Positions 1-51,190 of a stretch of DNA of 51,190 nucleotides are shown here, piece by piece (within the stretch, counting starts at the first letter, position 1; each line of letters begins with the position of its first letter). Where the stretch lies: positions 1 to 51,190 of the forward strand of contig JAPPNO010000082.1 of assembly GCA_028873845.1 (NCBI GenBank), in the 5' to 3' direction. This DNA comes from Gemmatimonadota bacterium (lineage in GTDB: Bacteria > Gemmatimonadota > Gemmatimonadetes > Longimicrobiales > Gaopeijiaceae). Below the pieces are notes generated by a model, which saw only the letters and a program-made list of their open reading frames with translations, was not told the origin of the DNA and made no database searches. The position numbers and the translations under genes were made by a program.

Positions 1-115
1 CGGGAGGAACGGGAGCGGGATGGCGCGCGGATCACGGTGTGGGGGGCTTGAGGGGGATGGCGAGCGGTGTGCTTGCGGCTCAGGACCTCGGGGGTCGACG
101 CTCGTCTCCCTTAGC

Positions 116-490
116 TTAGCCACTGAAGAGGGTGCGAAGCTCACGGTCCCTCTTCGCTTCTTCCTCCTTGACTTCCCGCACCCGCGCCAGGAACTCCTCG
201 GCGGTGGAGCAGGTCAGGACGCAGATTCCGATGCGACCTGCGTTGCCGATGCCGACAATGGGCTCCGGCTCGTACGACATGCTCCTGGTCGCTTCCACGA
301 CATGGTCCGCCGTCTCAAGGCCGAATCGAGCCGCGGTGAGCCCGTGGATGGCACTCTCGCGGCCCGCCACGCGGCCCGCCTCGTATGCGCTCTCGCGGCC
401 CTCGTAGAACCCAACCCGATGGCGGCTGCTAATGTCCTGCCCGACCTCCTTGGCGAATCCTGCGATGGTCACCACATGCTTCGAGTTCAC
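116..490 (-). CDS. Unknown small protein, paralogue of the upstream gene
   Basis: A 124-residue protein that I do not recognise. It is clearly related to the gene just upstream: both share a block with ESAY, then G-x3-G, then IH and FG, and both end in a conserved stretch (C-x-x-T-C-x-TA-x-EFLARV, then a charged tail). The frame is open further upstream, but a GTG at 490-488 overlaps the TGA of the upstream gene as GTGA, and residues ahead of it share nothing with the paralogue, so I start there. The overlap suggests translational coupling. No signal peptide or membrane segment is visible. The conserved Cys pair is the only obvious candidate for a functional site. Function unknown; the setting next to toxin-antitoxin and defence-type genes is suggestive only. 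Confidence 0.6.
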   Translation of the reverse strand: MNSKHVVTIAGFAKEVGQDISSRHRVGFYEGRESAYEAGRVAGRESAIHGLTAARFGLETADHVVEATRSMSYEPEPIVGIGNAGRIGICVLTCSTAEEFLARVREVKEEEAKRDRELRTLFSG

Positions 491-885
491 GGCCGCTCCC
501 CTTCCGTCAGTTCCTTCACCCGGGCCAGGAACTCCGTGGCCGTGCCGCACGTGAAGACGCAAGCCGCGAGGCGGGCAGTCCACTCGGGTTCCCGGATTCT
601 CTCATGGAGCTCCGAAACCCGGTGCGCCGCCATCGGCCCGAATTTAACCCACACCACCGAGTGGATGACCTCACTCTGCCCCTCCGCCATGCCGTCGTCG
701 TACGCAGATTCGCCTCCTCGCACGTAGCCCGCGAAGTAGGTCTCGGCCGTAAGCCTGGCGACGCTCTCGGCAACCAGCTGCATCCGCTCTTCGTGGGGAA
801 CACCCGTAGACCGGAGGCCGCCTTCGTATCCCTCCAGCCATGCCCCGGGGGAAGACACCGGACCCATTGTATGCGCACCGAACAT
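487..885 (-). CDS. Unknown small protein, first of a tandem paralogous pair
   Basis: A 132-residue protein of unknown function. The start ATG at 885-883 follows a strong ribosome site (GGAGG, 5 bases away). Its C-terminal two thirds align with the downstream gene, including the ESAY block, a conserved IHS...KFG segment and the C-x-x-TC-x-TA-x-EFLARVK tail. The two genes overlap by 4 bp (GTGA) and are surely one transcript. The N-terminal 45 residues have no counterpart in the partner. No transmembrane segment is visible. The pair looks like a duplication that has diverged a good deal, so both copies have probably been kept under selection rather than arising recently. Confidence 0.62.
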   Translation of the reverse strand: MFGAHTMGPVSSPGAWLEGYEGGLRSTGVPHEERMQLVAESVARLTAETYFAGYVRGGESAYDDGMAEGQSEVIHSVVWVKFGPMAAHRVSELHERIREPEWTARLAACVFTCGTATEFLARVKELTEGERP

Positions 886-1041
886 TCACCCCTCCTGTCG
901 ATTCCCAGGTACTGCGCCGTTGCGGCCCCGTCAGGACGCGAAGCGCCCCAACGGAGCTGGTGGTGCGAGCGGAAGGTACCGCGCCCGCGGCGGGCTGGCC
1001 ATTCATAGTCCCGTGCCTCTGTTGGCGTGATCGCGCTCAGG

Positions 1042-1314
1042 TCAGTAGAGGTATCGGGCGGCCAGGAAGTACACGCGGTCGTCGTCCACTTGGTAGACCA
1101 GCCGGTTTTCCCTATCGATGCGGCGCGACCACGTGCCGGCCAGACGGTGGCGGAGGGGTTCGGGCTTGCCCGGGCCGTCGAACGGATCCCGAAGCACGGC
1201 GTCGACCAGTCCGATAGCCTTCAGCGCCGTCCTTGGGTTGGTGCGCACCCAGAATTCGAGGTCTTCCCGGAAGGCGGGGTCGAATACGGCGTCTCTGCGC
1301 TGGCCATCCTTCAT
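1042..1314 (-). CDS. yoeB: YoeB/Txe-family toxin, ribosome-dependent mRNA interferase
   Basis: A 90-residue protein with the full YoeB layout. The family core is present: PFDGPGKPEPLRH around residues 44-56, the WSRRI block near 62-66 and NRLVYQV near 70-76. YoeB binds the ribosomal A site and cuts mRNA. By alignment with the E. coli protein the general base Glu46 is Glu52 here and Arg65 is Arg71. The C-terminal RYHY, which carries the catalytic His83, reads RYLY, so that histidine is Leu89. The toxin may therefore be weakened or dead. It overlaps the antitoxin gene by 4 bp (ATGA), the usual order with antitoxin first. The annotation as YoeB is firm; its activity is uncertain. Confidence 0.9.
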   Translation of the reverse strand: MKDGQRRDAVFDPAFREDLEFWVRTNPRTALKAIGLVDAVLRDPFDGPGKPEPLRHRLAGTWSRRIDRENRLVYQVDDDRVYFLAARYLY

Positions 1315-1595
1315 TCCGTCGGAAGTCCGACCCGCTCGCGCAGCTCGTCAATGTCCATCACCCGTCCCTCCCCGGCGTCCGCCCTGGCCTTCGCCTCGAG
1401 AAGCCTATCGGCGTTCCTGGGCGACCGCAGCAGGTAGTCGGTCTCCATCAGCGAGCTGAGATCCTCCGCCGAGATGAGCGCGACGGACTCCTTGCCTCGC
1501 CGCCGAATCCAGACGGGCTCGTGGGTGTCGGTCACCTGGTCCATGAGCGTGGCGAGGTTCCTGCGTGCGCCGCTGTAGGTGGTTTCGCGTATCAT
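1311..1595 (-). CDS. yefM: YefM-family antitoxin
   Basis: A 94-residue Phd/YefM antitoxin. It has the family's N-terminal pattern (short beta strand, then a YS-x-AR-x-NL helix), the central I-x-R-x-G-x-E-x-V-x-LIS strand, and the conserved ETxYLLRSPxNAxRL block around residues 50-65. The acidic C-terminal tail is the part that wraps the toxin. It would bind YoeB and repress the operon. I chose ATG 1595-1593: the frame is open upstream but homology begins here. Stop and toxin start overlap as ATGA. A candidate operator with two TGTACA-like hexamers lies about 50-65 bp upstream. Confidence 0.92.
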   Translation of the reverse strand: MIRETTYSGARRNLATLMDQVTDTHEPVWIRRRGKESVALISAEDLSSLMETDYLLRSPRNADRLLEAKARADAGEGRVMDIDELRERVGLPTE

Positions 1596-1640
1596 GTCGT
1601 CGCTCCGCGTTTCCGGGAATCGGGTCGTGATCGGTGTGGT

Positions 1641-1662
1641 TCGGTACACATATGTTGTACGC
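1641..1662. promoter_or_regulatory. Candidate YefM operator
   Basis: Two near-copies of the TGTACA hexamer lie here: GGTACA at 1643-1648 and TGTACG at 1656-1661, centred 13 bp apart and flanking CATATG. In E. coli, YefM binds paired palindromes with a TGTACA core centred 12 bp apart. The position just upstream of yefM fits autoregulation. Each hexamer has one mismatch, so this is a candidate only. Confidence 0.45.
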
Positions 1663-1819
1663 TTGGGAGCGTGCCGGCAAGTTCCTGCGGGGACCAACGG
1701 CTTCATCGATGGGACCGAGGGGAGACGATCTGGCGGGCAATCGGCCGCCGTGACACCTTTGTAGCCGACGACCGGCCATCCGGCTGGTGGCATTTCCCAG
1801 CTCGCGAGGGCAGTGGAGA

Positions 1820-2899
1820 ATGATCCGTACGCTCAGACTGGAAAACTACCGCGGCTTCAAGGAGTACGAGCTTCGCGACCTGGCGAGGGTCAATCTGTTG
1901 GTGGGTCCCAACGACTGCGGCAAGACCTCCATTCTGGAGGCCGTCGAACTGCTCGTGTCGCGTGGCGATCCTCAGGTCCTGGTCGAGTCCATGAGGCGCC
2001 GTGGTGAATTCCACGTCACACCGGATGGCCGCAAGATCTCGCTTTACCCTGTCTATCACCAGTTTCACGGCCACGGAATCGGTACCGGAAGCAGCCTGAG
2101 CATTTCTTCCGACGACGGTCTCGGGCAAGTTCGAATCGACATCGTGGAAGGTTGGCAGGACGAGTCGCACGAGCTGTTCGATGTCTCCGAGGCCGGGCTG
2201 TTGCCTCTGGCACTGCTGATCCGGCGCGGGCGCGAAGAGGGGAACCTCAAGTATCCGCTGACGCAGGACGGCGCGCTTGCGTGGAGCCGATCGATGCCAA
2301 GACGGCCGCCCCGATCACGGCAGTCGACGTTGCCCCCGGCCCAGTTCGTGACGGCCGAGTCGCTGCGTCCTCGCGATATGGCCGCTCTGTGGGATCACGT
2401 TCTCGTTGACCGCCGCGAATCCGAGGTCGAAAGCGCATTGCGGATCCTTCAGCCGGACCTCGATTCGATCCGCTTCTTGACCGGTGACGCGGCAGGGCGC
2501 GCGGGTGGAATAGTCCTGGGCTTCAAGGCAGGTTCTCGACGCGTTCCGATAGGGAGCCATGGGGACGGGATGCGGCGGTTGCTGGCCGTTTCTCTGTCGT
2601 TGGTGCGCGCCGCGGGCGGTTTCGTGCTGATCGACGAGATTGACACCGGCCTCCACTGGACCGTCATGGAGGAAATGTGGCAACTCGTCGTCAGCGCGGC
2701 GATGGAGTCCTCGATTCAGGTGTTCGCGACGACCCATAGTCTCGACTGCATCATCGGTCTGGCATCGCTGCTCAGGGATCGTCCGGACCTCGCCGATTCG
2801 GTGTCGGTTCAGAAGATCGAGCGGCGGCTCGACCACGGCGTGAGCTTCGATCGGAAGGACATCGTCACGGCGGCCGACCTGAGCATCGAGATGCGGTGA
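1820..2899 (+). CDS. AAA ATPase (OLD/RecF-like, ABC-type fold)
   Basis: A 359-residue P-loop ATPase of the AAA_15/AAA_21 group found in many anti-phage modules. It begins with the typical RTLRLENYRGF strand. The Walker A box GPNDCGKTS is at residues 29-37, the signature-like segment with HGDGMRR at 247-253, Walker B FVLIDEID at 268-275, and the TTHS switch histidine near 306. No nuclease or TOPRIM domain is fused to it; that function appears to sit in the next gene, which overlaps the stop codon by one base (TGATG). I start at ATG 1820 because the conserved strand begins there. Protein family firm; role as the sensor half of a two-gene defence system is inferred from the pairing. Confidence 0.85.
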   Translation: MIRTLRLENYRGFKEYELRDLARVNLLVGPNDCGKTSILEAVELLVSRGDPQVLVESMRRRGEFHVTPDGRKISLYPVYHQFHGHGIGTGSSLSISSDDGLGQVRIDIVEGWQDESHELFDVSEAGLLPLALLIRRGREEGNLKYPLTQDGALAWSRSMPRRPPRSRQSTLPPAQFVTAESLRPRDMAALWDHVLVDRRESEVESALRILQPDLDSIRFLTGDAAGRAGGIVLGFKAGSRRVPIGSHGDGMRRLLAVSLSLVRAAGGFVLIDEIDTGLHWTVMEEMWQLVVSAAMESSIQVFATTHSLDCIIGLASLLRDRPDLADSVSVQKIERRLDHGVSFDRKDIVTAADLSIEMR

Positions 2900-3543
2900 T
2901 GGCGGGATCGCGTACAGGGGATGTCGTGTACGTGGAGGGTCGTGACGACAAGCATGTGATCGGCCACCTGCTGATTCGGCGGGGAGCGGACCCGGAGGGT
3001 CGTCTAGGATTCGTGGATTCCAGAGGCAAGCAGGGAGTTCTCGACGCGATCAGGGTCGCCGTGGGAGCGGGAACGGGCAGGTCGGTCGGTTTCGTCTTGG
3101 ACGCGAACGACGATCCCGATGCCACGTGGCGAGCGGTGGGCTCGCGGCTGAGGAGAGCGGGGGTGGACGCTCCGGACCGGATTCCGCAGGACGGATTCGT
3201 AGGCGAGTCAGCCGAATTCGGTACGCGTGTCGGAGTGTGGCTCATGCCGGACAATCGGCGAACCGGTGCTCTGGAGGACTTTCTCAAGGACCTGATCGAG
3301 GTGGGGGATCGGTTGCTTCCCCATGCCGAGGCCTCGACAGCTGGGGCGAAGGAGCTCGGGGCGCGGTTTCCTTCGGTCGACACGAAGAAGGCGGTCCTCC
3401 ACACTTGGCTCGCATGGCAGCGCGAGCCTGGGCGTCCGTACGGGGTGGCGATCAAGGCCCACTATCTTCGTGACGACAGCGACGCCGCGCGGAGGTTCGT
3501 CCTTTGGTTCGGTCGGGTGTTCGGGATTCCCGAGGGGGGTTGA
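2899..3543 (+). CDS. TOPRIM-fold DUF3226-like protein, likely effector partner of the ATPase
   Basis: A 214-residue protein with a TOPRIM-like pattern: a hydrophobic strand ending VEGRDD (Glu13, Asp16/17), then VLDANDDPD (Asp68, Asp71/72). These are the acidic metal ligands of TOPRIM nucleases and of the DUF3226 family. The C-terminal part holds conserved LEDFL and KAHYLR-like segments also typical of DUF3226. ATG 2899 overlaps the ATPase stop as TGATG; a GTG one codon earlier is also possible. ATPase + TOPRIM gene pairs are the architecture of split OLD-like and PARIS-like defence systems, so nuclease or translation-blocking activity triggered by phage is a reasonable guess. I cannot assign a named system. 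Confidence 0.75.
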   Translation: MAGSRTGDVVYVEGRDDKHVIGHLLIRRGADPEGRLGFVDSRGKQGVLDAIRVAVGAGTGRSVGFVLDANDDPDATWRAVGSRLRRAGVDAPDRIPQDGFVGESAEFGTRVGVWLMPDNRRTGALEDFLKDLIEVGDRLLPHAEASTAGAKELGARFPSVDTKKAVLHTWLAWQREPGRPYGVAIKAHYLRDDSDAARRFVLWFGRVFGIPEGG

Positions 3544-4249
3544 TCGACCCTGGCCTTTCCCGACATACCCATCATGGACGCCATCCCCGAGCGGTACGAA
3601 CCGGCCTTGGCCACTCACGACCGTCCAGCGGACCCGACGCGCATGGGACATGGACACTGACCATGCTGACCAAGTGGATGCGACATGGGCAGTGACCATG
3701 TATCGGTGCGGGTGAGTTGAGGCACGGGGCGAGGCGCTCGCGGCAGCCGCTCGGCTTCGTGCCACTGCCGGTGGGAGTGTATCTTGCAGGTCGTCCGCCA
3801 GTCACCGCTGATCCTCCGCCCGCGACACGATGCACGATCACGACCACAATCCGCTGGAGGACCGGGACGCTGCCCCGAGCAAGCCGGAAGCGGTCCGCGA
3901 GCCTATCGCTCCGGCCCTCGAACGGCCGCGGGCCGGTTCCCGCGACGGTACGGTCAGAGCCGACCTGCCAACCGCGCGCGATGCCCGCATCGGACCCGAC
4001 GCGACTTCCGAGATAAAGGGGGGAAGGGGAGACCGAAGGCGACGGGGTGGAGCGCGAGTCCCTGGACGCCCGGGACGAGACCCGCCTCCGCGCATGCCGG
4101 CCACGGCGCGTGTCCCTCATGTCAGGCAGACGCTTCGTCGGAAACCGCGCCTCCAGAGAAACCGATCTGCTGGAAGCGCAATGAGAATCCAATTCGGACG
4201 CTCGCCGAGATCATCCGAGCCGACCAACGGGCGATGAGATACTACGCTA
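3544..4249. other. No convincing gene; degraded or non-coding stretch
   Basis: No frame on either strand shows a recognisable protein, a good ribosome site or the third-position GC pattern expected of genes here. Several open frames exist only because of the high GC content. The one structured element seen is a pair of imperfect 19-bp direct repeats at 3647-3665 and 3682-3700. The stretch separates the ATPase/TOPRIM pair from a run of truncated genes, so it is probably decayed sequence. Confidence 0.5.
3647..3700 (+). repeat. Pair of 19-bp direct repeats
   Basis: GACATGG..ACTGACCATG-type sequence at 3647-3665 recurs at 3682-3700 with about three mismatches, 35 bp centre to centre. The function is unknown; it could be a regulator site, decayed iterons, or chance. 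Confidence 0.4.
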
Positions 4250-4591
4250 ATGGACAGGACCGACACGAGACAGCGACTGGATAGAATCACGGATCCGGGG
4301 CTATTCGAGGAGCTGGCCACCGCCGTGCTGCGCGAGCTGGACCACCGATGTGGACTGCTCGCGCACGTGGGAACCAACCCCGAAGGAAGGACCGTGCCCA
4401 GTTCCCTTGATGGGATCACATACTTCTCGGATGAGGGCGTACGGCGGATGGTGGCCGTACACCACACTATCCAGAGGAATCTCCGACCCAAGTGGTTGAA
4501 CGACGACGGCGACGTCCCGAAGACCATCGATCTGGACCCAGGGACGCCTCGCGCATCCCTGTCGGCAACCCGAAGCGCGAGGAGGTCAGTT
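4250..4591 (+). pseudogene. N-terminal fragment of a large defence-type protein
   Basis: About 114 codons from ATG 4250. The segment has a pattern (RLDRITDPGLFEELATAVLRE, GTNPEGRTVPSSLDGI, VAVHHTI, RPKWL) that I associate with the nuclease-like N-terminal domain of large STAND/NTPase proteins. Such proteins run to many hundreds of residues; here the similarity stops near residue 90 and the frame runs directly into the hicB gene. It is therefore most likely a truncated remnant. The resemblance is from memory of family patterns, not from a search. An alternative is a genuine domain fusion with HicB, but the strong ribosome site just before hicB argues that hicB is translated on its own. Confidence 0.4.
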
Positions 4592-4813
4592 GTGGATCTG
4601 CAATGCACGGCGGTGTTCCGGAGAGTGCCTGAAGGCTACATCGCCTTTGTCGAGGAGTTTCCCGGTGCCAACACCCAGGGCGCTTCCCTCGAAGAGGCAC
4701 GGACGAACCTTCGCGAAGCCGTCGCCCTAGTGGTTGAAGCCAACCGGGAGTTGGCCCGCGAGGACGCCGACGGCGAGACGGTTATTAGAGAACCCATCAC
4801 CGTCACGGCGTGA
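4592..4813 (+). CDS. hicB: HicB-family antitoxin without a HicA partner
   Basis: A 73-residue HicB-type antitoxin of the short partial-RNase H-fold class. It has the family pattern: a first strand, then PEGYIAFVEEFPGANTQG, then the helix SLEEARTNLREAVALVVEAN. I start at GTG 4592 because GGAGG sits 6 bases ahead; the frame is also open upstream into a defence-domain remnant, giving a 187-residue read-through product. HicB normally neutralises the HicA mRNA interferase, but no HicA frame is visible within 300 bp on either side. It is thus an orphan antitoxin, possibly acting against a toxin elsewhere or decaying. The 3' end overlaps the antisense HigB remnant. Confidence 0.8.
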   Translation: MDLQCTAVFRRVPEGYIAFVEEFPGANTQGASLEEARTNLREAVALVVEANRELAREDADGETVIREPITVTA

Positions 4814-5014
4814 AGCGCCGGCATTTGCTGCGCCACTTGGCACAGCATGGATGGCCCCTGCTTGCGTGAGGGCGGGATAAACCACGTAGTCCACGTCAAC
4901 CGCCTCGCCGTCCTCGAACCGGAAGGTTACTCGCCAGTTGCCGGAAACCGAAACCGCGTAGTGACCCTTCAGCCGTCCTTTGAGGGCGTGCAGCCGGAAC
5001 CCGGGCAGTTCCAT
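4727..5014 (-). pseudogene. higB: HigB/RelE-type toxin, 5'-truncated remnant
   Basis: The first 46 residues of this frame (ELPGFRLHALKG, then GNWRVTFRFEDG and DVDYVVY) match the C-terminal half of HigB toxins, in which these strands carry catalytic residues. The preceding half of the toxin, which should be about 45 residues, is missing: upstream lies the hairpin repeat at 5059-5089, with no toxin-like sequence. Past residue 46 the frame continues for about 49 unrelated residues instead of ending as the family does. No HigA antitoxin follows. The piece is almost certainly non-functional and is one of two toxins in this window cut off beside the same repeat. Confidence 0.75.
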
Positions 5015-5046
5015 GCCCGCCGGTCCAGGTGGTTTGGGGCACGGTT

Positions 5047-5101
5047 CCTGAAACGCAAGAGCCCCGAGGACGAAACCGCCTCGGGGCTCCTACCCCAGCG
5101 T
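5047..5101. repeat. Hairpin repeat, copy 1
   Basis: A perfect 11-bp inverted repeat, GAGCCCCGAGG at 5059-5069 and its complement at 5079-5089, with a 9-base loop. The flanks (CTGAAACGCA before, CCCCAGCG after) recur around a second copy at 10379-10431. There is no T-run, so it is not a classical intrinsic terminator, though a terminator origin is possible. It abuts the broken 5' end of the HigB remnant. Confidence 0.75.
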
Positions 5102-5201
5102 CTTGCTGCGCCCGAAGGCGTGTGCAGTAGAGGACGACCTGAGGAATTACGCCTGGATTATCGTCCTTTCCTGTCCGAAACGCAACTCTCGCGGAGCCGC
5201 T

Positions 5202-5510
5202 ATGCTGTCCGTCGGAAGCCTTCGAAGTGCTCTTTCGGCGGAGCGGCTAGGCGCCTACGCCCTGCCCACCGACACCGACGAGGTCGACAGCGTGGCCAGG
5301 CACCTATGGAACTTGGCGCTGTGCAGCGCCCTCCAGCCGGCGCTTCACACCCTTGAGGTCACCGTCCGGAACCACCTCTTCGGGATCTCCAGAAGGATCG
5401 TAGATGAGACCGCGCTCAGTTTCGACAAGGTTCCGTGTTGGCTCGATGCCCGACCCTCGCTCCTCGTTGATCGCGTTGGCGCTGATCGCTGCCGACCATC
5501 GACCCCGTGA
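5202..5510 (+). pseudogene. Abi-like protein, C-terminally truncated
   Basis: From ATG 5202 (GGAG 6 bases ahead) the protein shows the N-terminal pattern of the Abi-like family: LRSALSAERL-x-AY near the start, then A-x-HLWNLALCSAL-x-P-LHTLEVTVRNHLF. In intact members this is followed by a CWL motif and 150 or more further residues with a HEPEN-type RNase motif. Here similarity ends just after CWLDARP, and the frame stops 20 codons later inside a stray fragment of a sugar-symporter gene. It is therefore a broken abortive-infection-type gene. The junction lies near 5455-5490. Confidence 0.6.
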
Positions 5511-5550
5511 GCGTGAACAGTCCGCCCAGACCGGAGGCCAGGAAGGGGCG
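5497..5550 (-). pseudogene. Fragment of a GPH sugar-symporter gene
   Basis: About 52 bp here match 11,229-11,280, inside the symporter gene of the glucan operon, at roughly 85% by eye. Read on the minus strand it gives RPFLASGLGGLFTLTGSM against APFLAFGLGGLFTLMGSM in the intact gene. Nothing on either side continues the similarity. It is a stray exonic scrap of a related transporter gene fused to the broken Abi-like gene, which marks a past recombination junction. Confidence 0.7.
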
Positions 5551-5699
5551 GGCGTGGCCGACGTTCTCTTCGGGACTACGCCCGGCTCGCACACGCACTC
5601 CAGACGGTGAAATTGCCGAACCCTCCATCGCGGCCCAGTTTGGGTGCGCCGGATTCCCCACCATCCCCCCCAACCCCCGCCACACCGACACCAACCCCC

Positions 5700-6893
5700 A
5701 TGCGGACCAGCAAACAACCCCCCCAGCCAGCTAACCCCAAGGTCCCCTGGTACCTCGCCGCCGTGCTCTTCGCGTCGACAAGCGTGATCGTGGGCATCAT
5801 CTGGGACATCTCGTGGCACCGGACGATCGGACGCGACTCGTTCTGGACCCCGGCCCATCTGGCGATCTACGCGGGCGGACTGGCGGCGGGGCTGTCCTGT
5901 GGATGGCTGGCCCTGAAGACGACCTTCTCGGGCACCGGCCCCGAAACCGGGCGTTCGGTCCGAATGTGGGGCTTTCGCGCGCCGCTCGGCGCGTGGGTGG
6001 CGATCTGGGGTGCGATCGCGATGCTCACATCCGCGCCCTTCGACGACTGGTGGCACAACGCCTACGGCCTTGATGTCGAGATCCTGAGTCCGCCCCACGT
6101 GGTTCTGGCCCTCGGGATCTGCGCGATCCAGTTCGGTGCCCTGCTCATGGCGCTGTCATGGCAGAATCGCGCGTCCCGGCGCGCCGAGCGCGGGCTGGCC
6201 CTCGCCTACGCCTACAGCGCCGGCCTGCTCCTGCTGACCCTCGCGGTGCTCATCACGGAGTATTCCATGCCCAACGACTGGCGCGGGCCCGCGTTCCACC
6301 TCATCTCGGCCGGCGTGTTCCCCGTGGTGCTGTTCTCCGTGGGGCGGGCCGCACGCCTCCGGTGGCCCGCCACCTGGACGGCGCTGGTCTACATGGGGGT
6401 TACGCTGGTCATGATGTGGGTTCTGCCGCTCTTTCGCGCGGAGCCGCTGCTGGCGCCGATCCTGCGCCCCGTGGACTCGATGGTGCCGCCGGAGTTCCCG
6501 CTGTTGCTGATCACCCCTGCCGTCGCGATCGACCTGCTCCTGCGAAGGGCCGCGGAACCCGGCCGGGCGCCCGCCCGGGCCTCGGTGGACTGGGGGGTCG
6601 CCGCGCTCGGCGCCGTGCTCTTCGTCGGCATCTTCGGAGTCGTCCACTGGCAATTCGGCGAGTTCATGCTCTCCGAGGCGGCGCGGAACCACTTGTTCCA
6701 GGGTGACACCTGGGGATACTTCAACGCCCCCGGCCCCTGGCAGCACGAGTTCTGGCAGGGGGACCGGTTCGCACGAGGGGGACTCCCGACGGGCGAATTC
6801 CTGTCACGGGCGTGGTGGGCGCTGCCGATCGCGTTCCTGTCGGCGCGCGTCGGCCTGTGGGTGGGCAACTGGATGCTGGCGGTCCGCAGATGA
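5700..6893 (+). CDS. Polytopic membrane protein with repeated His/Asp motif
   Basis: A 397-residue integral membrane protein with about nine hydrophobic segments. I do not know a named function. Two copies of a motif WHxxxGxDxxxxxPxH can be seen: SWHRTIGRDSFWTPAH near residue 40 and WWHNAYGLDVEILSPPH near residue 120. Paired buried histidines and aspartates of this kind suggest a metal or cofactor site. ATG 5700 follows a C-rich leader with no clear ribosome site; the preceding in-frame ATG at 5607 would add a Pro-rich tail. The stop overlaps the next gene by 4 bp (ATGA), so it works with a FixH/YtkA-like periplasmic protein that is itself His/Met rich. Copper handling is a guess from these features. 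Confidence 0.7.
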   Translation: MRTSKQPPQPANPKVPWYLAAVLFASTSVIVGIIWDISWHRTIGRDSFWTPAHLAIYAGGLAAGLSCGWLALKTTFSGTGPETGRSVRMWGFRAPLGAWVAIWGAIAMLTSAPFDDWWHNAYGLDVEILSPPHVVLALGICAIQFGALLMALSWQNRASRRAERGLALAYAYSAGLLLLTLAVLITEYSMPNDWRGPAFHLISAGVFPVVLFSVGRAARLRWPATWTALVYMGVTLVMMWVLPLFRAEPLLAPILRPVDSMVPPEFPLLLITPAVAIDLLLRRAAEPGRAPARASVDWGVAALGAVLFVGIFGVVHWQFGEFMLSEAARNHLFQGDTWGYFNAPGPWQHEFWQGDRFARGGLPTGEFLSRAWWALPIAFLSARVGLWVGNWMLAVRR

Positions 6894-8419
6894 GACGCGC
6901 GGCGATGGTGGTCGCGGGCCTCTATCTGGCGACCGCGGGACACGTCGGCAGCAAGAACGTCTTCTTCGCGGGCGACGCCGGCCCCTACCCGGTGTCCGTC
7001 GTGGTTCGTCCTCCCGACGTGGTTCCCGGGCTGGCGGAGATCTCGGTGCGGGTTCCGGACGGCGCCGGCGAGGTGGAGCGGGTCACCGTGCGCCCCGTGC
7101 GTTGGGATGCCGCGCCCGAGGGAGGGGCGCCCCCTCCCGACATGGCGCTGCCCGTGCCGGGCGATCCCGAGCTCCGCGCCGCCGAGGTCTGGCTGATGAC
7201 CGTGGGCGCGTACCGGATCGAGGTGACGGTCTCGGGTTCCCGCGGGACCGGGTCCGCCTCCGTTCCCGTGACCTCGGTCATGCTGGCCGTGCGCGACCTG
7301 CCGTCCGCGCTGGGCGCGGCGCTCCTTCTGCTCGCGGCGCTCCTCGTCGCCGGGGCAGTGTCGATCGCGGGCGCGGCGGTCCGCGAGAGCCGGCTGGGGC
7401 CCGGGCAAGCGGTCCGGCGGACGCATCGCCGCCGGGGCTGGATCGCGATGGCGGGCGCCGCGGCCCTGTTGATGGCGGCGGCCTGGTTCGGGAACGCTTG
7501 GTGGGATGCGGTCGACCGCGATGTGCGCGGCGGCATCTTCAGGCCGCTGGCCGTGGACGCCGCGGTGACCCACGGCGCGGACGGGTCCGTGCTCGCCATC
7601 CGGATCACGGACCCGTCGTGGCTCGGCCGGAACTGGAGTCCCCTGGTGCCGGATCACGGCAAGCTCATGCACATGTTCGTGATCGGCGCGCCCGGCATGG
7701 AGGCGTTCGCGCACCTCCACCCGGTCCCGGTGGACGCGGCCACATTCCGGGCGCGGTGGCCGGATCTCCCGGCGGGCGAGTACCGCATCTACGGCGACAT
7801 CGTGCACGAATCCGGTTTCGCCCAGACGCTGGTGGACACGGTGTGGGTGGATGCGGCGGAGCACGGCGATGCGGGATCGGGCCCGGCCCCGGAACCCGAC
7901 GCCGACGACTCCCGGTGGCAGGGGACGCCCTCGCCGGTCTCCGGCCCGGGCGCGTCGACGAGCCTCTCGGACGGCTCGGTCATGGAGTGGCTCGCAGCGC
8001 CGGAGCTGCGCGTTGACGAGGAGGTCGTGCTCTCGTTCGCGGTGCGCGACCCGGCGGGCGACCCCGCCGTGCTCGAGCCCTACATGGGGATGACCGGCCA
8101 CGCCGCCCTCACCCGGGACGACGGCTCGGTGTTCGTGCACCTCCACCCTGCCGGCACGATCTCGATGGGCTCGCTGGCGGTCCTCGCGCCCGAGACGCGG
8201 CCGGTGACCGAAAGCGGGGCCGCGGACGCCGCCGAGAGTGAGGGCGGGGTCCGCGAGGTCCCGGCGGATCCCCACGGTCGCGCGGACGACTCTGCCGGCA
8301 TCGCGGAGGTCGGGTTCCCGTTCGCGTTCCCCCAACCGGGCGTCTACACCATCTGGGTGCAGGTGAAGCGAGCCGGAAACGTGCTCACTGGCGCGTTCCG
8401 GACGAGGGTGGCGGAGTAG
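6890..8419 (+). CDS. FixH/YtkA-like periplasmic protein, His/Met-rich
   Basis: A 509-residue protein, likely membrane anchored. The start ATG 6890 overlaps the upstream stop (ATGA). An N-terminal hydrophobic segment is followed by a beta domain with the YtkA/FixH pattern (PYPVSVVVRPPDVVPGLAEISVRV). Two hydrophobic helices lie near residues 130-160 and 185-205. Two more beta domains follow with metal-binding-type clusters: KLMHMFVIGAPGMEAFAHLHP and GMTGHAALTRDDGSVFVHLHP. Such H-x-H and M-x-M arrangements are seen in periplasmic copper proteins and in FixH, which serves cbb3 oxidase assembly. The partner membrane protein carries paired His motifs, so the two may form one metal-handling unit. 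The exact role is unproven. Confidence 0.7.
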   Translation: MRRAAMVVAGLYLATAGHVGSKNVFFAGDAGPYPVSVVVRPPDVVPGLAEISVRVPDGAGEVERVTVRPVRWDAAPEGGAPPPDMALPVPGDPELRAAEVWLMTVGAYRIEVTVSGSRGTGSASVPVTSVMLAVRDLPSALGAALLLLAALLVAGAVSIAGAAVRESRLGPGQAVRRTHRRRGWIAMAGAAALLMAAAWFGNAWWDAVDRDVRGGIFRPLAVDAAVTHGADGSVLAIRITDPSWLGRNWSPLVPDHGKLMHMFVIGAPGMEAFAHLHPVPVDAATFRARWPDLPAGEYRIYGDIVHESGFAQTLVDTVWVDAAEHGDAGSGPAPEPDADDSRWQGTPSPVSGPGASTSLSDGSVMEWLAAPELRVDEEVVLSFAVRDPAGDPAVLEPYMGMTGHAALTRDDGSVFVHLHPAGTISMGSLAVLAPETRPVTESGAADAAESEGGVREVPADPHGRADDSAGIAEVGFPFAFPQPGVYTIWVQVKRAGNVLTGAFRTRVAE

Positions 8420-8490
8420 GGTGCCCACGGAGCGGAGCGTCCACGACCGGAAAGCGATGTTCATAGGCGTTCATCGAGGAGGGAACTGAG

Positions 8491-8724
8491 ATGAAGATCT
8501 TGCGGGAGGGAGATCGCGGGTACGCGCTGGCGCCGGAACGTGGGCGGGTCGAGATCGTCTACGAGTACCGAACGGTCGCGCTCGAGAAGTCGAAGGCGAC
8601 GGTCAGGAACGTCCTCGTCGGCGTGGATGCCGAAACCGGAGAGATTCTGACAGTGCCGGCCCAATCGACGCCGAAGCTGAAAGCAGCGAGGGAAGGGAGG
8701 GGCTGGCGAATGGGTGGGGAATAG
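8491..8724 (+). CDS. Small YgiT/MqsA-like protein lacking its zinc cysteines
   Basis: A 77-residue protein with an excellent ribosome site (GAGGAGGGA ahead of ATG 8491). The segment EYRTVALEKSKATVRNVLVGVDAETGEILTVPAQSTPKLKAARE follows the pattern of the N-terminal domain of YgiT-type antitoxin-like proteins (YRDVPF...V-x-D-LVGVCDxCGEVV-x-IPAQSTP). The CxxC pairs that hold zinc in that family are replaced (VDAETG in place of CDxCG), so it could not bind zinc the same way. No helix-turn-helix domain and no toxin gene lie alongside. Family placement is by pattern and is tentative. Confidence 0.55.
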   Translation: MKILREGDRGYALAPERGRVEIVYEYRTVALEKSKATVRNVLVGVDAETGEILTVPAQSTPKLKAAREGRGWRMGGE

Positions 8725-8850
8725 GCCCGAATTGGCCCGAATTGGCCCGGCATTTGGCCTGATGGGAGCCACGAATAGGCCGAGAATGGGGCCGCCATGG
8801 GCCCGATAGAGCCCGGATGGGCCGCCAAACAGGCCGGACCGGGAGATCCA
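8719..8850. repeat. Low-complexity GGCCCG-rich short-repeat tract
   Basis: About 130 bp built from variants of a 10-base unit AATTGGCCCG: two or three near-tandem copies at 8728-8752, then scattered GGCC/GGCCG cores every 8-15 bases. It lies between the convergent genes ending at 8724 and 8885. No hairpin with a T-run is present; it might still act as a terminator, or simply be a slippage-expanded tract. Confidence 0.55.
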
Positions 8851-8884
8851 GGCACTCCCACTCCACTTCGACAACCCCGCGCCA

Positions 8885-10105
8885 TCAGCGCTCGACCGCG
8901 TAGACCTCGATCAGAGTCTCGTCATGGGCGCCCTTTGCCTGGACGAGTACCCGATCCTCCGAAATATCCAGAACGTGCAGGCGCACGGGCATCGTGATCC
9001 GCTTCTTCCGCTCCCACGCTTCGCTGAAACCGACCCAGACCACCTGGTCCTGAAGCGGGTTGGGGTACTCCCGGATCCACAGAAGGCCGTCGGCGCCGCC
9101 CATCATGGCGGAAAACGCGGGAAGGGTGGGGCGGGCCGGCAGGTCCTCCAGCAGGCGGAGGCCACACTCCGATATGAACTCGTTCGCCCGCAAGGTATCG
9201 ATGACGAACCGCGCCCAGTCTGCCTCGGCGCTCTCTCGGGGCTGCTCCAACGAAACTTCCACGGCGGTCCCGGCCTCGTCGTAGCGCGTGATCGTGATCG
9301 AGTCGGTATCCGCCAGGTAGGCGTAGCGATCGGTGACGGCAGACACGGCAGTCCGTCCGAAGACCACGGATTCCCCGCCGTGAATCATATTGCCAGCGTC
9401 GTCATAAACAGCCCTCGCCGCCCACTGCTCTTGACCGGGACGGGTGCCCTCGAAGACGACCTCCCCGTCAGAAAGACGAACGATCCTATATGTCACCGGC
9501 TGCCGGATCTCCATCGGTCCGGCGGGCGAGGAACCCCGCCATCCCATCTCCCACATTTCGAGCAGCACGCTGTCTCCGAAGGCGCCAACGATCCTGCTCA
9601 TTTGATAACCGACCGGTCCGAGTTTCGTGTCCCCGATGTACCTTCCGGACGCGTCGAGCCGTGTTGCTCGCATGAGGAATGATGCGTCCGCGGTGACCAG
9701 TCCGTCCGCGTGGCGAGCGATCGCGGCCAGATTCATGTAGTCGCCGGGACCCTCTCCCTTCCTGCCTTGCCGAGAAAGCAGCCGTCCCGCAGCATCCAGG
9801 ATCAGGACCTCGTACGACTGGACGTCGGCGATAGCGATGCCGTCGCCGAAGAAGACCGCTCCGGAGACCCTGCCCAGCGGGAGAGATTCGTCCGATCCCA
9901 CAACCAGGCTTGGTTCCGCAGCGATCCGGAACGACTCGTCCCCAGGCCACGCGGAGAACAGGTCCGCAGCCGCCGTGCTACCCGTGGTCCCCGGGTCCGA
10001 TGGATCCTCCAGGCAGGCGCCACAGAGAGCCAGACAGGAAACGACGAGCAGCGGTTTCGGCAGCGGTCTGAGCAGGGTGTCCGTCGGTGCGTCTGCGAGT
10101 CTCAT
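8885..10105 (-). CDS. Lipoprotein with six-bladed beta-propeller pattern
   Basis: A 406-residue secreted protein. The N-terminus has a hydrophobic stretch ending in a lipobox-like LCGAC, so it is probably a lipoprotein. The body shows the pattern of 6-bladed propeller proteins common in Bacteroidota and Gemmatimonadota: repeated strands such as IADVQSYEVLILDAAGRLL, a conserved GRKGEGPGDY turn, and later LHVLDISEDRVLVQ. I start at ATG 10105, where a signal peptide begins and a GGGAAG ribosome site lies upstream. The ligand or partner is unknown. It appears to be a single-gene transcript; an A/T-rich segment at 10,248-10,268 may hold its promoter. Confidence 0.75.
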   Translation of the reverse strand: MRLADAPTDTLLRPLPKPLLVVSCLALCGACLEDPSDPGTTGSTAAADLFSAWPGDESFRIAAEPSLVVGSDESLPLGRVSGAVFFGDGIAIADVQSYEVLILDAAGRLLSRQGRKGEGPGDYMNLAAIARHADGLVTADASFLMRATRLDASGRYIGDTKLGPVGYQMSRIVGAFGDSVLLEMWEMGWRGSSPAGPMEIRQPVTYRIVRLSDGEVVFEGTRPGQEQWAARAVYDDAGNMIHGGESVVFGRTAVSAVTDRYAYLADTDSITITRYDEAGTAVEVSLEQPRESAEADWARFVIDTLRANEFISECGLRLLEDLPARPTLPAFSAMMGGADGLLWIREYPNPLQDQVVWVGFSEAWERKKRITMPVRLHVLDISEDRVLVQAKGAHDETLIEVYAVER

Positions 10106-10378
10106 GTCTTCCCGCCGGCCTTCATTCCGGCTGTATCGCTCTTGAGGCTTAAGGTGCCGTTCGTACGAAACCAGGTCCCCTGCGCCGGCCGTCTCGGCGA
10201 GCGTCTTCCAATCCCCGGTGTTCCGCCACTTCCACCGACCCCGACAGGGAACAACTATAACGATAGGAGATGGGGAGACCCAGCGCAACCGTGGAGAGGG
10301 GGAGTGTGGGGAGCAATCAGTTCGTCGTGGGACCGCCCCATTCACGACCATCGCGGTCCAGACGCTGCGCGGAACGTC

Positions 10379-10431
10379 TTGAAACGCATGAGCCCCGAGG
10401 ACGAACGCGCCTCGGCGCTCCCACCTCAGCG
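10379..10431. repeat. Hairpin repeat, copy 2
   Basis: Second copy of the element at 5047-5101, in the same strand orientation: TGAAACGCA, an 11-bp inverted repeat with one mismatch (10390-10400 with 10410-10420), then CCTCAGCG. Its right edge lies within a few bases of the point where the RelE-like toxin remnant begins. Confidence 0.72.
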
Positions 10432-10587
10432 TTCGGGTGATCTACTTTCTTTGGGGGCGGAAGAATGCCGGTCTACGCGCTTCTCGCCTATTCGAAGGCC
10501 GACAGGACCGACCTGAGCCCCGGCGAGCGGCGAGCGGTCGCCAGGCTCGCAGACAAGATCAAACGTCAGGAAAGGCAGAGGAAATGA
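10428..10587 (+). pseudogene. RelE-like toxin, 5'-truncated and frameshifted
   Basis: Two overlapping frames give the C-terminal third of a RelE/HigB-type toxin: SVRVIYFLWG from about 10428, then, after a one-base shift near 10450-10465, VYALLAYSKADRTDLSPGERRAVARLADKIKR to the stop at 10585-10587. Typical toxins of this class read RVIYYW...LLLLYAKNEQDDL-x-P-x-ERRAL, so both pieces are needed. The first half of the toxin is missing and is replaced by the hairpin repeat. The stop overlaps the antitoxin start as ATGA, the normal toxin-then-antitoxin order for this class. Non-functional as read; the frameshift lies next to a run of five G. Confidence 0.7.
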
Positions 10588-10868
10588 GCACGTTCGGAGA
10601 AGACCTGATCCAGTCCCTGAACGAAGCCTTGGCCCATGCGAAGGGCGAGGGTCCCGCGGTCGTTCACGCCCCGATTTCCCCCCGCGAGGTTCGGATGCAG
10701 GCGGAATTGACTCAGGCTCAAATGGCGACTCTGATGGGTATGAGTCTGTCCGGCTACCGAAAGTGGGAGCAGGGGAGGCGGCGTGTCAGCGGCCCGGCCG
10801 CGACGCTCCTGCGCATCATCAAGCACGATCCCAACGCGGTCAGGCAGGCACTCCTGCCATCGCCGTAA
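10584..10868 (+). CDS. HTH antitoxin of a RelE/HigB-type pair
   Basis: A 94-residue DNA-binding antitoxin. After an N-terminal helix (LIQSLNEALAHAKG) and a short linker containing SPREVR, a Cro/C1-type helix-turn-helix follows: LTQAQMATLMGMSLSGYRKWEQGRRRVSGPAATLLRII. The ATG overlaps the stop of the toxin remnant (ATGA). The gene itself is intact although its toxin is broken, so it is an orphan that could still repress its own promoter or silence a related toxin. Confidence 0.85.
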   Translation: MSTFGEDLIQSLNEALAHAKGEGPAVVHAPISPREVRMQAELTQAQMATLMGMSLSGYRKWEQGRRRVSGPAATLLRIIKHDPNAVRQALLPSP

Positions 10869-10901
10869 CGGTTCCGGACCGGGCTAATCGGCAGCAGTCA
10901 C

Positions 10902-12959
10902 CTACCCCGCCCCCCTCCTCCTCTCCAGCTCCGTCCGCACCTCAAGCGCACTATCCTCCGTAATCGGATACATATACACCGCAAAGATCGCGATCCCCGA
11001 CGCCACGAGCGGCACGAACGCATCATAAAACCGCAGCCAGAAAACCGTCCCCTCGGGCTGGTTCGCCCCGAGCGCCGGATCCAGGCCCGTCGAGTACAGC
11101 AGGAACCCGCCCAGCAGGAGCGCGAGGCTCTGGCCGACCTTCACCACCCACCAGAAGACCGATCCGAACATTCCCTCGCGCCGCTCTCCGGTGGTGAGTT
11201 CGTCCAGGTCCACCACGTCCGCGATCATCGACCCCATCAGCGTGAACAGTCCACCCAGTCCGAAGGCCAGGAACGGAGCGGGGAGCAGCGCCAGCATGGG
11301 GTATTCGGGCGTGTAGCAGAACCACTTGAGCACATAGCCGAACATCGAGATGCCCGTCGACACGAAGAACGCGTTCTTCTTCCCGATCTTCGTCCCGAGC
11401 CAGGTCACGATCACGATCACCAGGAAGCCGGAGACGGTCCCCAGCGTGGCCACCAGCCCCGCGAGCCCCGCCCCCTCCCCGATGTTCCCCCCGGAGACGT
11501 AGAAGGCGAAGACCCAGAACTGGAACTGGGAGATCATGATGAAGCTGTTGAAGATCAGGAAGGTCGCGATGCAGAGCACCAGGAACGGGCCGGTCGTGAT
11601 CGTTTGCAACAGACCCCGAATGAACTCCCAGACGCTCTCGCCGAAGCTCCTGCCCTCTTCGTCCGCCCCGCCGCCCCCACCCGCGTGCATGCGCTCCCGC
11701 AGGAAGATCGCGGGGATCACACCGAGGACGATGGTCGTCACGCAGATCGCCAGCGCCAGCAAGCGGGCCCCGGCCATCTGGTTCCGGAACCAGGCCGCGT
11801 TGGTCATGATCACGAGGAACCAGGGCCCGATCACGAACGCGATGTTCGAGACGAAGTTCTGCACGCCCATCAGGCGCGTGCGCTCGTTGTAGTCGGGGGT
11901 GAGTTCGTACCCGAGCGCGACCCACGGCGTGGCGAAGACCGTGTAGGCCAGGAAGAAAACCAGCGAGCCGATCAGGAAGTACCAGAAGTAGTACCCCTGG
12001 CTTCGCCCCTCGCCCGTCGGCTCCGGGGTCCAGATGTCCATGTGGACGTGCGTCATTCCGCGGGCGTCGACCGGGGTTTCGCCGAAGTCGATCGCGGCGA
12101 AGCGCATGCCGGTGTAGTGCTTGACGTCGTCGCCGGACGCCTGCGCGTCGGCCACCTCGGACTCGTCCCACGCGGTGGACCAGAACTGGACGGGGACGTC
12201 GTCGTAGGCGCCGGAGAAGAAGGAGATGACGTCTTCGGCCGGCACCGTGGGCGTGGGCGCGGCGGTGGACGGCGCCGTGGCTCCATCCACGTCCCGGCCC
12301 GTGGGCTCCGCACGCGTGGCGTCGTCGGTGCGGTAGAGGTAGACGTTGTCGACGTAGACTTCGGTCAGGTCCCCCGAAATCAGGATCTGTGAGAGGTGCT
12401 CGCGGGTGGAAAGCTGGTCGAAGTCGGTGAGCGGAACGTCAACGCTCACCCAGCCGCCGGTCACCAGCGCCGGAGGCAGGATGGTGACTTCGTCCTCGAC
12501 ATCGTCGATCAACTCGACCGTGACGATCCCCTTCAGCGAGTTCCCGACAGACTCCAGGAACCCGACCGGCTCACCGGTCTCGCCGCCGCTGTAGACGCCG
12601 TCGGCGCCATAGTCGACCAGCTTGAGGCGGAACTGGGTCGGCGCCGGCATCTGCCAGAGCAGCGCGAAGATGATCCCGGACGCGATCGCTCCCACGAACA
12701 GGAAGGGCCGCCGCCGCCCCCAGCGCGACTTCGTCTTGTCCGATATGAAGCCGACAAGGGGATCGGTGATCGCGTCGAAGGCCCGAGGCAGGCTGCCGAG
12801 CAGGCCGACGGCCCGGAAGTCCATCCCCAGGGCCAGGGTCAGCACGACCATCATGTTGCCGATGCCCTGCGCCAGCAGGTTGTTGACGAACCCGCCTATC
12901 CCGTAGCAGACCTTGTGCGGAAATGAGATGCGGTCTTTGGGGGCGGTCCGGTGGGTCAC
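10902..12959 (-). CDS. GPH-family sugar:cation symporter with inserted permuted glycan-binding-like domain
   Basis: A 685-residue MFS transporter of the glycoside-pentoside-hexuronide:cation group; usual members have 450-500 residues. Residues 1-106 give the first three helices, with the ITDPLVGFISDKTKSRWGRRRP loop. From residue 321 the fourth helix onward (YFWYFLIGSLVFFLAYTVFATPWVALGYELTPDYNERTRL is at 324-363) matches the family again. Residues 107-320 are an insert in the periplasmic loop between helices 3 and 4. It is homologous to the repeats of the surface protein at 15,039-18,047, but in swapped order: second half (FRLKLVDYGADG...VYVDNVYLY), linker, then first half (VPAEDVISFFS...MDIWTPEPT). 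The start is GTG 12959, 3 bases after the GH16 stop. Last gene of the glucan operon; presumed importer of beta-gluco-oligosaccharides. Confidence 0.88.
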   Translation of the reverse strand: MTHRTAPKDRISFPHKVCYGIGGFVNNLLAQGIGNMMVVLTLALGMDFRAVGLLGSLPRAFDAITDPLVGFISDKTKSRWGRRRPFLFVGAIASGIIFALLWQMPAPTQFRLKLVDYGADGVYSGGETGEPVGFLESVGNSLKGIVTVELIDDVEDEVTILPPALVTGGWVSVDVPLTDFDQLSTREHLSQILISGDLTEVYVDNVYLYRTDDATRAEPTGRDVDGATAPSTAAPTPTVPAEDVISFFSGAYDDVPVQFWSTAWDESEVADAQASGDDVKHYTGMRFAAIDFGETPVDARGMTHVHMDIWTPEPTGEGRSQGYYFWYFLIGSLVFFLAYTVFATPWVALGYELTPDYNERTRLMGVQNFVSNIAFVIGPWFLVIMTNAAWFRNQMAGARLLALAICVTTIVLGVIPAIFLRERMHAGGGGGADEEGRSFGESVWEFIRGLLQTITTGPFLVLCIATFLIFNSFIMISQFQFWVFAFYVSGGNIGEGAGLAGLVATLGTVSGFLVIVIVTWLGTKIGKKNAFFVSTGISMFGYVLKWFCYTPEYPMLALLPAPFLAFGLGGLFTLMGSMIADVVDLDELTTGERREGMFGSVFWWVVKVGQSLALLLGGFLLYSTGLDPALGANQPEGTVFWLRFYDAFVPLVASGIAIFAVYMYPITEDSALEVRTELERRRGAG

Positions 12960-12962
12960 GGG

Positions 12963-13760
12963 TCATCCGCTCCGGAAGACGCGCACCCAGTCGACGAGCA
13001 TGGTTTGCGGGAATGTCGTGGACTCGTCGGGCGGGCCGACGAAGCCGCCTCCCACGGCCACGTTCAGCAGGATGAAGAAGGGGTGGTCGAAGACCCACTC
13101 GCCCCCGCCGGTGTCCGCGGGGCGAACCGTGTGATAGTGCTCCCCGTCGACGAACCACCTGATCTCGTCTTCGGTCCACTCGATGGCGAATTCGTGGAAA
13201 TCCGTGTCGAAACGGGCACCCTGGAGTGTGTAGCGGGCGGTGACCCCCGCGCTTGCGGAGTAACCGGGCCCGTGCACGGTGCCGAGCACGACGCTCGGCT
13301 CCTGGCCGCGGTACTCCATGATGTCGATCTCGCCGCACTGCGGCCAACTAACCGTGTCGATGTCGTTGCCCAGCATCCAGAAGGCGGGCCAGATCCCCTG
13401 TCCGGTGGGAAGCTTGATGCGCGCCTCGAAGCGTCCGTGGGTCTGTTCGAAGAGGCCCTGGGTCTTGATGCGGCCGGAGGTGTACGCGCTTCCCATGTAG
13501 GACTCCTGACGCGCGGTGATGGCCAGGTTGCCGTTGCCGTCGAGCGACACGTTTTCGGGACGGTCGGTGTCGTACTCCAGCTGCTGGTTGCCCCAGTCGG
13601 TGCCGATGTCGAAGGCCCAGTTGGCGGCGTTCGGACTCTGGCCGGCGGGGCCTTCGAACTCGTCGCTCCAGACCATTTGCCATGTGGGGTCGTCACCGTC
13701 CCCTCCGCATGCCGGGAGGAGCAGGGGGATGAGGGGCAGGAAGATCGCTGTTCGTTTCAT
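12963..13760 (-). CDS. GH16 family beta-glucanase lipoprotein (laminarinase type)
   Basis: A 265-residue secreted glycosidase. A short signal peptide ends in the lipobox LLPAC (Cys18), so it is membrane anchored. The GH16 fold markers are clear: WSDEFEGPAG at 31-40, GRFEARIKLP and GIWPAFWMLG at 109-131, the catalytic GEIDIMEYRG at 143-152 (Glu144 nucleophile, Asp146 assistant, Glu149 acid/base), and the C-terminal HPFFILLNVAVGG and VDWVRVF. This motif form is typical of beta-1,3-glucanases cutting laminarin-like polymers. ATG 13760 overlaps the ROK stop (ATGA). No carbohydrate-binding domain is attached; binding appears to be provided by neighbours. Confidence 0.93.
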   Translation of the reverse strand: MKRTAIFLPLIPLLLPACGGDGDDPTWQMVWSDEFEGPAGQSPNAANWAFDIGTDWGNQQLEYDTDRPENVSLDGNGNLAITARQESYMGSAYTSGRIKTQGLFEQTHGRFEARIKLPTGQGIWPAFWMLGNDIDTVSWPQCGEIDIMEYRGQEPSVVLGTVHGPGYSASAGVTARYTLQGARFDTDFHEFAIEWTEDEIRWFVDGEHYHTVRPADTGGGEWVFDHPFFILLNVAVGGGFVGPPDESTTFPQTMLVDWVRVFRSG

Positions 13761-14992
13761 CGGGCATTCACTCCCGGAAAGAGGTTGGGATCGGCAAGGG
13801 CCGCCACCAGCACATGAGTGGCCGCCCCCAGGGCTGTAGCCCGGGGGCCGAGTTCGCTGGTGCGGATGTCGGAGGCGGCTGCCGAGGCGACCAGGGTGCG
13901 GCTGGCCACGGCCTCCTTGAGCGGTGTGACCAGCCGGTCGCCGAGGCGTGCCAGGCTGCCGCCCAGGATCACCGATCCGGGATTCATCAGGTTCAGGACG
14001 CCGGCGATCACGATGCCCAGGTTGCGGGCAGCCTCGTCGACCACCTTCAGCGCCAGGGGATCGTCGGCCAGGGCGGCGTCTTCGAGGGTCCATATGTCGG
14101 GGTCGGTTCCGGCCAGCACGCTTTGCGGGAAGTCGGACAGCAGCGTCCGGGTTCGCGCCACCAGAGCCCGGGTCCCCACGAATGTCGCCAGGCACCCCCG
14201 GTTTCCGCAGACGCACTGCGGTCCCCGCGGATCGATGGCCACGTGGCCGATCTCGCCGGCCACCCCGGTGGCGCCACGGTAGATCTCACCGTCGATCATC
14301 AGCCCGGCTCCGATCCCGGTCGCCACCTTCAGGTACGCGAAGTCGTCGATGCCCACCGCCTTGCCCCAATGGTGCTCGGCGAGCGCGCCCAGGTTGGCGT
14401 CGTTGTCGACGAAGACCGGGATGCCGAAACGCCCGCGCAGTTCGCCCAGCAAATCGAAATCGTGCCACGCGGGGAGGATGCGCTCGAGAATGCGGTACGG
14501 CGAGAGGGGGTCGACCGGACTCGGCACCGCGACGCCGATCCCCATCGGCTCGGGCGCGCCCGGTCCCCGCGCAGCCAGGCACGCCGCGCCCAACTCCACC
14601 GCTAGCGCGGCCGTCCCGTGCGGGTCGTTCCGCACCGGATGGGCCTCCTCCCGCCACTCGAGGACTCGCCCGCGCAGATCCGTGAGCGCCACCGAGACGT
14701 GCGCGGCACCGATGTCCACCCCGAGAATGGTGCTGGCATCATCCCGGAACCCGATCAGGATCGGCCTTCTGCCCCCGCGGCTCTCCCCGCTTCCCACCTC
14801 GTGAATCAGCCCGGTGGGCAGAAGCCGCGCCACCACCTCGGAGATCGTCGAACGGGAACGGCCGGTCCGGCGCGCGATCTCGGCCCTGGAGACCTCCCTG
14901 CGCCTCCAGACGAACTCCAGCACCTCGTTGGCCAGCCCGCCCTCGCGAGCAATGCCTGATCGGGCCGGCTTCGCGCGCGTCGGGGTGGTCAT
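13757..14992 (-). CDS. ROK-family transcriptional repressor (NagC/XylR type)
   Basis: A 411-residue regulator. A MarR-like winged helix lies at the N-terminus (LEFVWRRREVSRAEIARRTGRSRSTISEVVARL), followed by a sugar-kinase-like ROK domain with GVDIG near 90, VDNDANLGALAEHHWG, and the zinc motif CVCGNRGC with an upstream HVAI histidine. Such proteins bind a sugar and release DNA. I prefer ATG 14992, which has GGGAGAAG 2 bases upstream, over an ATG ten codons earlier. It lies second in the operon, 46 bp after the surface protein, and its likely operator is the palindrome at 18120-18144. The inducer is probably glucose or a beta-gluco-oligosaccharide; this is inferred from the operon. Confidence 0.92.
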   Translation of the reverse strand: MTTPTRAKPARSGIAREGGLANEVLEFVWRRREVSRAEIARRTGRSRSTISEVVARLLPTGLIHEVGSGESRGGRRPILIGFRDDASTILGVDIGAAHVSVALTDLRGRVLEWREEAHPVRNDPHGTAALAVELGAACLAARGPGAPEPMGIGVAVPSPVDPLSPYRILERILPAWHDFDLLGELRGRFGIPVFVDNDANLGALAEHHWGKAVGIDDFAYLKVATGIGAGLMIDGEIYRGATGVAGEIGHVAIDPRGPQCVCGNRGCLATFVGTRALVARTRTLLSDFPQSVLAGTDPDIWTLEDAALADDPLALKVVDEAARNLGIVIAGVLNLMNPGSVILGGSLARLGDRLVTPLKEAVASRTLVASAAASDIRTSELGPRATALGAATHVLVAALADPNLFPGVNAR

Positions 14993-15038
14993 CGCTTCTC
15001 CCGGTTGGGGACGCCCGTTCAAGGGCGGTGGGCCGCCG

Positions 15039-18000
15039 CTACCGGCGCAGGTACACGTTGTCCAGGAATACCGTGTCGGGATCTCCCGAGATGATCAGCT
15101 GTGCGAGATGCCCGCGCGCCGCCAACCCGCTGAACTCCGAGAACGGGATGTCGTAGCTGACCCACATGCCCGTGGCGAGCGCCGGATCGGACGCCGCCGT
15201 CAGCGTCAGCTCGTGTTCGCTGTCGTCCCCTCCGCCGAAGGCGCCGTCGGCCCCGAAGTCCACCAGCTTGACCCGGAACGCCGCCGGATCGGCGGTGGGG
15301 TCGGGAGTCCAGAAGTCAAAACGGAAGTGGGTCATTTCGCTGGCGTCGATCGTCGACGAGGTGAATTCGATCCCGGCGAAGACGAGGTTGGTGTACTTCT
15401 TGACCGTGTCCCCCTGGATGTCGACATCCTCGACATCGGCCTGGTCCCACGATGCCGACCATGTGTCCACGGTCACATCCGTGTAGGCGTCGCTGAAGAG
15501 CGAGATGACGCTGTCGGCCGCGTGGGTCGGGGTCGGTGCGGGTTCGGTGGGCTCGCTGGGTGTGCCGTAGAAGTACACGTTGTCCACAAAGACGGTGTTG
15601 GGGTCTCCGGAGACGATCATCTGGGCGAGGTGGGCCCGTTCGGCGAGGCCCTCGAAGGCCGAGAAGGGCACATCCAGCCCCACCCACCTGCCCGTCGCGA
15701 GCGCGGGATCGGTCTCGGCGGTGAAGGTCAGCTCGTGTTCGCTGTCGTCGCCCCCCTGGAAGCCGCCGTCGGCCCCGAAGTCCACGAGCTTCACGCGGAA
15801 GGCGGCGGGAGCGGCGGTCCCGTCCGGCGTCCAGATGTCCATGTGGAAGTGGGTCGTGCCCGAGGCGTCGACGGTCTGTGACGTGAACTCGATGCCCGCG
15901 AACACGAGGTTGGTGTACTTCTTCACCGCGTCCCCCCGCACGTCGGTGTCCTCCACATCCGCCTGGTCCCACCCGGCCGACCAGGTGTCGACGTTCGCGT
16001 CTTCGTAGGCGTCGCTGTATAGGGACACGACGCTTGCGGCCGGATGTGTCGGCGTCGGCGCCGGCTCGGCGGGCTCGGTGGCCGCGGGCGCGTAGAAGTA
16101 GACGTTGTCCACAAACACCGTGTTCGGATCGCCCGAAATGATCATCTGGGCGAGGTGGGCGCGTTCGGCGAGCCCCTCGAAGGCGGAGAAGGGAACATCC
16201 AGTCCCACCCATTCGGCGGTGGCGAGCGCCGGATCGGTCTCCGCGGTGAAGGTCAGCTCGTGCTCGCTGTCGTCGCCCCCCTGAAAGCCCCCGTCGGGGC
16301 CGAAGTCCACAAGCTTCACCCGTAAGGCCGCGGGCGCGTCGGTCCCGTCCGGGGTCCAGACGTCCATGTGGAAATGGGTCGCCGCCGAGGCATCCACCGT
16401 CTGCGACGTGAATTCGATCCCCGCGAAGACCAGGTTGGTGTACTTCTTCATCCCGTTGTCGTCGATCGCGATATCCTCCACGTCCGCCTGGTCCCACCCG
16501 GCCGACCAGGTGTCGACAAGCGCGTCTTCGTACGCGTCGCTGTAGAGCGACACAACGCCGGCCGCGGGATGGGCAGGCGTGGGCGCGGCCCTGGATGGTT
16601 CGGTCGGCCCCGGGGGTTCGGTGGTGAAGAAGAAGATGTTGTCGAGGTACACCGTCGGGCTCGCCCCCGAGATGATCAACTGGGCAAGGTGCCGCTTGTT
16701 CGCGAGCCCGGCGAAGTCGGAGAGCGGGATGTCGAGCACGTTCCAGGCGCCGGCCTGGATGGGAGGCATCGAGTTTTCGTCCAGGGTGATCTCGTGTTCG
16801 GTGTCGTCGCCTCCGCCGAAGACGCCGTTGCCGCCGAAGTCGACCAGCTTGATGCGGAAGGCGGACGGATCGTTCGTCCACAGGTCCACGTGCATGGTGG
16901 TCATCCGGCCGGCGTCGACGGGCTGCGAGGTGAACTCGATGCCGGCGTAGTTCAGGTTGGTGTACTTCTTGGCCCCGTTGCCCGCGATCGTCACGTCCGC
17001 CACATCGGCCTGGTCCCACTCCGCCGACCAGGTGTCCACATGCACGTCGTCGTACGCATCGCTGAAGAGCGAGATCACGTCTTCGGCGGGGACCGTCGGG
17101 GTGGGCGGCGGCTCGCGTGGCGGTTCGGTCACGGTCACGGTCACGGCGCCGCTCGCCTCGGTCGATCCGAGCGCCGCGGTGATGGTGGCGGTGCCGGTGC
17201 CGACCAGGGAGATGTCGCCGGTCGCGGTCACGGTGGCCACGCTGTTGTCCGACGAGGTGAAGGTGAAGTAGTGGGGTGAGGCGAAGACGGTCTGGTCCTT
17301 GCCGTCCACGTCGAAGGTCACCTGGGTGCCCCCGACTCCAAGCGTGCCCCCGACCTCGCCCGCCACCGACTGGGTAGCGATGGCCGGCCGCGGGTTGATG
17401 ATCGTGCCCAGCCGTTCGAACTGCACGTCGTCGAAGTAGATGGTATAGCCCACATCGTACTCGGAGCCCTCGGCCATCAGGAAGAGGCCGGTTTCGCGCG
17501 ACAGCCTGGAGGGCAGGGGAATGGGGACGGCGTACTTTGTCCAGCGCGTGGACAGCGGGAGACCTGCCATGGTGGCGGGGTAGAGGGAGTTCCCGGTGTT
17601 GTCGTTGCCGATGCCGACGGTGTTCAGCGTCGCGGCGGTGGTGGCCTTGGCCCAGAAGGTGAGCGCATCGAACCCGGTCAGGTCGCGTGGCACTTCGGCG
17701 TAGAAGACGCCGCCGGCGTAACTGCCCGACGGGTCGGATGGGGCCGGAATGGTGAACTTGAGGGCGGCGGTTCCCCGATATACCTCCTCGTACTCGATGT
17801 CCAGCGCATCCACCTTGGAGCCGCCGAAGGCAGAGAACTGGACCGACGGCCCAAAGGCGTCGTAGAAGACCTCCGGTTCCGCGGGGTAGGGCGCCGGTTC
17901 GAGCATGTCGAGGTCCCGCGTGCACGTCGTCGAGAGGAGGAGAATCGCAAGTGTGGGTGCCATTCCCCATCGAGCGCCCCGCGCCGACCCGGCGCCTGGC

Positions 18001-18047
18001 CGCTCTCGGTCCGCGTGCTGATTCCTGTGTGGGGTGCTCGCTGTCAT
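15039..18047 (-). CDS. Surface glycan-binding-like protein: CBM-like domain, Ig-like domain and four tandem repeats
   Basis: A 1,002-residue secreted protein, first gene of the glucan operon. Order: hydrophobic leader near residues 29-42; a jelly-roll-like domain (about 58-215, FYDAFGPSVQFSAFGG to YTIYFDDVQFE); a Big2-like Ig domain (about 227-307); then four repeats at roughly 314-474, 489-652, 663-827 and 837-1002, spaced 174-175 residues. Each begins PTPxxPAxxVxSLFSDAYxD and ends TVFxDNVYF, a pattern known from laminarin-type loci of marine Bacteroidota. Repeats 2 and 3 differ at only about 20 of 163 positions. Starts at 18047 or 17963 are both possible; the second gives a more compact signal sequence. 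Likely role: holding glucan at the cell surface. That is inferred from repeat type and neighbours. Confidence 0.85.
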   Translation of the reverse strand: MTASTPHRNQHADRERPGAGSARGARWGMAPTLAILLLSTTCTRDLDMLEPAPYPAEPEVFYDAFGPSVQFSAFGGSKVDALDIEYEEVYRGTAALKFTIPAPSDPSGSYAGGVFYAEVPRDLTGFDALTFWAKATTAATLNTVGIGNDNTGNSLYPATMAGLPLSTRWTKYAVPIPLPSRLSRETGLFLMAEGSEYDVGYTIYFDDVQFERLGTIINPRPAIATQSVAGEVGGTLGVGGTQVTFDVDGKDQTVFASPHYFTFTSSDNSVATVTATGDISLVGTGTATITAALGSTEASGAVTVTVTEPPREPPPTPTVPAEDVISLFSDAYDDVHVDTWSAEWDQADVADVTIAGNGAKKYTNLNYAGIEFTSQPVDAGRMTTMHVDLWTNDPSAFRIKLVDFGGNGVFGGGDDTEHEITLDENSMPPIQAGAWNVLDIPLSDFAGLANKRHLAQLIISGASPTVYLDNIFFFTTEPPGPTEPSRAAPTPAHPAAGVVSLYSDAYEDALVDTWSAGWDQADVEDIAIDDNGMKKYTNLVFAGIEFTSQTVDASAATHFHMDVWTPDGTDAPAALRVKLVDFGPDGGFQGGDDSEHELTFTAETDPALATAEWVGLDVPFSAFEGLAERAHLAQMIISGDPNTVFVDNVYFYAPAATEPAEPAPTPTHPAASVVSLYSDAYEDANVDTWSAGWDQADVEDTDVRGDAVKKYTNLVFAGIEFTSQTVDASGTTHFHMDIWTPDGTAAPAAFRVKLVDFGADGGFQGGDDSEHELTFTAETDPALATGRWVGLDVPFSAFEGLAERAHLAQMIVSGDPNTVFVDNVYFYGTPSEPTEPAPTPTHAADSVISLFSDAYTDVTVDTWSASWDQADVEDVDIQGDTVKKYTNLVFAGIEFTSSTIDASEMTHFRFDFWTPDPTADPAAFRVKLVDFGADGAFGGGDDSEHELTLTAASDPALATGMWVSYDIPFSEFSGLAARGHLAQLIISGDPDTVFLDNVYLRR
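15042..17108 (-). repeat. Four coding tandem repeats of about 523 bp
   Basis: Units at about 17,108-16,626, 16,583-16,092, 16,061-15,567 and 15,539-15,042. The middle two are nearly identical in DNA, which points to recent unequal crossing-over or gene conversion. An assembly could collapse or expand this array, so the copy number should be treated with care. Confidence 0.85.
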
Positions 18048-18119
18048 CGTTCCATCCCGAGTTTGATCGGGTACCCCCGGAGCCCAGCGACAATGCGGAG
18101 CACCGGAACACCACGCCTG

Positions 18120-18144
18120 ACTTTGTTCGGTTGCCGAACAAAGT
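18120..18144. promoter_or_regulatory. Perfect 25-bp palindrome, likely ROK repressor operator
   Basis: ACTTTGTTCGG at 18120-18130, spacer TTG, then its exact complement at 18134-18144. The TTTGTT...AACAAA form resembles operators of XylR-type ROK repressors. It lies 73 bp upstream of the surface protein start and about 20 bp downstream of a TTGACA box, where it would cover the -10 and start-site region. Confidence 0.75.
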
Positions 18145-18163
18145 GCGGGGGGTGATCCTTCGG

Positions 18164-18169
18164 TGTCAA
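18164..18169 (-). promoter_or_regulatory. Consensus -35 box of the glucan operon
   Basis: TTGACA read on the minus strand, a perfect sigma-70 -35 box. The matching -10 would lie at about 18,141-18,146, where only a poor CACTTT-like hexamer overlaps the palindrome edge. A weak -10 under repressor control is plausible. Confidence 0.5.
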
Positions 18170-18284
18170 GGATGATTGGGGTCCGGACCGGTGGGCGGCT
18201 CAACTGCCAACGCCGTACCGGTGCGGGAAACCGGGGGGCCGGCCAGGTGACGGCGGCGCCCGCGCGCACACCATGCGCCGGCCG

Positions 18285-19835
18285 CTACTCCAGCGGCCCT
18301 CCCGAAATCGACCGCGCCCACTCGGGAACCACCGACGGATCGATGTCGAAGACCGCCAGCCCCACCGTAAAGACCACCGTCGCGATCACCAACACGCCGA
18401 TCAGGTTCAGGAAGATCCCCGTGCGAGCCATCTGGCCCACCGTGATCCGGTCGCTGCCGAAAACGATCGCGTTGGGTGGTGTGGCCACCGGCATCATGAA
18501 GGCGCACGACGCCGACAGGGTGGCCGGGATCATGAGCACGAGCGGGTGCGTCCCCGTCACCACCGCCACCGAGGCCAGGATCGGCAGAATCATCTCCGTG
18601 GTGGCGGTGTTGCTCGTGAATTCGGTGAGGAAGGTGAGTGCCGCGCACACCAGCAGGATCATCACGAAGGTGGGCAGGTTGGCGAGCGCCTCGAACTGGC
18701 TGCCGATGATGTGCGCGAGCCCCGTCTCCTGAAAGCCGGCCGCCAGCGCGAACCCGCCCCCGAAGAGCAGCACGATGTTCCAGGGAAGCCGGGGGATCAC
18801 ATCCGGTCCCATGACGCGGGCGTAGCCCTTTTCGCGGTCGCGCGTGGGGATGAAGAAGAGAAGCGACGCGAGGGTGATCGCCACCGTGCCGTCGTCGATC
18901 ATGCCCGGGTCCGGCAGCAGGCGCGACCATCCCGGCAGGGTGAGGAAGCCGAGCTGCAGATCCACCCGGAAGACCCAGAGCAGCGCGGTGGCTATGAACA
19001 CCCCGAGCACCGCCCGCTCCTCGAACGACACAACGCCGAGACGCGCCCGTTCCGAAGCCACCACCTCCTGGTCCACGGCCAGCTCGTCCGGCACCCGGTG
19101 GAAGACCTGCGTGATCAGCAGCCACGCCACCACCAGCATCACCGCCCCCACCGGCAGCGCCATCACGAGCCACTGCCCGAAGGCGATCGACGGCGCTTCC
19201 GGAAAGAGGATCTCGAAGATGCGGACGAAGGAGAGGTTGGGCGGCGTCCCCACCAGGGTCGTGAGTCCCCCAACCGTGCACCCGTAGGCGATCCCGAGCA
19301 TGAGCCCCACTGAGAAGTGGCGCGAGGCCTCCTTCCCGGCCGCGTCCTCGATCTGAAGGATGATGGCCAGCCCGATCGGGACCATCATCAGCGTGGTCGC
19401 GGTATTCGCGATCCACATCGACAGGAAGGCGGCCGCGATCATGAACCCCAGCACGATCCGCGCCGGCCCGCCCCCCACCGCGTGAATGATGTTGAGCGCG
19501 ATGCGGCGGTGCAGGTCCCACTTCTCCATGGTCAGCGCGATCATGAACCCGCCGAGGAAGAGCACGATCGTGCTGTTGAAGTAGATCGGTGCGGTTTCGC
19601 GCCCCGCCATGATGCCCAGAAGCGGGTAGAGGACCAGCGGGAGCAGCGCGGTGGCGAAAAGCGGGATCGCGTCGGTGACCCACCAGACCGCCATGAGGAG
19701 CGCGACCGCGGCGAGGTGGCTGGCCGCCTCGTTCCCCGGGTCGACCGGGAAGATCATCAGCAGGAGGAATGCGGTCAGACCCAGCCAGAGTCCGATGGTG
19801 CGGCCCCGCGAAGTGGAGTGGCGCTCAACGGCCAC
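18285..19835 (-). CDS. DASS/SLC13-family sodium:anion symporter
   Basis: A 516-residue, 11-12 helix transporter. Both halves carry the family's Ser/Ala-Asn-Thr signature: WIANTATTLMM and FTSNTATTEMILP, each followed by a GTPPN or ATPPNAIVFG loop that binds sodium and substrate. Substrates in this family are di- and tricarboxylates or sulfate. The start is GTG 19835, which overlaps the end of the preceding phospholipase-D-like gene by 11 bp. It shares the minus-strand run with that gene and the VTT gene, but no functional link is apparent. Confidence 0.9.
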   Translation of the reverse strand: MAVERHSTSRGRTIGLWLGLTAFLLLMIFPVDPGNEAASHLAAVALLMAVWWVTDAIPLFATALLPLVLYPLLGIMAGRETAPIYFNSTIVLFLGGFMIALTMEKWDLHRRIALNIIHAVGGGPARIVLGFMIAAAFLSMWIANTATTLMMVPIGLAIILQIEDAAGKEASRHFSVGLMLGIAYGCTVGGLTTLVGTPPNLSFVRIFEILFPEAPSIAFGQWLVMALPVGAVMLVVAWLLITQVFHRVPDELAVDQEVVASERARLGVVSFEERAVLGVFIATALLWVFRVDLQLGFLTLPGWSRLLPDPGMIDDGTVAITLASLLFFIPTRDREKGYARVMGPDVIPRLPWNIVLLFGGGFALAAGFQETGLAHIIGSQFEALANLPTFVMILLVCAALTFLTEFTSNTATTEMILPILASVAVVTGTHPLVLMIPATLSASCAFMMPVATPPNAIVFGSDRITVGQMARTGIFLNLIGVLVIATVVFTVGLAVFDIDPSVVPEWARSISGGPLE

Positions 19836-21051
19836 GCGGTTCTCGCTTCACGGGTGGGTTGAGAGCCCGGGCCAGCAGGTTGGCGGTGCCCATCGCGGCC
19901 GTGCTCCACAAGCGGGCCAGCCGACCGGACCCTCGCACGTCACCCGGGCGGAAGGGCCTCGACCCCGCTAGCAGCGGTTCCAGCACCTGCCGGTGGAAGT
20001 CGTCGATCACCGACCGCGACCGGATGACCGCGACGATCTCCGCCAGAAAGCCGTGGTAGCTGAGCAGATCGAAGTTCGACGACCCGGTGACGAGCACACT
20101 GTCGTCGATCAGCATGCACTTCATGTGGATCATGCGGTCAGGGTAGAGGTGCAACTCGAAGCCGAAGCGCGCCGCTTCCGCGAAGAGATACCTCTGAAGG
20201 TAGCCCAGGTTGTTGTCGAGCGGATTGATCACTTGAACCTTGACACCTCGGGCCACCGCCGTCGCGAGGTGCCGGGTAAAGGGCGGTCCCATGTAGGGAC
20301 TGATCACCTGGACCGAATGTTCGGCATCCTCGATGCGGGACACGAGTCCGGCGAAAGCTTCCCGGTTCCCCCTGCCCGGCAGCGAGTGAAGATCCAGCCC
20401 GAGTTGGGGGAACCGCCGCGAGGACCTCTCGGACCGACCTTCCCACGAACACAGGAAGTCCTCCCTGAGGAATCGCACGACCTCGGAGTCTTCAATGCGC
20501 ACCATGAAGTCGTGCCACTCGAAGTTGTGCTCGGAGAAGTTGATTCCCCCGATGTACGCCACACGGCCGTCGATGAGGATGAGCTTCTTGTGATCCCGCC
20601 GGAGGATCCTGCGTGCCATGAAACCGAAGGGACGGCCGTAGCGGACGCCGACGCCGTCGGAGCGGAGGGCGGCTACGAGGTGTCGGGTGGTGCGTACCTC
20701 CTTGCGGAACTCCCGGTCGAAGAGGAATCCGGGTGCCGGGATCCAGCGGTCGCTCTGGTTGAGCCGGGTGTAGGAGTCGATGAGCAGTCTGCGATCGGTG
20801 ACCTGCCGGGAAAGCAGTTCCTGGGTCAGAGCCTTGCCCGCCGAATCTCCCTCGAAGGAGTACGTTTGGAAATATGCGTAGTCGCGGGCTTCGGCGAGAT
20901 CGGCCTGCACGGCCTGCCAGAAGGCCTCGGAATCGACGAGCAACGTGACACCGGTGTCATCGGCGGGGCCGGACAGCCGTGGATCGGGAGTGGATTCGGT
21001 TCCCTTTGCCACCGCAGCCGTCCCCAATCCGATGCGGCCGGTCCTGCTCAC
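19825..21051 (-). CDS. Phospholipase D superfamily protein (cardiolipin synthase-like)
   Basis: A 408-residue protein with two intact HKD motifs: HKKLILID (His154, Lys156, Asp161) followed by GGIN, and HMKCMLID (His309, Lys311, Asp316) followed by GSSNFD. The HxKx4D pair forms the covalent-histidine active site of this family. It lacks the two N-terminal membrane helices of E. coli ClsA and so resembles ClsB/ClsC-type or YmdC-like enzymes. The likely reaction is transphosphatidylation of phospholipids; hydrolysis is also possible. GTG 21051 overlaps the upstream VTT gene as GTGA. Confidence 0.88.
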   Translation of the reverse strand: MSRTGRIGLGTAAVAKGTESTPDPRLSGPADDTGVTLLVDSEAFWQAVQADLAEARDYAYFQTYSFEGDSAGKALTQELLSRQVTDRRLLIDSYTRLNQSDRWIPAPGFLFDREFRKEVRTTRHLVAALRSDGVGVRYGRPFGFMARRILRRDHKKLILIDGRVAYIGGINFSEHNFEWHDFMVRIEDSEVVRFLREDFLCSWEGRSERSSRRFPQLGLDLHSLPGRGNREAFAGLVSRIEDAEHSVQVISPYMGPPFTRHLATAVARGVKVQVINPLDNNLGYLQRYLFAEAARFGFELHLYPDRMIHMKCMLIDDSVLVTGSSNFDLLSYHGFLAEIVAVIRSRSVIDDFHRQVLEPLLAGSRPFRPGDVRGSGRLARLWSTAAMGTANLLARALNPPVKREPRGR

Positions 21052-21509
21052 ACCGTGCCCTGGATTGCATCACCCGCCGCCACCGCACCGTAGGCGATGA
21101 TGGCGAACCGGATCGCCCGGCCCACCGTACCCGTCACGATGAAGCCCGTGAGATTCAGCTTCATCGCGCCGGCCGCGAGCGAGATCAGGTAGAAAGGAGG
21201 AAGTCCCACGATGGCGCTCACGAGTACGAGCGTAAGTCCGGCCTGCTCCAGTTTCTGCACCCTCTCGGAAGCGCGCTCCAGGCGCTCAGTGGCCTTTTTG
21301 GGCAAGCGTTCGGGAAGCCACCGCATCCCCGCGTACAACGCCACCTTGGCGATCATCTGCCCGATCGAGCACACGGCGATTACCGGGATCATGTACCCGG
21401 GCGGCGCGGCCACGGCCGCCCCCGCAACCACCACCTCGGCATTCACGAAGGGTATGAACCCGCTGACCACCGAGGCCACGAAGGCCGATGACAGCAGCGC
21501 GATTTCCAC
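21048..21509 (-). CDS. VTT-domain (DedA/YqaA-like) membrane protein
   Basis: A protein of about 153 residues with four hydrophobic segments and VTT/SNARE-associated features: an early SGFIPFVNAEVVV segment with a buried Pro and acidic residue, GMRWLPERL in the cytoplasmic loop, and a late LPPFYLISLAAGAM membrane segment with Gly-rich packing. DedA-type proteins move lipids or couple to the proton gradient. The frame is open to 21665, but GTG 21509 with GAGGAG 11 bases ahead starts right before the first membrane helix, so I favour it. It overlaps the phospholipase-D-like gene by 4 bp, and a joint role in phospholipid handling would fit. Confidence 0.75.
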   Translation of the reverse strand: MEIALLSSAFVASVVSGFIPFVNAEVVVAGAAVAAPPGYMIPVIAVCSIGQMIAKVALYAGMRWLPERLPKKATERLERASERVQKLEQAGLTLVLVSAIVGLPPFYLISLAAGAMKLNLTGFIVTGTVGRAIRFAIIAYGAVAAGDAIQGTV

Positions 21510-21677
21510 CTGGGCGATGCCTCCTCGTTTTTCGTCTCGGTATGACTCCTGCAAGCGAGCCGCTCGCCGCCCCGCTCGCCCCCCATGCGCACCGAAGCCG
21601 GTCGTCTCGCATTCGATGGCGACCGGCTTCGGATGTTCTTCGAGCCTGAGGTACAGTACCGGCACCCGCTCCTGAAT

Positions 21678-23054
21678 CTACCGCTTTCCGCCCTCCTTTG
21701 TTTCCTGCTCCTGCGCCATGGCCTCGCGCCTGGCCACTTCTGCTTCGTATTGCTCCTCGGTCAGGTACGTGACATCGACCCACGCGTGGGCCATCTCGTC
21801 GACCGTCCGGTCACCCCATCCGACCCACTGGGTGTGGTCGGGATTGTTGGGGTTCTCGGGCGTGTTGTCGTGCCAGGCCGTGAAGGCGAGCGTCGTGCCC
21901 GCGGGGAGCAGCGGTGCCGCATGGTCGGCGTAGATGTAGTTGACGTGCCAGTTCCACTGGAAGTTGTTGACCTGGCTGAGGATCTCCTTGCGGCCGTCCG
22001 GGTAGAAGGCCGCCATGGACATCGCCTTGCCCCGCATGTGCATGTGCGGCTGGAAGTTCTCCAGGCGCGCCGGCCACCGGAGGGTGTAGAAGTCCTGCGT
22101 GACCGCGATCTTGCCCGGCGCGATGTCCAGGTCGTCGCCGGTCGCGTTGAACATCCGCAGGCGCGTCCGGTTCTGCGGAACCTCACCCTTCGGATAGAAC
22201 CAGAGGCCGAGTTCGACGTAGCTGTCCTCGACCTCCCGGCCGATCGCGTGATAGTGCACCTCCCAGCTGATCCTGGACCCCGGGAGCATCAGCTTGCCGG
22301 CACCGTCGGGGAAGATCTCGCCGACCTTGCCGACGGCCCACTCCATGAAGAGTCCCGGGCCGCCCATGGAACGGCTGCTGGTCGCGAGCGCGGCCGTCTC
22401 TTCACTCATCTCGTCCGGATCCTCCTGCTGGACGAGGAAGGCGAGGGTGTGGTGCACGATGCGCCGCCCGTCCGGCCAGGAGGGACGGATCTCGATGGCC
22501 TTGACCCACCGCTCCTCGGTCAGTCCGGTCTCCGTCAGGGGACGGAACCACTTGTCCTGGGTCTGCGCGGCCAGCGTGTAGGGGTCGGACCGCACGACAA
22601 GGTCCGGCGGTCTGCCGAAGGTCTCCTTGAACTGCCATTCGCTGCGGTCCGGGAATACGGGCGTGGGCGGAAGGTCCGCCTCGTCGCCGAAGGGCATGTC
22701 GCCGTCGAGCCAGGCGACCAGCGTTGCCAGCTCCTCGTCGCTAAGGCCCCGGTCGTTCTTGAACTCCTGGATCCCCACCGACCGGTCGATGTGCCACGGG
22801 GGCATGATCCTCAGCGACACCTTCTCCCGAATCCTGGGCGCATAGCGCTTGACGGCGTCGAAGGTCATGAGCGACATGGGCGCGATCGAGCCGGGCTGGT
22901 GGCAGACCTGGCACTTCGCCTGCATGATCGGCGCCACGTCCCTGGCGTAGGTCAGCTCCTCCTGTGCCCCGGCAGGGACCGGACCAGCCGTGATCGCGCA
23001 CGCGAGCACGAGAGACATGGTTGCGGGTCCGCGGATGAGATTGTTACTGCGCAT
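21678..23054 (-). CDS. Cytochrome c / copper type II monooxygenase-like secreted protein
   Basis: A 458-residue exported protein. The signal peptide ends near AGAQ (residue 31). One heme c site CQVCH is at residues 48-52, followed by PGSIAPMSLMTFDAVKRYAPRIREKV, the usual wall-type cytochrome pattern. The C-terminal two thirds resemble copper type II ascorbate-dependent monooxygenases: VHHTLAFL, WEVHYHAIG and PHMHMRGKAM are candidate copper sites. Together they suggest a periplasmic redox enzyme fed electrons by its own heme. ATG 23054 has a perfect AGGAGG 7 bases upstream. It follows an exported partner gene by 17 bp. The substrate is unknown. Confidence 0.82.
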   Translation of the reverse strand: MRSNNLIRGPATMSLVLACAITAGPVPAGAQEELTYARDVAPIMQAKCQVCHQPGSIAPMSLMTFDAVKRYAPRIREKVSLRIMPPWHIDRSVGIQEFKNDRGLSDEELATLVAWLDGDMPFGDEADLPPTPVFPDRSEWQFKETFGRPPDLVVRSDPYTLAAQTQDKWFRPLTETGLTEERWVKAIEIRPSWPDGRRIVHHTLAFLVQQEDPDEMSEETAALATSSRSMGGPGLFMEWAVGKVGEIFPDGAGKLMLPGSRISWEVHYHAIGREVEDSYVELGLWFYPKGEVPQNRTRLRMFNATGDDLDIAPGKIAVTQDFYTLRWPARLENFQPHMHMRGKAMSMAAFYPDGRKEILSQVNNFQWNWHVNYIYADHAAPLLPAGTTLAFTAWHDNTPENPNNPDHTQWVGWGDRTVDEMAHAWVDVTYLTEEQYEAEVARREAMAQEQETKEGGKR

Positions 23055-23071
23055 TCGATTCCTCCTGGCCG

Positions 23072-23908
23072 TCAGTGGATGACGTTGACTCTCACGAATC
23101 CGTTGGTCCAGCAGCACTGGGCATGTCCCCCGCTCGAGACGCCGGACGAGTCGTTCGCGCGAACGCGAACCACGTATTCACCCGGCACTTCAAAGGTTGC
23201 CATTGTCGTCATGGAGCCACCTTCGACCGGCACCTCGCCGCTGTCCTCGCTGAAGGTGACGTCACCTGGCCCCAGATGCTTGAACCACCTCAGGGCCACC
23301 GCCGTTTGCGGGCGCCGCCCGATGCGGACCCGCCCGTCGTCACTTCCCCAGACGGTCAGCTCCACGGGCATCCCCGCCCTGGCTTCGATCGGCCCGCCCC
23401 AGGTTCCGGCCGGACCGGCACCCTTCGTGGCACCCTCGTTGAAGGACAGAACAGGCGGCGTGTTGCCCGCCGACGCCTCGCCCTCCAGCGCGTCGATCTG
23501 CCAGTCCACATGGAGGGTACCGGGGATCGAATCGCGCTGTCCCCGAAAGTCGATGATCCATGTGACCGCCTGGTCGCCGAAGTCGGCCGGAACCTTGACC
23601 GCGAAGACTCCCCAGTGCCGGCGGGGGTGGAAGCGGGTGGGCTGGGTGCCGTTGTAGTCCGCGGGCTCCAGGTGGTTGGCGGCACCGTGCGGGAGTTCGA
23701 CGATCTCTTCGAAGTTGCGGTTGTAGTAGCCGAACGAGAGGCTGAAGGTGCCGTCGGGGTTTTCGTACCAGCCTTCGAAGACCGGCGTGACGGTGAGGCC
23801 GCTGGCGGTGCGGATGCCGAGGGGGACCTGGGTGGCGGCGGGGTCGGGGGTCGCCAGGCCCAAGGCGAGGGCGGCGGTCGCACAAACGAAGAAGCTGTGT
23901 CTGGACAT
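23072..23908 (-). CDS. Exported protein, partner of the cytochrome/monooxygenase gene
   Basis: A 278-residue exported protein of unknown function. The signal peptide (FFVCATAALALGLATPDPA) is followed by an all-beta protein with Ig-like patterns: FEGWYENPDGTFSLSFGYYNRN near the start and VPGEYVVRVRANDSSG with a final CCW cluster at the C-terminus. I have a general impression that such proteins sit beside cytochrome c/monooxygenase genes in Gemmatimonadota, which suggests they act together. ATG 23908 opens the signal peptide; an ATG at 23941 is an alternative. A good promoter lies upstream at 24056-24084. Confidence 0.65.
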   Translation of the reverse strand: MSRHSFFVCATAALALGLATPDPAATQVPLGIRTASGLTVTPVFEGWYENPDGTFSLSFGYYNRNFEEIVELPHGAANHLEPADYNGTQPTRFHPRRHWGVFAVKVPADFGDQAVTWIIDFRGQRDSIPGTLHVDWQIDALEGEASAGNTPPVLSFNEGATKGAGPAGTWGGPIEARAGMPVELTVWGSDDGRVRIGRRPQTAVALRWFKHLGPGDVTFSEDSGEVPVEGGSMTTMATFEVPGEYVVRVRANDSSGVSSGGHAQCCWTNGFVRVNVIH

Positions 23909-24055
23909 GGGCACGCGAAGAGGGGATGGGACAACTGACATTAAGGGCCGGGGCGCGCTGGCGCAAAGCTGGGGAGCGGGGCAGCTTGACGCCCCGGCGC
24001 CGTATGGTCCTGCCCGTCTGCCGGAAGAAGGCAGAGGACTGATGTTGCCCTGCGG

Positions 24056-24084
24056 TATGTAAAGTCCAGTTGACATTTTGACAA
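24056..24084 (-). promoter_or_regulatory. Sigma-70-type promoter
   Basis: Read on the minus strand: TTGTCA at 24084-24079, a 17-base spacer, TACATA at 24061-24056. It is about 150 bp upstream of the exported-protein gene and sits in an A/T-rich island in otherwise GC-rich sequence. The -35 region is part of an imperfect inverted repeat AGTTG...CAACT. Confidence 0.6.
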
Positions 24085-24129
24085 CTAGAGATGACTTGAT
24101 GCGAAAACCGTACGGGTACCCCCCGCCCC

Positions 24130-25512
24130 CTACCTCACCAGGTGCAACTCCGTCTGCCGCCTGAGCATCCAGCGGATCTCACCGTCGGCCGTGATCTCGG
24201 CCTCCTCCTCCTGGGCCATGCGCACAGGCTGCCCGTCCCACTCTGGCACAGGAGTCGTGACCTGCAGTTCCGTCGAGAACCACATGCTGGGGATCACGAA
24301 GGGATCGCCGCGTCCCGGCACCCCGGTCTGGTAGTCCCAGAGCCCGATCAGCGGACCCGCTCCGTGACCGTGGTCGCCGATGGGATGCGTGTACATCGTC
24401 CCGTTCAGCCCTTCGGCCCTCATCGTCTCCAGGACCGACGCGAGGATCTCGTTGCCGCTCCGGCCCACCTTCGTCTCCTCGAGCAGGATATCCTGCAGGC
24501 GGTTGGAGTTGGCGAGTGCCTGACGCAACCCCGCGGGGGCGTCCATCTCGCCCTCGCGCAGCACGTAGGCCATGTGTTGCGTATCGGTAGTGAGCCCCAG
24601 CGCGACGATCCCGAAGTCGCAGTGGAGCACGTCCCCCCGCTCGATCACCGGCGCGACCACACCCGCCATTGACTCGCCCCGCCGCTGCACCGACACAGAC
24701 GGCTGGAACCACGACCCCAGTCCCATGTCGTGCACGCGCTGACGCATCCACCAGACGACGTCGGCGGTCGTCGTTCGCCCCGGCTCGATCACCACGTCCG
24801 AGAACGCCGTCGCGATGATCTCGTGCACGATCGCCTGCATCTTGCGGTAGACAGGGGTCATCGCGGGGACGCGCATGGCCAGGTACTCGATCGCGAGCAG
24901 CGGTTCCCGCACCACGCGGCCCACCAGCTCTGGGCCGAGTGCTTCCTCCATCTGTTCCCATTCACCCGCGCTGAGCCCGTCGGCGAAGTTGTGGTCGTGG
25001 GAGATGTTGACCGCGATCCGCTCGGGGTCGCGCTCGCGTACCATGTCCGCGAAGAGGTTCCACTGGTCCTTGCCCCAGAGCTCGGCGGCGCGGCCGTCGG
25101 GGGCCTGCACGGTGGCCCGCACGGCCTCATAAACGCCGCCCTGCGAGGAGCCGCCCAGCGCGAGCCGGACCACCCCCTCGTCCGGGCCGCGGTCGTGGAA
25201 GATGTAGATCGTGCGGCGGCGCGCGGCGAAGGTGGTGGGCGAGACCAGGGCGCGGAAGACGGGATCCTCGTTGTATTCGCGCATGGTGACGACCCACATG
25301 TCCACGTTGTGCTTGCGCATCAGCATGGGGAGGTTCTTCTCGAGCCGCTCCTGCAGCCACGCCTGCTGGGTGCGGGCCTGTTCGCGCAGGGTGCCGAAGG
25401 GGCGTTCGGGGTGATAGTCGCGCGCCTGGGCGTGGAGGGGGGCGGTGGGGAGGCCCGAAAGGGTGGCGGCGGAGAGTGCGGCGGCTGCGAAACGGCGGAG
25501 CGATGTGGTCAT
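24130..25512 (-). CDS. Secreted M24-family metallopeptidase (Xaa-Pro aminopeptidase-like)
   Basis: A 460-residue exported protein with a signal peptide ending near LHAQ. The M24 'pita-bread' domain occupies the C-terminal half. The five metal ligands can be placed: two Asp in HCDFGIVALGLTTDTQHMAYV, His in HPIGDHGHGAG, Glu in STELQVTT and Glu in the EEEAEI segment near the end. The N-terminal half is the creatinase-type domain. It should remove N-terminal residues, often before proline, in the periplasm. It starts 8 bp after the thioredoxin-fold gene, so the two are one operon. Confidence 0.88.
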   Translation of the reverse strand: MTTSLRRFAAAALSAATLSGLPTAPLHAQARDYHPERPFGTLREQARTQQAWLQERLEKNLPMLMRKHNVDMWVVTMREYNEDPVFRALVSPTTFAARRRTIYIFHDRGPDEGVVRLALGGSSQGGVYEAVRATVQAPDGRAAELWGKDQWNLFADMVRERDPERIAVNISHDHNFADGLSAGEWEQMEEALGPELVGRVVREPLLAIEYLAMRVPAMTPVYRKMQAIVHEIIATAFSDVVIEPGRTTTADVVWWMRQRVHDMGLGSWFQPSVSVQRRGESMAGVVAPVIERGDVLHCDFGIVALGLTTDTQHMAYVLREGEMDAPAGLRQALANSNRLQDILLEETKVGRSGNEILASVLETMRAEGLNGTMYTHPIGDHGHGAGPLIGLWDYQTGVPGRGDPFVIPSMWFSTELQVTTPVPEWDGQPVRMAQEEEAEITADGEIRWMLRRQTELHLVR

Positions 25513-25520
25513 CGGTTCAT

Positions 25521-26069
25521 TCACGGGGTTGCAGGGTGTGTTGCGGCGGAACGGATCAGGTCGAGGACCTCGGCGAGGATCGCCTTGCCCTTGTCCCGCG
25601 CGTAGAAGCGTCGGGTCTCGGCGTAGCGGGGTTCGGGTTCCATCTTCATCCCTTCTTCCATCACCCACTTCTGGAGCCGACTGGGCCGGGGACCCCACCA
25701 GCCACGTTCCCGGAAGTCCTCGTCGTAGAGGATGACCACGGGGATCGAGCGGCTGCGGCCGCCGGTCAGGTGCGCGTCCATGATGTCCAGGTTCTCGTCG
25801 CGGGAAAGGACCCGCAGGTCGACGTTGGGGAGGGCTTCGGCCAGGCGGGCGACCACGGGAAGGATGTTCACGGCGTCTCCGCACCAGTCTTCGCTGAGGG
25901 CGAGCAGGTGCCAGGTGCCGGGGAGAGCGCGGGCCTCGGCGGCGATGGCCTCGGGTACTCGGGCGCGTTGATAGACACCGCGCCAGAGCGCCTCGTTCTT
26001 CTGGACGGTTTCCAGGTACTCGGGGAAGGGAAGGGCGGACTCGAAACGATCACGCATGGGCAGGTGCAT
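25521..26069 (-). CDS. Thioredoxin-fold protein with degenerate active site
   Basis: A 182-residue protein of the cytoplasmic thioredoxin_9-like type, with no signal peptide. The usual WCGPC box reads WCGDA, so only the first cysteine is left; the fold is otherwise kept (HLLALSEDWCGDAVNILPVVARL, then SIPVVILYDED with the cis-Pro). Single-Cys members can act as glutathionylation-type or structural proteins; the reaction here is unknown. It lies upstream of the M24 peptidase, 8 bp apart. Confidence 0.78.
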   Translation of the reverse strand: MHLPMRDRFESALPFPEYLETVQKNEALWRGVYQRARVPEAIAAEARALPGTWHLLALSEDWCGDAVNILPVVARLAEALPNVDLRVLSRDENLDIMDAHLTGGRSRSIPVVILYDEDFRERGWWGPRPSRLQKWVMEEGMKMEPEPRYAETRRFYARDKGKAILAEVLDLIRSAATHPATP

Positions 26070-26141
26070 GCCTGGTTGGAGTGTATCGGGGACGGGGGAT
26101 ACGAAGCCGTCGCGGGGGCGTGCCCTCCGCCCGAAACGACG

Positions 26142-27026
26142 TCACCGACTCCCGCGACGGGGCCTGATTCCCGTACGGAGCAACCCCTCCTGCGCCGCCG
26201 ACGCGACCAGCTGCCCGTCCCGGGTATGGAAAGTTCCCCTCCCGAAGCCCCTGGCGCCATGGGTGACGGGGCTGTCGATCGAATAGAGGAGCCAGTCGTC
26301 GGCGCGGAAGGGCCGGTGGAACCACATGGAGTGGTCGAGCGAAGCGGCCATCAGGTCCTCGTCGCGCACGGTGCGTCCGTGCGGCTGCAGCGCGGTCGAG
26401 AGGATCCCGTAGTCCGATGCGTAGGCGAGCGCGGCCTGGTGGTGGACGAGGTTGTCGTCGAGCGCCCCCGAACTGCGTACCCAGATGTGGCGGAAGGGCG
26501 GACGGGTGGTGCGGTCGAGAAAGGTGAAGGGCTCGACGGGCCGGGAATCCAGCGGGCGGTCCTGGGTGAGAATGTCCCGCAGGTGCGCGGGGATCCTGTC
26601 GGCGTGCTCCCGCAGCATGTCGAGTTCGGAGGCGAGATCCTCCGGTGGTGGAACGTCCGGCATGGGGCTCCGGTGGGACAGGCCGCTCTCCGTCCGGTGA
26701 AAGGACGCCGACAGGGTGAAGATGGCCTTCCCGTGCTGGATCGCAGTGACCCGGCGGGTTGTGAAGCTTCGCCCGTCGCGCGTGCGGTCGACGAAGTACA
26801 CGACCGGAATGTCCAGATCGCCCTCCAGGATGAAGTAGCCGTGCAGCGAGTGGGCATCACGGTCGGGTTCGTCAATCGTGCGGCGCGCGGCGACAAGTGC
26901 CTGGGCCAGCACTTGTCCGCCGAAGATCCGCCCCGACCCGATGTCGCGATTCTGGCCCCGGTAGATGTTCCGCTCGATCGGTTCGAGATCGAGGAGGTCG
27001 ATGAGGGTGTCGGTGGATTGGAGCAT
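26142..27026 (-). CDS. tesB: Acyl-CoA thioesterase II (TesB family)
   Basis: A 294-residue double-hotdog thioesterase. N-terminal hotdog: IFGGQVLAQALVAA near residue 35 and HSLHGYFILEGD. C-terminal hotdog: HHQAALAYASDYGIL, SLDHSMWFHRPFRADDWLLY and the C-terminal SAAQEGLLR. The catalytic Asp, Thr/Ser and Gln of E. coli TesB fall in these last three blocks. It hydrolyses acyl-CoA to free fatty acid and CoA. The length matches the family. ATG 27026 begins exactly where family homology does, although the frame is open upstream. Confidence 0.93.
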   Translation of the reverse strand: MLQSTDTLIDLLDLEPIERNIYRGQNRDIGSGRIFGGQVLAQALVAARRTIDEPDRDAHSLHGYFILEGDLDIPVVYFVDRTRDGRSFTTRRVTAIQHGKAIFTLSASFHRTESGLSHRSPMPDVPPPEDLASELDMLREHADRIPAHLRDILTQDRPLDSRPVEPFTFLDRTTRPPFRHIWVRSSGALDDNLVHHQAALAYASDYGILSTALQPHGRTVRDEDLMAASLDHSMWFHRPFRADDWLLYSIDSPVTHGARGFGRGTFHTRDGQLVASAAQEGLLRTGIRPRRGSR

Positions 27027-27196
27027 GGGGATGAGGATAGTGCTTTTGGGGGTGGGGTGGTACGGGGGTGGGGACCGTACCCGCGGGTTCTCCATTCCGA
27101 TGCGGTACTTTCGGAACCGGGGTACCCATGTGGACGATGCCGCCGTAATCTGAACGCGCCGCTTCCTTCCCCACGCATCCTCCTCAATCCGACCCC

Positions 27197-28903
27197 GTGA
27201 GCAAACCCAAGTCCGCGTTGAGGCCGACCTTCCCCCGCGCCCCCCTCCTCGCCATGGCGATCCTTGCGCAGACGGCCTCCCACCCCGGCCCGGTCCCCTC
27301 TCCCACCGCACCCGGCCGCACCGAAACGAAAGCGCTCGGAGCCCGGTCGCCGATCCCCAAGGCGCCTGCCACAGCATCCGACACCCTCGATGTCCTGGAA
27401 CTCACCGCCACCCGGGTCCACGACGACCTCCTCGCCGGCCGCTACACCGTCACCGAACTCGTCCAGGCCTTCCTCGACCGCATCGCCCGCTACGAAGACC
27501 GCTACAACGCCTTCATCTCGATGAACCCCGAGGCGCTGGCCATCGCGGCCGCCCTCGACGACGAACTCCGCACGACCGGTCCCCGCGGCCCGTTGCACGG
27601 CGTGCCGGTCGTCATCAAGGACAACCTCGACTACGCGGGCTTGGTCACCACCGCGGGATTCGACGGCTTCAGCGCGGCGACGGGAGGCGTCGACATGATC
27701 CCGGGGGACGACGCGGCCGCCGTGGAGCGCCTGAGGGCCGCCGGCGCGGTCATCCTGGGCAAGACCAACATGCCGGACTTCGCCGGGCACGGCACCCGCA
27801 CCCGCAGCTCGGTCGCGGGCGAGACTCTGAACCCCTATGCGGTCGACCGCGTACCGGGCGGATCAAGCGGCGGCACGGCCACGGCGGTGAACGCCAGCTT
27901 CGCGGTCCTGGGTCTCGGCACCGAGACCGGCGGGTCGATCCAGAATCCGGCCGCCGCCCAGGCGCTGGTGGGCTTCAAGCCGACCTTCGGGCTGGTTCCG
28001 CTGGAAGGCGTCCTCCCCATGGATGCCACCTACCGGGACGTGGTCGGCCCCCTGGCGCGCACCGTTCGCGACGCGGCGCTCGTCCTCGATGTCATCGCCG
28101 GTCCCACGCCCGAGGACCTGGCCACCTACGCCGCCACGGGGCACATCCCGGAGGAGGGCTACACGGCCGGGCTGACTACCAACGCGCTCCAGGGCAGGCG
28201 CTTTGGACTCGTGGGCGCAGGGTGGCGCGATTCCTTCCTGCCGCTGGCGGCGGAGACCGAGGCGCTCTACGCGGATGCCATCGCGGCGCTCGAGGCCGAG
28301 GGCGCCGAGGTGGTCGAGGATCCGTTCGCCGGGCGCGGGTGGGTCGAGCTGTACGGGGAGCGTCCCCGGGTGCGTTCGGTGGGCACGCACGACCTGCTGG
28401 TGTACCTGCGCGGACTCGGCCGGGAGGCGGCCTTCCACACCATCGAGGAGTGGGAGGAGCTGTCCGGGAGGGCGTTTCGCGGCGGACGGGGGCCCCGCAC
28501 TCCGGCGGCGCCCACGGCGACCGAGGAGGGGGACGCCTTCCAGGCATGGCGCATGGAGATGCGCGCCCTCTTCCGCGAGGTTCTGGCGGCCCACGAACTC
28601 GACGGGCTCTTCTTTCCCCAGGCGGGCGAGCCGATCCGTCCGCTCGTCGAGGACCCCGAGCGCCCCGAGTACCGGCCCAACAATCACGCCGAGCTGCCGA
28701 GCAACATCATCAACGACATCGGCTTGCCGACCGTTACGGTTCCGTTCGCCTACTACGACGACGGCACCCCCTTCGTGCTCGCATTCATCGGCGACCTGTG
28801 GAGCGACGCGGATCTGCTGGCCTGGGCGTACGACCTGGAGCAGGCGACGATGGCCCGGGTGGCGCCGGTTCTCACCGAGAAGCATGGCTCTGCTGGTTGG
28901 TGA
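27197..28903 (+). CDS. Amidase signature family hydrolase, probably exported
   Basis: A 568-residue protein with a complete amidase-signature catalytic triad: Lys141 in VVIKDNLD, the cis-Ser in GGSSGG at 222-227 (Ser224), and nucleophile Ser247 in TETGGSIQNPA. The N-terminal 60 residues include a hydrophobic stretch (APLLAMAILAQTA), so it may be exported. Such enzymes cut C-N bonds in amides or peptides. The C-terminal half carries the usual substrate-pocket elements. The start is GTG 27197 without a visible ribosome site. It is divergent from tesB and stands alone. Confidence 0.88.
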   Translation: MSKPKSALRPTFPRAPLLAMAILAQTASHPGPVPSPTAPGRTETKALGARSPIPKAPATASDTLDVLELTATRVHDDLLAGRYTVTELVQAFLDRIARYEDRYNAFISMNPEALAIAAALDDELRTTGPRGPLHGVPVVIKDNLDYAGLVTTAGFDGFSAATGGVDMIPGDDAAAVERLRAAGAVILGKTNMPDFAGHGTRTRSSVAGETLNPYAVDRVPGGSSGGTATAVNASFAVLGLGTETGGSIQNPAAAQALVGFKPTFGLVPLEGVLPMDATYRDVVGPLARTVRDAALVLDVIAGPTPEDLATYAATGHIPEEGYTAGLTTNALQGRRFGLVGAGWRDSFLPLAAETEALYADAIAALEAEGAEVVEDPFAGRGWVELYGERPRVRSVGTHDLLVYLRGLGREAAFHTIEEWEELSGRAFRGGRGPRTPAAPTATEEGDAFQAWRMEMRALFREVLAAHELDGLFFPQAGEPIRPLVEDPERPEYRPNNHAELPSNIINDIGLPTVTVPFAYYDDGTPFVLAFIGDLWSDADLLAWAYDLEQATMARVAPVLTEKHGSAGW

Positions 28904-29145
28904 GATAGACCGGTTACGTTGGAGCAGGTCTCCAACGCGACCGGGTCCCACGCTTCAGTTTGGCCGGAATCGACATTCCAGCGCCCGTTTCTCGGGGCGC
29001 TATTGAATGCTCGGCTCCGGGACAGGTCCCGGATTGGGGCAAACCGGTCCTTCACGCGAGGGCGCCAGGGCCACAGGCAGGAGTGGACGATGATGCGGAC
29101 GGAAGAGCACGACGATCGTTTGGGGGTTGCCAGGGGTTCACTGCC

Positions 29146-29480
29146 GTGAGCGCGGAACTCATCGCGGTCCTGGGCGTCGGTGTGGCCCTGGCGGGGCTGA
29201 ACTGGCGGATGAGCAGCGTGCTGCGTCGGGAGATGGGAACGTTGCGGGCGAACACCCGCAATGACCTTGCGGGTCTTCGCGAGGAGGTGCGCGTGGGGAT
29301 TGCTGCGGTGCGCTCCGAGATCGGGGGTTTGCGCGAGGAGATGCGGACCGAGATAGGGAGGCCTTCGCGAGGAGATGCGGACCGAGATGAGTGAGGGATT
29401 CCGCCCAGCTGGATGTGCGCCTTCGCTTCCTGGAGGAGCATTTCTTCCTGGACCAGTCCGCGAAGCAGGCGTCGGCCTGA
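29146..29480 (+). pseudogene. Membrane-anchored coiled-coil protein with two frameshifts
   Basis: From GTG 29146 there is one membrane helix (ELIAVLGVGVALAGLNW) followed by a coiled coil with GLREEMRTEI repeats. The frame first breaks near 29358, where GGLREEMRTEM continues one base out of phase, and again near 29395, after which SAQLDVRLRFLEEHFFLDQ follows to a stop at 29478-29480. All three pieces are needed for the usual small protein of this type. Two single-base shifts suggest a pseudogene; read errors in a repetitive G-rich stretch are the alternative. In the raw frame the product ends at 29394. Confidence 0.6.
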
Positions 29481-29680
29481 CATTGCATCGGGGCCGGAGA
29501 CCGTGACCGGCTCGCAGGCACGAGGGTCGTTTCTTCGGCCGCGCTCCACCCGCTGCTCCCTTGCGCCGAACCATCACCGCTCGCAGTCTCCCGCGTGCGA
29601 TCCCCGGCTGTTCACCTGAAGCGCCAGGATCGGCCCCCACCAACCTGCAGCGCCGGCAGCCCCGGGTAAGGCACCCTGCA

Positions 29681-32221
29681 ATGTCTCCACGCACGTCTCC
29701 CGAGTTCCGTCGAGTGACGCCCCCGCTCCTTCTGTTCCTGGCCTTCGTCCCCTCGGTCACTCCCACGGCCACCGCACAACAACCCCTCCCCCCCATCGCC
29801 GACAAGACCGAGGGCACCACCGCCATGGAGGGCTTCTTCAACCTCTACTGGGACGGCGGCGGCGGCGTCCTCTACTGGGAACTGGACCTCACCGCCGGCG
29901 AGTTCCTCTACCAGATCTCGATGGGATCGGGACTCGGGTCCAACCCGGTCGGAATCGATCGCGGCCAGCTTCGCGGCACCCACGTCCTCGAGGCGAAGCG
30001 GATAGGACCGCGCGTCCTCCTCATGCAGCCCAACTACCAGTTCCAGGCGCGCAGCGACAACCCCACCGAGGTGCAGGCGGTGCGGGATGCCTTCGCCCCT
30101 TCGGTGTACTGGGGGTTCGACATCGTGGCGCGCACCGGGGACCGCGTTCTGGTCGACGCCACCCCCTTCTTCCTCCGCGACGCGCGCAACGTGATCGGCC
30201 AGATCGCGCAGCGGGGCGAGGGGACCTTCCGCCTCGACGTGTCCCGTTCCGCCATTCATCTGCCTGCCACACAGTCATTCCCCGAGAACACCGAGGTGGA
30301 AGCGCTCCTGACCTTCACCAGCGACAACCCGGGCGGGCTTGTGAGCGGGGTGGCCGCCAATCCGCGCGCGGTGACGCTCCGCCAGCACCACTCCTTCATC
30401 CAGCTCCCCGACGACGGCTACCGGACCCGCATCGCTGACCCCCGCGTCGGCGTCAACGGACCGACGATCTACGACTACGCCACCCCCATCGACGAGGACC
30501 TGCGCCTGCGCCTCGCCGCCCGCCACCGCCTCCGGAAGCGCAACCCCGGCCCGGAGCCGTCCGAGCCCGTGGAGCCGATCGTCTACTACCTCGATCCCGG
30601 CACGCCGGAGCCGATCCGCAGCGCCCTGATCGAAGGAGCGGCGTGGTGGGAAGAAGCCTTCGAAGCCGCGGGGTTCATCGACGCCTACCGGGTCGAGGTG
30701 CTCCCAGAAGGAGTCGATCCGCAGGACATCCGCTACAACATGATCCACTGGACGCACCGCCGGACACGCGGGTACTCCTACGGCAGCACGGTGATCGATC
30801 CCCGCACCGGCGAGATCATACGCGGGGTGGTGAACCTGGGTAGCCTGCGCCTGCGGCAGGACTACCTGCTGGGCAAGGGGATGGTGTCGCCCTTCGCGGG
30901 GACGGTGGGCGCGGGGGGCGACGCCGCGCACGACCCGATGTTCTGCGCGCTGTCGGCCGCCCCCGGCTTCGAGTACCTGGCCCAGGTTGCCGACAACTCC
31001 GACGCGGTCGAGATGGCCCTCGCCCGGGTACGCCAGCTCTCGGCCCACGAAGTCGGCCACACCATCGGCTTCCCCCACAACTACCTGGCCAGCACCTACG
31101 GCCGCGAAAGCGTGATGGACTATCCGGCCCCGTACGTCGAGATCGACGCCGACGGGTCCCTGGACCTCTCGAACGCCTACGTGCAGCGGATCGGCGAGTA
31201 CGACAAGCTCTCGGTCAACTGGCTCTACCGTGAGTTTCCCGAGGGGACCGACGAGGCGGCCGCGCTCGAGGAGATCGTCCGGCAGGGCATGCGCGACGGC
31301 CTGATCTTCATGGCGCACACCAACAACAACTTCATTGGCGCGGGACACCCCTACGCCGGGGTCTGGGACAACGGCGAAAACCTGGTCGACCACCTCGAGC
31401 ACGAGATCGAGGTCCGCAACATCGGAATGCGGAACTTCGGCGACCACATGATCCGCGCAGGCCGCCCCATGTCGGACCTCGAATACGTGCTGCTGCCGCT
31501 CTACATGCACCACCGCTTTCAGCTGCGCGCTGCCGCGCAGAGCCTGGGTGGGGCCGACTACCGCTACACCGTGAGGGGCGACGGCCAGACACCGGTCGCG
31601 ATCGTTCCGGGTGAGGAGCAGCGCGACGCCCTCGAGACGATCCTGTCGGCGCTCACGGTGGACTTCCTCGCGCTGCCCGAGGAGGTGATCGCGATGATTC
31701 CGCCGGGGGCGTTCCGCCACCAGGAGGGCGAGGTTTTTCCTGGTCATACCGAGCTGCTCTTCGACCCGCTGGGCGCGGCCGAGGCGGCCGCCGACTTCAC
31801 CGTGGGCGAGATCCTGCACCCGGCGCGCATGGCGCGGCTGGTCGTGTACGGCAGCATGGACGACAACCCGAACCTGGAAGAGGTGGTCGACCGGCTCGTG
31901 GAGGCCACCTGGGCAGCGCCCGCGCAGCGCGACGAGTACCGGACGCGGGTGCAGCACGTCATCCAGCGCGCGGTGGTGGACCGCATGATGCGCCACGCCG
32001 GCAGCGCGGGCACGATGACCGAGGCGCGGGCGGTGCTCTCCGACCGGCTGGATCGTCTGGCGGGTCAGCTGGAGGCGCTCATGGCGGCGTCGCCGCACCA
32101 GCGGTTGGTGGCGGCGGACATCCGCCGCTGGCAGGAACGGATCGAGAACACGACGCCGGCTCCGGCGCTTCAGTTGCCGGCCGGGGACCCGATCGGGGGG
32201 AACGGGGGGAACCGCTGGTAG
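29681..32221 (+). CDS. Secreted zinc-dependent metalloprotease (DUF5117/DUF4953 type)
   Basis: An 846-residue exported protein. The signal peptide runs to about TATAQQ. The first third has the DUF5117-type beta domain (EGFFNLYWDGGGGVLYWELD). The catalytic domain holds HEVGHTIGFPHN at residues 456-467 (His456, Glu457, His460, His466), followed by SVMDYPAPY, a Met-turn-like segment. The C-terminal half is helical. Members are large secreted metalloproteases common in Bacteroidota and Gemmatimonadota, with unknown natural substrates. ATG 29681 opens the signal peptide. Length and domain order are normal. Confidence 0.9.
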   Translation: MSPRTSPEFRRVTPPLLLFLAFVPSVTPTATAQQPLPPIADKTEGTTAMEGFFNLYWDGGGGVLYWELDLTAGEFLYQISMGSGLGSNPVGIDRGQLRGTHVLEAKRIGPRVLLMQPNYQFQARSDNPTEVQAVRDAFAPSVYWGFDIVARTGDRVLVDATPFFLRDARNVIGQIAQRGEGTFRLDVSRSAIHLPATQSFPENTEVEALLTFTSDNPGGLVSGVAANPRAVTLRQHHSFIQLPDDGYRTRIADPRVGVNGPTIYDYATPIDEDLRLRLAARHRLRKRNPGPEPSEPVEPIVYYLDPGTPEPIRSALIEGAAWWEEAFEAAGFIDAYRVEVLPEGVDPQDIRYNMIHWTHRRTRGYSYGSTVIDPRTGEIIRGVVNLGSLRLRQDYLLGKGMVSPFAGTVGAGGDAAHDPMFCALSAAPGFEYLAQVADNSDAVEMALARVRQLSAHEVGHTIGFPHNYLASTYGRESVMDYPAPYVEIDADGSLDLSNAYVQRIGEYDKLSVNWLYREFPEGTDEAAALEEIVRQGMRDGLIFMAHTNNNFIGAGHPYAGVWDNGENLVDHLEHEIEVRNIGMRNFGDHMIRAGRPMSDLEYVLLPLYMHHRFQLRAAAQSLGGADYRYTVRGDGQTPVAIVPGEEQRDALETILSALTVDFLALPEEVIAMIPPGAFRHQEGEVFPGHTELLFDPLGAAEAAADFTVGEILHPARMARLVVYGSMDDNPNLEEVVDRLVEATWAAPAQRDEYRTRVQHVIQRAVVDRMMRHAGSAGTMTEARAVLSDRLDRLAGQLEALMAASPHQRLVAADIRRWQERIENTTPAPALQLPAGDPIGGNGGNRW

Positions 32222-32238
32222 TGCCGTCACGCCTGGGC

Positions 32239-32268
32239 GGCCCGGCGCCGCGGTTCTCGCGCCGGGCC
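32239..32268. terminator. Strong hairpin between convergent genes
   Basis: GGCCCGGCGC at 32239-32248 pairs perfectly with 32259-32268 across a 10-base loop. It lies between the convergent metalloprotease and response-regulator genes. There is no T-run, so it would be a factor-assisted or bidirectional barrier rather than a textbook terminator. Confidence 0.5.
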
Positions 32269-32329
32269 ATTCCGCCGAGTGCTAGCAGTTTCTGCTGTCA
32301 CGCGCCGTCAGGAGCTTGGGCTTCTTCGC

Positions 32330-33058
<729 letters not shown>

Positions 33059-33249
33059 GGGGGCCGGTGGGTGGGCCGTACTGGCGTTCCTCTCAGGAAC
33101 TTCCTCGAATGGCCGTATGCTGTAAAGCCTCCCCCGGGATGCTGCAACAGCTTGCCCCCGCGCGTCGGCGGTGTATGATCCGCGAGGACCGGTTCGCACA
33201 CCCCGTGTCGCCCCGCGCCCCCGCCCGCGTCGGAGGGAGGACCGACAGC

Positions 33250-33855
33250 ATGAACGAATTCGGCAAGGCCGTCGCCCGCACCCGGGGTGTGCAGCCCTGG
33301 CGCCGCGTCTTTCACATGCTGGGCGGGGTGGGGACGGCGGCCTTCGTTCACTACCTGGGCCCGGAGTCCGCCATACCGCTGGCGGTCCTGGCCACGGCGC
33401 TGGCTGCCGGGGTGGCGCTGGACTGGATGCGACTCCGCTCCCGGGCTGCGAACACGCTCTTCTTTCGCACCTTCGCCTGGCTGGCGTCGCCGCGCGAGGC
33501 GGGCAGGGTCGCCTCGTCGACGTGGTTCGTGCTCGGCGCACTGATCGTGTTGCTGGCTACTCCGCACCGTGTGTTCGCGCCGGCCATGCTGGTCCTCGCG
33601 TGCGCCGACCCGGCCGCCAGCGTGATCGGCAGGATGTGGGGACGGCACAAGGTGGGGAAGGGGAGCTGGGAGGGGACGGCGGCCTTCTTCGTGGTCGCGA
33701 TGGGCGTGCTGACGCCCTTCGTGGGGATTCAGACCGCGCTGATCGCGGCCACGGCGGTCGCGATCATGGAAGTGCTGCCGCTGGGCATCGACGACAACCT
33801 CACCGTCCCGATCTCGACTGCGCTCGTGCTCTGGGCGGTTGGGGCGGCGGGGTAG
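33250..33855 (+). CDS. Dolichol/diacylglycerol-kinase-like (CTP-type) membrane protein
   Basis: A 201-residue polytopic membrane protein with about six hydrophobic segments. The block ADPAASVIGRMWGRHKVGKGSWEGTAAFF near residues 118-146 is the signature of the SEC59/DGK1 group and related CDP-alcohol or phytol kinases, which use CTP to phosphorylate lipid alcohols. ATG 33250 follows a strong GGAGGGAGG ribosome site. The substrate is unknown; dolichol-like, undecaprenol or phytol are possible. Confidence 0.78.
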   Translation: MNEFGKAVARTRGVQPWRRVFHMLGGVGTAAFVHYLGPESAIPLAVLATALAAGVALDWMRLRSRAANTLFFRTFAWLASPREAGRVASSTWFVLGALIVLLATPHRVFAPAMLVLACADPAASVIGRMWGRHKVGKGSWEGTAAFFVVAMGVLTPFVGIQTALIAATAVAIMEVLPLGIDDNLTVPISTALVLWAVGAAG

Positions 33856-33933
33856 GAGGCCGACGGCAGCCCTCACGCGCCGGCGCGGTCGCGCCCGTAG
33901 CGTGCCGGGGCACAGACGAGGGCCGTCGAACAT

Positions 33934-34548
33934 CTACCCTTCGTCGTCCGCCACCCTTCCCCCTCCCCCCGTAACATCGGCGATGGCGGCAACCAGGTCC
34001 GGGTACCGGCGATCCGGAACCAGAACCCGATACCGCACGTCCTCACCGAAGGACCGCTCGACCACCGTGGCGTCCAGCGCCTCGAAAACCCGGTCCACCC
34101 GCCGCACCGCGTGATACGCGACCGTCACCACGACCTCGCTCCGCTCCATCTTCTCCACGGTCGGACACACCTCCAGGACATGCCTCACACCGCCGGCGTA
34201 TGCGCGTGCAAGCCCTCCCGTCCCCAGCTTCACGCCTCCGTAGTAGCGGGCGCACACCACCACCACCTCACCCACACCCGAGTGCAGCAGCACGTGCAGC
34301 ATGGGTCTCCCCGCCGTCCCGTGCGGCTCTCCCGCGTCGCTCATGCCGACCTGCGCCGTCGAGCCCGGCTCTCCGGCGTTGAACGCCCAGCAGTAGTGGG
34401 TCGCTCCGGGAATCCGGTCACGCGTCTCCCGAACGAACCGCGCGGCCTCCTCCCTGCTCGTCGCCCTGCCCGCGCGGGTGACGAATCGGCTCCGCCGGAC
34501 AACGTCCTCGACCTGGGCGTCGGAAGCGGGGACTCTGTAGGCATCCAT
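33934..34548 (-). CDS. yigZ: IMPACT/YigZ family protein
   Basis: A 204-residue protein of the UPF0029/IMPACT family. The N-terminal domain has the SRFVTRAGRATSREEAARFV start, the HYCWAF block, SDAGEPHGTAGRPML and VVCARYYGGVKLGTGGL, all classic for YigZ. The C-terminal DUF1949 ferredoxin-like domain follows. The cellular role is not settled; links to translation control are known for eukaryotic IMPACT. I start at ATG 34548; a TTG ten codons earlier is unlikely. Confidence 0.93.
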   Translation of the reverse strand: MDAYRVPASDAQVEDVVRRSRFVTRAGRATSREEAARFVRETRDRIPGATHYCWAFNAGEPGSTAQVGMSDAGEPHGTAGRPMLHVLLHSGVGEVVVVCARYYGGVKLGTGGLARAYAGGVRHVLEVCPTVEKMERSEVVVTVAYHAVRRVDRVFEALDATVVERSFGEDVRYRVLVPDRRYPDLVAAIADVTGGGGRVADDEG

Positions 34549-34661
34549 GACAACATGTGAGTGAAGTGGACTTTCCAATTCGGGACCACCACCTTACTCT
34601 ACAGTCGCGTGATCCGGATCGGAAAACGCGGTCCCCAATCCAACTCTTCCCGGGAGAAAGT

Positions 34662-34979
34662 GTGAAACGGACAGGCGGCTCCGCCCATCGGCCCACCGAC
34701 GAAGCCAAGAGGGAAGTGTCCCTGCGCGTCCTGGCCGATGTCCCCCTGGAAGAGGAAGTCGTCCTGGTACGGATCGACGTGGCCGGAGACGACGTGGTGC
34801 CGCTGCTGGAGCAGGGCATCGTGCCGGGGTGCAAGCTGTGTCCGGTCCGGCACGCTCCCGCGGGGGGGCCGACCGTCTATCGCGTGGACGGCGCCCTGGT
34901 CGCGCTCCGGAGAGAGACCGCGTCCTGTCTCTGCGTGCGCAGTGCACTGGAAGCCGCGGGGGTTCTCGACTCGAATTGA
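34662..34979 (+). CDS. feoA: FeoA-domain protein
   Basis: A 105-residue protein with a FeoA-type SH3-like fold: LADVPLEEEVVLVRIDVAGDDVVPLLEQGIVPGCKLCPVRHAPAGGPTVYRVDGALVALRRETASCLCV. FeoA supports the ferrous-iron channel FeoB. GTG 34662 has GGGAGAAAG right upstream. Its stop overlaps the feoB start as TTGA. The N-terminal 30 residues are longer than usual, and two pairs of Cys are present that are not typical of FeoA. Confidence 0.85.
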   Translation: MKRTGGSAHRPTDEAKREVSLRVLADVPLEEEVVLVRIDVAGDDVVPLLEQGIVPGCKLCPVRHAPAGGPTVYRVDGALVALRRETASCLCVRSALEAAGVLDSN

Positions 34980-36919
34980 ACGCGGGTAGCGCGTCCGCCA
35001 CCCTGTCGGCGGAGGCGGCCGGGGGAACCGCGGCGGATGCCGGCCACCCTCTGGTCGCGCTCGTGGGACCCCCGAATTCGGGGAAGTCCACCCTCTTCAA
35101 CAACCTCACCGGTCTGCGCCAGAAGGTTGCCAACTACCCCGGGGTGACGGTCGAGCGCCGGTCCGGCGTGGCCGATTCGGACGCCGGCCCGGTAGAGGTG
35201 ATCGACCTTCCCGGCGTCCTGGGACTCTCTCCCCGCAGCGCGGATCAGATGATCACCCGCAACGCGCTGCTCGGAGAGCTGGAGGGCATGCGGCGCCCCG
35301 ATGCGGTCGTGCTGGTGCTCGACGCCACCCGTCTCCGGTCCCACCTGATGGTTGCCGAGCCGGTGTTGGGACTCGGACTGCCGACGCTGGTCGTCCTCAC
35401 CATGGCCGACGAACTGGACCGCCGCGACGGTGCGCTCAGGAGTGCCCGGCTGTCGCACGACCTGGGTGTCGAGGTGGCTCTGGTCAACGCGCGCGACGCC
35501 GGCACGCTGGAACCCGTCCGCCGCTTCCTCACCGCTCTTCACACGGGCGGCGAAGAGGCTCGCGCGTGCCCGATCGTGGCCGCCGCCGACCACCTCGAGG
35601 GCCACCCATCGGGCCGCTCCCTGCCCGTCATCGACGTCTTCGCGGCCCGGCGCGAGCGCGCCCGGGAACTGGGACGCTCGGCCGGGTTCAAGGCACCGCG
35701 GCCGTCGCGGTTCACCAACCGGCTCGACGGCCTCGTGCTGCACCGTGTGTGGGGACCGGTAGTCTTCGCCGCGGTGGTAGGGCTGGTCTTCCAGGCCATC
35801 TTCACGTGGGCGGTCCCCCTCATGGACGGCACCGAAGCGCTGATCGGAGCCTCGGGCGCGTACCTCTCGGGCGCGCTGCCCGACACCTGGTTCCGCGCCC
35901 TGCTGATCGACGGGGTATGGGCCGGGGTGGGGTCGGTGCTGGTCTTCCTTCCCCAGATCCTCATCCTTTTCTTCTTCATCGCGATCATGGAGGACTCCGG
36001 GTACATGGCCCGCGCGGCGGTGATTGCCGACCGCCTCATGCACAAGGTGGGGCTCCAGGGCAAGTCCTTCCTTCCCCTGCTCTCCGCCTACGCCTGCGCG
36101 ATCCCCGCGATCATGTCCGCGCGCACCGTCGAGGACGAACGGGACCGCATCGCCACAGTGTTCATCGCGCCGTTCATGACCTGTTCCGCCCGGCTCCCCG
36201 TCTATGCGCTACTGATCGCCGCCTTCATTCCCGCCGGGCCGTTGCTGGGGCCGTTCCTGGGACGCCGCACCGCCGTCCTCATCGGCCTCTACGCGCTCGG
36301 ACTGCTGGCGGCGGTCGGCACGGCGGCGCTCCTGAAGAGCACGCTGCTGCGCGGCCGGTCCATGCCGTTCGTCATGGAGCTGCCACCCTACCGCTGGCCC
36401 AGCGCCCGGTCGATCGGAACGCGCCTTCTGGACCGCACGAAGATCTTCCTGCGGCGCGCCGGCAAGGTCATCCTGGCCGTGACCGTGGTGCTGTGGGTCC
36501 TGGCCCAGTTCCCGAGGACGCCGGCCGGGGCGCCGCCCGAGATCGGGGACAGCGCGCTCGGGCGCATGGGACAGGTCGTCGAGCCGGCGATCGAGCCGCT
36601 CGGTTTTGACTGGCGGGTGGGGATCGGGTTGGTCACGTCGCTCGCCGCCAGAGAGGTGATCGTGGGCACCCTGGGCACGATCTACGGGGTGGAGACCGAG
36701 AACGATGAGGACTTCGAGCTGCGTGCCGCCCTGCAACAGGATCTGGACTTCGGAGCCGCGGTGGCGCTGCTCATCTTCTTCGTCTTCGCGCTGCAGTGCA
36801 TGTCGACGGTAGCCGTGATGCGCCGCGAAACGGGTGGGTGGCGATGGCCCATTCTTCAATTCTGCTACATGCTGGCGCTGGCCTACATCGGCGCATGGGC
36901 GGCGAACGCGCTGCTGTGA
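34976..36919 (+). CDS. feoB: Ferrous iron transporter FeoB
   Basis: A 647-residue inner-membrane iron transporter. The N-terminal G domain holds GPPNSGKST (residues 31-39), a Thr-bearing switch I (NYPGVTVERR), DLPG switch II and a later TMADELDRR in the G4 position. A helical spacer is followed by the gate and core membrane domains with EDSGYMARAAVIADRLMHKVGLQGKSFLPLLSAYACAIPAIMSAR, the family's metal-gate motif. The start appears to be TTG 34976 (4-bp overlap with feoA); no ATG or GTG occurs in frame before the G domain except a distant ATG inside feoA. A terminator follows at 37045-37069. Confidence 0.95.
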   Translation: MNAGSASATLSAEAAGGTAADAGHPLVALVGPPNSGKSTLFNNLTGLRQKVANYPGVTVERRSGVADSDAGPVEVIDLPGVLGLSPRSADQMITRNALLGELEGMRRPDAVVLVLDATRLRSHLMVAEPVLGLGLPTLVVLTMADELDRRDGALRSARLSHDLGVEVALVNARDAGTLEPVRRFLTALHTGGEEARACPIVAAADHLEGHPSGRSLPVIDVFAARRERARELGRSAGFKAPRPSRFTNRLDGLVLHRVWGPVVFAAVVGLVFQAIFTWAVPLMDGTEALIGASGAYLSGALPDTWFRALLIDGVWAGVGSVLVFLPQILILFFFIAIMEDSGYMARAAVIADRLMHKVGLQGKSFLPLLSAYACAIPAIMSARTVEDERDRIATVFIAPFMTCSARLPVYALLIAAFIPAGPLLGPFLGRRTAVLIGLYALGLLAAVGTAALLKSTLLRGRSMPFVMELPPYRWPSARSIGTRLLDRTKIFLRRAGKVILAVTVVLWVLAQFPRTPAGAPPEIGDSALGRMGQVVEPAIEPLGFDWRVGIGLVTSLAAREVIVGTLGTIYGVETENDEDFELRAALQQDLDFGAAVALLIFFVFALQCMSTVAVMRRETGGWRWPILQFCYMLALAYIGAWAANALL

Positions 36920-37044
36920 TGGGTGGGTCGGCAGTGCGGGAATCGCGACTGGCGGTCCGAGGATGAGGCCGGGCGTGGGCCGAGCGCACAGCACCACCGG
37001 CCGACTCTCCCACGGCTCCGAGCGGTCACCTCGCGGGCGAGAAC

Positions 37045-37069
37045 CCGCTCTGCGGAGCGGTGCTTTTTT
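37045..37069 (+). terminator. Intrinsic terminator of feoAB
   Basis: CCGCTC, 4-base loop, GAGCGG, then TGC and six T at 37064-37069. It is a good rho-independent terminator about 130 bp past feoB. The next gene's ATG is only 8 bp further on, so its own transcript must begin within or very near this hairpin, or else depend on read-through. Confidence 0.7.
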
Positions 37070-37076
37070 CGCAGAA

Positions 37077-38039
37077 ATGCCGCGAGAATTCGGGTCGGGT
37101 GTTCGCAGGGCCGTCCACGCCTCCGGTGCCCTGGCCGTCCTGGCCCTCCTCGCGGGAACCTGGGGCTGCACGCCCGATCAACCAGCGCCGGGGGACACCG
37201 GCGCCCTGGCGGACGATCGGGGCCGTGTGCACGACCCATCGGTCCCGCGCACCCGCATCGTTTCGCTGATCCCGGCCGTCACCGAGACGCTCGTGGCAAT
37301 CGGCGCGGCGGACCGCCTGGTGGCCCGCACGCGCTACGACGAGGATCCCGTGCTCGCTGACCTGCCGTCGGTGGGTGGCGGAATCGATCCGAGCCTCGAG
37401 TTTCTGGCGCAGCTGAAGCCCGATCTGGTCGTCTTGTGGGCCTCCGGTGCCAGCGGTGTGTTGCTGGAGGACCGTCTCGACGAGATCGGGCTGGACTGGT
37501 ACGCCGCTGACATCCAGACGGTGGACGACTTTCGCCGCCACGCGCGGAATCTGGGTCGTTTGACCGGTCTGGCGGGTTCCGCGGAGTCCGTGACCGTCCG
37601 GGTGGAGCGCGACTTCGACGCCGCAGTGCGGGCGTGGTCTGGGCGGGATCCCGTGGAGGTCGTGTACGTCGTGCAGCTGGAACCGCCCATGACCGTCGGG
37701 CCCGGGACCTTCCTGGATGCGCTGCTGGGGGCGGCGGGTGCCGTCAACGCCTTCAGCGACATCTCGGGTTCCTGGCCGCTGGTGAGCATGGAGGAGGTGG
37801 TGCGGCGGGATCCGGAGTATGTGATCATGCCGGTGCAGGGCTACGGAACGCCCGAGGCCCGGTCGGACTACCGCGATCCTTCGATCGAGCGGCTGCGGAG
37901 GCGACCGGGCTGGGCGGCGGTGCCCGCGGTGAAGGCGGGCCGGGTCATCTCGGTCGACGGCTCGCTCTTCGGCCGGCCGGGCCCGCGCATGGGCCGGGCC
38001 GCCCTGTACCTGGCCACCCGCCTACACGGCCAGCGCTGA
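37077..38039 (+). CDS. BtuF/FecB-like substrate-binding lipoprotein
   Basis: A 320-residue periplasmic binding protein of the helical-backbone metal/cobalamin group. The leader ends in a lipobox-like AGTWGC. The fold follows: RIVSLIPAVTETLVAIGAADRLVARTRYD, SVGGGIDPSLEFLAQLKPDLVVLWAS, then a C-terminal lobe with SDISGSWPLVSMEEVVRRDPEYVI. It would deliver cobalamin, heme or a siderophore to an ABC importer, but no permease or ATPase genes lie beside it. ATG 37077 has no clear ribosome site and sits 8 bp after the terminator, so it may be leaderless. Confidence 0.85.
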   Translation: MPREFGSGVRRAVHASGALAVLALLAGTWGCTPDQPAPGDTGALADDRGRVHDPSVPRTRIVSLIPAVTETLVAIGAADRLVARTRYDEDPVLADLPSVGGGIDPSLEFLAQLKPDLVVLWASGASGVLLEDRLDEIGLDWYAADIQTVDDFRRHARNLGRLTGLAGSAESVTVRVERDFDAAVRAWSGRDPVEVVYVVQLEPPMTVGPGTFLDALLGAAGAVNAFSDISGSWPLVSMEEVVRRDPEYVIMPVQGYGTPEARSDYRDPSIERLRRRPGWAAVPAVKAGRVISVDGSLFGRPGPRMGRAALYLATRLHGQR

Positions 38040-38105
38040 GGCCACGGCGGTCACCGGGCGACCCGGCCGCACGGAACGCCGCAGTCTGCCTTGCCAACCG
38101 CCTGT

Positions 38106-38122
38106 ACGGCCTCCCTTTGAGG
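38106..38122. terminator. Short hairpin between convergent genes
   Basis: GGCCTC, loop CCTTT, GAGGCC. It sits 5 bp from the end of the minus-strand gene and about 70 bp after the binding-protein gene. It has no T-run. A weak candidate for a shared terminator. Confidence 0.35.
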
Positions 38123-38126
38123 CCTC

Positions 38127-40505
38127 TTACGGAATCAGCACTCTCGGTACCCGCTTCACGAAGAAAACGCCCTCCTTGCCCGAGGTCACCACGATGATCC
38201 CGCTTTCGAAGTACGGGTAGTTGCTCCACGACCCGTCGAAGCCCGGCGCATCCTCGTCCCACGGCACCGTGTCGAAGAAGCCGATCTCCACCGGATTCTC
38301 GCGGTCGGAGATATCCAGCACGCGCAGGCCGCTCACGTAGTTGGACTGGTACATGAGGTCGCCGCGGATGTACAGGTTGTGGTCCGAGGAGGTGTTCTCC
38401 GAGAAGTGTTCCTTGACCATGACCGGGTCGTCCAGGTCCTTCACATCCCACACCAGCGTGCGGGTGTTGGAGACCATGCCGTCGAGCTCGTCGAGCTCGT
38501 CGTTCATGTAGAAGTACTCGTGGCTTTCGTCGATCCAGCCCTGGTGGGAGTAGGAGGCGTTGGGATAGGTGCTCATCGCCAGCGCCACGGGGGCGCTCTT
38601 GTCGGTCACGTCGGCGATGCTCAGCGCGGTCTCGTTGGACCCGAAGCAGATCTCCTTGCCCCGGTGTTCGGTGTCCGGCCCGTCGTAGACGATGCACATG
38701 GCGTCGTGGCTGTAGCCGGTCTTCGCCCGCCCGGTCGCGGCGTCGGCGAAGCAGCCGGCGAAGGCCGGGTTCCGCGGATCGCGTATGTCGATCATGTGGA
38801 GACCGCCGCCGCAGGTGTCGCCTCCTCCGCTGGATCCCACCGAGTACGCGAATCCGGTGGTCTCGTTGATGACGATGTTGTGGGCGCTGTGGATCCCGTC
38901 GTAGCGCGCCGTTTCCTCGAAGGTGACGGATTCGCCGGTGGCGTCGCGCAACCGGGTGAGGTCGAAGACCTGCATGCCGTGCCGGCCGGCGTTGTCGGAG
39001 ACGATGAAGGCGTGATTCGCGTAGACCTTGATGTCGCGCCAGGTGCTCGGACTTGCCCCTTCGGTCAGCGGCAGATTGCCGGCGTTTCTCGGGTGCGCGG
39101 GGTCGCTGAGGTCGATGAAGGAGGTGCCGTCGTAGCGGCCCACGATCGCCCACTCCGTACCCGTGACCGGGTCGGTCCAACCCCACACGTCGTTGACCTC
39201 GACACCGCGCCCGCCGCCCAGCTGCTGCACCGGCAGGAACGACACGATGTCGACGCTGGCGCAGGTGAAGACATCGGCGGACCCGTCCTGGCAGGCGACC
39301 TCGTCGCCGGTGATGGGGTCGAGGCCGGCGACTTCGCTGGCCACCCGGACCCCCCGGGTCCAGCCGTCGCCCTGCCGCTCGATGATCGCGGCGGTGCCCA
39401 GTCCGTAATCGTCTTGCCCCACCCCCACGACCCCGATGTTCTCGCCCAGCGCGAGGACCGACCCCATCTGGTCGCCTGGAGACAGCCCATCCACGGAGAA
39501 CTTCGTCATCGCGCCCCAACCGCCGCCTCCCGGCTCGGGCGACATCACGTAGTAGCGTCCCTCGAATCCTCCGGCTCCCGGCGCCGCGATCCAGATGTTC
39601 TCGCCGCCGATCTTCAGTGCGACGCCGAATCGGGTCCCGTAGTCCCCGTCGAAGGGCTTGTAGACCGCATCCGCGCGCCACTCGCCCGACGACTCGTCGA
39701 GGACGTAGCCGTGAACCGCCCCGGCGAACCCGTCCTGACCCATTGCTCCGATCATCGCCATGCCGTCGCGCATCGCCACCGCCGACCCGAACTGGGTGTT
39801 CCGCCCGGATTCCTCGAGTTCCAGCTTGGCCGTCTCGGACCAGCTGCCGTCGGTCCCGCGGCGGAAGACGTAGACGGCGCCCTGACGCTGGTTCTTCCGC
39901 ATCGTTCCGATCAGCGCGTACTCGCCGTCGATGGCCATCGCGCTCCCGAACCAGTCCTGCGGCTCGGCGTCGCTTGCCATGAGCTTGGCCTCTTCGCTCC
40001 ACCGGCCGGAATCGTCGCGCGCCAGCACGTACACGGCGCCGCGGCCTTCGTCATGTCCCCAGGCGGCCACGAGCGCCACGCCGTCCCCCACCGCCATGGC
40101 CCGCCCGAAGGACTCGCCCGCGCCCACGTCGCTCGCGGAGATCTTCGCGGTCTCTGCCCAGACCCCCGAGTCGCTGCGGCGGAAGACGTAGACCGCGCCC
40201 CGGGTGTCGTCGATCACCGTCGATCCGACCAGCAGATCGCCGTCCACCACCGCCAGCGCCCGCCCGAAGTGGTCCCCGGCGACGGCGTCGGACGCCGATA
40301 GACGTTGCGCTTCGGTCCAGCCGCCTCCGTTCATGCGGTAGACGTACACGTACCCAGGGTGCCGTTCGTTGAGCGACTCCCCGACGAGGACGTCACCCCC
40401 GCTGACTGCGGCGGAGGTGCCGAAGCCCTGCGCAGCGGCCCGCGATGGTTGCGAGAGGAAAAGCAGCGACACGAACAGGGGAAGAATGGACGGCCTCAAG
40501 ATCAT
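38127..40505 (-). CDS. Choice-of-anchor B family protein with FG-GAP repeats (copy 2)
   Basis: A 792-residue exported protein. The signal peptide ends near AAAQ. Residues 30-390 carry about six FG-GAP/integrin-like repeats (for example HFGRALAVVDGDLLVGS, SFGRAMAVGDGVALVAA, FGSAMAIDGEYALIG). The rest is the LVIVD-repeat 'choice-of-anchor B' domain: DIVSFLPV, WGWTDPVTGTEWAIVG, GLHMIDIRDPRNPAFAGCFAD, GYSHDAMC and SDHNLYIRGDLMYQSNYVSGLRVLDIS. It ends without any visible C-terminal anchor. The start ATG 40505 has AGGAGG only 2 bases ahead, oddly close; a TTG 2 codons later would have ideal spacing. Surface adhesion or ligand binding is plausible; function unproven. Confidence 0.85.
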   Translation of the reverse strand: MILRPSILPLFVSLLFLSQPSRAAAQGFGTSAAVSGGDVLVGESLNERHPGYVYVYRMNGGGWTEAQRLSASDAVAGDHFGRALAVVDGDLLVGSTVIDDTRGAVYVFRRSDSGVWAETAKISASDVGAGESFGRAMAVGDGVALVAAWGHDEGRGAVYVLARDDSGRWSEEAKLMASDAEPQDWFGSAMAIDGEYALIGTMRKNQRQGAVYVFRRGTDGSWSETAKLELEESGRNTQFGSAVAMRDGMAMIGAMGQDGFAGAVHGYVLDESSGEWRADAVYKPFDGDYGTRFGVALKIGGENIWIAAPGAGGFEGRYYVMSPEPGGGGWGAMTKFSVDGLSPGDQMGSVLALGENIGVVGVGQDDYGLGTAAIIERQGDGWTRGVRVASEVAGLDPITGDEVACQDGSADVFTCASVDIVSFLPVQQLGGGRGVEVNDVWGWTDPVTGTEWAIVGRYDGTSFIDLSDPAHPRNAGNLPLTEGASPSTWRDIKVYANHAFIVSDNAGRHGMQVFDLTRLRDATGESVTFEETARYDGIHSAHNIVINETTGFAYSVGSSGGGDTCGGGLHMIDIRDPRNPAFAGCFADAATGRAKTGYSHDAMCIVYDGPDTEHRGKEICFGSNETALSIADVTDKSAPVALAMSTYPNASYSHQGWIDESHEYFYMNDELDELDGMVSNTRTLVWDVKDLDDPVMVKEHFSENTSSDHNLYIRGDLMYQSNYVSGLRVLDISDRENPVEIGFFDTVPWDEDAPGFDGSWSNYPYFESGIIVVTSGKEGVFFVKRVPRVLIP

Positions 40506-40677
40506 CACCTCCTGGAGTTGGCCCGGCCGCGCCCATCGCAGCCGGCTTGGACGGCGTCACGGCGCGGCACACGCGCCGCCCCGTTTGCGCTTCATCATTC
40601 AATCATAGCGAGATCGAAGCATGGAGGGCACGCGCCGCCGGCTGCCCAACCCGGCCTGGCAAACCCGACCATCCAAC

Positions 40678-43125
40678 CTACGACACCGCCGGCGGCCGCT
40701 TCTTCAGAACGAAGAGCCCTTCCTTGATACTCGACACGATGATCACGCCGCTCTTGAAGTACGGGTAGACGCTCCAGGCGCCCGCGAACCCCGCCTTGTC
40801 CTCGCCGAACGGCACGGTGTCGAAGAACCCCACCTCGCGCGGCTCCTCGGGGTTGGAGATGTCCAGGATCCGCAGCCCGCTGAGGTAGTTGGCCTGATAC
40901 ATCAGGTCGCCGAGGACGTACAGATTGTGGTCCGACGACCCGGTCGTGCCCAGGTGCTCCCTGACCAGCACCGGATCCTCGAGCTCGCTGATGTCCCACA
41001 CCAGCGTCCGGGTGCGGTCCACGCTGCCGGCGAGTTCGTCGGTCTCGTCGTTCATGAAAAAGTAGCGGTGATCGTCCGAGAGCCATCCCTGGTGCAGGTA
41101 TCCGGCGTTCGGGTAGGTGGCTATCGACAGGGCAACGGGCGCCTCCTTGTCGGTCACGTCCGAGATCGAAAGCGCGTTCTCGTTGGCCCCCAGGCAGATT
41201 TCGCGGTCACGGTACTGTTCGTCCGGACCCTGATAGCGCACGCACTGGGCGTCGTGGCTGTAGCCCGTGCGCGCGTTCCCCGACTGCGCGTCGGCGAAGC
41301 AGCCCGCAAACACGGGATTCCGTGGATCGCGGATGTCCACCATGTGAAGCCCGCCCCCGCACGTCTCGCCGCCCCCCGAGGCCCCCACCACGTAGGCGAA
41401 CCCGGTCTCTTCGTTGATCACGATGTTGTGGGCCGAGTTGATGCCGGTATAGCGGGCGGTCGGCTCGAAGGTCGCGGGAGGATCGGCAACGTCGCGCAGC
41501 CGGGTGAGGTCGAAGACCTGCACGCCGTGCGCCCCGGCGTTGTCCGCCACCACGAACGCGTGGTCGCGATAGACCTTGATGTCGCGCCACATGTTTGGCG
41601 TCGCCCCTTCCGTCAGGGGCAGTTCGCCCAGGTAGACCGGGTTTGCGGGATCGGTCAGGTCGACGAAGGTCGTCGCGTCCGACCGTCCCATGATGGCGTA
41701 TTCGCGCCCCGTTTCGGGATCCGTCCACCCCCACAGGTCGTTGGCGATCGCGCCACGCTGACCACCCACCGCATGGGTCGGCAGGAAGGCGACCAGGTCG
41801 ACCTCGCCGCAACCGAATCCGCCCGCCGAGCCCCCCTCGCACCCGATCTCCCCACCGACCAGCGCCTCGAGTTCGCCGCCCTCGTCAAAGATCCTGCCCT
41901 CGGACCGCCACCCGCCGGGAGTGCGGCCGAATAGGAATCCCACCCCTTCGAAGAAGTCGGCTCCGGGCGCGCCAACCACCGCCATGTCCCCGCCCAGCGC
42001 AACGGCCAGGCCGTAGAAGTTGAACGGACCCCCGGGGCCGAACCGGGCGACCTCCTCCCAATCGCCGGACTCGGCCCTGCGAAACGCGAACCCGCCGCCG
42101 GTACCGCCGCCCGCCAACGGCGTCCCCGCCACGACATCGTCCCCGGAGGCGGCGATCGCCATGCCGAACCCGGAAGCCGCCTCGGGTGTCACCGGCTGGA
42201 TCGTGTGTGCGTGCGACCACGCCGCGCCCGTGCCCGCCCCGGTGCGGGTGAAGTGGTACACGGCGCCGCTCAGCTGCCCTCCGAGAGGCGCACCCGTAAA
42301 GATGTCGCCCTCGGATACGGCCACGCTGGCTCCCATGGAGGACGGCACGGGCTCGGGTGGATCGAGGCGCACGAGCGGCGTCCAGGTTCCCGTCGTCCGG
42401 CCGAACACATAGACCAGCCCCGGCTGCAGATCGGGAACGCCGGTGCCCGGGATGAGGGAAATCTCCCCGCCCGGCGCGCCCACCGCCAGCAGGTCGTCCT
42501 CTGCGGCGAGCGCGGTGCCGTATCTTGCGCCGTCGGGCAGGTCGGCGGGCTGGAGGGCCCCGACGAGGGTGTAGCCGGCCGCGCCCGCCCGGAAGACGAA
42601 GACCGCGCCCCTTCCTTCGTCGGCCCCGGGCGCACCGACCAGGATGTCGCTCCCGTTCGCGGCAACCGCCGCCCCGAATCGGGTATCCGCCGTCGCCTCG
42701 TCCCAGGCGAGTCGCTCGCTCAGCGACCACCCTCCGTCTTGCCGGTGGTACACGTACACTGCTCCGGCCCCTTCGCCCGGTGCGCCGACCGCCAGCACGT
42801 CGCCGCTCACGTCCAACCCCTCGCCGAAGCCGGTGGCGGCCTCGGTCACGGGCGCCGGCAGCGATGCAGTCTGGGTCCAGCCGTCACCTGTGCGGGTGAA
42901 GACGTGTACCCCCCCTGCGCGGTTTCCCGGCATGGGGAAGATCGCGAGTCCGCCGGGCCTTCCCACGAAGATCTCGTCGCCCTGCACCACGACGCTGGCC
43001 GAAAACGCGGTCGCCGCGGTCGTGAAACGGGGTCCGGCTGTGGTCTGTGCGGCTACGGCCGAAGGGGAGCCGGCGAGCAATGCTACGGCGGTGCTTGCGT
43101 AGAATCCGGCGAGGCGGGTGTCCAT
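40678..43125 (-). CDS. Choice-of-anchor B family protein with FG-GAP repeats (copy 1)
   Basis: An 815-residue paralogue of the downstream gene, with the same build: signal peptide to about AVAAQ, FG-GAP repeats (GFGEGLDVSGDVLAVGAPG, RFGAAVAANGSDILVGAPG, GFGMAIAASGDDVVAGTP), then the LVIVD domain with GWTDPETGREYAIMG, GLHMVDIRDPRNPVFAGCFAD and SDHNLYVLGDLMYQANYLSGLRILDIS. The C-terminal halves are very similar; the repeat halves have diverged more. A 172-bp gap separates the two genes, so they may be separate transcripts. As in the partner, no anchor is visible at the C-terminus. ATG 43125 opens the signal peptide. Confidence 0.85.
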   Translation of the reverse strand: MDTRLAGFYASTAVALLAGSPSAVAAQTTAGPRFTTAATAFSASVVVQGDEIFVGRPGGLAIFPMPGNRAGGVHVFTRTGDGWTQTASLPAPVTEAATGFGEGLDVSGDVLAVGAPGEGAGAVYVYHRQDGGWSLSERLAWDEATADTRFGAAVAANGSDILVGAPGADEGRGAVFVFRAGAAGYTLVGALQPADLPDGARYGTALAAEDDLLAVGAPGGEISLIPGTGVPDLQPGLVYVFGRTTGTWTPLVRLDPPEPVPSSMGASVAVSEGDIFTGAPLGGQLSGAVYHFTRTGAGTGAAWSHAHTIQPVTPEAASGFGMAIAASGDDVVAGTPLAGGGTGGGFAFRRAESGDWEEVARFGPGGPFNFYGLAVALGGDMAVVGAPGADFFEGVGFLFGRTPGGWRSEGRIFDEGGELEALVGGEIGCEGGSAGGFGCGEVDLVAFLPTHAVGGQRGAIANDLWGWTDPETGREYAIMGRSDATTFVDLTDPANPVYLGELPLTEGATPNMWRDIKVYRDHAFVVADNAGAHGVQVFDLTRLRDVADPPATFEPTARYTGINSAHNIVINEETGFAYVVGASGGGETCGGGLHMVDIRDPRNPVFAGCFADAQSGNARTGYSHDAQCVRYQGPDEQYRDREICLGANENALSISDVTDKEAPVALSIATYPNAGYLHQGWLSDDHRYFFMNDETDELAGSVDRTRTLVWDISELEDPVLVREHLGTTGSSDHNLYVLGDLMYQANYLSGLRILDISNPEEPREVGFFDTVPFGEDKAGFAGAWSVYPYFKSGVIIVSSIKEGLFVLKKRPPAVS

Positions 43126-43299
43126 GGTGTTTCGACTTCCTGGTTCAGGGGCCGTGCGGGGCCGACTCCGGGCGGGCGACTCCGACCGACAAGGCACCAA
43201 TAATCGGGCCAGACGCTCCAGGCCACCAGATCGTGCGCGCGCCGTGCCGGATCGTGCCATCTTGAAGCACCACGTTCGCCAATGTGCCCGGAGATCCCG

Positions 43300-45078
43300 A
43301 TGGCCCCAATCCGCATCCGCACGCTCGTCGCCGTCGCGCTCGGCGCGGGGACGGTCGGCGCCGGCGCGTCCTGCGACCCCGGTGCACAGCCCGTCCATCT
43401 GGCCACGGCCCACCAGATGGGTCCGGTTGCGTACCGCGATCCCGCTGGCGGCATCTCCTCCGACGGTCGCCTCCTCGCATACACCCAGGGCCGCGAACTG
43501 CTGGTGCGGGACCTCGCCGCGGGTGAAGTCCGCAGCCTCGGACTCGCCCCCAGCCAGCTCCGGTACGTCGCCTGGCACCCCGCCGGCGACCGGTTGCTCG
43601 TGCACGAACGCTCCTTCGACCGGCGCCGGCAGGCGTGGTTCGTGTATGACCTCGAGAGCGGGGCCAAGCAGACGATGTGGGGCACGGGGTACGCCGCCGG
43701 GCCCGCGCCCTCCACCCTGCTGGAGCTCAGCTGGGCCCCCGACGGTGGATCGCTGGTCGGCGTGGTCCGGAACTCCCGCCTCTCCACGGTCTGGCGCGTC
43801 AACGCCGATGGCGCGCGTGGGAAGGTGGTAGCCGAAAGCCTGAACCTATCCTACCCCGTGGTCTCTCCCACCGGTGAAGTCGCCTGCGTCGAGCGGTACG
43901 GAGGCCGACAGTACCTACGCTACCCGTGCGCCCAGCCGCGCGTCCACTGGCTGGACGGGCACCAGCCGTACGGACACGTCGCGTTTTCCCGTGACGGCGC
44001 CGATATCCACTACGCCGCGCCCAACGACGACGGGGTCCTCGAACTCTGGACCCGTCCCGTGGGCGGCGGTGAAGCGCGGCGGCTGGCCATCGCCGAGCGG
44101 GACGCCTACGGACCCGCAGTCACCGCCGATGGGAACATCGTCTACCGCAGCCAGCACTACATGGTCTCCCTCTCCGCGGTCCCCGCCGCGGGCGGCCCGG
44201 TCAGGCGCATCACCACCTTCCAGTCCGAGACCCCGACCTGGAGTCCCGACGGCACCGAAGTCTCGTTCACCTTCGGCCGCTGGCGCGTCGCCACCGACGA
44301 TGTGCTGTACCCGGACATCGACCAGCACATCGGCACCGTGGACGCCGCTTCGCCATCACCCAGGACGGCGCCCGACCGGATCATCCGTAGCTCCTGGTCC
44401 GAGGACCAGGGCATGCACTGGTCGCCGAACGGCCGCTGGATCACCTACCACAGCCACATCGGCGCCACCGACGACATCTACCTGATCCCCGCCGACGACC
44501 CCTCCGACCCCCGCATCATCTCCGAGGACGGCCACGAGACCGGCTGGCCACGCTGGTCACCCGACGGCCGCTGGATCGTCTTCCCGACCTATGCGCGCGA
44601 CGCTGCCGGGGCACGCAGGAGCTTCCTCCATGTCATCCCGGTGGACCAGGAGACCGGCGAGACGCTGGCACAGCGAGCGGTCGACCTTGGCGACTTCCGC
44701 CACGACGCGCTCCAGGCCGAGTGGACTCCGGACTCGGAGGGACTGGTGTTCGAGGCCGCGGAAGGGGCGGGCAGGAAGGCGCTTTACCGGATCCCGCGCG
44801 AAGGCGGCACGCCCGAGCGCTTCCACGAATGGACTTCGGACCAGGTGCACTCAGGGATCTCGGTGTCGCCGGACGGGGCGTGGGTCGCGTACATCGGGCC
44901 CGACAGCGCCGGGTTCTTCCAGGTGTACCGGGTGCCGCTGGGCGGAGGGAAGGCGGAACAGCTCACGGTGGACCCGACGCGCAAGACCCAGCCGGCCTAC
45001 GATCCGACGGGAAAGTGGCTGGCGTATACGGTGTTCAGCTATGAGGCGAGGTTCTGGCGAGTGGAAAATGTCAAGTAA
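43300..45078 (+). CDS. TolB-like PD40 beta-propeller protein
   Basis: A 592-residue exported protein, probably a lipoprotein (GAGASC at about residue 20). It contains repeated WD40-like PD40 strands: DPAGGISSDGRLLAYTQG, ELSWAPDGGSLVGVV, ETPTWSPDGTEVSFTFG, GMHWSPNGRWITYHSH, WPRWSPDGRWIVFPTY and QPAYDPTGKWLAYTVF. This is the pattern of TolB and of the propeller part of prolyl oligopeptidases, but no peptidase domain follows. ATG 43300 has GGAGA 7 bases ahead; an ATG 6 codons earlier is less likely. Likely a periplasmic binding or scaffold protein. Confidence 0.82.
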   Translation: MAPIRIRTLVAVALGAGTVGAGASCDPGAQPVHLATAHQMGPVAYRDPAGGISSDGRLLAYTQGRELLVRDLAAGEVRSLGLAPSQLRYVAWHPAGDRLLVHERSFDRRRQAWFVYDLESGAKQTMWGTGYAAGPAPSTLLELSWAPDGGSLVGVVRNSRLSTVWRVNADGARGKVVAESLNLSYPVVSPTGEVACVERYGGRQYLRYPCAQPRVHWLDGHQPYGHVAFSRDGADIHYAAPNDDGVLELWTRPVGGGEARRLAIAERDAYGPAVTADGNIVYRSQHYMVSLSAVPAAGGPVRRITTFQSETPTWSPDGTEVSFTFGRWRVATDDVLYPDIDQHIGTVDAASPSPRTAPDRIIRSSWSEDQGMHWSPNGRWITYHSHIGATDDIYLIPADDPSDPRIISEDGHETGWPRWSPDGRWIVFPTYARDAAGARRSFLHVIPVDQETGETLAQRAVDLGDFRHDALQAEWTPDSEGLVFEAAEGAGRKALYRIPREGGTPERFHEWTSDQVHSGISVSPDGAWVAYIGPDSAGFFQVYRVPLGGGKAEQLTVDPTRKTQPAYDPTGKWLAYTVFSYEARFWRVENVK

Positions 45079-45110
45079 AGTTGACAAAAAGTGAAGTAAG
45101 ATTCACCATC

Positions 45111-45326
45111 CTACCACCGCCGCACCTTCCCTGTCACCTCGACCTCGACCCTCACGCCATCCATCGACCGCGGCACCCTGGACCGCAGCCGCGCATCGTC
45201 CCGTTCCAGGTAGACCTTCACGCACCCCTTCCCGTCCTTGAGGCCAATAGCGGTACCGCTCACCCCGTCGATCCCGATCACCTGCCGCGTGACCTTCCGG
45301 CACGCGTCCTCGATTCGGTCCCGCAT
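45111..45326 (-). CDS. Stand-alone homologue of the protease N-terminal domain
   Basis: A 71-residue protein placed 4 bp after the trypsin-like protease gene. Its sequence IGIDGVSGTAIGLKDGKGCVKVYL, followed by PRSMDGVRVEVEVTGKV, matches residues 57-106 of that protease (LGIPGVAGTAVGIGMNGLPVVKVYL, then PASLDGHEFVTEVTGRF). There is no signal peptide. A GGGAG ribosome site lies inside the end of the protease gene. The size, fold pattern and position suggest an inhibitor or folding helper like a detached propeptide, perhaps guarding the cytoplasm. That function is inferred. Confidence 0.72.
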   Translation of the reverse strand: MRDRIEDACRKVTRQVIGIDGVSGTAIGLKDGKGCVKVYLERDDARLRSRVPRSMDGVRVEVEVTGKVRRW

Positions 45327-45330
45327 GAGG

Positions 45331-46416
45331 TCAGCTCCCGTCGATCGTTACATCGAAGCGCTTGAGCACGACATCGATCGGGTTGGCCACCGTACTGCTC
45401 TGGCTCCCCGCGAAGAGAAGTCCCACCGGTTGGCGCGCGTTCGCGCCGCTGCCGCCGGATACGATCAGCGACCCGGAGTCGCCCGGCCCCGAGAATCCGC
45501 CCCCCGAAATCATGATCTGACCGACGAAGCGGGCGGTGCCGTCGCGGAAGCCGACGTTCAGGGTGGCGTTGATGCCGGTGATTTTGCCCGTGGTGTGGCC
45601 GGTGGTGCGGCCGTACTTCTGGACCTCCATGCCCAGGCGGGCTGCCGTGGTAGTGCTCCGGGGCGTGCCGTAGCCGTTCGACGGGGTGCTGTTGCCGAGC
45701 TGGTCGGTGCTCGTGGCCGCGATGGCCGCGTCGATGCGGTTGGAGGGGCAGGTGGGGAAGGGGGCGCAGAACCTGATGGGCTCGTAGTCGTGAAGCGTGC
45801 CGATCGCGTCATCGGGATTGACGCCGCCGTCCACCGTGCCGGGCTGGAGGATGCGGTCGCCCAGGTTGGCCGCGTTCCGATTGGCGTACACGTGATTGTT
45901 GCTCAGTGCGAAGACGTCTTCGCCCGACACGACCCGGGCGGCGATCGTGCCGGCCGTCACGTCGACCTGTCCGGTGGAAACGCCGATGGGAACCGGACGC
46001 GGGAAGGAGCGTCTGGGGTCGGTGTCGTCGCCGCTGCGGGCGGCTGCGGGACCTCCGCCGTCCTCCGCGGACGACGGCATGTCGCCCAGCGCGTGGAAGC
46101 GGCCGGTGACCTCGGTCACGAACTCGTGGCCGTCCAGGCTCGCGGGAAGTCCGAGAACGCGTGTATGCGCCAGGTAGACCTTGACGACAGGCAGGCCGTT
46201 CATCCCGATCCCCACGGCGGTGCCCGCCACCCCGGGAATGCCGAGCAGATCCTGGTTGTGGCTTTCCTGCAACGCCATGGCGGCCGCGAAGTCGCCGTGG
46301 GCAAAGCTGAGAAAACCGGGTGCGACCGCCGGATCACCGATGGGCCGGAAGAACAGGACATCCAGCACCACGGCGGCGGCCAGGGTCGCGAAGCGCACGC
46401 CATTCCTCTTGCTCAT
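45331..46416 (-). CDS. Trypsin-like serine protease with N-terminal prodomain-like module
   Basis: A 361-residue protein. Residues 8-27 form a hydrophobic leader. A compact alpha/beta module lies at 57-110, then a linker, then a trypsin-like domain with His175 in ALSNNHVYAN, Asp229 in RIDAAIAAT and Ser314 in GPGDSGSLIV. The family is common in Gemmatimonadota and related phyla, but its substrate is unknown. The N-terminal module is repeated as a separate small gene right downstream. ATG 46416 follows AGGAGA. Translation of the small gene is likely coupled. Confidence 0.82.
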   Translation of the reverse strand: MSKRNGVRFATLAAAVVLDVLFFRPIGDPAVAPGFLSFAHGDFAAAMALQESHNQDLLGIPGVAGTAVGIGMNGLPVVKVYLAHTRVLGLPASLDGHEFVTEVTGRFHALGDMPSSAEDGGGPAAARSGDDTDPRRSFPRPVPIGVSTGQVDVTAGTIAARVVSGEDVFALSNNHVYANRNAANLGDRILQPGTVDGGVNPDDAIGTLHDYEPIRFCAPFPTCPSNRIDAAIAATSTDQLGNSTPSNGYGTPRSTTTAARLGMEVQKYGRTTGHTTGKITGINATLNVGFRDGTARFVGQIMISGGGFSGPGDSGSLIVSGGSGANARQPVGLLFAGSQSSTVANPIDVVLKRFDVTIDGS

Positions 46417-46550
46417 TGCCGAAATCTCCTTCACTTCACGCGGGCGATTGAATAACGATACTCCACCGACCACTCGAAGGTTTCGTTCCAGGGCACCTTT
46501 CCGCCAGTACCGGGCGGTCCGCGGGTTACGCCCCTCGTCGCCGGGCGGCT

Positions 46551-47684
46551 TCACAGGTCCTCCGGGAAGAGTTCACCCTGGTGCTCACCCACCTCCGGGG
46601 GATATCGGCGAAGCGCCGCCCGGCGTCCGTTCCACCGAATCGGCAGCGGGACGTCGATGTAGTCCCCGATGCCGGGGTGATCGCTGCGGCGCAGCATGCC
46701 GGTGGCGATCGTTTGCGGATCCGCCAGCGCGGAGGCCACGGTGTGAATGGGGGCGGCCGGAACCCGGTGTCGCCGCAGAACCCCGATCAGGGCTTCCGTG
46801 GACAACCGCCGCGTGCATTCGCCGACGATGCCCGCGAGCCTCTCCCTGTTCGCCACCCGTGACGCGTTCGACCGGAAGTCCGGTTCCCCGGCCAGATCGA
46901 GGCCGAGGGCATCACACAGCCGCCGGAAGATCACATCGTTGCCGGCCGCGATCATGACGCTCCCGTCCGTGCAGGGAAAACCCTGGTACGGCGCGATCAT
47001 CGCGAGCCCCGTGCCCATGCGCCGAGGCAGGGTCTCCGTGTCGAGGTAGCTCGTCATGTGATAGGACATCCACGCGAGCGCGGTGTCCAGGAGGGAGGTG
47101 GTCACGTGGCAGCCGCGTCCGTCCCTCTCACGCTCCATCAGCGCCCCCATCACCGCGATCGCCGTCCACATCCCCGTCCCCAGATCGACGATCGACGTAC
47201 CGACGCGGGCCGGATCCCCCTCCGGGTCGCCCGTCACCGACATCAGCCCCGAACGCGCCTGCATGAGGGGATCGTATCCCGGGTCGCCGGCAAGGGGCCC
47301 CTCGGTTCCATGCGACGTGACCGACACGTAGATGACTCCGGGGTTGGCCGCCCGCACGGCCTCGTATCCGATCCCCAGCCGATCCGCCACCCCCAGCCGC
47401 AGCGCCTGCAGCACAACGTCCGAATCTGCCGCGAGTTCCAGGACCCTTGCGCGTCCCCGCTCCGTCTTGAGGTCCGCGATCACGCCGCGCTTGTTACGGT
47501 TCACCACCTGGAAGAGATGGCTGTTCCCTCCCACGAACGGGGGTCCCCACCTGCGGGCCGGATCGCCCCCGGGCGGTTCCACCTTGACCACGTCGGCACC
47601 CAGATCGCCCAGAATCTGCGTCGCGAACGGTCCCGCGAGGTTCTGCGTGAAGTCGAGGACCCGCAGCCCGGCGAGCGGCGCCAT
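46551..47684 (-). CDS. Class III CoA-transferase (CaiB/BaiF family)
   Basis: A 377-residue protein with family III features: MAPLAGLRVLDFTQNLAGPFATQILGDLGADVVKVEPPGGDPARRWGPPF at the start, NRNKRGVIADLK, the SGLMSVTG segment and the VDLGTGM block holding the candidate catalytic Asp, then HRVPAAPIHTVASALADPQTIA near the end. These enzymes move CoA between carboxylic acids such as formate/oxalate, carnitine, succinate/malate or mesaconate. The substrate cannot be told from the sequence. ATG 47684 begins where family homology begins. Confidence 0.9.
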   Translation of the reverse strand: MAPLAGLRVLDFTQNLAGPFATQILGDLGADVVKVEPPGGDPARRWGPPFVGGNSHLFQVVNRNKRGVIADLKTERGRARVLELAADSDVVLQALRLGVADRLGIGYEAVRAANPGVIYVSVTSHGTEGPLAGDPGYDPLMQARSGLMSVTGDPEGDPARVGTSIVDLGTGMWTAIAVMGALMERERDGRGCHVTTSLLDTALAWMSYHMTSYLDTETLPRRMGTGLAMIAPYQGFPCTDGSVMIAAGNDVIFRRLCDALGLDLAGEPDFRSNASRVANRERLAGIVGECTRRLSTEALIGVLRRHRVPAAPIHTVASALADPQTIATGMLRRSDHPGIGDYIDVPLPIRWNGRRAALRRYPPEVGEHQGELFPEDL

Positions 47685-47949
47685 GGCGCTGCCCCCGCCG
47701 GGATTCGCGGAGGAATCGGCAGCGGGGTCGGAAGCCAGCGACCGTGGCCCGGGGTGCGGAGCGGTCCCTTGCCATCGTGCGCCGCCGGGCTGCGTGGTCC
47801 CGGGTCCTTTCTGGAACACGGTGGATCGCTGTCCCTTGCTGGTGTATGAACGGTGACGCTTCTTTAGAGGCACGGCGACGCGACAAACGGTTGGCCCGCC
47901 GTCCACGCCGGACGGGAAACCAGCCGCCGGACGAAGCCGTGATAGAAAT

Positions 47950-48870
47950 ATGGAGACGATTCGAATTCCGAACAGCGCGACGTACTCCCCCGTCTCGCTC
48001 ACCGACCTGATGTTCACGGCGCCGCTGGCGACGCGCCTCCTTCTGGGAGCGACACTGCCTGGCCGCCTGGTGCAGGCTGCGGCCGCCGGTGCATACGCCG
48101 GCTGCGTGCTCAGCGACTGGGCCAGCCGGCGCGGCGTCCGCAAGATCGACTTCCTGGGCACCTACGGCGCCGACATCAAGCACATGGACGAAATGCCGCC
48201 GAGTCAGCGCGAGGAGGACGTCCAGCGCTACAGCGAAGAGCTGATGAGGATCCACGAGCCGGTCGTGCGCACCCGCGAGGTGATGGCGGCCGACATCAAC
48301 GAACGCCTCACCACGTACATTGCCGGCATTACCGGGCAGCGCGTGGAAACCAGCAGCTCCGTGCGCGAAATGACGCTGGCCCGGCTCATCATGCCCTTCG
48401 CATCGGGGAGTTGCGATGTCCTTTCGGGGGACATAGCCGTGTTTCGTAATGCCGGCATCTTCGAGGCGCACATCCTGGCCCACGAGTTCTGTCACCGGAA
48501 GGGCTATCTCAAGGAACTGGAGGCCCAGGCGCTCGCCTATCTGGCGCTGTCGCGCTCGAGGGATCCGCAGCTGCGCCAGTCGGCGCTGGCCGAACGCGTG
48601 TACCGCAACCTGCGCGTGCTGGACAACGACGATCCCGCGCGTTACGGCGAGCTGCTCGAGGACACTCCCCTCGACGGCCCGGTTCTCGACGATTTCCGCC
48701 GCCTGCGCCCACCCGACCAGCGCCCCAACCCCTTCGCGAACGCCATGAGGGAGCTGTACGACTCGCGCATGAAGCTGACGGGACAGAACGGCCTGTCCGA
48801 CTACGACCGCGGCTTCACCAACTTCCTGTATACGTACGAGAGTGCGGTGAAGGCCGGACGCGCCGCCTGA
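47950..48870 (+). CDS. DUF3810-like zinc metallopeptidase-type membrane protein
   Basis: A 306-residue protein with a hydrophobic segment near residues 25-53. It carries HEFCH at 178-182 (HExxH) in HILAHEFCHRKGYLKELEAQALAYLAL, with Glu191 as the probable third ligand. This block matches the DUF3810 pattern, in which it sits as LAHE...H-x-x-G...EAN-x-LAYL. The family is thought to be membrane metallopeptidases, with no known substrate. It is divergent from the CoA-transferase and convergent with the barrel gene, whose stop lies 3 bp from its own. Confidence 0.75.
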   Translation: METIRIPNSATYSPVSLTDLMFTAPLATRLLLGATLPGRLVQAAAAGAYAGCVLSDWASRRGVRKIDFLGTYGADIKHMDEMPPSQREEDVQRYSEELMRIHEPVVRTREVMAADINERLTTYIAGITGQRVETSSSVREMTLARLIMPFASGSCDVLSGDIAVFRNAGIFEAHILAHEFCHRKGYLKELEAQALAYLALSRSRDPQLRQSALAERVYRNLRVLDNDDPARYGELLEDTPLDGPVLDDFRRLRPPDQRPNPFANAMRELYDSRMKLTGQNGLSDYDRGFTNFLYTYESAVKAGRAA

Positions 48871-48873
48871 GCC

Positions 48874-50871
48874 TCACAGATACGGCCGCAGCCGCCGGTC
48901 CACCGAGAAAACCAGTTCGAAGGCGCCTCCCGGCAGTCCCCATACGCCATCGATCCGCAGGATATCGTGGAGCGTCGACAACCCGGCGCCGACGTAGCCG
49001 CGCAGTCCGCCGCTGGGGGCCACTTCCCACGCGTCGGCGAGTGAACCGGGCGTGGCTCCGACCGCACCGGCGCCGGCGAGGAAGCGCGCGGTGAGCCACA
49101 TGGGCACCACGTTGAGCGAGGCCTGTCCCCGGGCCAGCAGGAAACGGCGCCCCCCGTATGCGCGGAACGGGTGGCCGGGCAGCGTCCCGCGTCCCCCCAG
49201 GAAGAAGTGCAGCTGGTGGGGCAGCGCGCCCCGGGCCGCCCCCGCCTCAACGGCCACGCGGGCCTGGCGTGTAATGTCCTGATTGGCCAGCCGCGCCTCC
49301 AGCCGGGCTGCGATCGTGGCACTGCTCTCCCCGTCCCAGCGGCCTACGGTTCCCGTCAGGCCGGTTTCCACGCCCCAGCCGGGCCCGGAGGCCCATCTCA
49401 TGGCGAACCCGGTGCTGCCGCTCATGAATCCGCCTTCCCCCACCGGGCGCAGCGGCCGCTGCCTGTCGCCCGCGCCCAGCCCCGCCGACCACGGCTCCCC
49501 GGCCCCGTCAAAGTCCTCCCAGGCCACGCCCAGCCGGAGCCTTGCACCGCCGTCTCCCAGCCTGCGTTCCACCGCAAGACGTCCACCCGTCGCGAAGTAG
49601 GGGTCGCTGTAGTCGAGGTTGCGCAGCACGGTCGAAAGCGAATTCAACGTTCCCGAGGCTCCTGACCGGGGGCCGGGATCCCGCAGCTGATAGCCGAACA
49701 ACTCCACCGTGGCGGTCGTGCCGCCGCCGCTGCTCCACCGCCCCCGCACCGTCCCCGAAGGCTTCCCGCTCGCGAACCCGTAGCCTGCCAGGGCGTTGAG
49801 CTTGAGGATCGGCCGGGGCGCGAACGACACGCCCATGCCGACATGGACCCCCTCCGCCCGGTTCGCCCGCAGCACCGACGACACGCGATCCGCGAACAGC
49901 CGCGTCCTCGGCAGTCCGCTGACCAGCTGCTCCCGGGCAATCTGCCGTGCCTCGGCCTCGAGCGCGGCCAGGCTCACGGGCGACAGCCCCTCCTCGGCCA
50001 TCCGGTCCAGGAGACCTTCCTGAAACGCGCTGGAGTCGGCCGCGCCGTACGGGACCATCGTCACGCGGGGCCCGGCGAAGAAGCCCGGCTCCAGCTCCGG
50101 CTCGAAGTCGTAGCCGGTCACCAGCAGCTGGGCACGGATCACGGTCCCCACCGGCAGATCCACGCTCGGCATCTCGCGCCGCACCTCCACCTCCTGCCGG
50201 TACGGGAGCCAGTACGTGCCCTCCGGCGCTCCCGGTGGGGACCCGGGCAGGGCTTCCCTCGCGGGCAGAAACCACGGGCTGTGCTCCAGCCTGACGTGAA
50301 TCCGGTCGGTCCGCGGATCGATGTAGGAAGCCGGGGTGAAGCCGAACACCATCCGGACCAGCGCGCCCGACCCTTCCTCGAGGAAGACGCTGCCCACGAA
50401 AGCGGGCACGTCGTCGCGGCGCGGCCGCACCTCCACCTCGTGGACCCGGATGGGGGCGGGCCGGTCCTGGAGTGTGAGCTGCAGGGTGGTGACGGTCCGG
50501 TAGCGGTAGAGCGCCTCGCCCCCGGTGCCGAGCGGATGCGGAACGTCGCGCACATCACGCCCCTGGCCGATCGCGATCCGGTCGCCGAAGCCGTTCTGGA
50601 CCGCCGTCAGCCGGTCGATGTAATAGCGGAAATCCTTGGCCGGCAGCAGTTCCTGCCGGCGCAGCCCGCGCAGTATCTGGCGGGTGCGCCCGTCGCCGCT
50701 CCTGTAGACGTCGACCGCCACCTGGTCCACCCGCACGGGGACCGGGTCACCGCCGTCGTCGCGCTCCAGGTAGAAGTAGATGTGCCCTTCGGCCCGGGCC
50801 GCGTAGGAGATCGTGTGGCCGAACGAGGTCCCGGAAGCCCGGACCGCGCGAGCGAGACGCACCAGGGACAT
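48874..50871 (-). CDS. Outer-membrane beta-barrel-type protein; N-terminus probably upstream
   Basis: At least 665 residues. The C-terminal 350 residues show alternating amphipathic strands (GVGVSF-like, LRLGVAWEDFDGAGEP, FAMRWASGPGWGVETGLTG, ending in FELVFSVDRRLRPYL), typical of outer membrane barrels. The N-terminal part is a beta domain like that of DUF5686-type proteins (VGSVFLEEGSGALVRMVFGFTPASYIDP). The first ATG (50871) is not at the natural start: in the same frame upstream lies a good signal peptide (RRRRLAGLFASGALLAGTGPVFCQ, encoded about 50,964-50,893), but no ATG, GTG or TTG precedes it. A CTG at 50997 is the best candidate start. Confidence 0.7.
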   Translation of the reverse strand: MSLVRLARAVRASGTSFGHTISYAARAEGHIYFYLERDDGGDPVPVRVDQVAVDVYRSGDGRTRQILRGLRRQELLPAKDFRYYIDRLTAVQNGFGDRIAIGQGRDVRDVPHPLGTGGEALYRYRTVTTLQLTLQDRPAPIRVHEVEVRPRRDDVPAFVGSVFLEEGSGALVRMVFGFTPASYIDPRTDRIHVRLEHSPWFLPAREALPGSPPGAPEGTYWLPYRQEVEVRREMPSVDLPVGTVIRAQLLVTGYDFEPELEPGFFAGPRVTMVPYGAADSSAFQEGLLDRMAEEGLSPVSLAALEAEARQIAREQLVSGLPRTRLFADRVSSVLRANRAEGVHVGMGVSFAPRPILKLNALAGYGFASGKPSGTVRGRWSSGGGTTATVELFGYQLRDPGPRSGASGTLNSLSTVLRNLDYSDPYFATGGRLAVERRLGDGGARLRLGVAWEDFDGAGEPWSAGLGAGDRQRPLRPVGEGGFMSGSTGFAMRWASGPGWGVETGLTGTVGRWDGESSATIAARLEARLANQDITRQARVAVEAGAARGALPHQLHFFLGGRGTLPGHPFRAYGGRRFLLARGQASLNVVPMWLTARFLAGAGAVGATPGSLADAWEVAPSGGLRGYVGAGLSTLHDILRIDGVWGLPGGAFELVFSVDRRLRPYL

Positions 50872-51020
50872 CGTGGCGGAGTCGTCGAACTCCGTCTCCT
50901 GGCAGAAGACCGGCCCGGTGCCCGCCAGGAGGGCGCCGGAAGCGAAAAGCCCGGCTAGCCGCCGCCTCCGACCGGCGCGTTGCCGCGCTTGCTGCAGCGC
51001 GGGTATTTCGCCACGGGGCG

Positions 51021-51190
51021 CTACGTCACGTCGCTGAGCGAGAGCCCGTTCTTCCGCAGGAATGCCGCCAACCCCATCTTGTCGATCGACCGCAAGGCGG
51101 AAGTGGAGACCTTGATCCGCACCCTCCTCCCCAGCTCGGGGACGAAGATCCGCTTCGTCTGCAGGTTCGGCAGCTGCCGCTTCTTGGTCT
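51021..51190 (-). CDS. rpmB: Ribosomal protein L28, C-terminal part (gene cut by window edge)
   Basis: The last 56 codons of L28, running off the right edge. KKRQLPNLQTKRIFVPELGRRVRIKVSTSALRSIDKMGL is the conserved core of the protein, and the gene ends at TAG 51023-51021. L28 is part of the large ribosomal subunit and helps tie 23S rRNA domains together. The N-terminal part is outside the window. The barrel gene begins right downstream. Confidence 0.93.
   Translation of the reverse strand, partial: TKKRQLPNLQTKRIFVPELGRRVRIKVSTSALRSIDKMGLAAFLRKNGLSLSDVT

Follow-up and report, generated by a model that had tools for sequence, protein, structure and literature searches.

The symporter operon

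The window (the whole stretch of DNA that was analysed, 51,190 nt from a Gemmatimonadota bacterium) carries on its reverse strand an operon that encodes, in order, a surface lipoprotein, a ROK-family regulator, a GH16 enzyme and a symporter. Successive genes are separated by 16, -4 and 3 bases. The components are as follows.

15039..18269, minus strand: surface lipoprotein, first gene of the operon, with a Big_2 domain and four CBM-like repeats (open reading frame, lipobox-like LLSTTC, Big_2 and repeat HMM)
16626..17078, minus strand: surface repeat 1
16092..16556, minus strand: surface repeat 2
15567..16031, minus strand: surface repeat 3 (modelled by AF2, CBM-like fold)
15048..15509, minus strand: surface repeat 4
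13757..15022, minus strand: ROK-family regulator (Pfam ROK, E 4e-55)
12963..13760, minus strand: GH16 beta-1,3-glucanase/laminarinase, probable lipoprotein (Pfam GH16; PDB 2hyk, E 1e-77)
10902..12959, minus strand: MFS_2/GPH-like sugar:cation symporter with insert, 685 aa (intact open reading frame; Pfam MFS_2, E 4e-58; AF2 model)

The true start of the surface lipoprotein gene probably lies near positions 17963-18047. The GH16 gene, which overlaps the ROK gene by 4 bases and ends 3 bases ahead of the symporter start, is the only GH16 gene of the genome, and its product is closely homologous to beta-1,3-glucanases (PDB 2hyk, E 1e-77). This homology, coupled with the operon setting, makes beta-1,3-glucan the likely substrate of the locus. 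In relatives, the symporter is adjoined by GH3 and GH2-like genes. More than 20 matches to TonB-dependent receptors are present in the genome, none of them on the contig of the window. Elsewhere in the window, two similar long reading frames (38127-40508 and 40678-43605, minus strand) stand head to tail and are apparently tandem paralogues.

The symporter reading frame begins with GTG and runs uninterrupted, without an internal stop, for 685 amino acids. Pfam MFS_2 (PF13347) matches the product in two segments, of which that at residues 310-668 is the main one, with 197 bits against a curated cut-off of 27, and the N-terminal residues 11-102 can be aligned to MelB. The AF2 model has the 12-TM MFS fold (pTM 0.80) and resembles MFSD2A (Z 38.2) and MelB (Z 36.4) in its transporter fold. 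Furthermore, two helix-II aspartates of the cation site (D62 and D66) are invariant in 29 sequences and align with the DAINDP motif of MelB. To our knowledge, neither MelB nor MFSD2A has a large domain in the loop between TM3 and TM4. The symporter scores 160 bits against NCBIfam TIGR00792, which represents the strict GPH family and has a threshold of 231. Relatives that lack the insert described below also reach only 163-178 bits, and the shortfall is therefore a property of the subfamily rather than of the insert.

A permuted surface repeat in the TM3-TM4 loop

In the AF2 model, TM3 occupies residues 84-101 and TM4 begins at residue 321. Between them lies an insert of 213 residues. The original prediction had recognized a foreign block between these helices; its presence holds, and its borders are refined from residues 107-320 to residues 106-318. 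The parts of the gene, and the corresponding stretch of the surface gene, are listed below.

12645..12935, minus strand: transporter core TM1-TM3, residues 9-105, ending ...LLWQMP (AF2 helices 13-101; MelB alignment)
12006..12644, minus strand: insert in the TM3-TM4 loop, residues 106-318, one full surface-repeat period, circularly permuted (alignment E 2e-48; missing from 70 relatives)
12330..12638, minus strand: repeat second half within the insert (FRLKLVDYGADG...VYVDNVYLY), residues 108-210 (repeat HMM positions 73-155)
12507..12587, minus strand: extra loop within the second half, residues 125-151 (alignments; AF2 pLDDT about 45)
12231..12329, minus strand: linker joining the old C and N termini (...AAPTPTVPAED), residues 211-243 (homologous to inter-repeat linkers; orthologue linkers)
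12018..12230, minus strand: repeat first half within the insert (VISFFSGAY...MDIWTPEPT), residues 244-314 (repeat HMM positions 1-73)
10914..12005, minus strand: transporter core after the insert, residues 319-682, comprising the remainder of the original loop (EGRSQ) and TM4-TM12 (AF2 helices 321-682; alignment to insert-free relatives)
15288..15812, minus strand: surface-gene stretch in phase with the insert, running from the second half of repeat 3 through the linker into the first half of repeat 4 (alignment)

In BLASTP, residues 1-212 of the insert align contiguously with surface-protein residues 820-994 (E 2e-48); the same insert also matches residues 645-819 of that protein (E 9e-48). 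Both matches cover exactly one 175-residue period across a repeat junction, consisting of a second half, an APTPT-type linker and a first half. The repeat-unit HMM reads every full-length insert, in the window and in orthologues, in this same order: positions 73-155, then 1-73. Compared with the tandem homologue, the halves are swapped and the old termini are bridged by the linker of the array itself, which is the pattern by which permutation of the swaposin kind is recognized. Judged from these alignments, the exchange of halves is genuine and lies well outside anything expected by chance. They bear out the earlier proposals that the insert is homologous to the repeats encoded by the first gene, that its halves are exchanged around a linker, and that it corresponds to a slice taken out of phase from a tandem array.

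Protein identity between the insert and the surface repeats is about 42-52%, and the insert is longer only by a loop of ~25 residues in its second half and by an extended linker. The extra loop (window 12507-12587), which the original prediction had overlooked, is partly amphipathic (PVGFLESVGNSLKGIVTVE) and lies between GG and DD motifs; it does not occur in the surface repeats, is shorter in one related locus (L042) and is modelled by AF2 at low confidence. It might face the membrane.

For the insert, AF2 predicts a ten-strand beta-sandwich with strand pLDDT values mostly of 70-94. Its strands (residues 110-116, 154-160, 170-176, 189-196 and 200-209 before the linker; 244-248, 268-274, 277-283, 287-291 and 304-310 after it) have counterparts in the model of the surface repeat (77-84, 97-103, 116-122, 135-143 and 147-154; 2-5, 25-31, 34-40, 44-48 and 61-68). 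The strands of the two AlphaFold models pair one to one once the order is swapped between strands 6 and 7. The insert is thus predicted to be one folded, circularly permuted CBM-type beta-sandwich, which runs counter to the refuting case of an insert that does not fold as one domain. The cut point falls in the eight-residue turn that joins repeat strands 6 and 7, in keeping with the earlier placement of the cut in a loop between two strands. Given how short this turn is, the ends of the insert should sit close together.

The topology of MFS transporters would put the TM3-TM4 loop on the periplasmic side. With 6 K/R and 1 D, the TM2-TM3 loop is basic. The insert, by contrast, is acidic (39 D/E against 10 K/R) and free of Cys. 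These features together point to the periplasm, and the insert is predicted to lie on the periplasmic face of the transporter.

The model of the surface repeat matches several carbohydrate-binding modules, namely CBM30 (Z 13.2), CBM8 (Z 12.6), CBM11 with beta-1,3-1,4-glucan (Z 12.5) and the laminarin-binding CBM X584 (8qx6, Z 10.6); a fold in common with CBMs is by itself no demonstration of function. These CBMs resemble the surface repeat in fold but differ from it in sequence, with identities of 13-16% and no match at the level of a sequence family, and they are borne on enzymes or surface proteins rather than within transporters. Searches of the PDB with the repeat sequence and with the repeat profile returned no true relative, and neither the surface protein nor the symporter hit a Pfam CBM family, even with matches admitted up to E 1. 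Pfam and NCBIfam returned no family for the surface repeats, and the repeat family has no Pfam entry.

Distribution of the insert and evidence for a single gain

The insert was found in 22 genes from 20 genomes, and one more gene is truncated by a contig end (G005). Its carriers are the genus of the window, three further genera of the same family (G030, G071 and G072) and Candidatus Palauibacter, a member of another order. Every full-length orthologue has the same cut point. Several of the genes lie on chromosome-scale contigs: the assemblies of G001, G021 and G072 are single contigs, and the contig with the G071 gene measures 1.9 Mb. An assembly artefact is thereby excluded. The same insert and cut point in 20 genomes, together with the intact frame in the window, also dispose of the possibility, considered when the insert was first noticed, that a gene error had joined two reading frames. 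The closest orthologue, at 95% identity (L041:6726-8787 in G007), is disrupted: its frame is split into overlapping open reading frames of 647 and 231 aa, either as a pseudogene or through a sequencing error. Two other genomes each carry two insert-bearing paralogues (L050 and L051 in G008; L052 and L008 in G019).

All 70 of the distinct insert-free relatives that were checked lack the insert and have a short TM3-TM4 loop of near-constant length. These relatives come from Gemmatimonadota, Calditrichota, Ignavibacteriota, Zixiibacteriota, Bacteroidota, Verrucomicrobiota, Myxococcota and Pseudomonadota. Measured between the GRRRP motif and the conserved motif with which TM4 ends, the spacing is 53 residues in all but six distant members, which have 51. 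Their loop resembles WQLPEGRSESFYFWYF, and the loop of insert-bearing genes reads WQMP, insert, EGRSQGYYFWYF. Because the host loop is complete and apparently no donor residues were lost, the event appears to have been a clean insertion of one period. Insert-bearing symporters outside Gemmatimonadota were sought by a single, non-exhaustive related-locus search with the patterns LLWQ[MI]PAP and YT[VI]FATPW, which is biased to close relatives.

In a tree of the transporter core from which the insert was left out, all insert-bearing genes group in a single clade (SH-aLRT 100, one change). A long stem of 0.8 changes per site leads to this clade, which lies inside the insert-free Gemmatimonadota relatives, and none of its members has been seen to lose the insert. 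This result indicates a single gain. Within the sampled genomes, the insert is confined to this clade and is missing from orthologues in the rest of Gemmatimonadota and in other phyla, which answers the earlier concern that it might be an old trait of the phylum.

The insert-bearing symporters of Candidatus Palauibacter and its kin (L086, L088 and L089) fall inside the clade of the window's genus, a position that suggests transfer between orders or shared paralogues. The names of the metagenome-assembled genomes that hold the insert-bearing loci L078-L097 point largely to sponges and corals (RHO, SB06, Plut, Palauibacter), and those of insert-free Gemmatimonadota orthologues (L098-L124) to lakes, sediments and mine waste. 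A host link is thus suggested by record names alone. The same CBM-like repeat protein is also encoded near insert-free GPH-like symporters in several phyla (L098-L123), including Calditrichota, Ignavibacteriota, Zixiibacteriota, Bacteroidota and Thiothrix. The pairing of repeat protein and transporter therefore looks older, or more mobile, than the insertion.

Donor and proposed origin

When the inserts were re-permuted and placed in a tree with surface repeats, they formed one clade (support 100) within a clade of 84 rows (support 95). The other 65 rows of the larger clade are all surface repeats of insert-bearing genomes, mostly second or later ones. Since the inserts are nested among repeats of their own lineage, the donor was most likely the surface protein of that lineage, after its first repeat had diverged. 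The tree of insert halves that the original prediction called for gives a divided answer: the combined tree places the inserts among own-lineage repeats, whereas free trees of the second half alone did not recover the donor clade and drew in a long branch (L116). The half-by-half signal is weak, and constraining the donor clade gave a higher likelihood than the free searches. Neither half rejects the donor-clade grouping (AU p 0.93 and 0.80). We consider it quite likely that the donor was among the surface repeats of the operon itself, and on the combined tree it was a non-first repeat.

We are highly confident of the architecture and the origin of the insert. In an ancestor of one Gemmatimonadota clade, the TM3-TM4 loop of an MFS_2/GPH-like symporter received an out-of-phase copy of one full period of CBM-like repeat, the source most likely being the surface lipoprotein encoded upstream in the same operon. 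The cut fell in the turn between repeat strands 6 and 7, with the host loop retained as WQMP, insert, EGRSQ. At the DNA level, a slice may have been copied with equal phase at both ends, or a circle may have been excised by recombination between repeats and then integrated. The two routes are not separable, because selection for a foldable domain also requires equal phase. The insertion event is old, and purifying selection has since kept the insert in place while species split, paralogues arose and, probably, genes passed between orders.

Selection on the insert and its proposed function

GC3 in the insert (0.913) is close to that of the flanks (0.917 and 0.916). Over ten pairs, dN/dS (Nei-Gojobori) is 0.10-0.27 for the folded part of the insert and 0.09-0.26 for the TM4-TM12 core, and in most pairs the two are similar. 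The insert is maintained under purifying selection. In the extra loop and linker, dN/dS is 0.20-0.49.

Near-invariant residues were defined on 170 surface repeats and are given in repeat numbering. Most of them are fixed in the inserts (W67, W116, Y9, Y39, Q137, D150 and N151), as is the acidic cluster D95-D96-E98-E100. W17 is retained in 84% of inserts, and W21, which is invariant in the surface-repeat alignment (A4), in 74%. E48 of the surface repeats is D in all inserts. The changes at W21, W17 and E48 suggest that the specificity of the insert may have shifted or that binding may have weakened.

We propose that the insert would serve as a built-in periplasmic module that binds the beta-1,3-gluco-oligosaccharides set free by the operon's GH16 laminarinase. 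Such a module would raise the local concentration of oligosaccharides at the mouth of the importer, or would gate it. The chances that glycan binding is the function of the insert are even or marginally better.

The main rival holds that the insert is a docking module and not a sugar binder: it would bring in the GH16 lipoprotein, or connect to the CBM-repeat lipoprotein, and so cluster hydrolysis and uptake. There is a precedent in PepT1 and PepT2 (SLC15, POT family), MFS transporters whose extracellular domain consists of beta-sandwiches that bind trypsin and have no obvious role in peptide transport (PMC4597091). An enzyme is also at hand in the same operon, its gene ending 3 bases before the symporter start, and some conserved repeat residues are altered in the inserts. 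However, the near-invariant residues of a glycan-binding-type fold are mostly retained, and the probable lipoproteins may be located in the outer membrane, too far away to be reached. On this analysis, recruitment of a partner protein is an unlikely alternative with a real, if minor, share of the probability.

A little less probable still is that the domain arrived by chance, folds harmlessly and was kept because clean removal is hard or because the loop now depends on it. A single ancient gain and the fast evolution of the linker and extra loop (dN/dS 0.20-0.49) agree with this idea, but purifying selection acts on the folded part about as strongly as on the transporter, the acidic and aromatic residues of the surface repeats are retained in nearly all inserts, and no loss is seen in the insert-bearing clade. 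The selection data in particular make a mere structural role less likely.

Next to no probability attaches to an assembly chimera, frameshift or gene-calling error that fused two genes, an idea that could draw on the draft status of the window's assembly and the broken frame in G007 but is refuted by identical borders in 20 genomes of several genera, single-contig assemblies among them, and by GC3 and selection like those of the rest of the gene. An old trait of GPH-like transporters unrelated to the operon repeats is just as improbable, having no supporting point and being refuted for the sampled genomes by the 51- or 53-residue spacing in 70 of 70 insert-free relatives and by the homology of the insert to the operon repeats, among which it nests.

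Returning to the proposed binding module, the insert probably helps to keep at the transporter entrance either fragments of beta-glucan or the enzyme that produces them. The more specific picture, in which the importer carries a covalent periplasmic glycan-binding domain taken from the CBM array of its own operon and captures beta-glucan oligosaccharides at its mouth, perhaps with gating by ligand, could go either way. The account as a whole (out-of-phase origin, a retained permuted CBM-type domain and binding of beta-gluco-oligosaccharides at the importer mouth) seems to us reasonably probable.

Relation to known systems and implications

A literature search for MFS or GPH transporters with a CBM or another periplasmic domain insert found none, within a coverage in which subscription journals are thinly represented. 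The original prediction that no symporter of this build had been described stands for the combination; its separate parts have precedents. Only the combination of a CBM-type domain, a sugar symporter and a source in an operon partner is new, as far as we have found.

The PepT1/PepT2 case is alike in that an MFS symporter bears a beta-sandwich in an outward-facing loop, in one lineage only, with the core unchanged and an accessory binding role. It differs in having two Ig-like domains that bind a protease and are unpermuted, in belonging to another MFS family, in being mammalian and in lacking an operon-partner origin. The swaposin, or plant-specific insert, of plant aspartic proteinases is likewise a circularly permuted copy of a tandem-array domain inside an unrelated protein, and its permutation has been explained from duplicated units (PMC3320104). 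Swaposin, however, is a helical saposin domain in a soluble protease, whereas the Gemmatimonadota insert is a beta-sandwich in a membrane transporter, with its array in the same operon and its linker kept.

The P2 loop of MalF, in the maltose ABC importer, is a periplasmic domain inserted in a loop that helps to present the sugar ligand. P2 differs from the symporter insert in belonging to an ABC transporter and in serving as the docking site of a binding protein that is a separate molecule, and it is no permuted CBM. Secondary sugar symporters are generally regarded as working without binding domains.

In the insert-bearing clade, a symporter gained a domain and kept it by selection. Because donor and recipient stand in one operon, the insertion event can be read directly: a full period, a cut in a turn and an intact host loop. 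The insert-free sister transporters constitute a natural experiment on the effect of an accessory domain on an MFS importer. The insert itself is a natural circular permutant for domain-insertion studies and a design for fusions between binding modules and transporters. If the proposed function is correct, the symporter would capture oligosaccharides as substrate-binding domains do for ABC importers, which would bear on beta-glucan uptake by marine Gemmatimonadota associated with sponges and corals.

Follow-up and report, generated by a model that had tools for sequence, protein, structure and literature searches.

A NAL1-like trypsin-fold serine protease and a free paralogue of its N-terminal module are conserved as a gene pair over many phyla

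What is the role of a small protein that resembles the N-terminal module of a protease and is encoded directly beside it? The question is raised by a locus in a 51,190-nucleotide stretch of DNA from a Gemmatimonadota bacterium (GenBank assembly GCA_028873845.1, contig JAPPNO010000082.1, positions 1-51,190), the whole of which we refer to as the window. The original prediction, made from the sequence alone, described a trypsin-like protease with a hydrophobic leader and, 4 bp downstream, a gene for a 71-residue product lacking a signal peptide and matching residues 57-106 of the protease. This layout holds (Table 1): the ORF coordinates bear out the spacing, the leader is found at about residues 9-23, and the reading frame of the small ORF is closed by a stop codon eight codons before its ATG, leaving no room for a signal peptide. 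The match was essentially right as well, with protease residues 55-106 aligning to residues 14-67 of the small protein in a single BLASTP comparison (24 of 58 columns identical, or 41%, with 10 gap columns; E 5e-8). Profile searches, in one of which at most 15 candidates were scored per genome so that its counts are a lower bound, recovered both types of module at many loci, and the similarity in the window is therefore beyond chance. We call the two types the free module and, in the protease, the N-module. The free-module gene is evolving under purifying selection, with a dN/dS of 0.13-0.30 in seven pairs (the window against four relatives, and pairs among three of these). These values, together with conservation, rule out a spurious ORF in a GC-rich frame. 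The neighbouring ORF at 46551-48161 on the minus strand, which by eye we take to resemble a class III CoA-transferase of the CaiB type, ends 134 bp upstream of the protease gene.

Table 1. Features of the gene pair, in coordinates of the window
Feature	Position	Strand	Basis
NAL1-like trypsin-fold serine protease gene, 361 aa, ATG start	45331-46416	minus	translation, profile, model
Free module gene, 71 aa, ATG start, leaderless	45111-45326	minus	translation, BLASTP, dN/dS, model
Gap of 4 bp, protease stop to free-module gene	45327-45330	minus	ORF coordinates
Hydrophobic N-terminal stretch of protease, residues 9-23, signal-anchor-like, acidic residue inside	46348-46392	minus	hydropathy
Protease N-module, residues 40-110, predicted equivalent of NAL1 N-terminal domain	46087-46299	minus	BLASTP, profiles, model
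Catalytic domain, protease residues 139-361	45334-46002	minus	Foldseek and VIA matches to NAL1, S1E proteases
Catalytic His175 codon	45892-45894	minus	invariant in 67 rows
Catalytic Asp229 codon	45730-45732	minus	invariant in 67 rows
Catalytic Ser314 codon (GDSGS)	45475-45477	minus	invariant in 67 rows
Cys35 codon of free module, mark of free form	45222-45224	minus	97% of 141 free modules

The protease and the free module are conserved as a unit over many phyla. A small gene usually located far from such proteases would, by the original prediction, have told against it, and that is not the pattern seen. Among 98 relatives, the small-protein query matched 45 genomes and the protease query 47; tallied by hand from both query results, 44 genomes have both, one only the small protein (G058), three only the protease (G057, G067 and G072) and 50 neither (Fisher). 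Two members of the window's genus, G010 and G011, have neither gene. Because the small-protein query can also match N-modules, this table was backed by reading the loci. Starting from the free module, the protease adjoins it on the same strand in 85 of 98 distinct loci, and for three of the 13 free-module genes without an adjacent protease the contig begins no more than 400 bp away (L032, L048 and L124); loci L003, L035, L042, L043, L050 and L052-L080 were dropped as repeats from this count and from the tree, leader and column counts. In a second survey, loci were chosen by the protease alone, as the best 80 by similarity of more than 569. Seven of these were set aside as the contig stops at the protease or no more than 211 bp beyond it (L162, L169, L178, L179, L188, L200 and L215). 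Of the 73 informative loci, which represent roughly twelve phyla (labels are shorthand for record titles), 61 have an adjacent free module encoded on the strand of the protease. It is present at 30 of 31 loci in Gemmatimonadota and 31 of 42 elsewhere, the latter including Planctomycetota, Nitrospirota, Fibrobacterota, KSB1, Zixibacteria, Desulfobacterota-type lineages and Gammaproteobacteria; partial matches were accepted as positive for L153 and L175, and a match 1.3 kb away for L209. The other 12 loci have no nearby free module (L171, L176, L177, L195, L197, L198, L199, L202, L211, L213, L218 and L219), which makes it dispensable there. When the complete genomes of five distant hosts were examined, every one had a free module close to a protease N-module. 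In Palauibacter-type genomes the order is swapped, with the free module upstream of the protease and the pair still together (swapped-order loci: L040, L088, L136, L137, L192-L194, L203 and L204). A phage or plasmid element was considered and rejected, the Oceanimonas free module having no match in plasmid or phage collections (one query each).

The original prediction described the small protein as a copy of the protease's own N-terminal module. The similarity stands, but calling it a copy misleads. A single branch separates 140 free modules from 161 N-modules in a tree of all 301 (SH-aLRT 96; built by a quick method from 71 columns, rooted at the midpoint and with near-copies retained), so the free module is an old paralogue, and a recent duplication of the N-module is rejected. 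The tree provides good but not final evidence that a single old duplication was followed by joint inheritance. The two types have core residues in common, column by column, and the free proteins mostly end within a few residues of where the protease enters its linker. Their clearest difference is Cys35, found in 97% of 141 free modules in both leader states; at this column cysteine is not among the four commonest residues in 160 N-modules. A near-invariant residue that is atypical of N-modules could indicate that the free module has a job of its own, for example via Cys35, with the protease neighbourhood being regulatory or historical only, and some free modules are indeed distant from any protease (for example L039, L046 and L112). 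However, pairing that is kept across many phyla and through a swap of gene order is hard to attribute to history alone, and we consider an independent job very improbable.

The protease is most closely related in structure to plant NARROW LEAF 1 (NAL1). Its triad of His175, Asp229 and Ser314 is intact. Against the Pfam family Nal1_C (PF25819) it scores 23.7 bits, under the curated cut-off of 26.1, and we therefore term it NAL1-like rather than file it as a Nal1_C member; 38 of 39 aligned relatives match Nal1_C at E<=0.1, and the top PDB match of a profile of these 39 proteins is rice NAL1 (E 7e-9, over the catalytic domain). An AlphaFold2 model of the protease (mean pLDDT 89, pTM 0.86; 92-98 by ten-residue blocks over N-module residues 41-110) has NAL1 as its top Foldseek match (E 3.5e-17), and VIA places model residues 40-361 onto NAL1 residues 91-446 (8pmm_A; Z 26.0, rmsd 3.4, 284 aligned). 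A single superposition spans both domains, the N-domain being placed relative to the catalytic domain as in NAL1, so that in the predicted structure the N-module corresponds to the N-terminal domain of NAL1. The next structural relatives found by VIA are bacterial proteases such as 2sfa (Z 20.9), over the catalytic domain only. The Pfam tables of the 39 proteases hold no match to PF02983, the alpha-lytic pro-domain, at E<=0.1. Alongside the shared catalytic-domain profile match and two-domain arrangement there is a difference: unlike plant NAL1, the bacterial relatives carry export signals. We know of no free-module partner for NAL1. One study reports that NAL1 acts as a trypsin-like serine protease and that its activity in maize includes degrading a TOPLESS-like corepressor (PMC12915138). 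By the constructs solved, NAL1 keeps its N-domain, and the domain thus need not inhibit in cis.

What kind of domain is the free module? Its model (pLDDT 87, pTM 0.73) has an alpha-beta-beta-alpha-beta fold. No Pfam family fits it, whether the query is the window protein or a set of 21 free modules at E<=1; PF02983, I9 (the subtilisin propeptide-type inhibitor) and other inhibitor families are all absent from the tables of these 21 at that threshold, and the window's small protein has no Pfam match to BsuPI or PEBP. PF02983 exceeded its cut-off in none of 61 genomes and in none of 14 control genomes. Because no Pfam model fits the family, the free-module genes are likely filed as hypothetical. 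Foldseek returned zero matches at E<=0.001. VIA ranked a designed binder first (Z 7.0); the other top matches include 4pro_C, the Pro region of alpha-lytic protease (residues 87-166; Z 6.8, rmsd 2.8, 68 aligned), NAL1 residues 93-173 (8pn1_A; Z 6.3, rmsd 2.2, 64 aligned), 8hau_A (6.3), 3pro_D (6.3) and 2pro_C (5.8). These matches thus take in each of the three listed Pro entries of alpha-lytic protease as well as chains of the NAL1 N-domain, the latter reaching Z 6.3; the absence of a family from the VIA lists is not read as exclusion. A notable feature is that the top natural matches share a protease superfamily with the product of the neighbouring gene. With Z-scores of 6-7, below 8 and low enough for a widespread arrangement to account for them, kinship in fold between the free module, the alpha-lytic Pro region and the NAL1 N-domain is suggestive only.

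Nearly all free modules are without a client domain, and the exceptions bear on function. One free-module lipoprotein ends in a BsuPI domain (L048:2-709, genome G023; E 1.9e-24) and two free modules end in PEBP domains (L117:3848-4867 minus and L118:4467-5270; E 3e-40 and 3e-44). BsuPI is an intracellular proteinase inhibitor family, and the PEBP family includes a carboxypeptidase inhibitor. These fusions, at one and two loci, hint at inhibition by the free module. A fusion of another kind lies in the window's own genome (L002:1495-2958 minus, on G000:C44), where a module with two cysteines forms the C-terminal part of a 488-aa six-bladed propeller lipoprotein; similar fusions occur at L038 and L051, and in the flanking DNA examined none of the three has a protease nearby. 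They hint at a second use of the module, in docking. The free module could, by extension, be a docking tag or adaptor that recruits clients or is itself a substrate, with the C-terminal module marking propeller lipoproteins for the same protease. We judge this decidedly unlikely, as these fusions, in the window's own genome and two relatives, have been seen only in the window's genus and the typical free module carries no client.

We give about an even chance to the proposal that the locus is a two-gene system in which the free module is a dedicated, trans-acting, pro-domain-like regulator of the protease. The first gene would produce an exported or membrane-anchored NAL1-type protease that keeps an N-terminal domain resembling a pro-domain, and the second a free paralogue of that domain. 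We infer binding, a binding site, and inhibition or chaperoning: the free module would bind its cognate protease at or beside the surface used by the cis N-domain, and would hold it inactive and/or aid its folding until it reaches the right location. What is established is that the genes are paired, that the pairing is old, that the triad is intact, that the two modules share a predicted fold and that two leader states exist. Counted in favour of a regulator are the pairing and its survival of a gene-order swap, the old split between module types, the fold matches, the fusions to inhibitor families, the end of the free proteins near the linker position and the precedent of SpeB-Spi. Counted against it are the Z-scores below 8, the empty Foldseek search, the designed binder in first place and the lack of a sequence match to alpha-lytic pro-domains or inhibitor families in the Pfam searches above, as well as the propeller fusion, which suggests docking instead, and the C-terminal fusions, which argue against a free C terminus entering the active site. 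The 12 of 73 protease loci that do without the free gene, and the N-domain that NAL1 keeps, are further points against it. The resemblance to propeptides that are also found as separate inhibitors, which the original prediction pointed out, gains some support from the inhibitor-family fusions and from a fold comparison with the alpha-lytic Pro region among its top matches, at Z below 8.

Known systems offer both parallels and differences. The Pro region of alpha-lytic protease is carried in cis, has two domains, works in trans and inhibits. It is needed for folding, which it speeds, and the junction lies across the active site (PMC2829044). S1E types are the closest solved bacterial catalytic fold after NAL1 (Z about 20), a likeness to alpha-lytic protease; unlike the situation there, one module in the window stays on the enzyme and another is a separate gene, with no PF02983 sequence match. 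In the SpeB-Spi system of Streptococcus pyogenes, as here, an exported protease has an N-terminal pro-type domain and a small adjacent gene encodes an analogue of that domain, and in the window's clade the small protein is likewise leaderless. Two papers (PMC2873492 and PMC3462683) describe Spi as an analogue of the propeptide, with a presumed role in inhibiting SpeB that becomes active too early, in the cytoplasm. Unlike SpeB, a C10 cysteine protease, the window enzyme is a trypsin-fold serine protease (GDSGS) with an unrelated pro-type domain, and the window-type pair spans about a dozen phyla, includes lipoprotein versions and is known from sequence and models. The same papers present Bfp/Bfi and Btp/Bti of Bacteroides as pairs of a predicted lipoprotein protease and a small gene up- or downstream. 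These pairs and staphopain-staphostatin share with the window a protease and a small inhibitor-like gene side by side, but the enzymes are cysteine proteases and the small proteins are staphostatin-like and dissimilar to their own propeptide. Since SpeB-Spi and the Bacteroides systems involve cysteine proteases, the window pair is an analogue and not a member. A further reading, which we hold to be doubtful, is a split pro-region: one pro-type domain would sit permanently on the protease and the other, a separate gene, would serve as foldase and inhibitor in trans, working in the cytoplasm or, in other clades, as a lipoprotein. On this reading, plant NAL1 would have retained its cis pro-domain and would lack a trans partner.

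Where the two proteins reside bears on each of these models. Leader classes were assigned by a simple hydropathy and lipobox script that misplaced some rows, and the 157 free-module rows and 135 scored pairs are non-independent (L141-L148 and others repeat earlier genomes). By this scoring the free module is a lipoprotein in many clades and leaderless in the window's genus. The commonest of the 135 pairs, and the window's type, joins a leaderless free module to a signal-anchor-like protease (62 pairs); in 30 both partners resemble lipoproteins, and in 17 a leaderless free module accompanies a lipoprotein protease. Having no export signal, the free module of the window's genus would act on newly made protease in the cytoplasm, whereas in clades where both proteins are lipoprotein-like it would act at the cell envelope. 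The original prediction that the small protein could protect the cytoplasm can hold for leaderless clades, including the window's genus; given the lipoprotein free modules of many other clades, it is a possible role only in some. Partners in the window's genus may sit in different compartments, which we count against a regulator. In proteases paired with leaderless free modules an acidic residue (LD, AD or AE) often lies mid-leader, an unusual feature in a signal peptide; examples are the window leader (46348-46392) and its homologues in L006-L031 and L121-L130. A second cysteine a few residues before Cys35 is present in 50 of the 61 free modules, of 157, that have a lipobox or signal-like stretch and in 15 of 96 leaderless ones, some of which are likely misclassified exported proteins (Fisher; rows not independent), and a disulfide may form in the exported free modules.

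The free module could alternatively be a constitutive subunit or activator, the protease assembling through its N-domains and free modules into a hetero-oligomer whose oligomeric state, or the opening of whose active site, the free module sets, in place of inhibition. The crystal and cryo-EM entries of NAL1 contain several chains, and their titles speak of open and close; the core residues common to both module types would suit such an assembly, and genes that overlap closely or are coupled point to similar amounts of the two products. However, a leaderless free module encoded next to a signal-bearing protease, as in 79 of 135 pairs, would need another export route to join a stable envelope complex, and the module is fused to families with known protease inhibitors. 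We consider a constitutive subunit unlikely.

The original prediction held that a protease with a matching stand-alone module in one operon seemed undescribed for this family, and searches of open-access papers turned up no description. Bacterial NAL1-like proteases with a dedicated old partner form a large and apparently undescribed group. If the free module is a regulator, the principle of the propeptide-analogue inhibitor, as in SpeB-Spi, would extend to trypsin-fold serine proteases and to both cytoplasm and envelope. It also becomes testable whether NAL1, a leaf-growth protein important in agronomy, owes its N-terminal domain to a protease pro-domain.

Two single loci are recorded here for their architecture. 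At L181:4878-5669, for a Dehalococcoidia protease of this family no N-module was found upstream in any frame, while a free module lies downstream; the gene may be genuinely split or simply damaged. At L107:5157-5999 minus, the frame of a free-module lipoprotein continues from a protein kinase fragment (Pkinase, E 1e-8), perhaps through a rearrangement.
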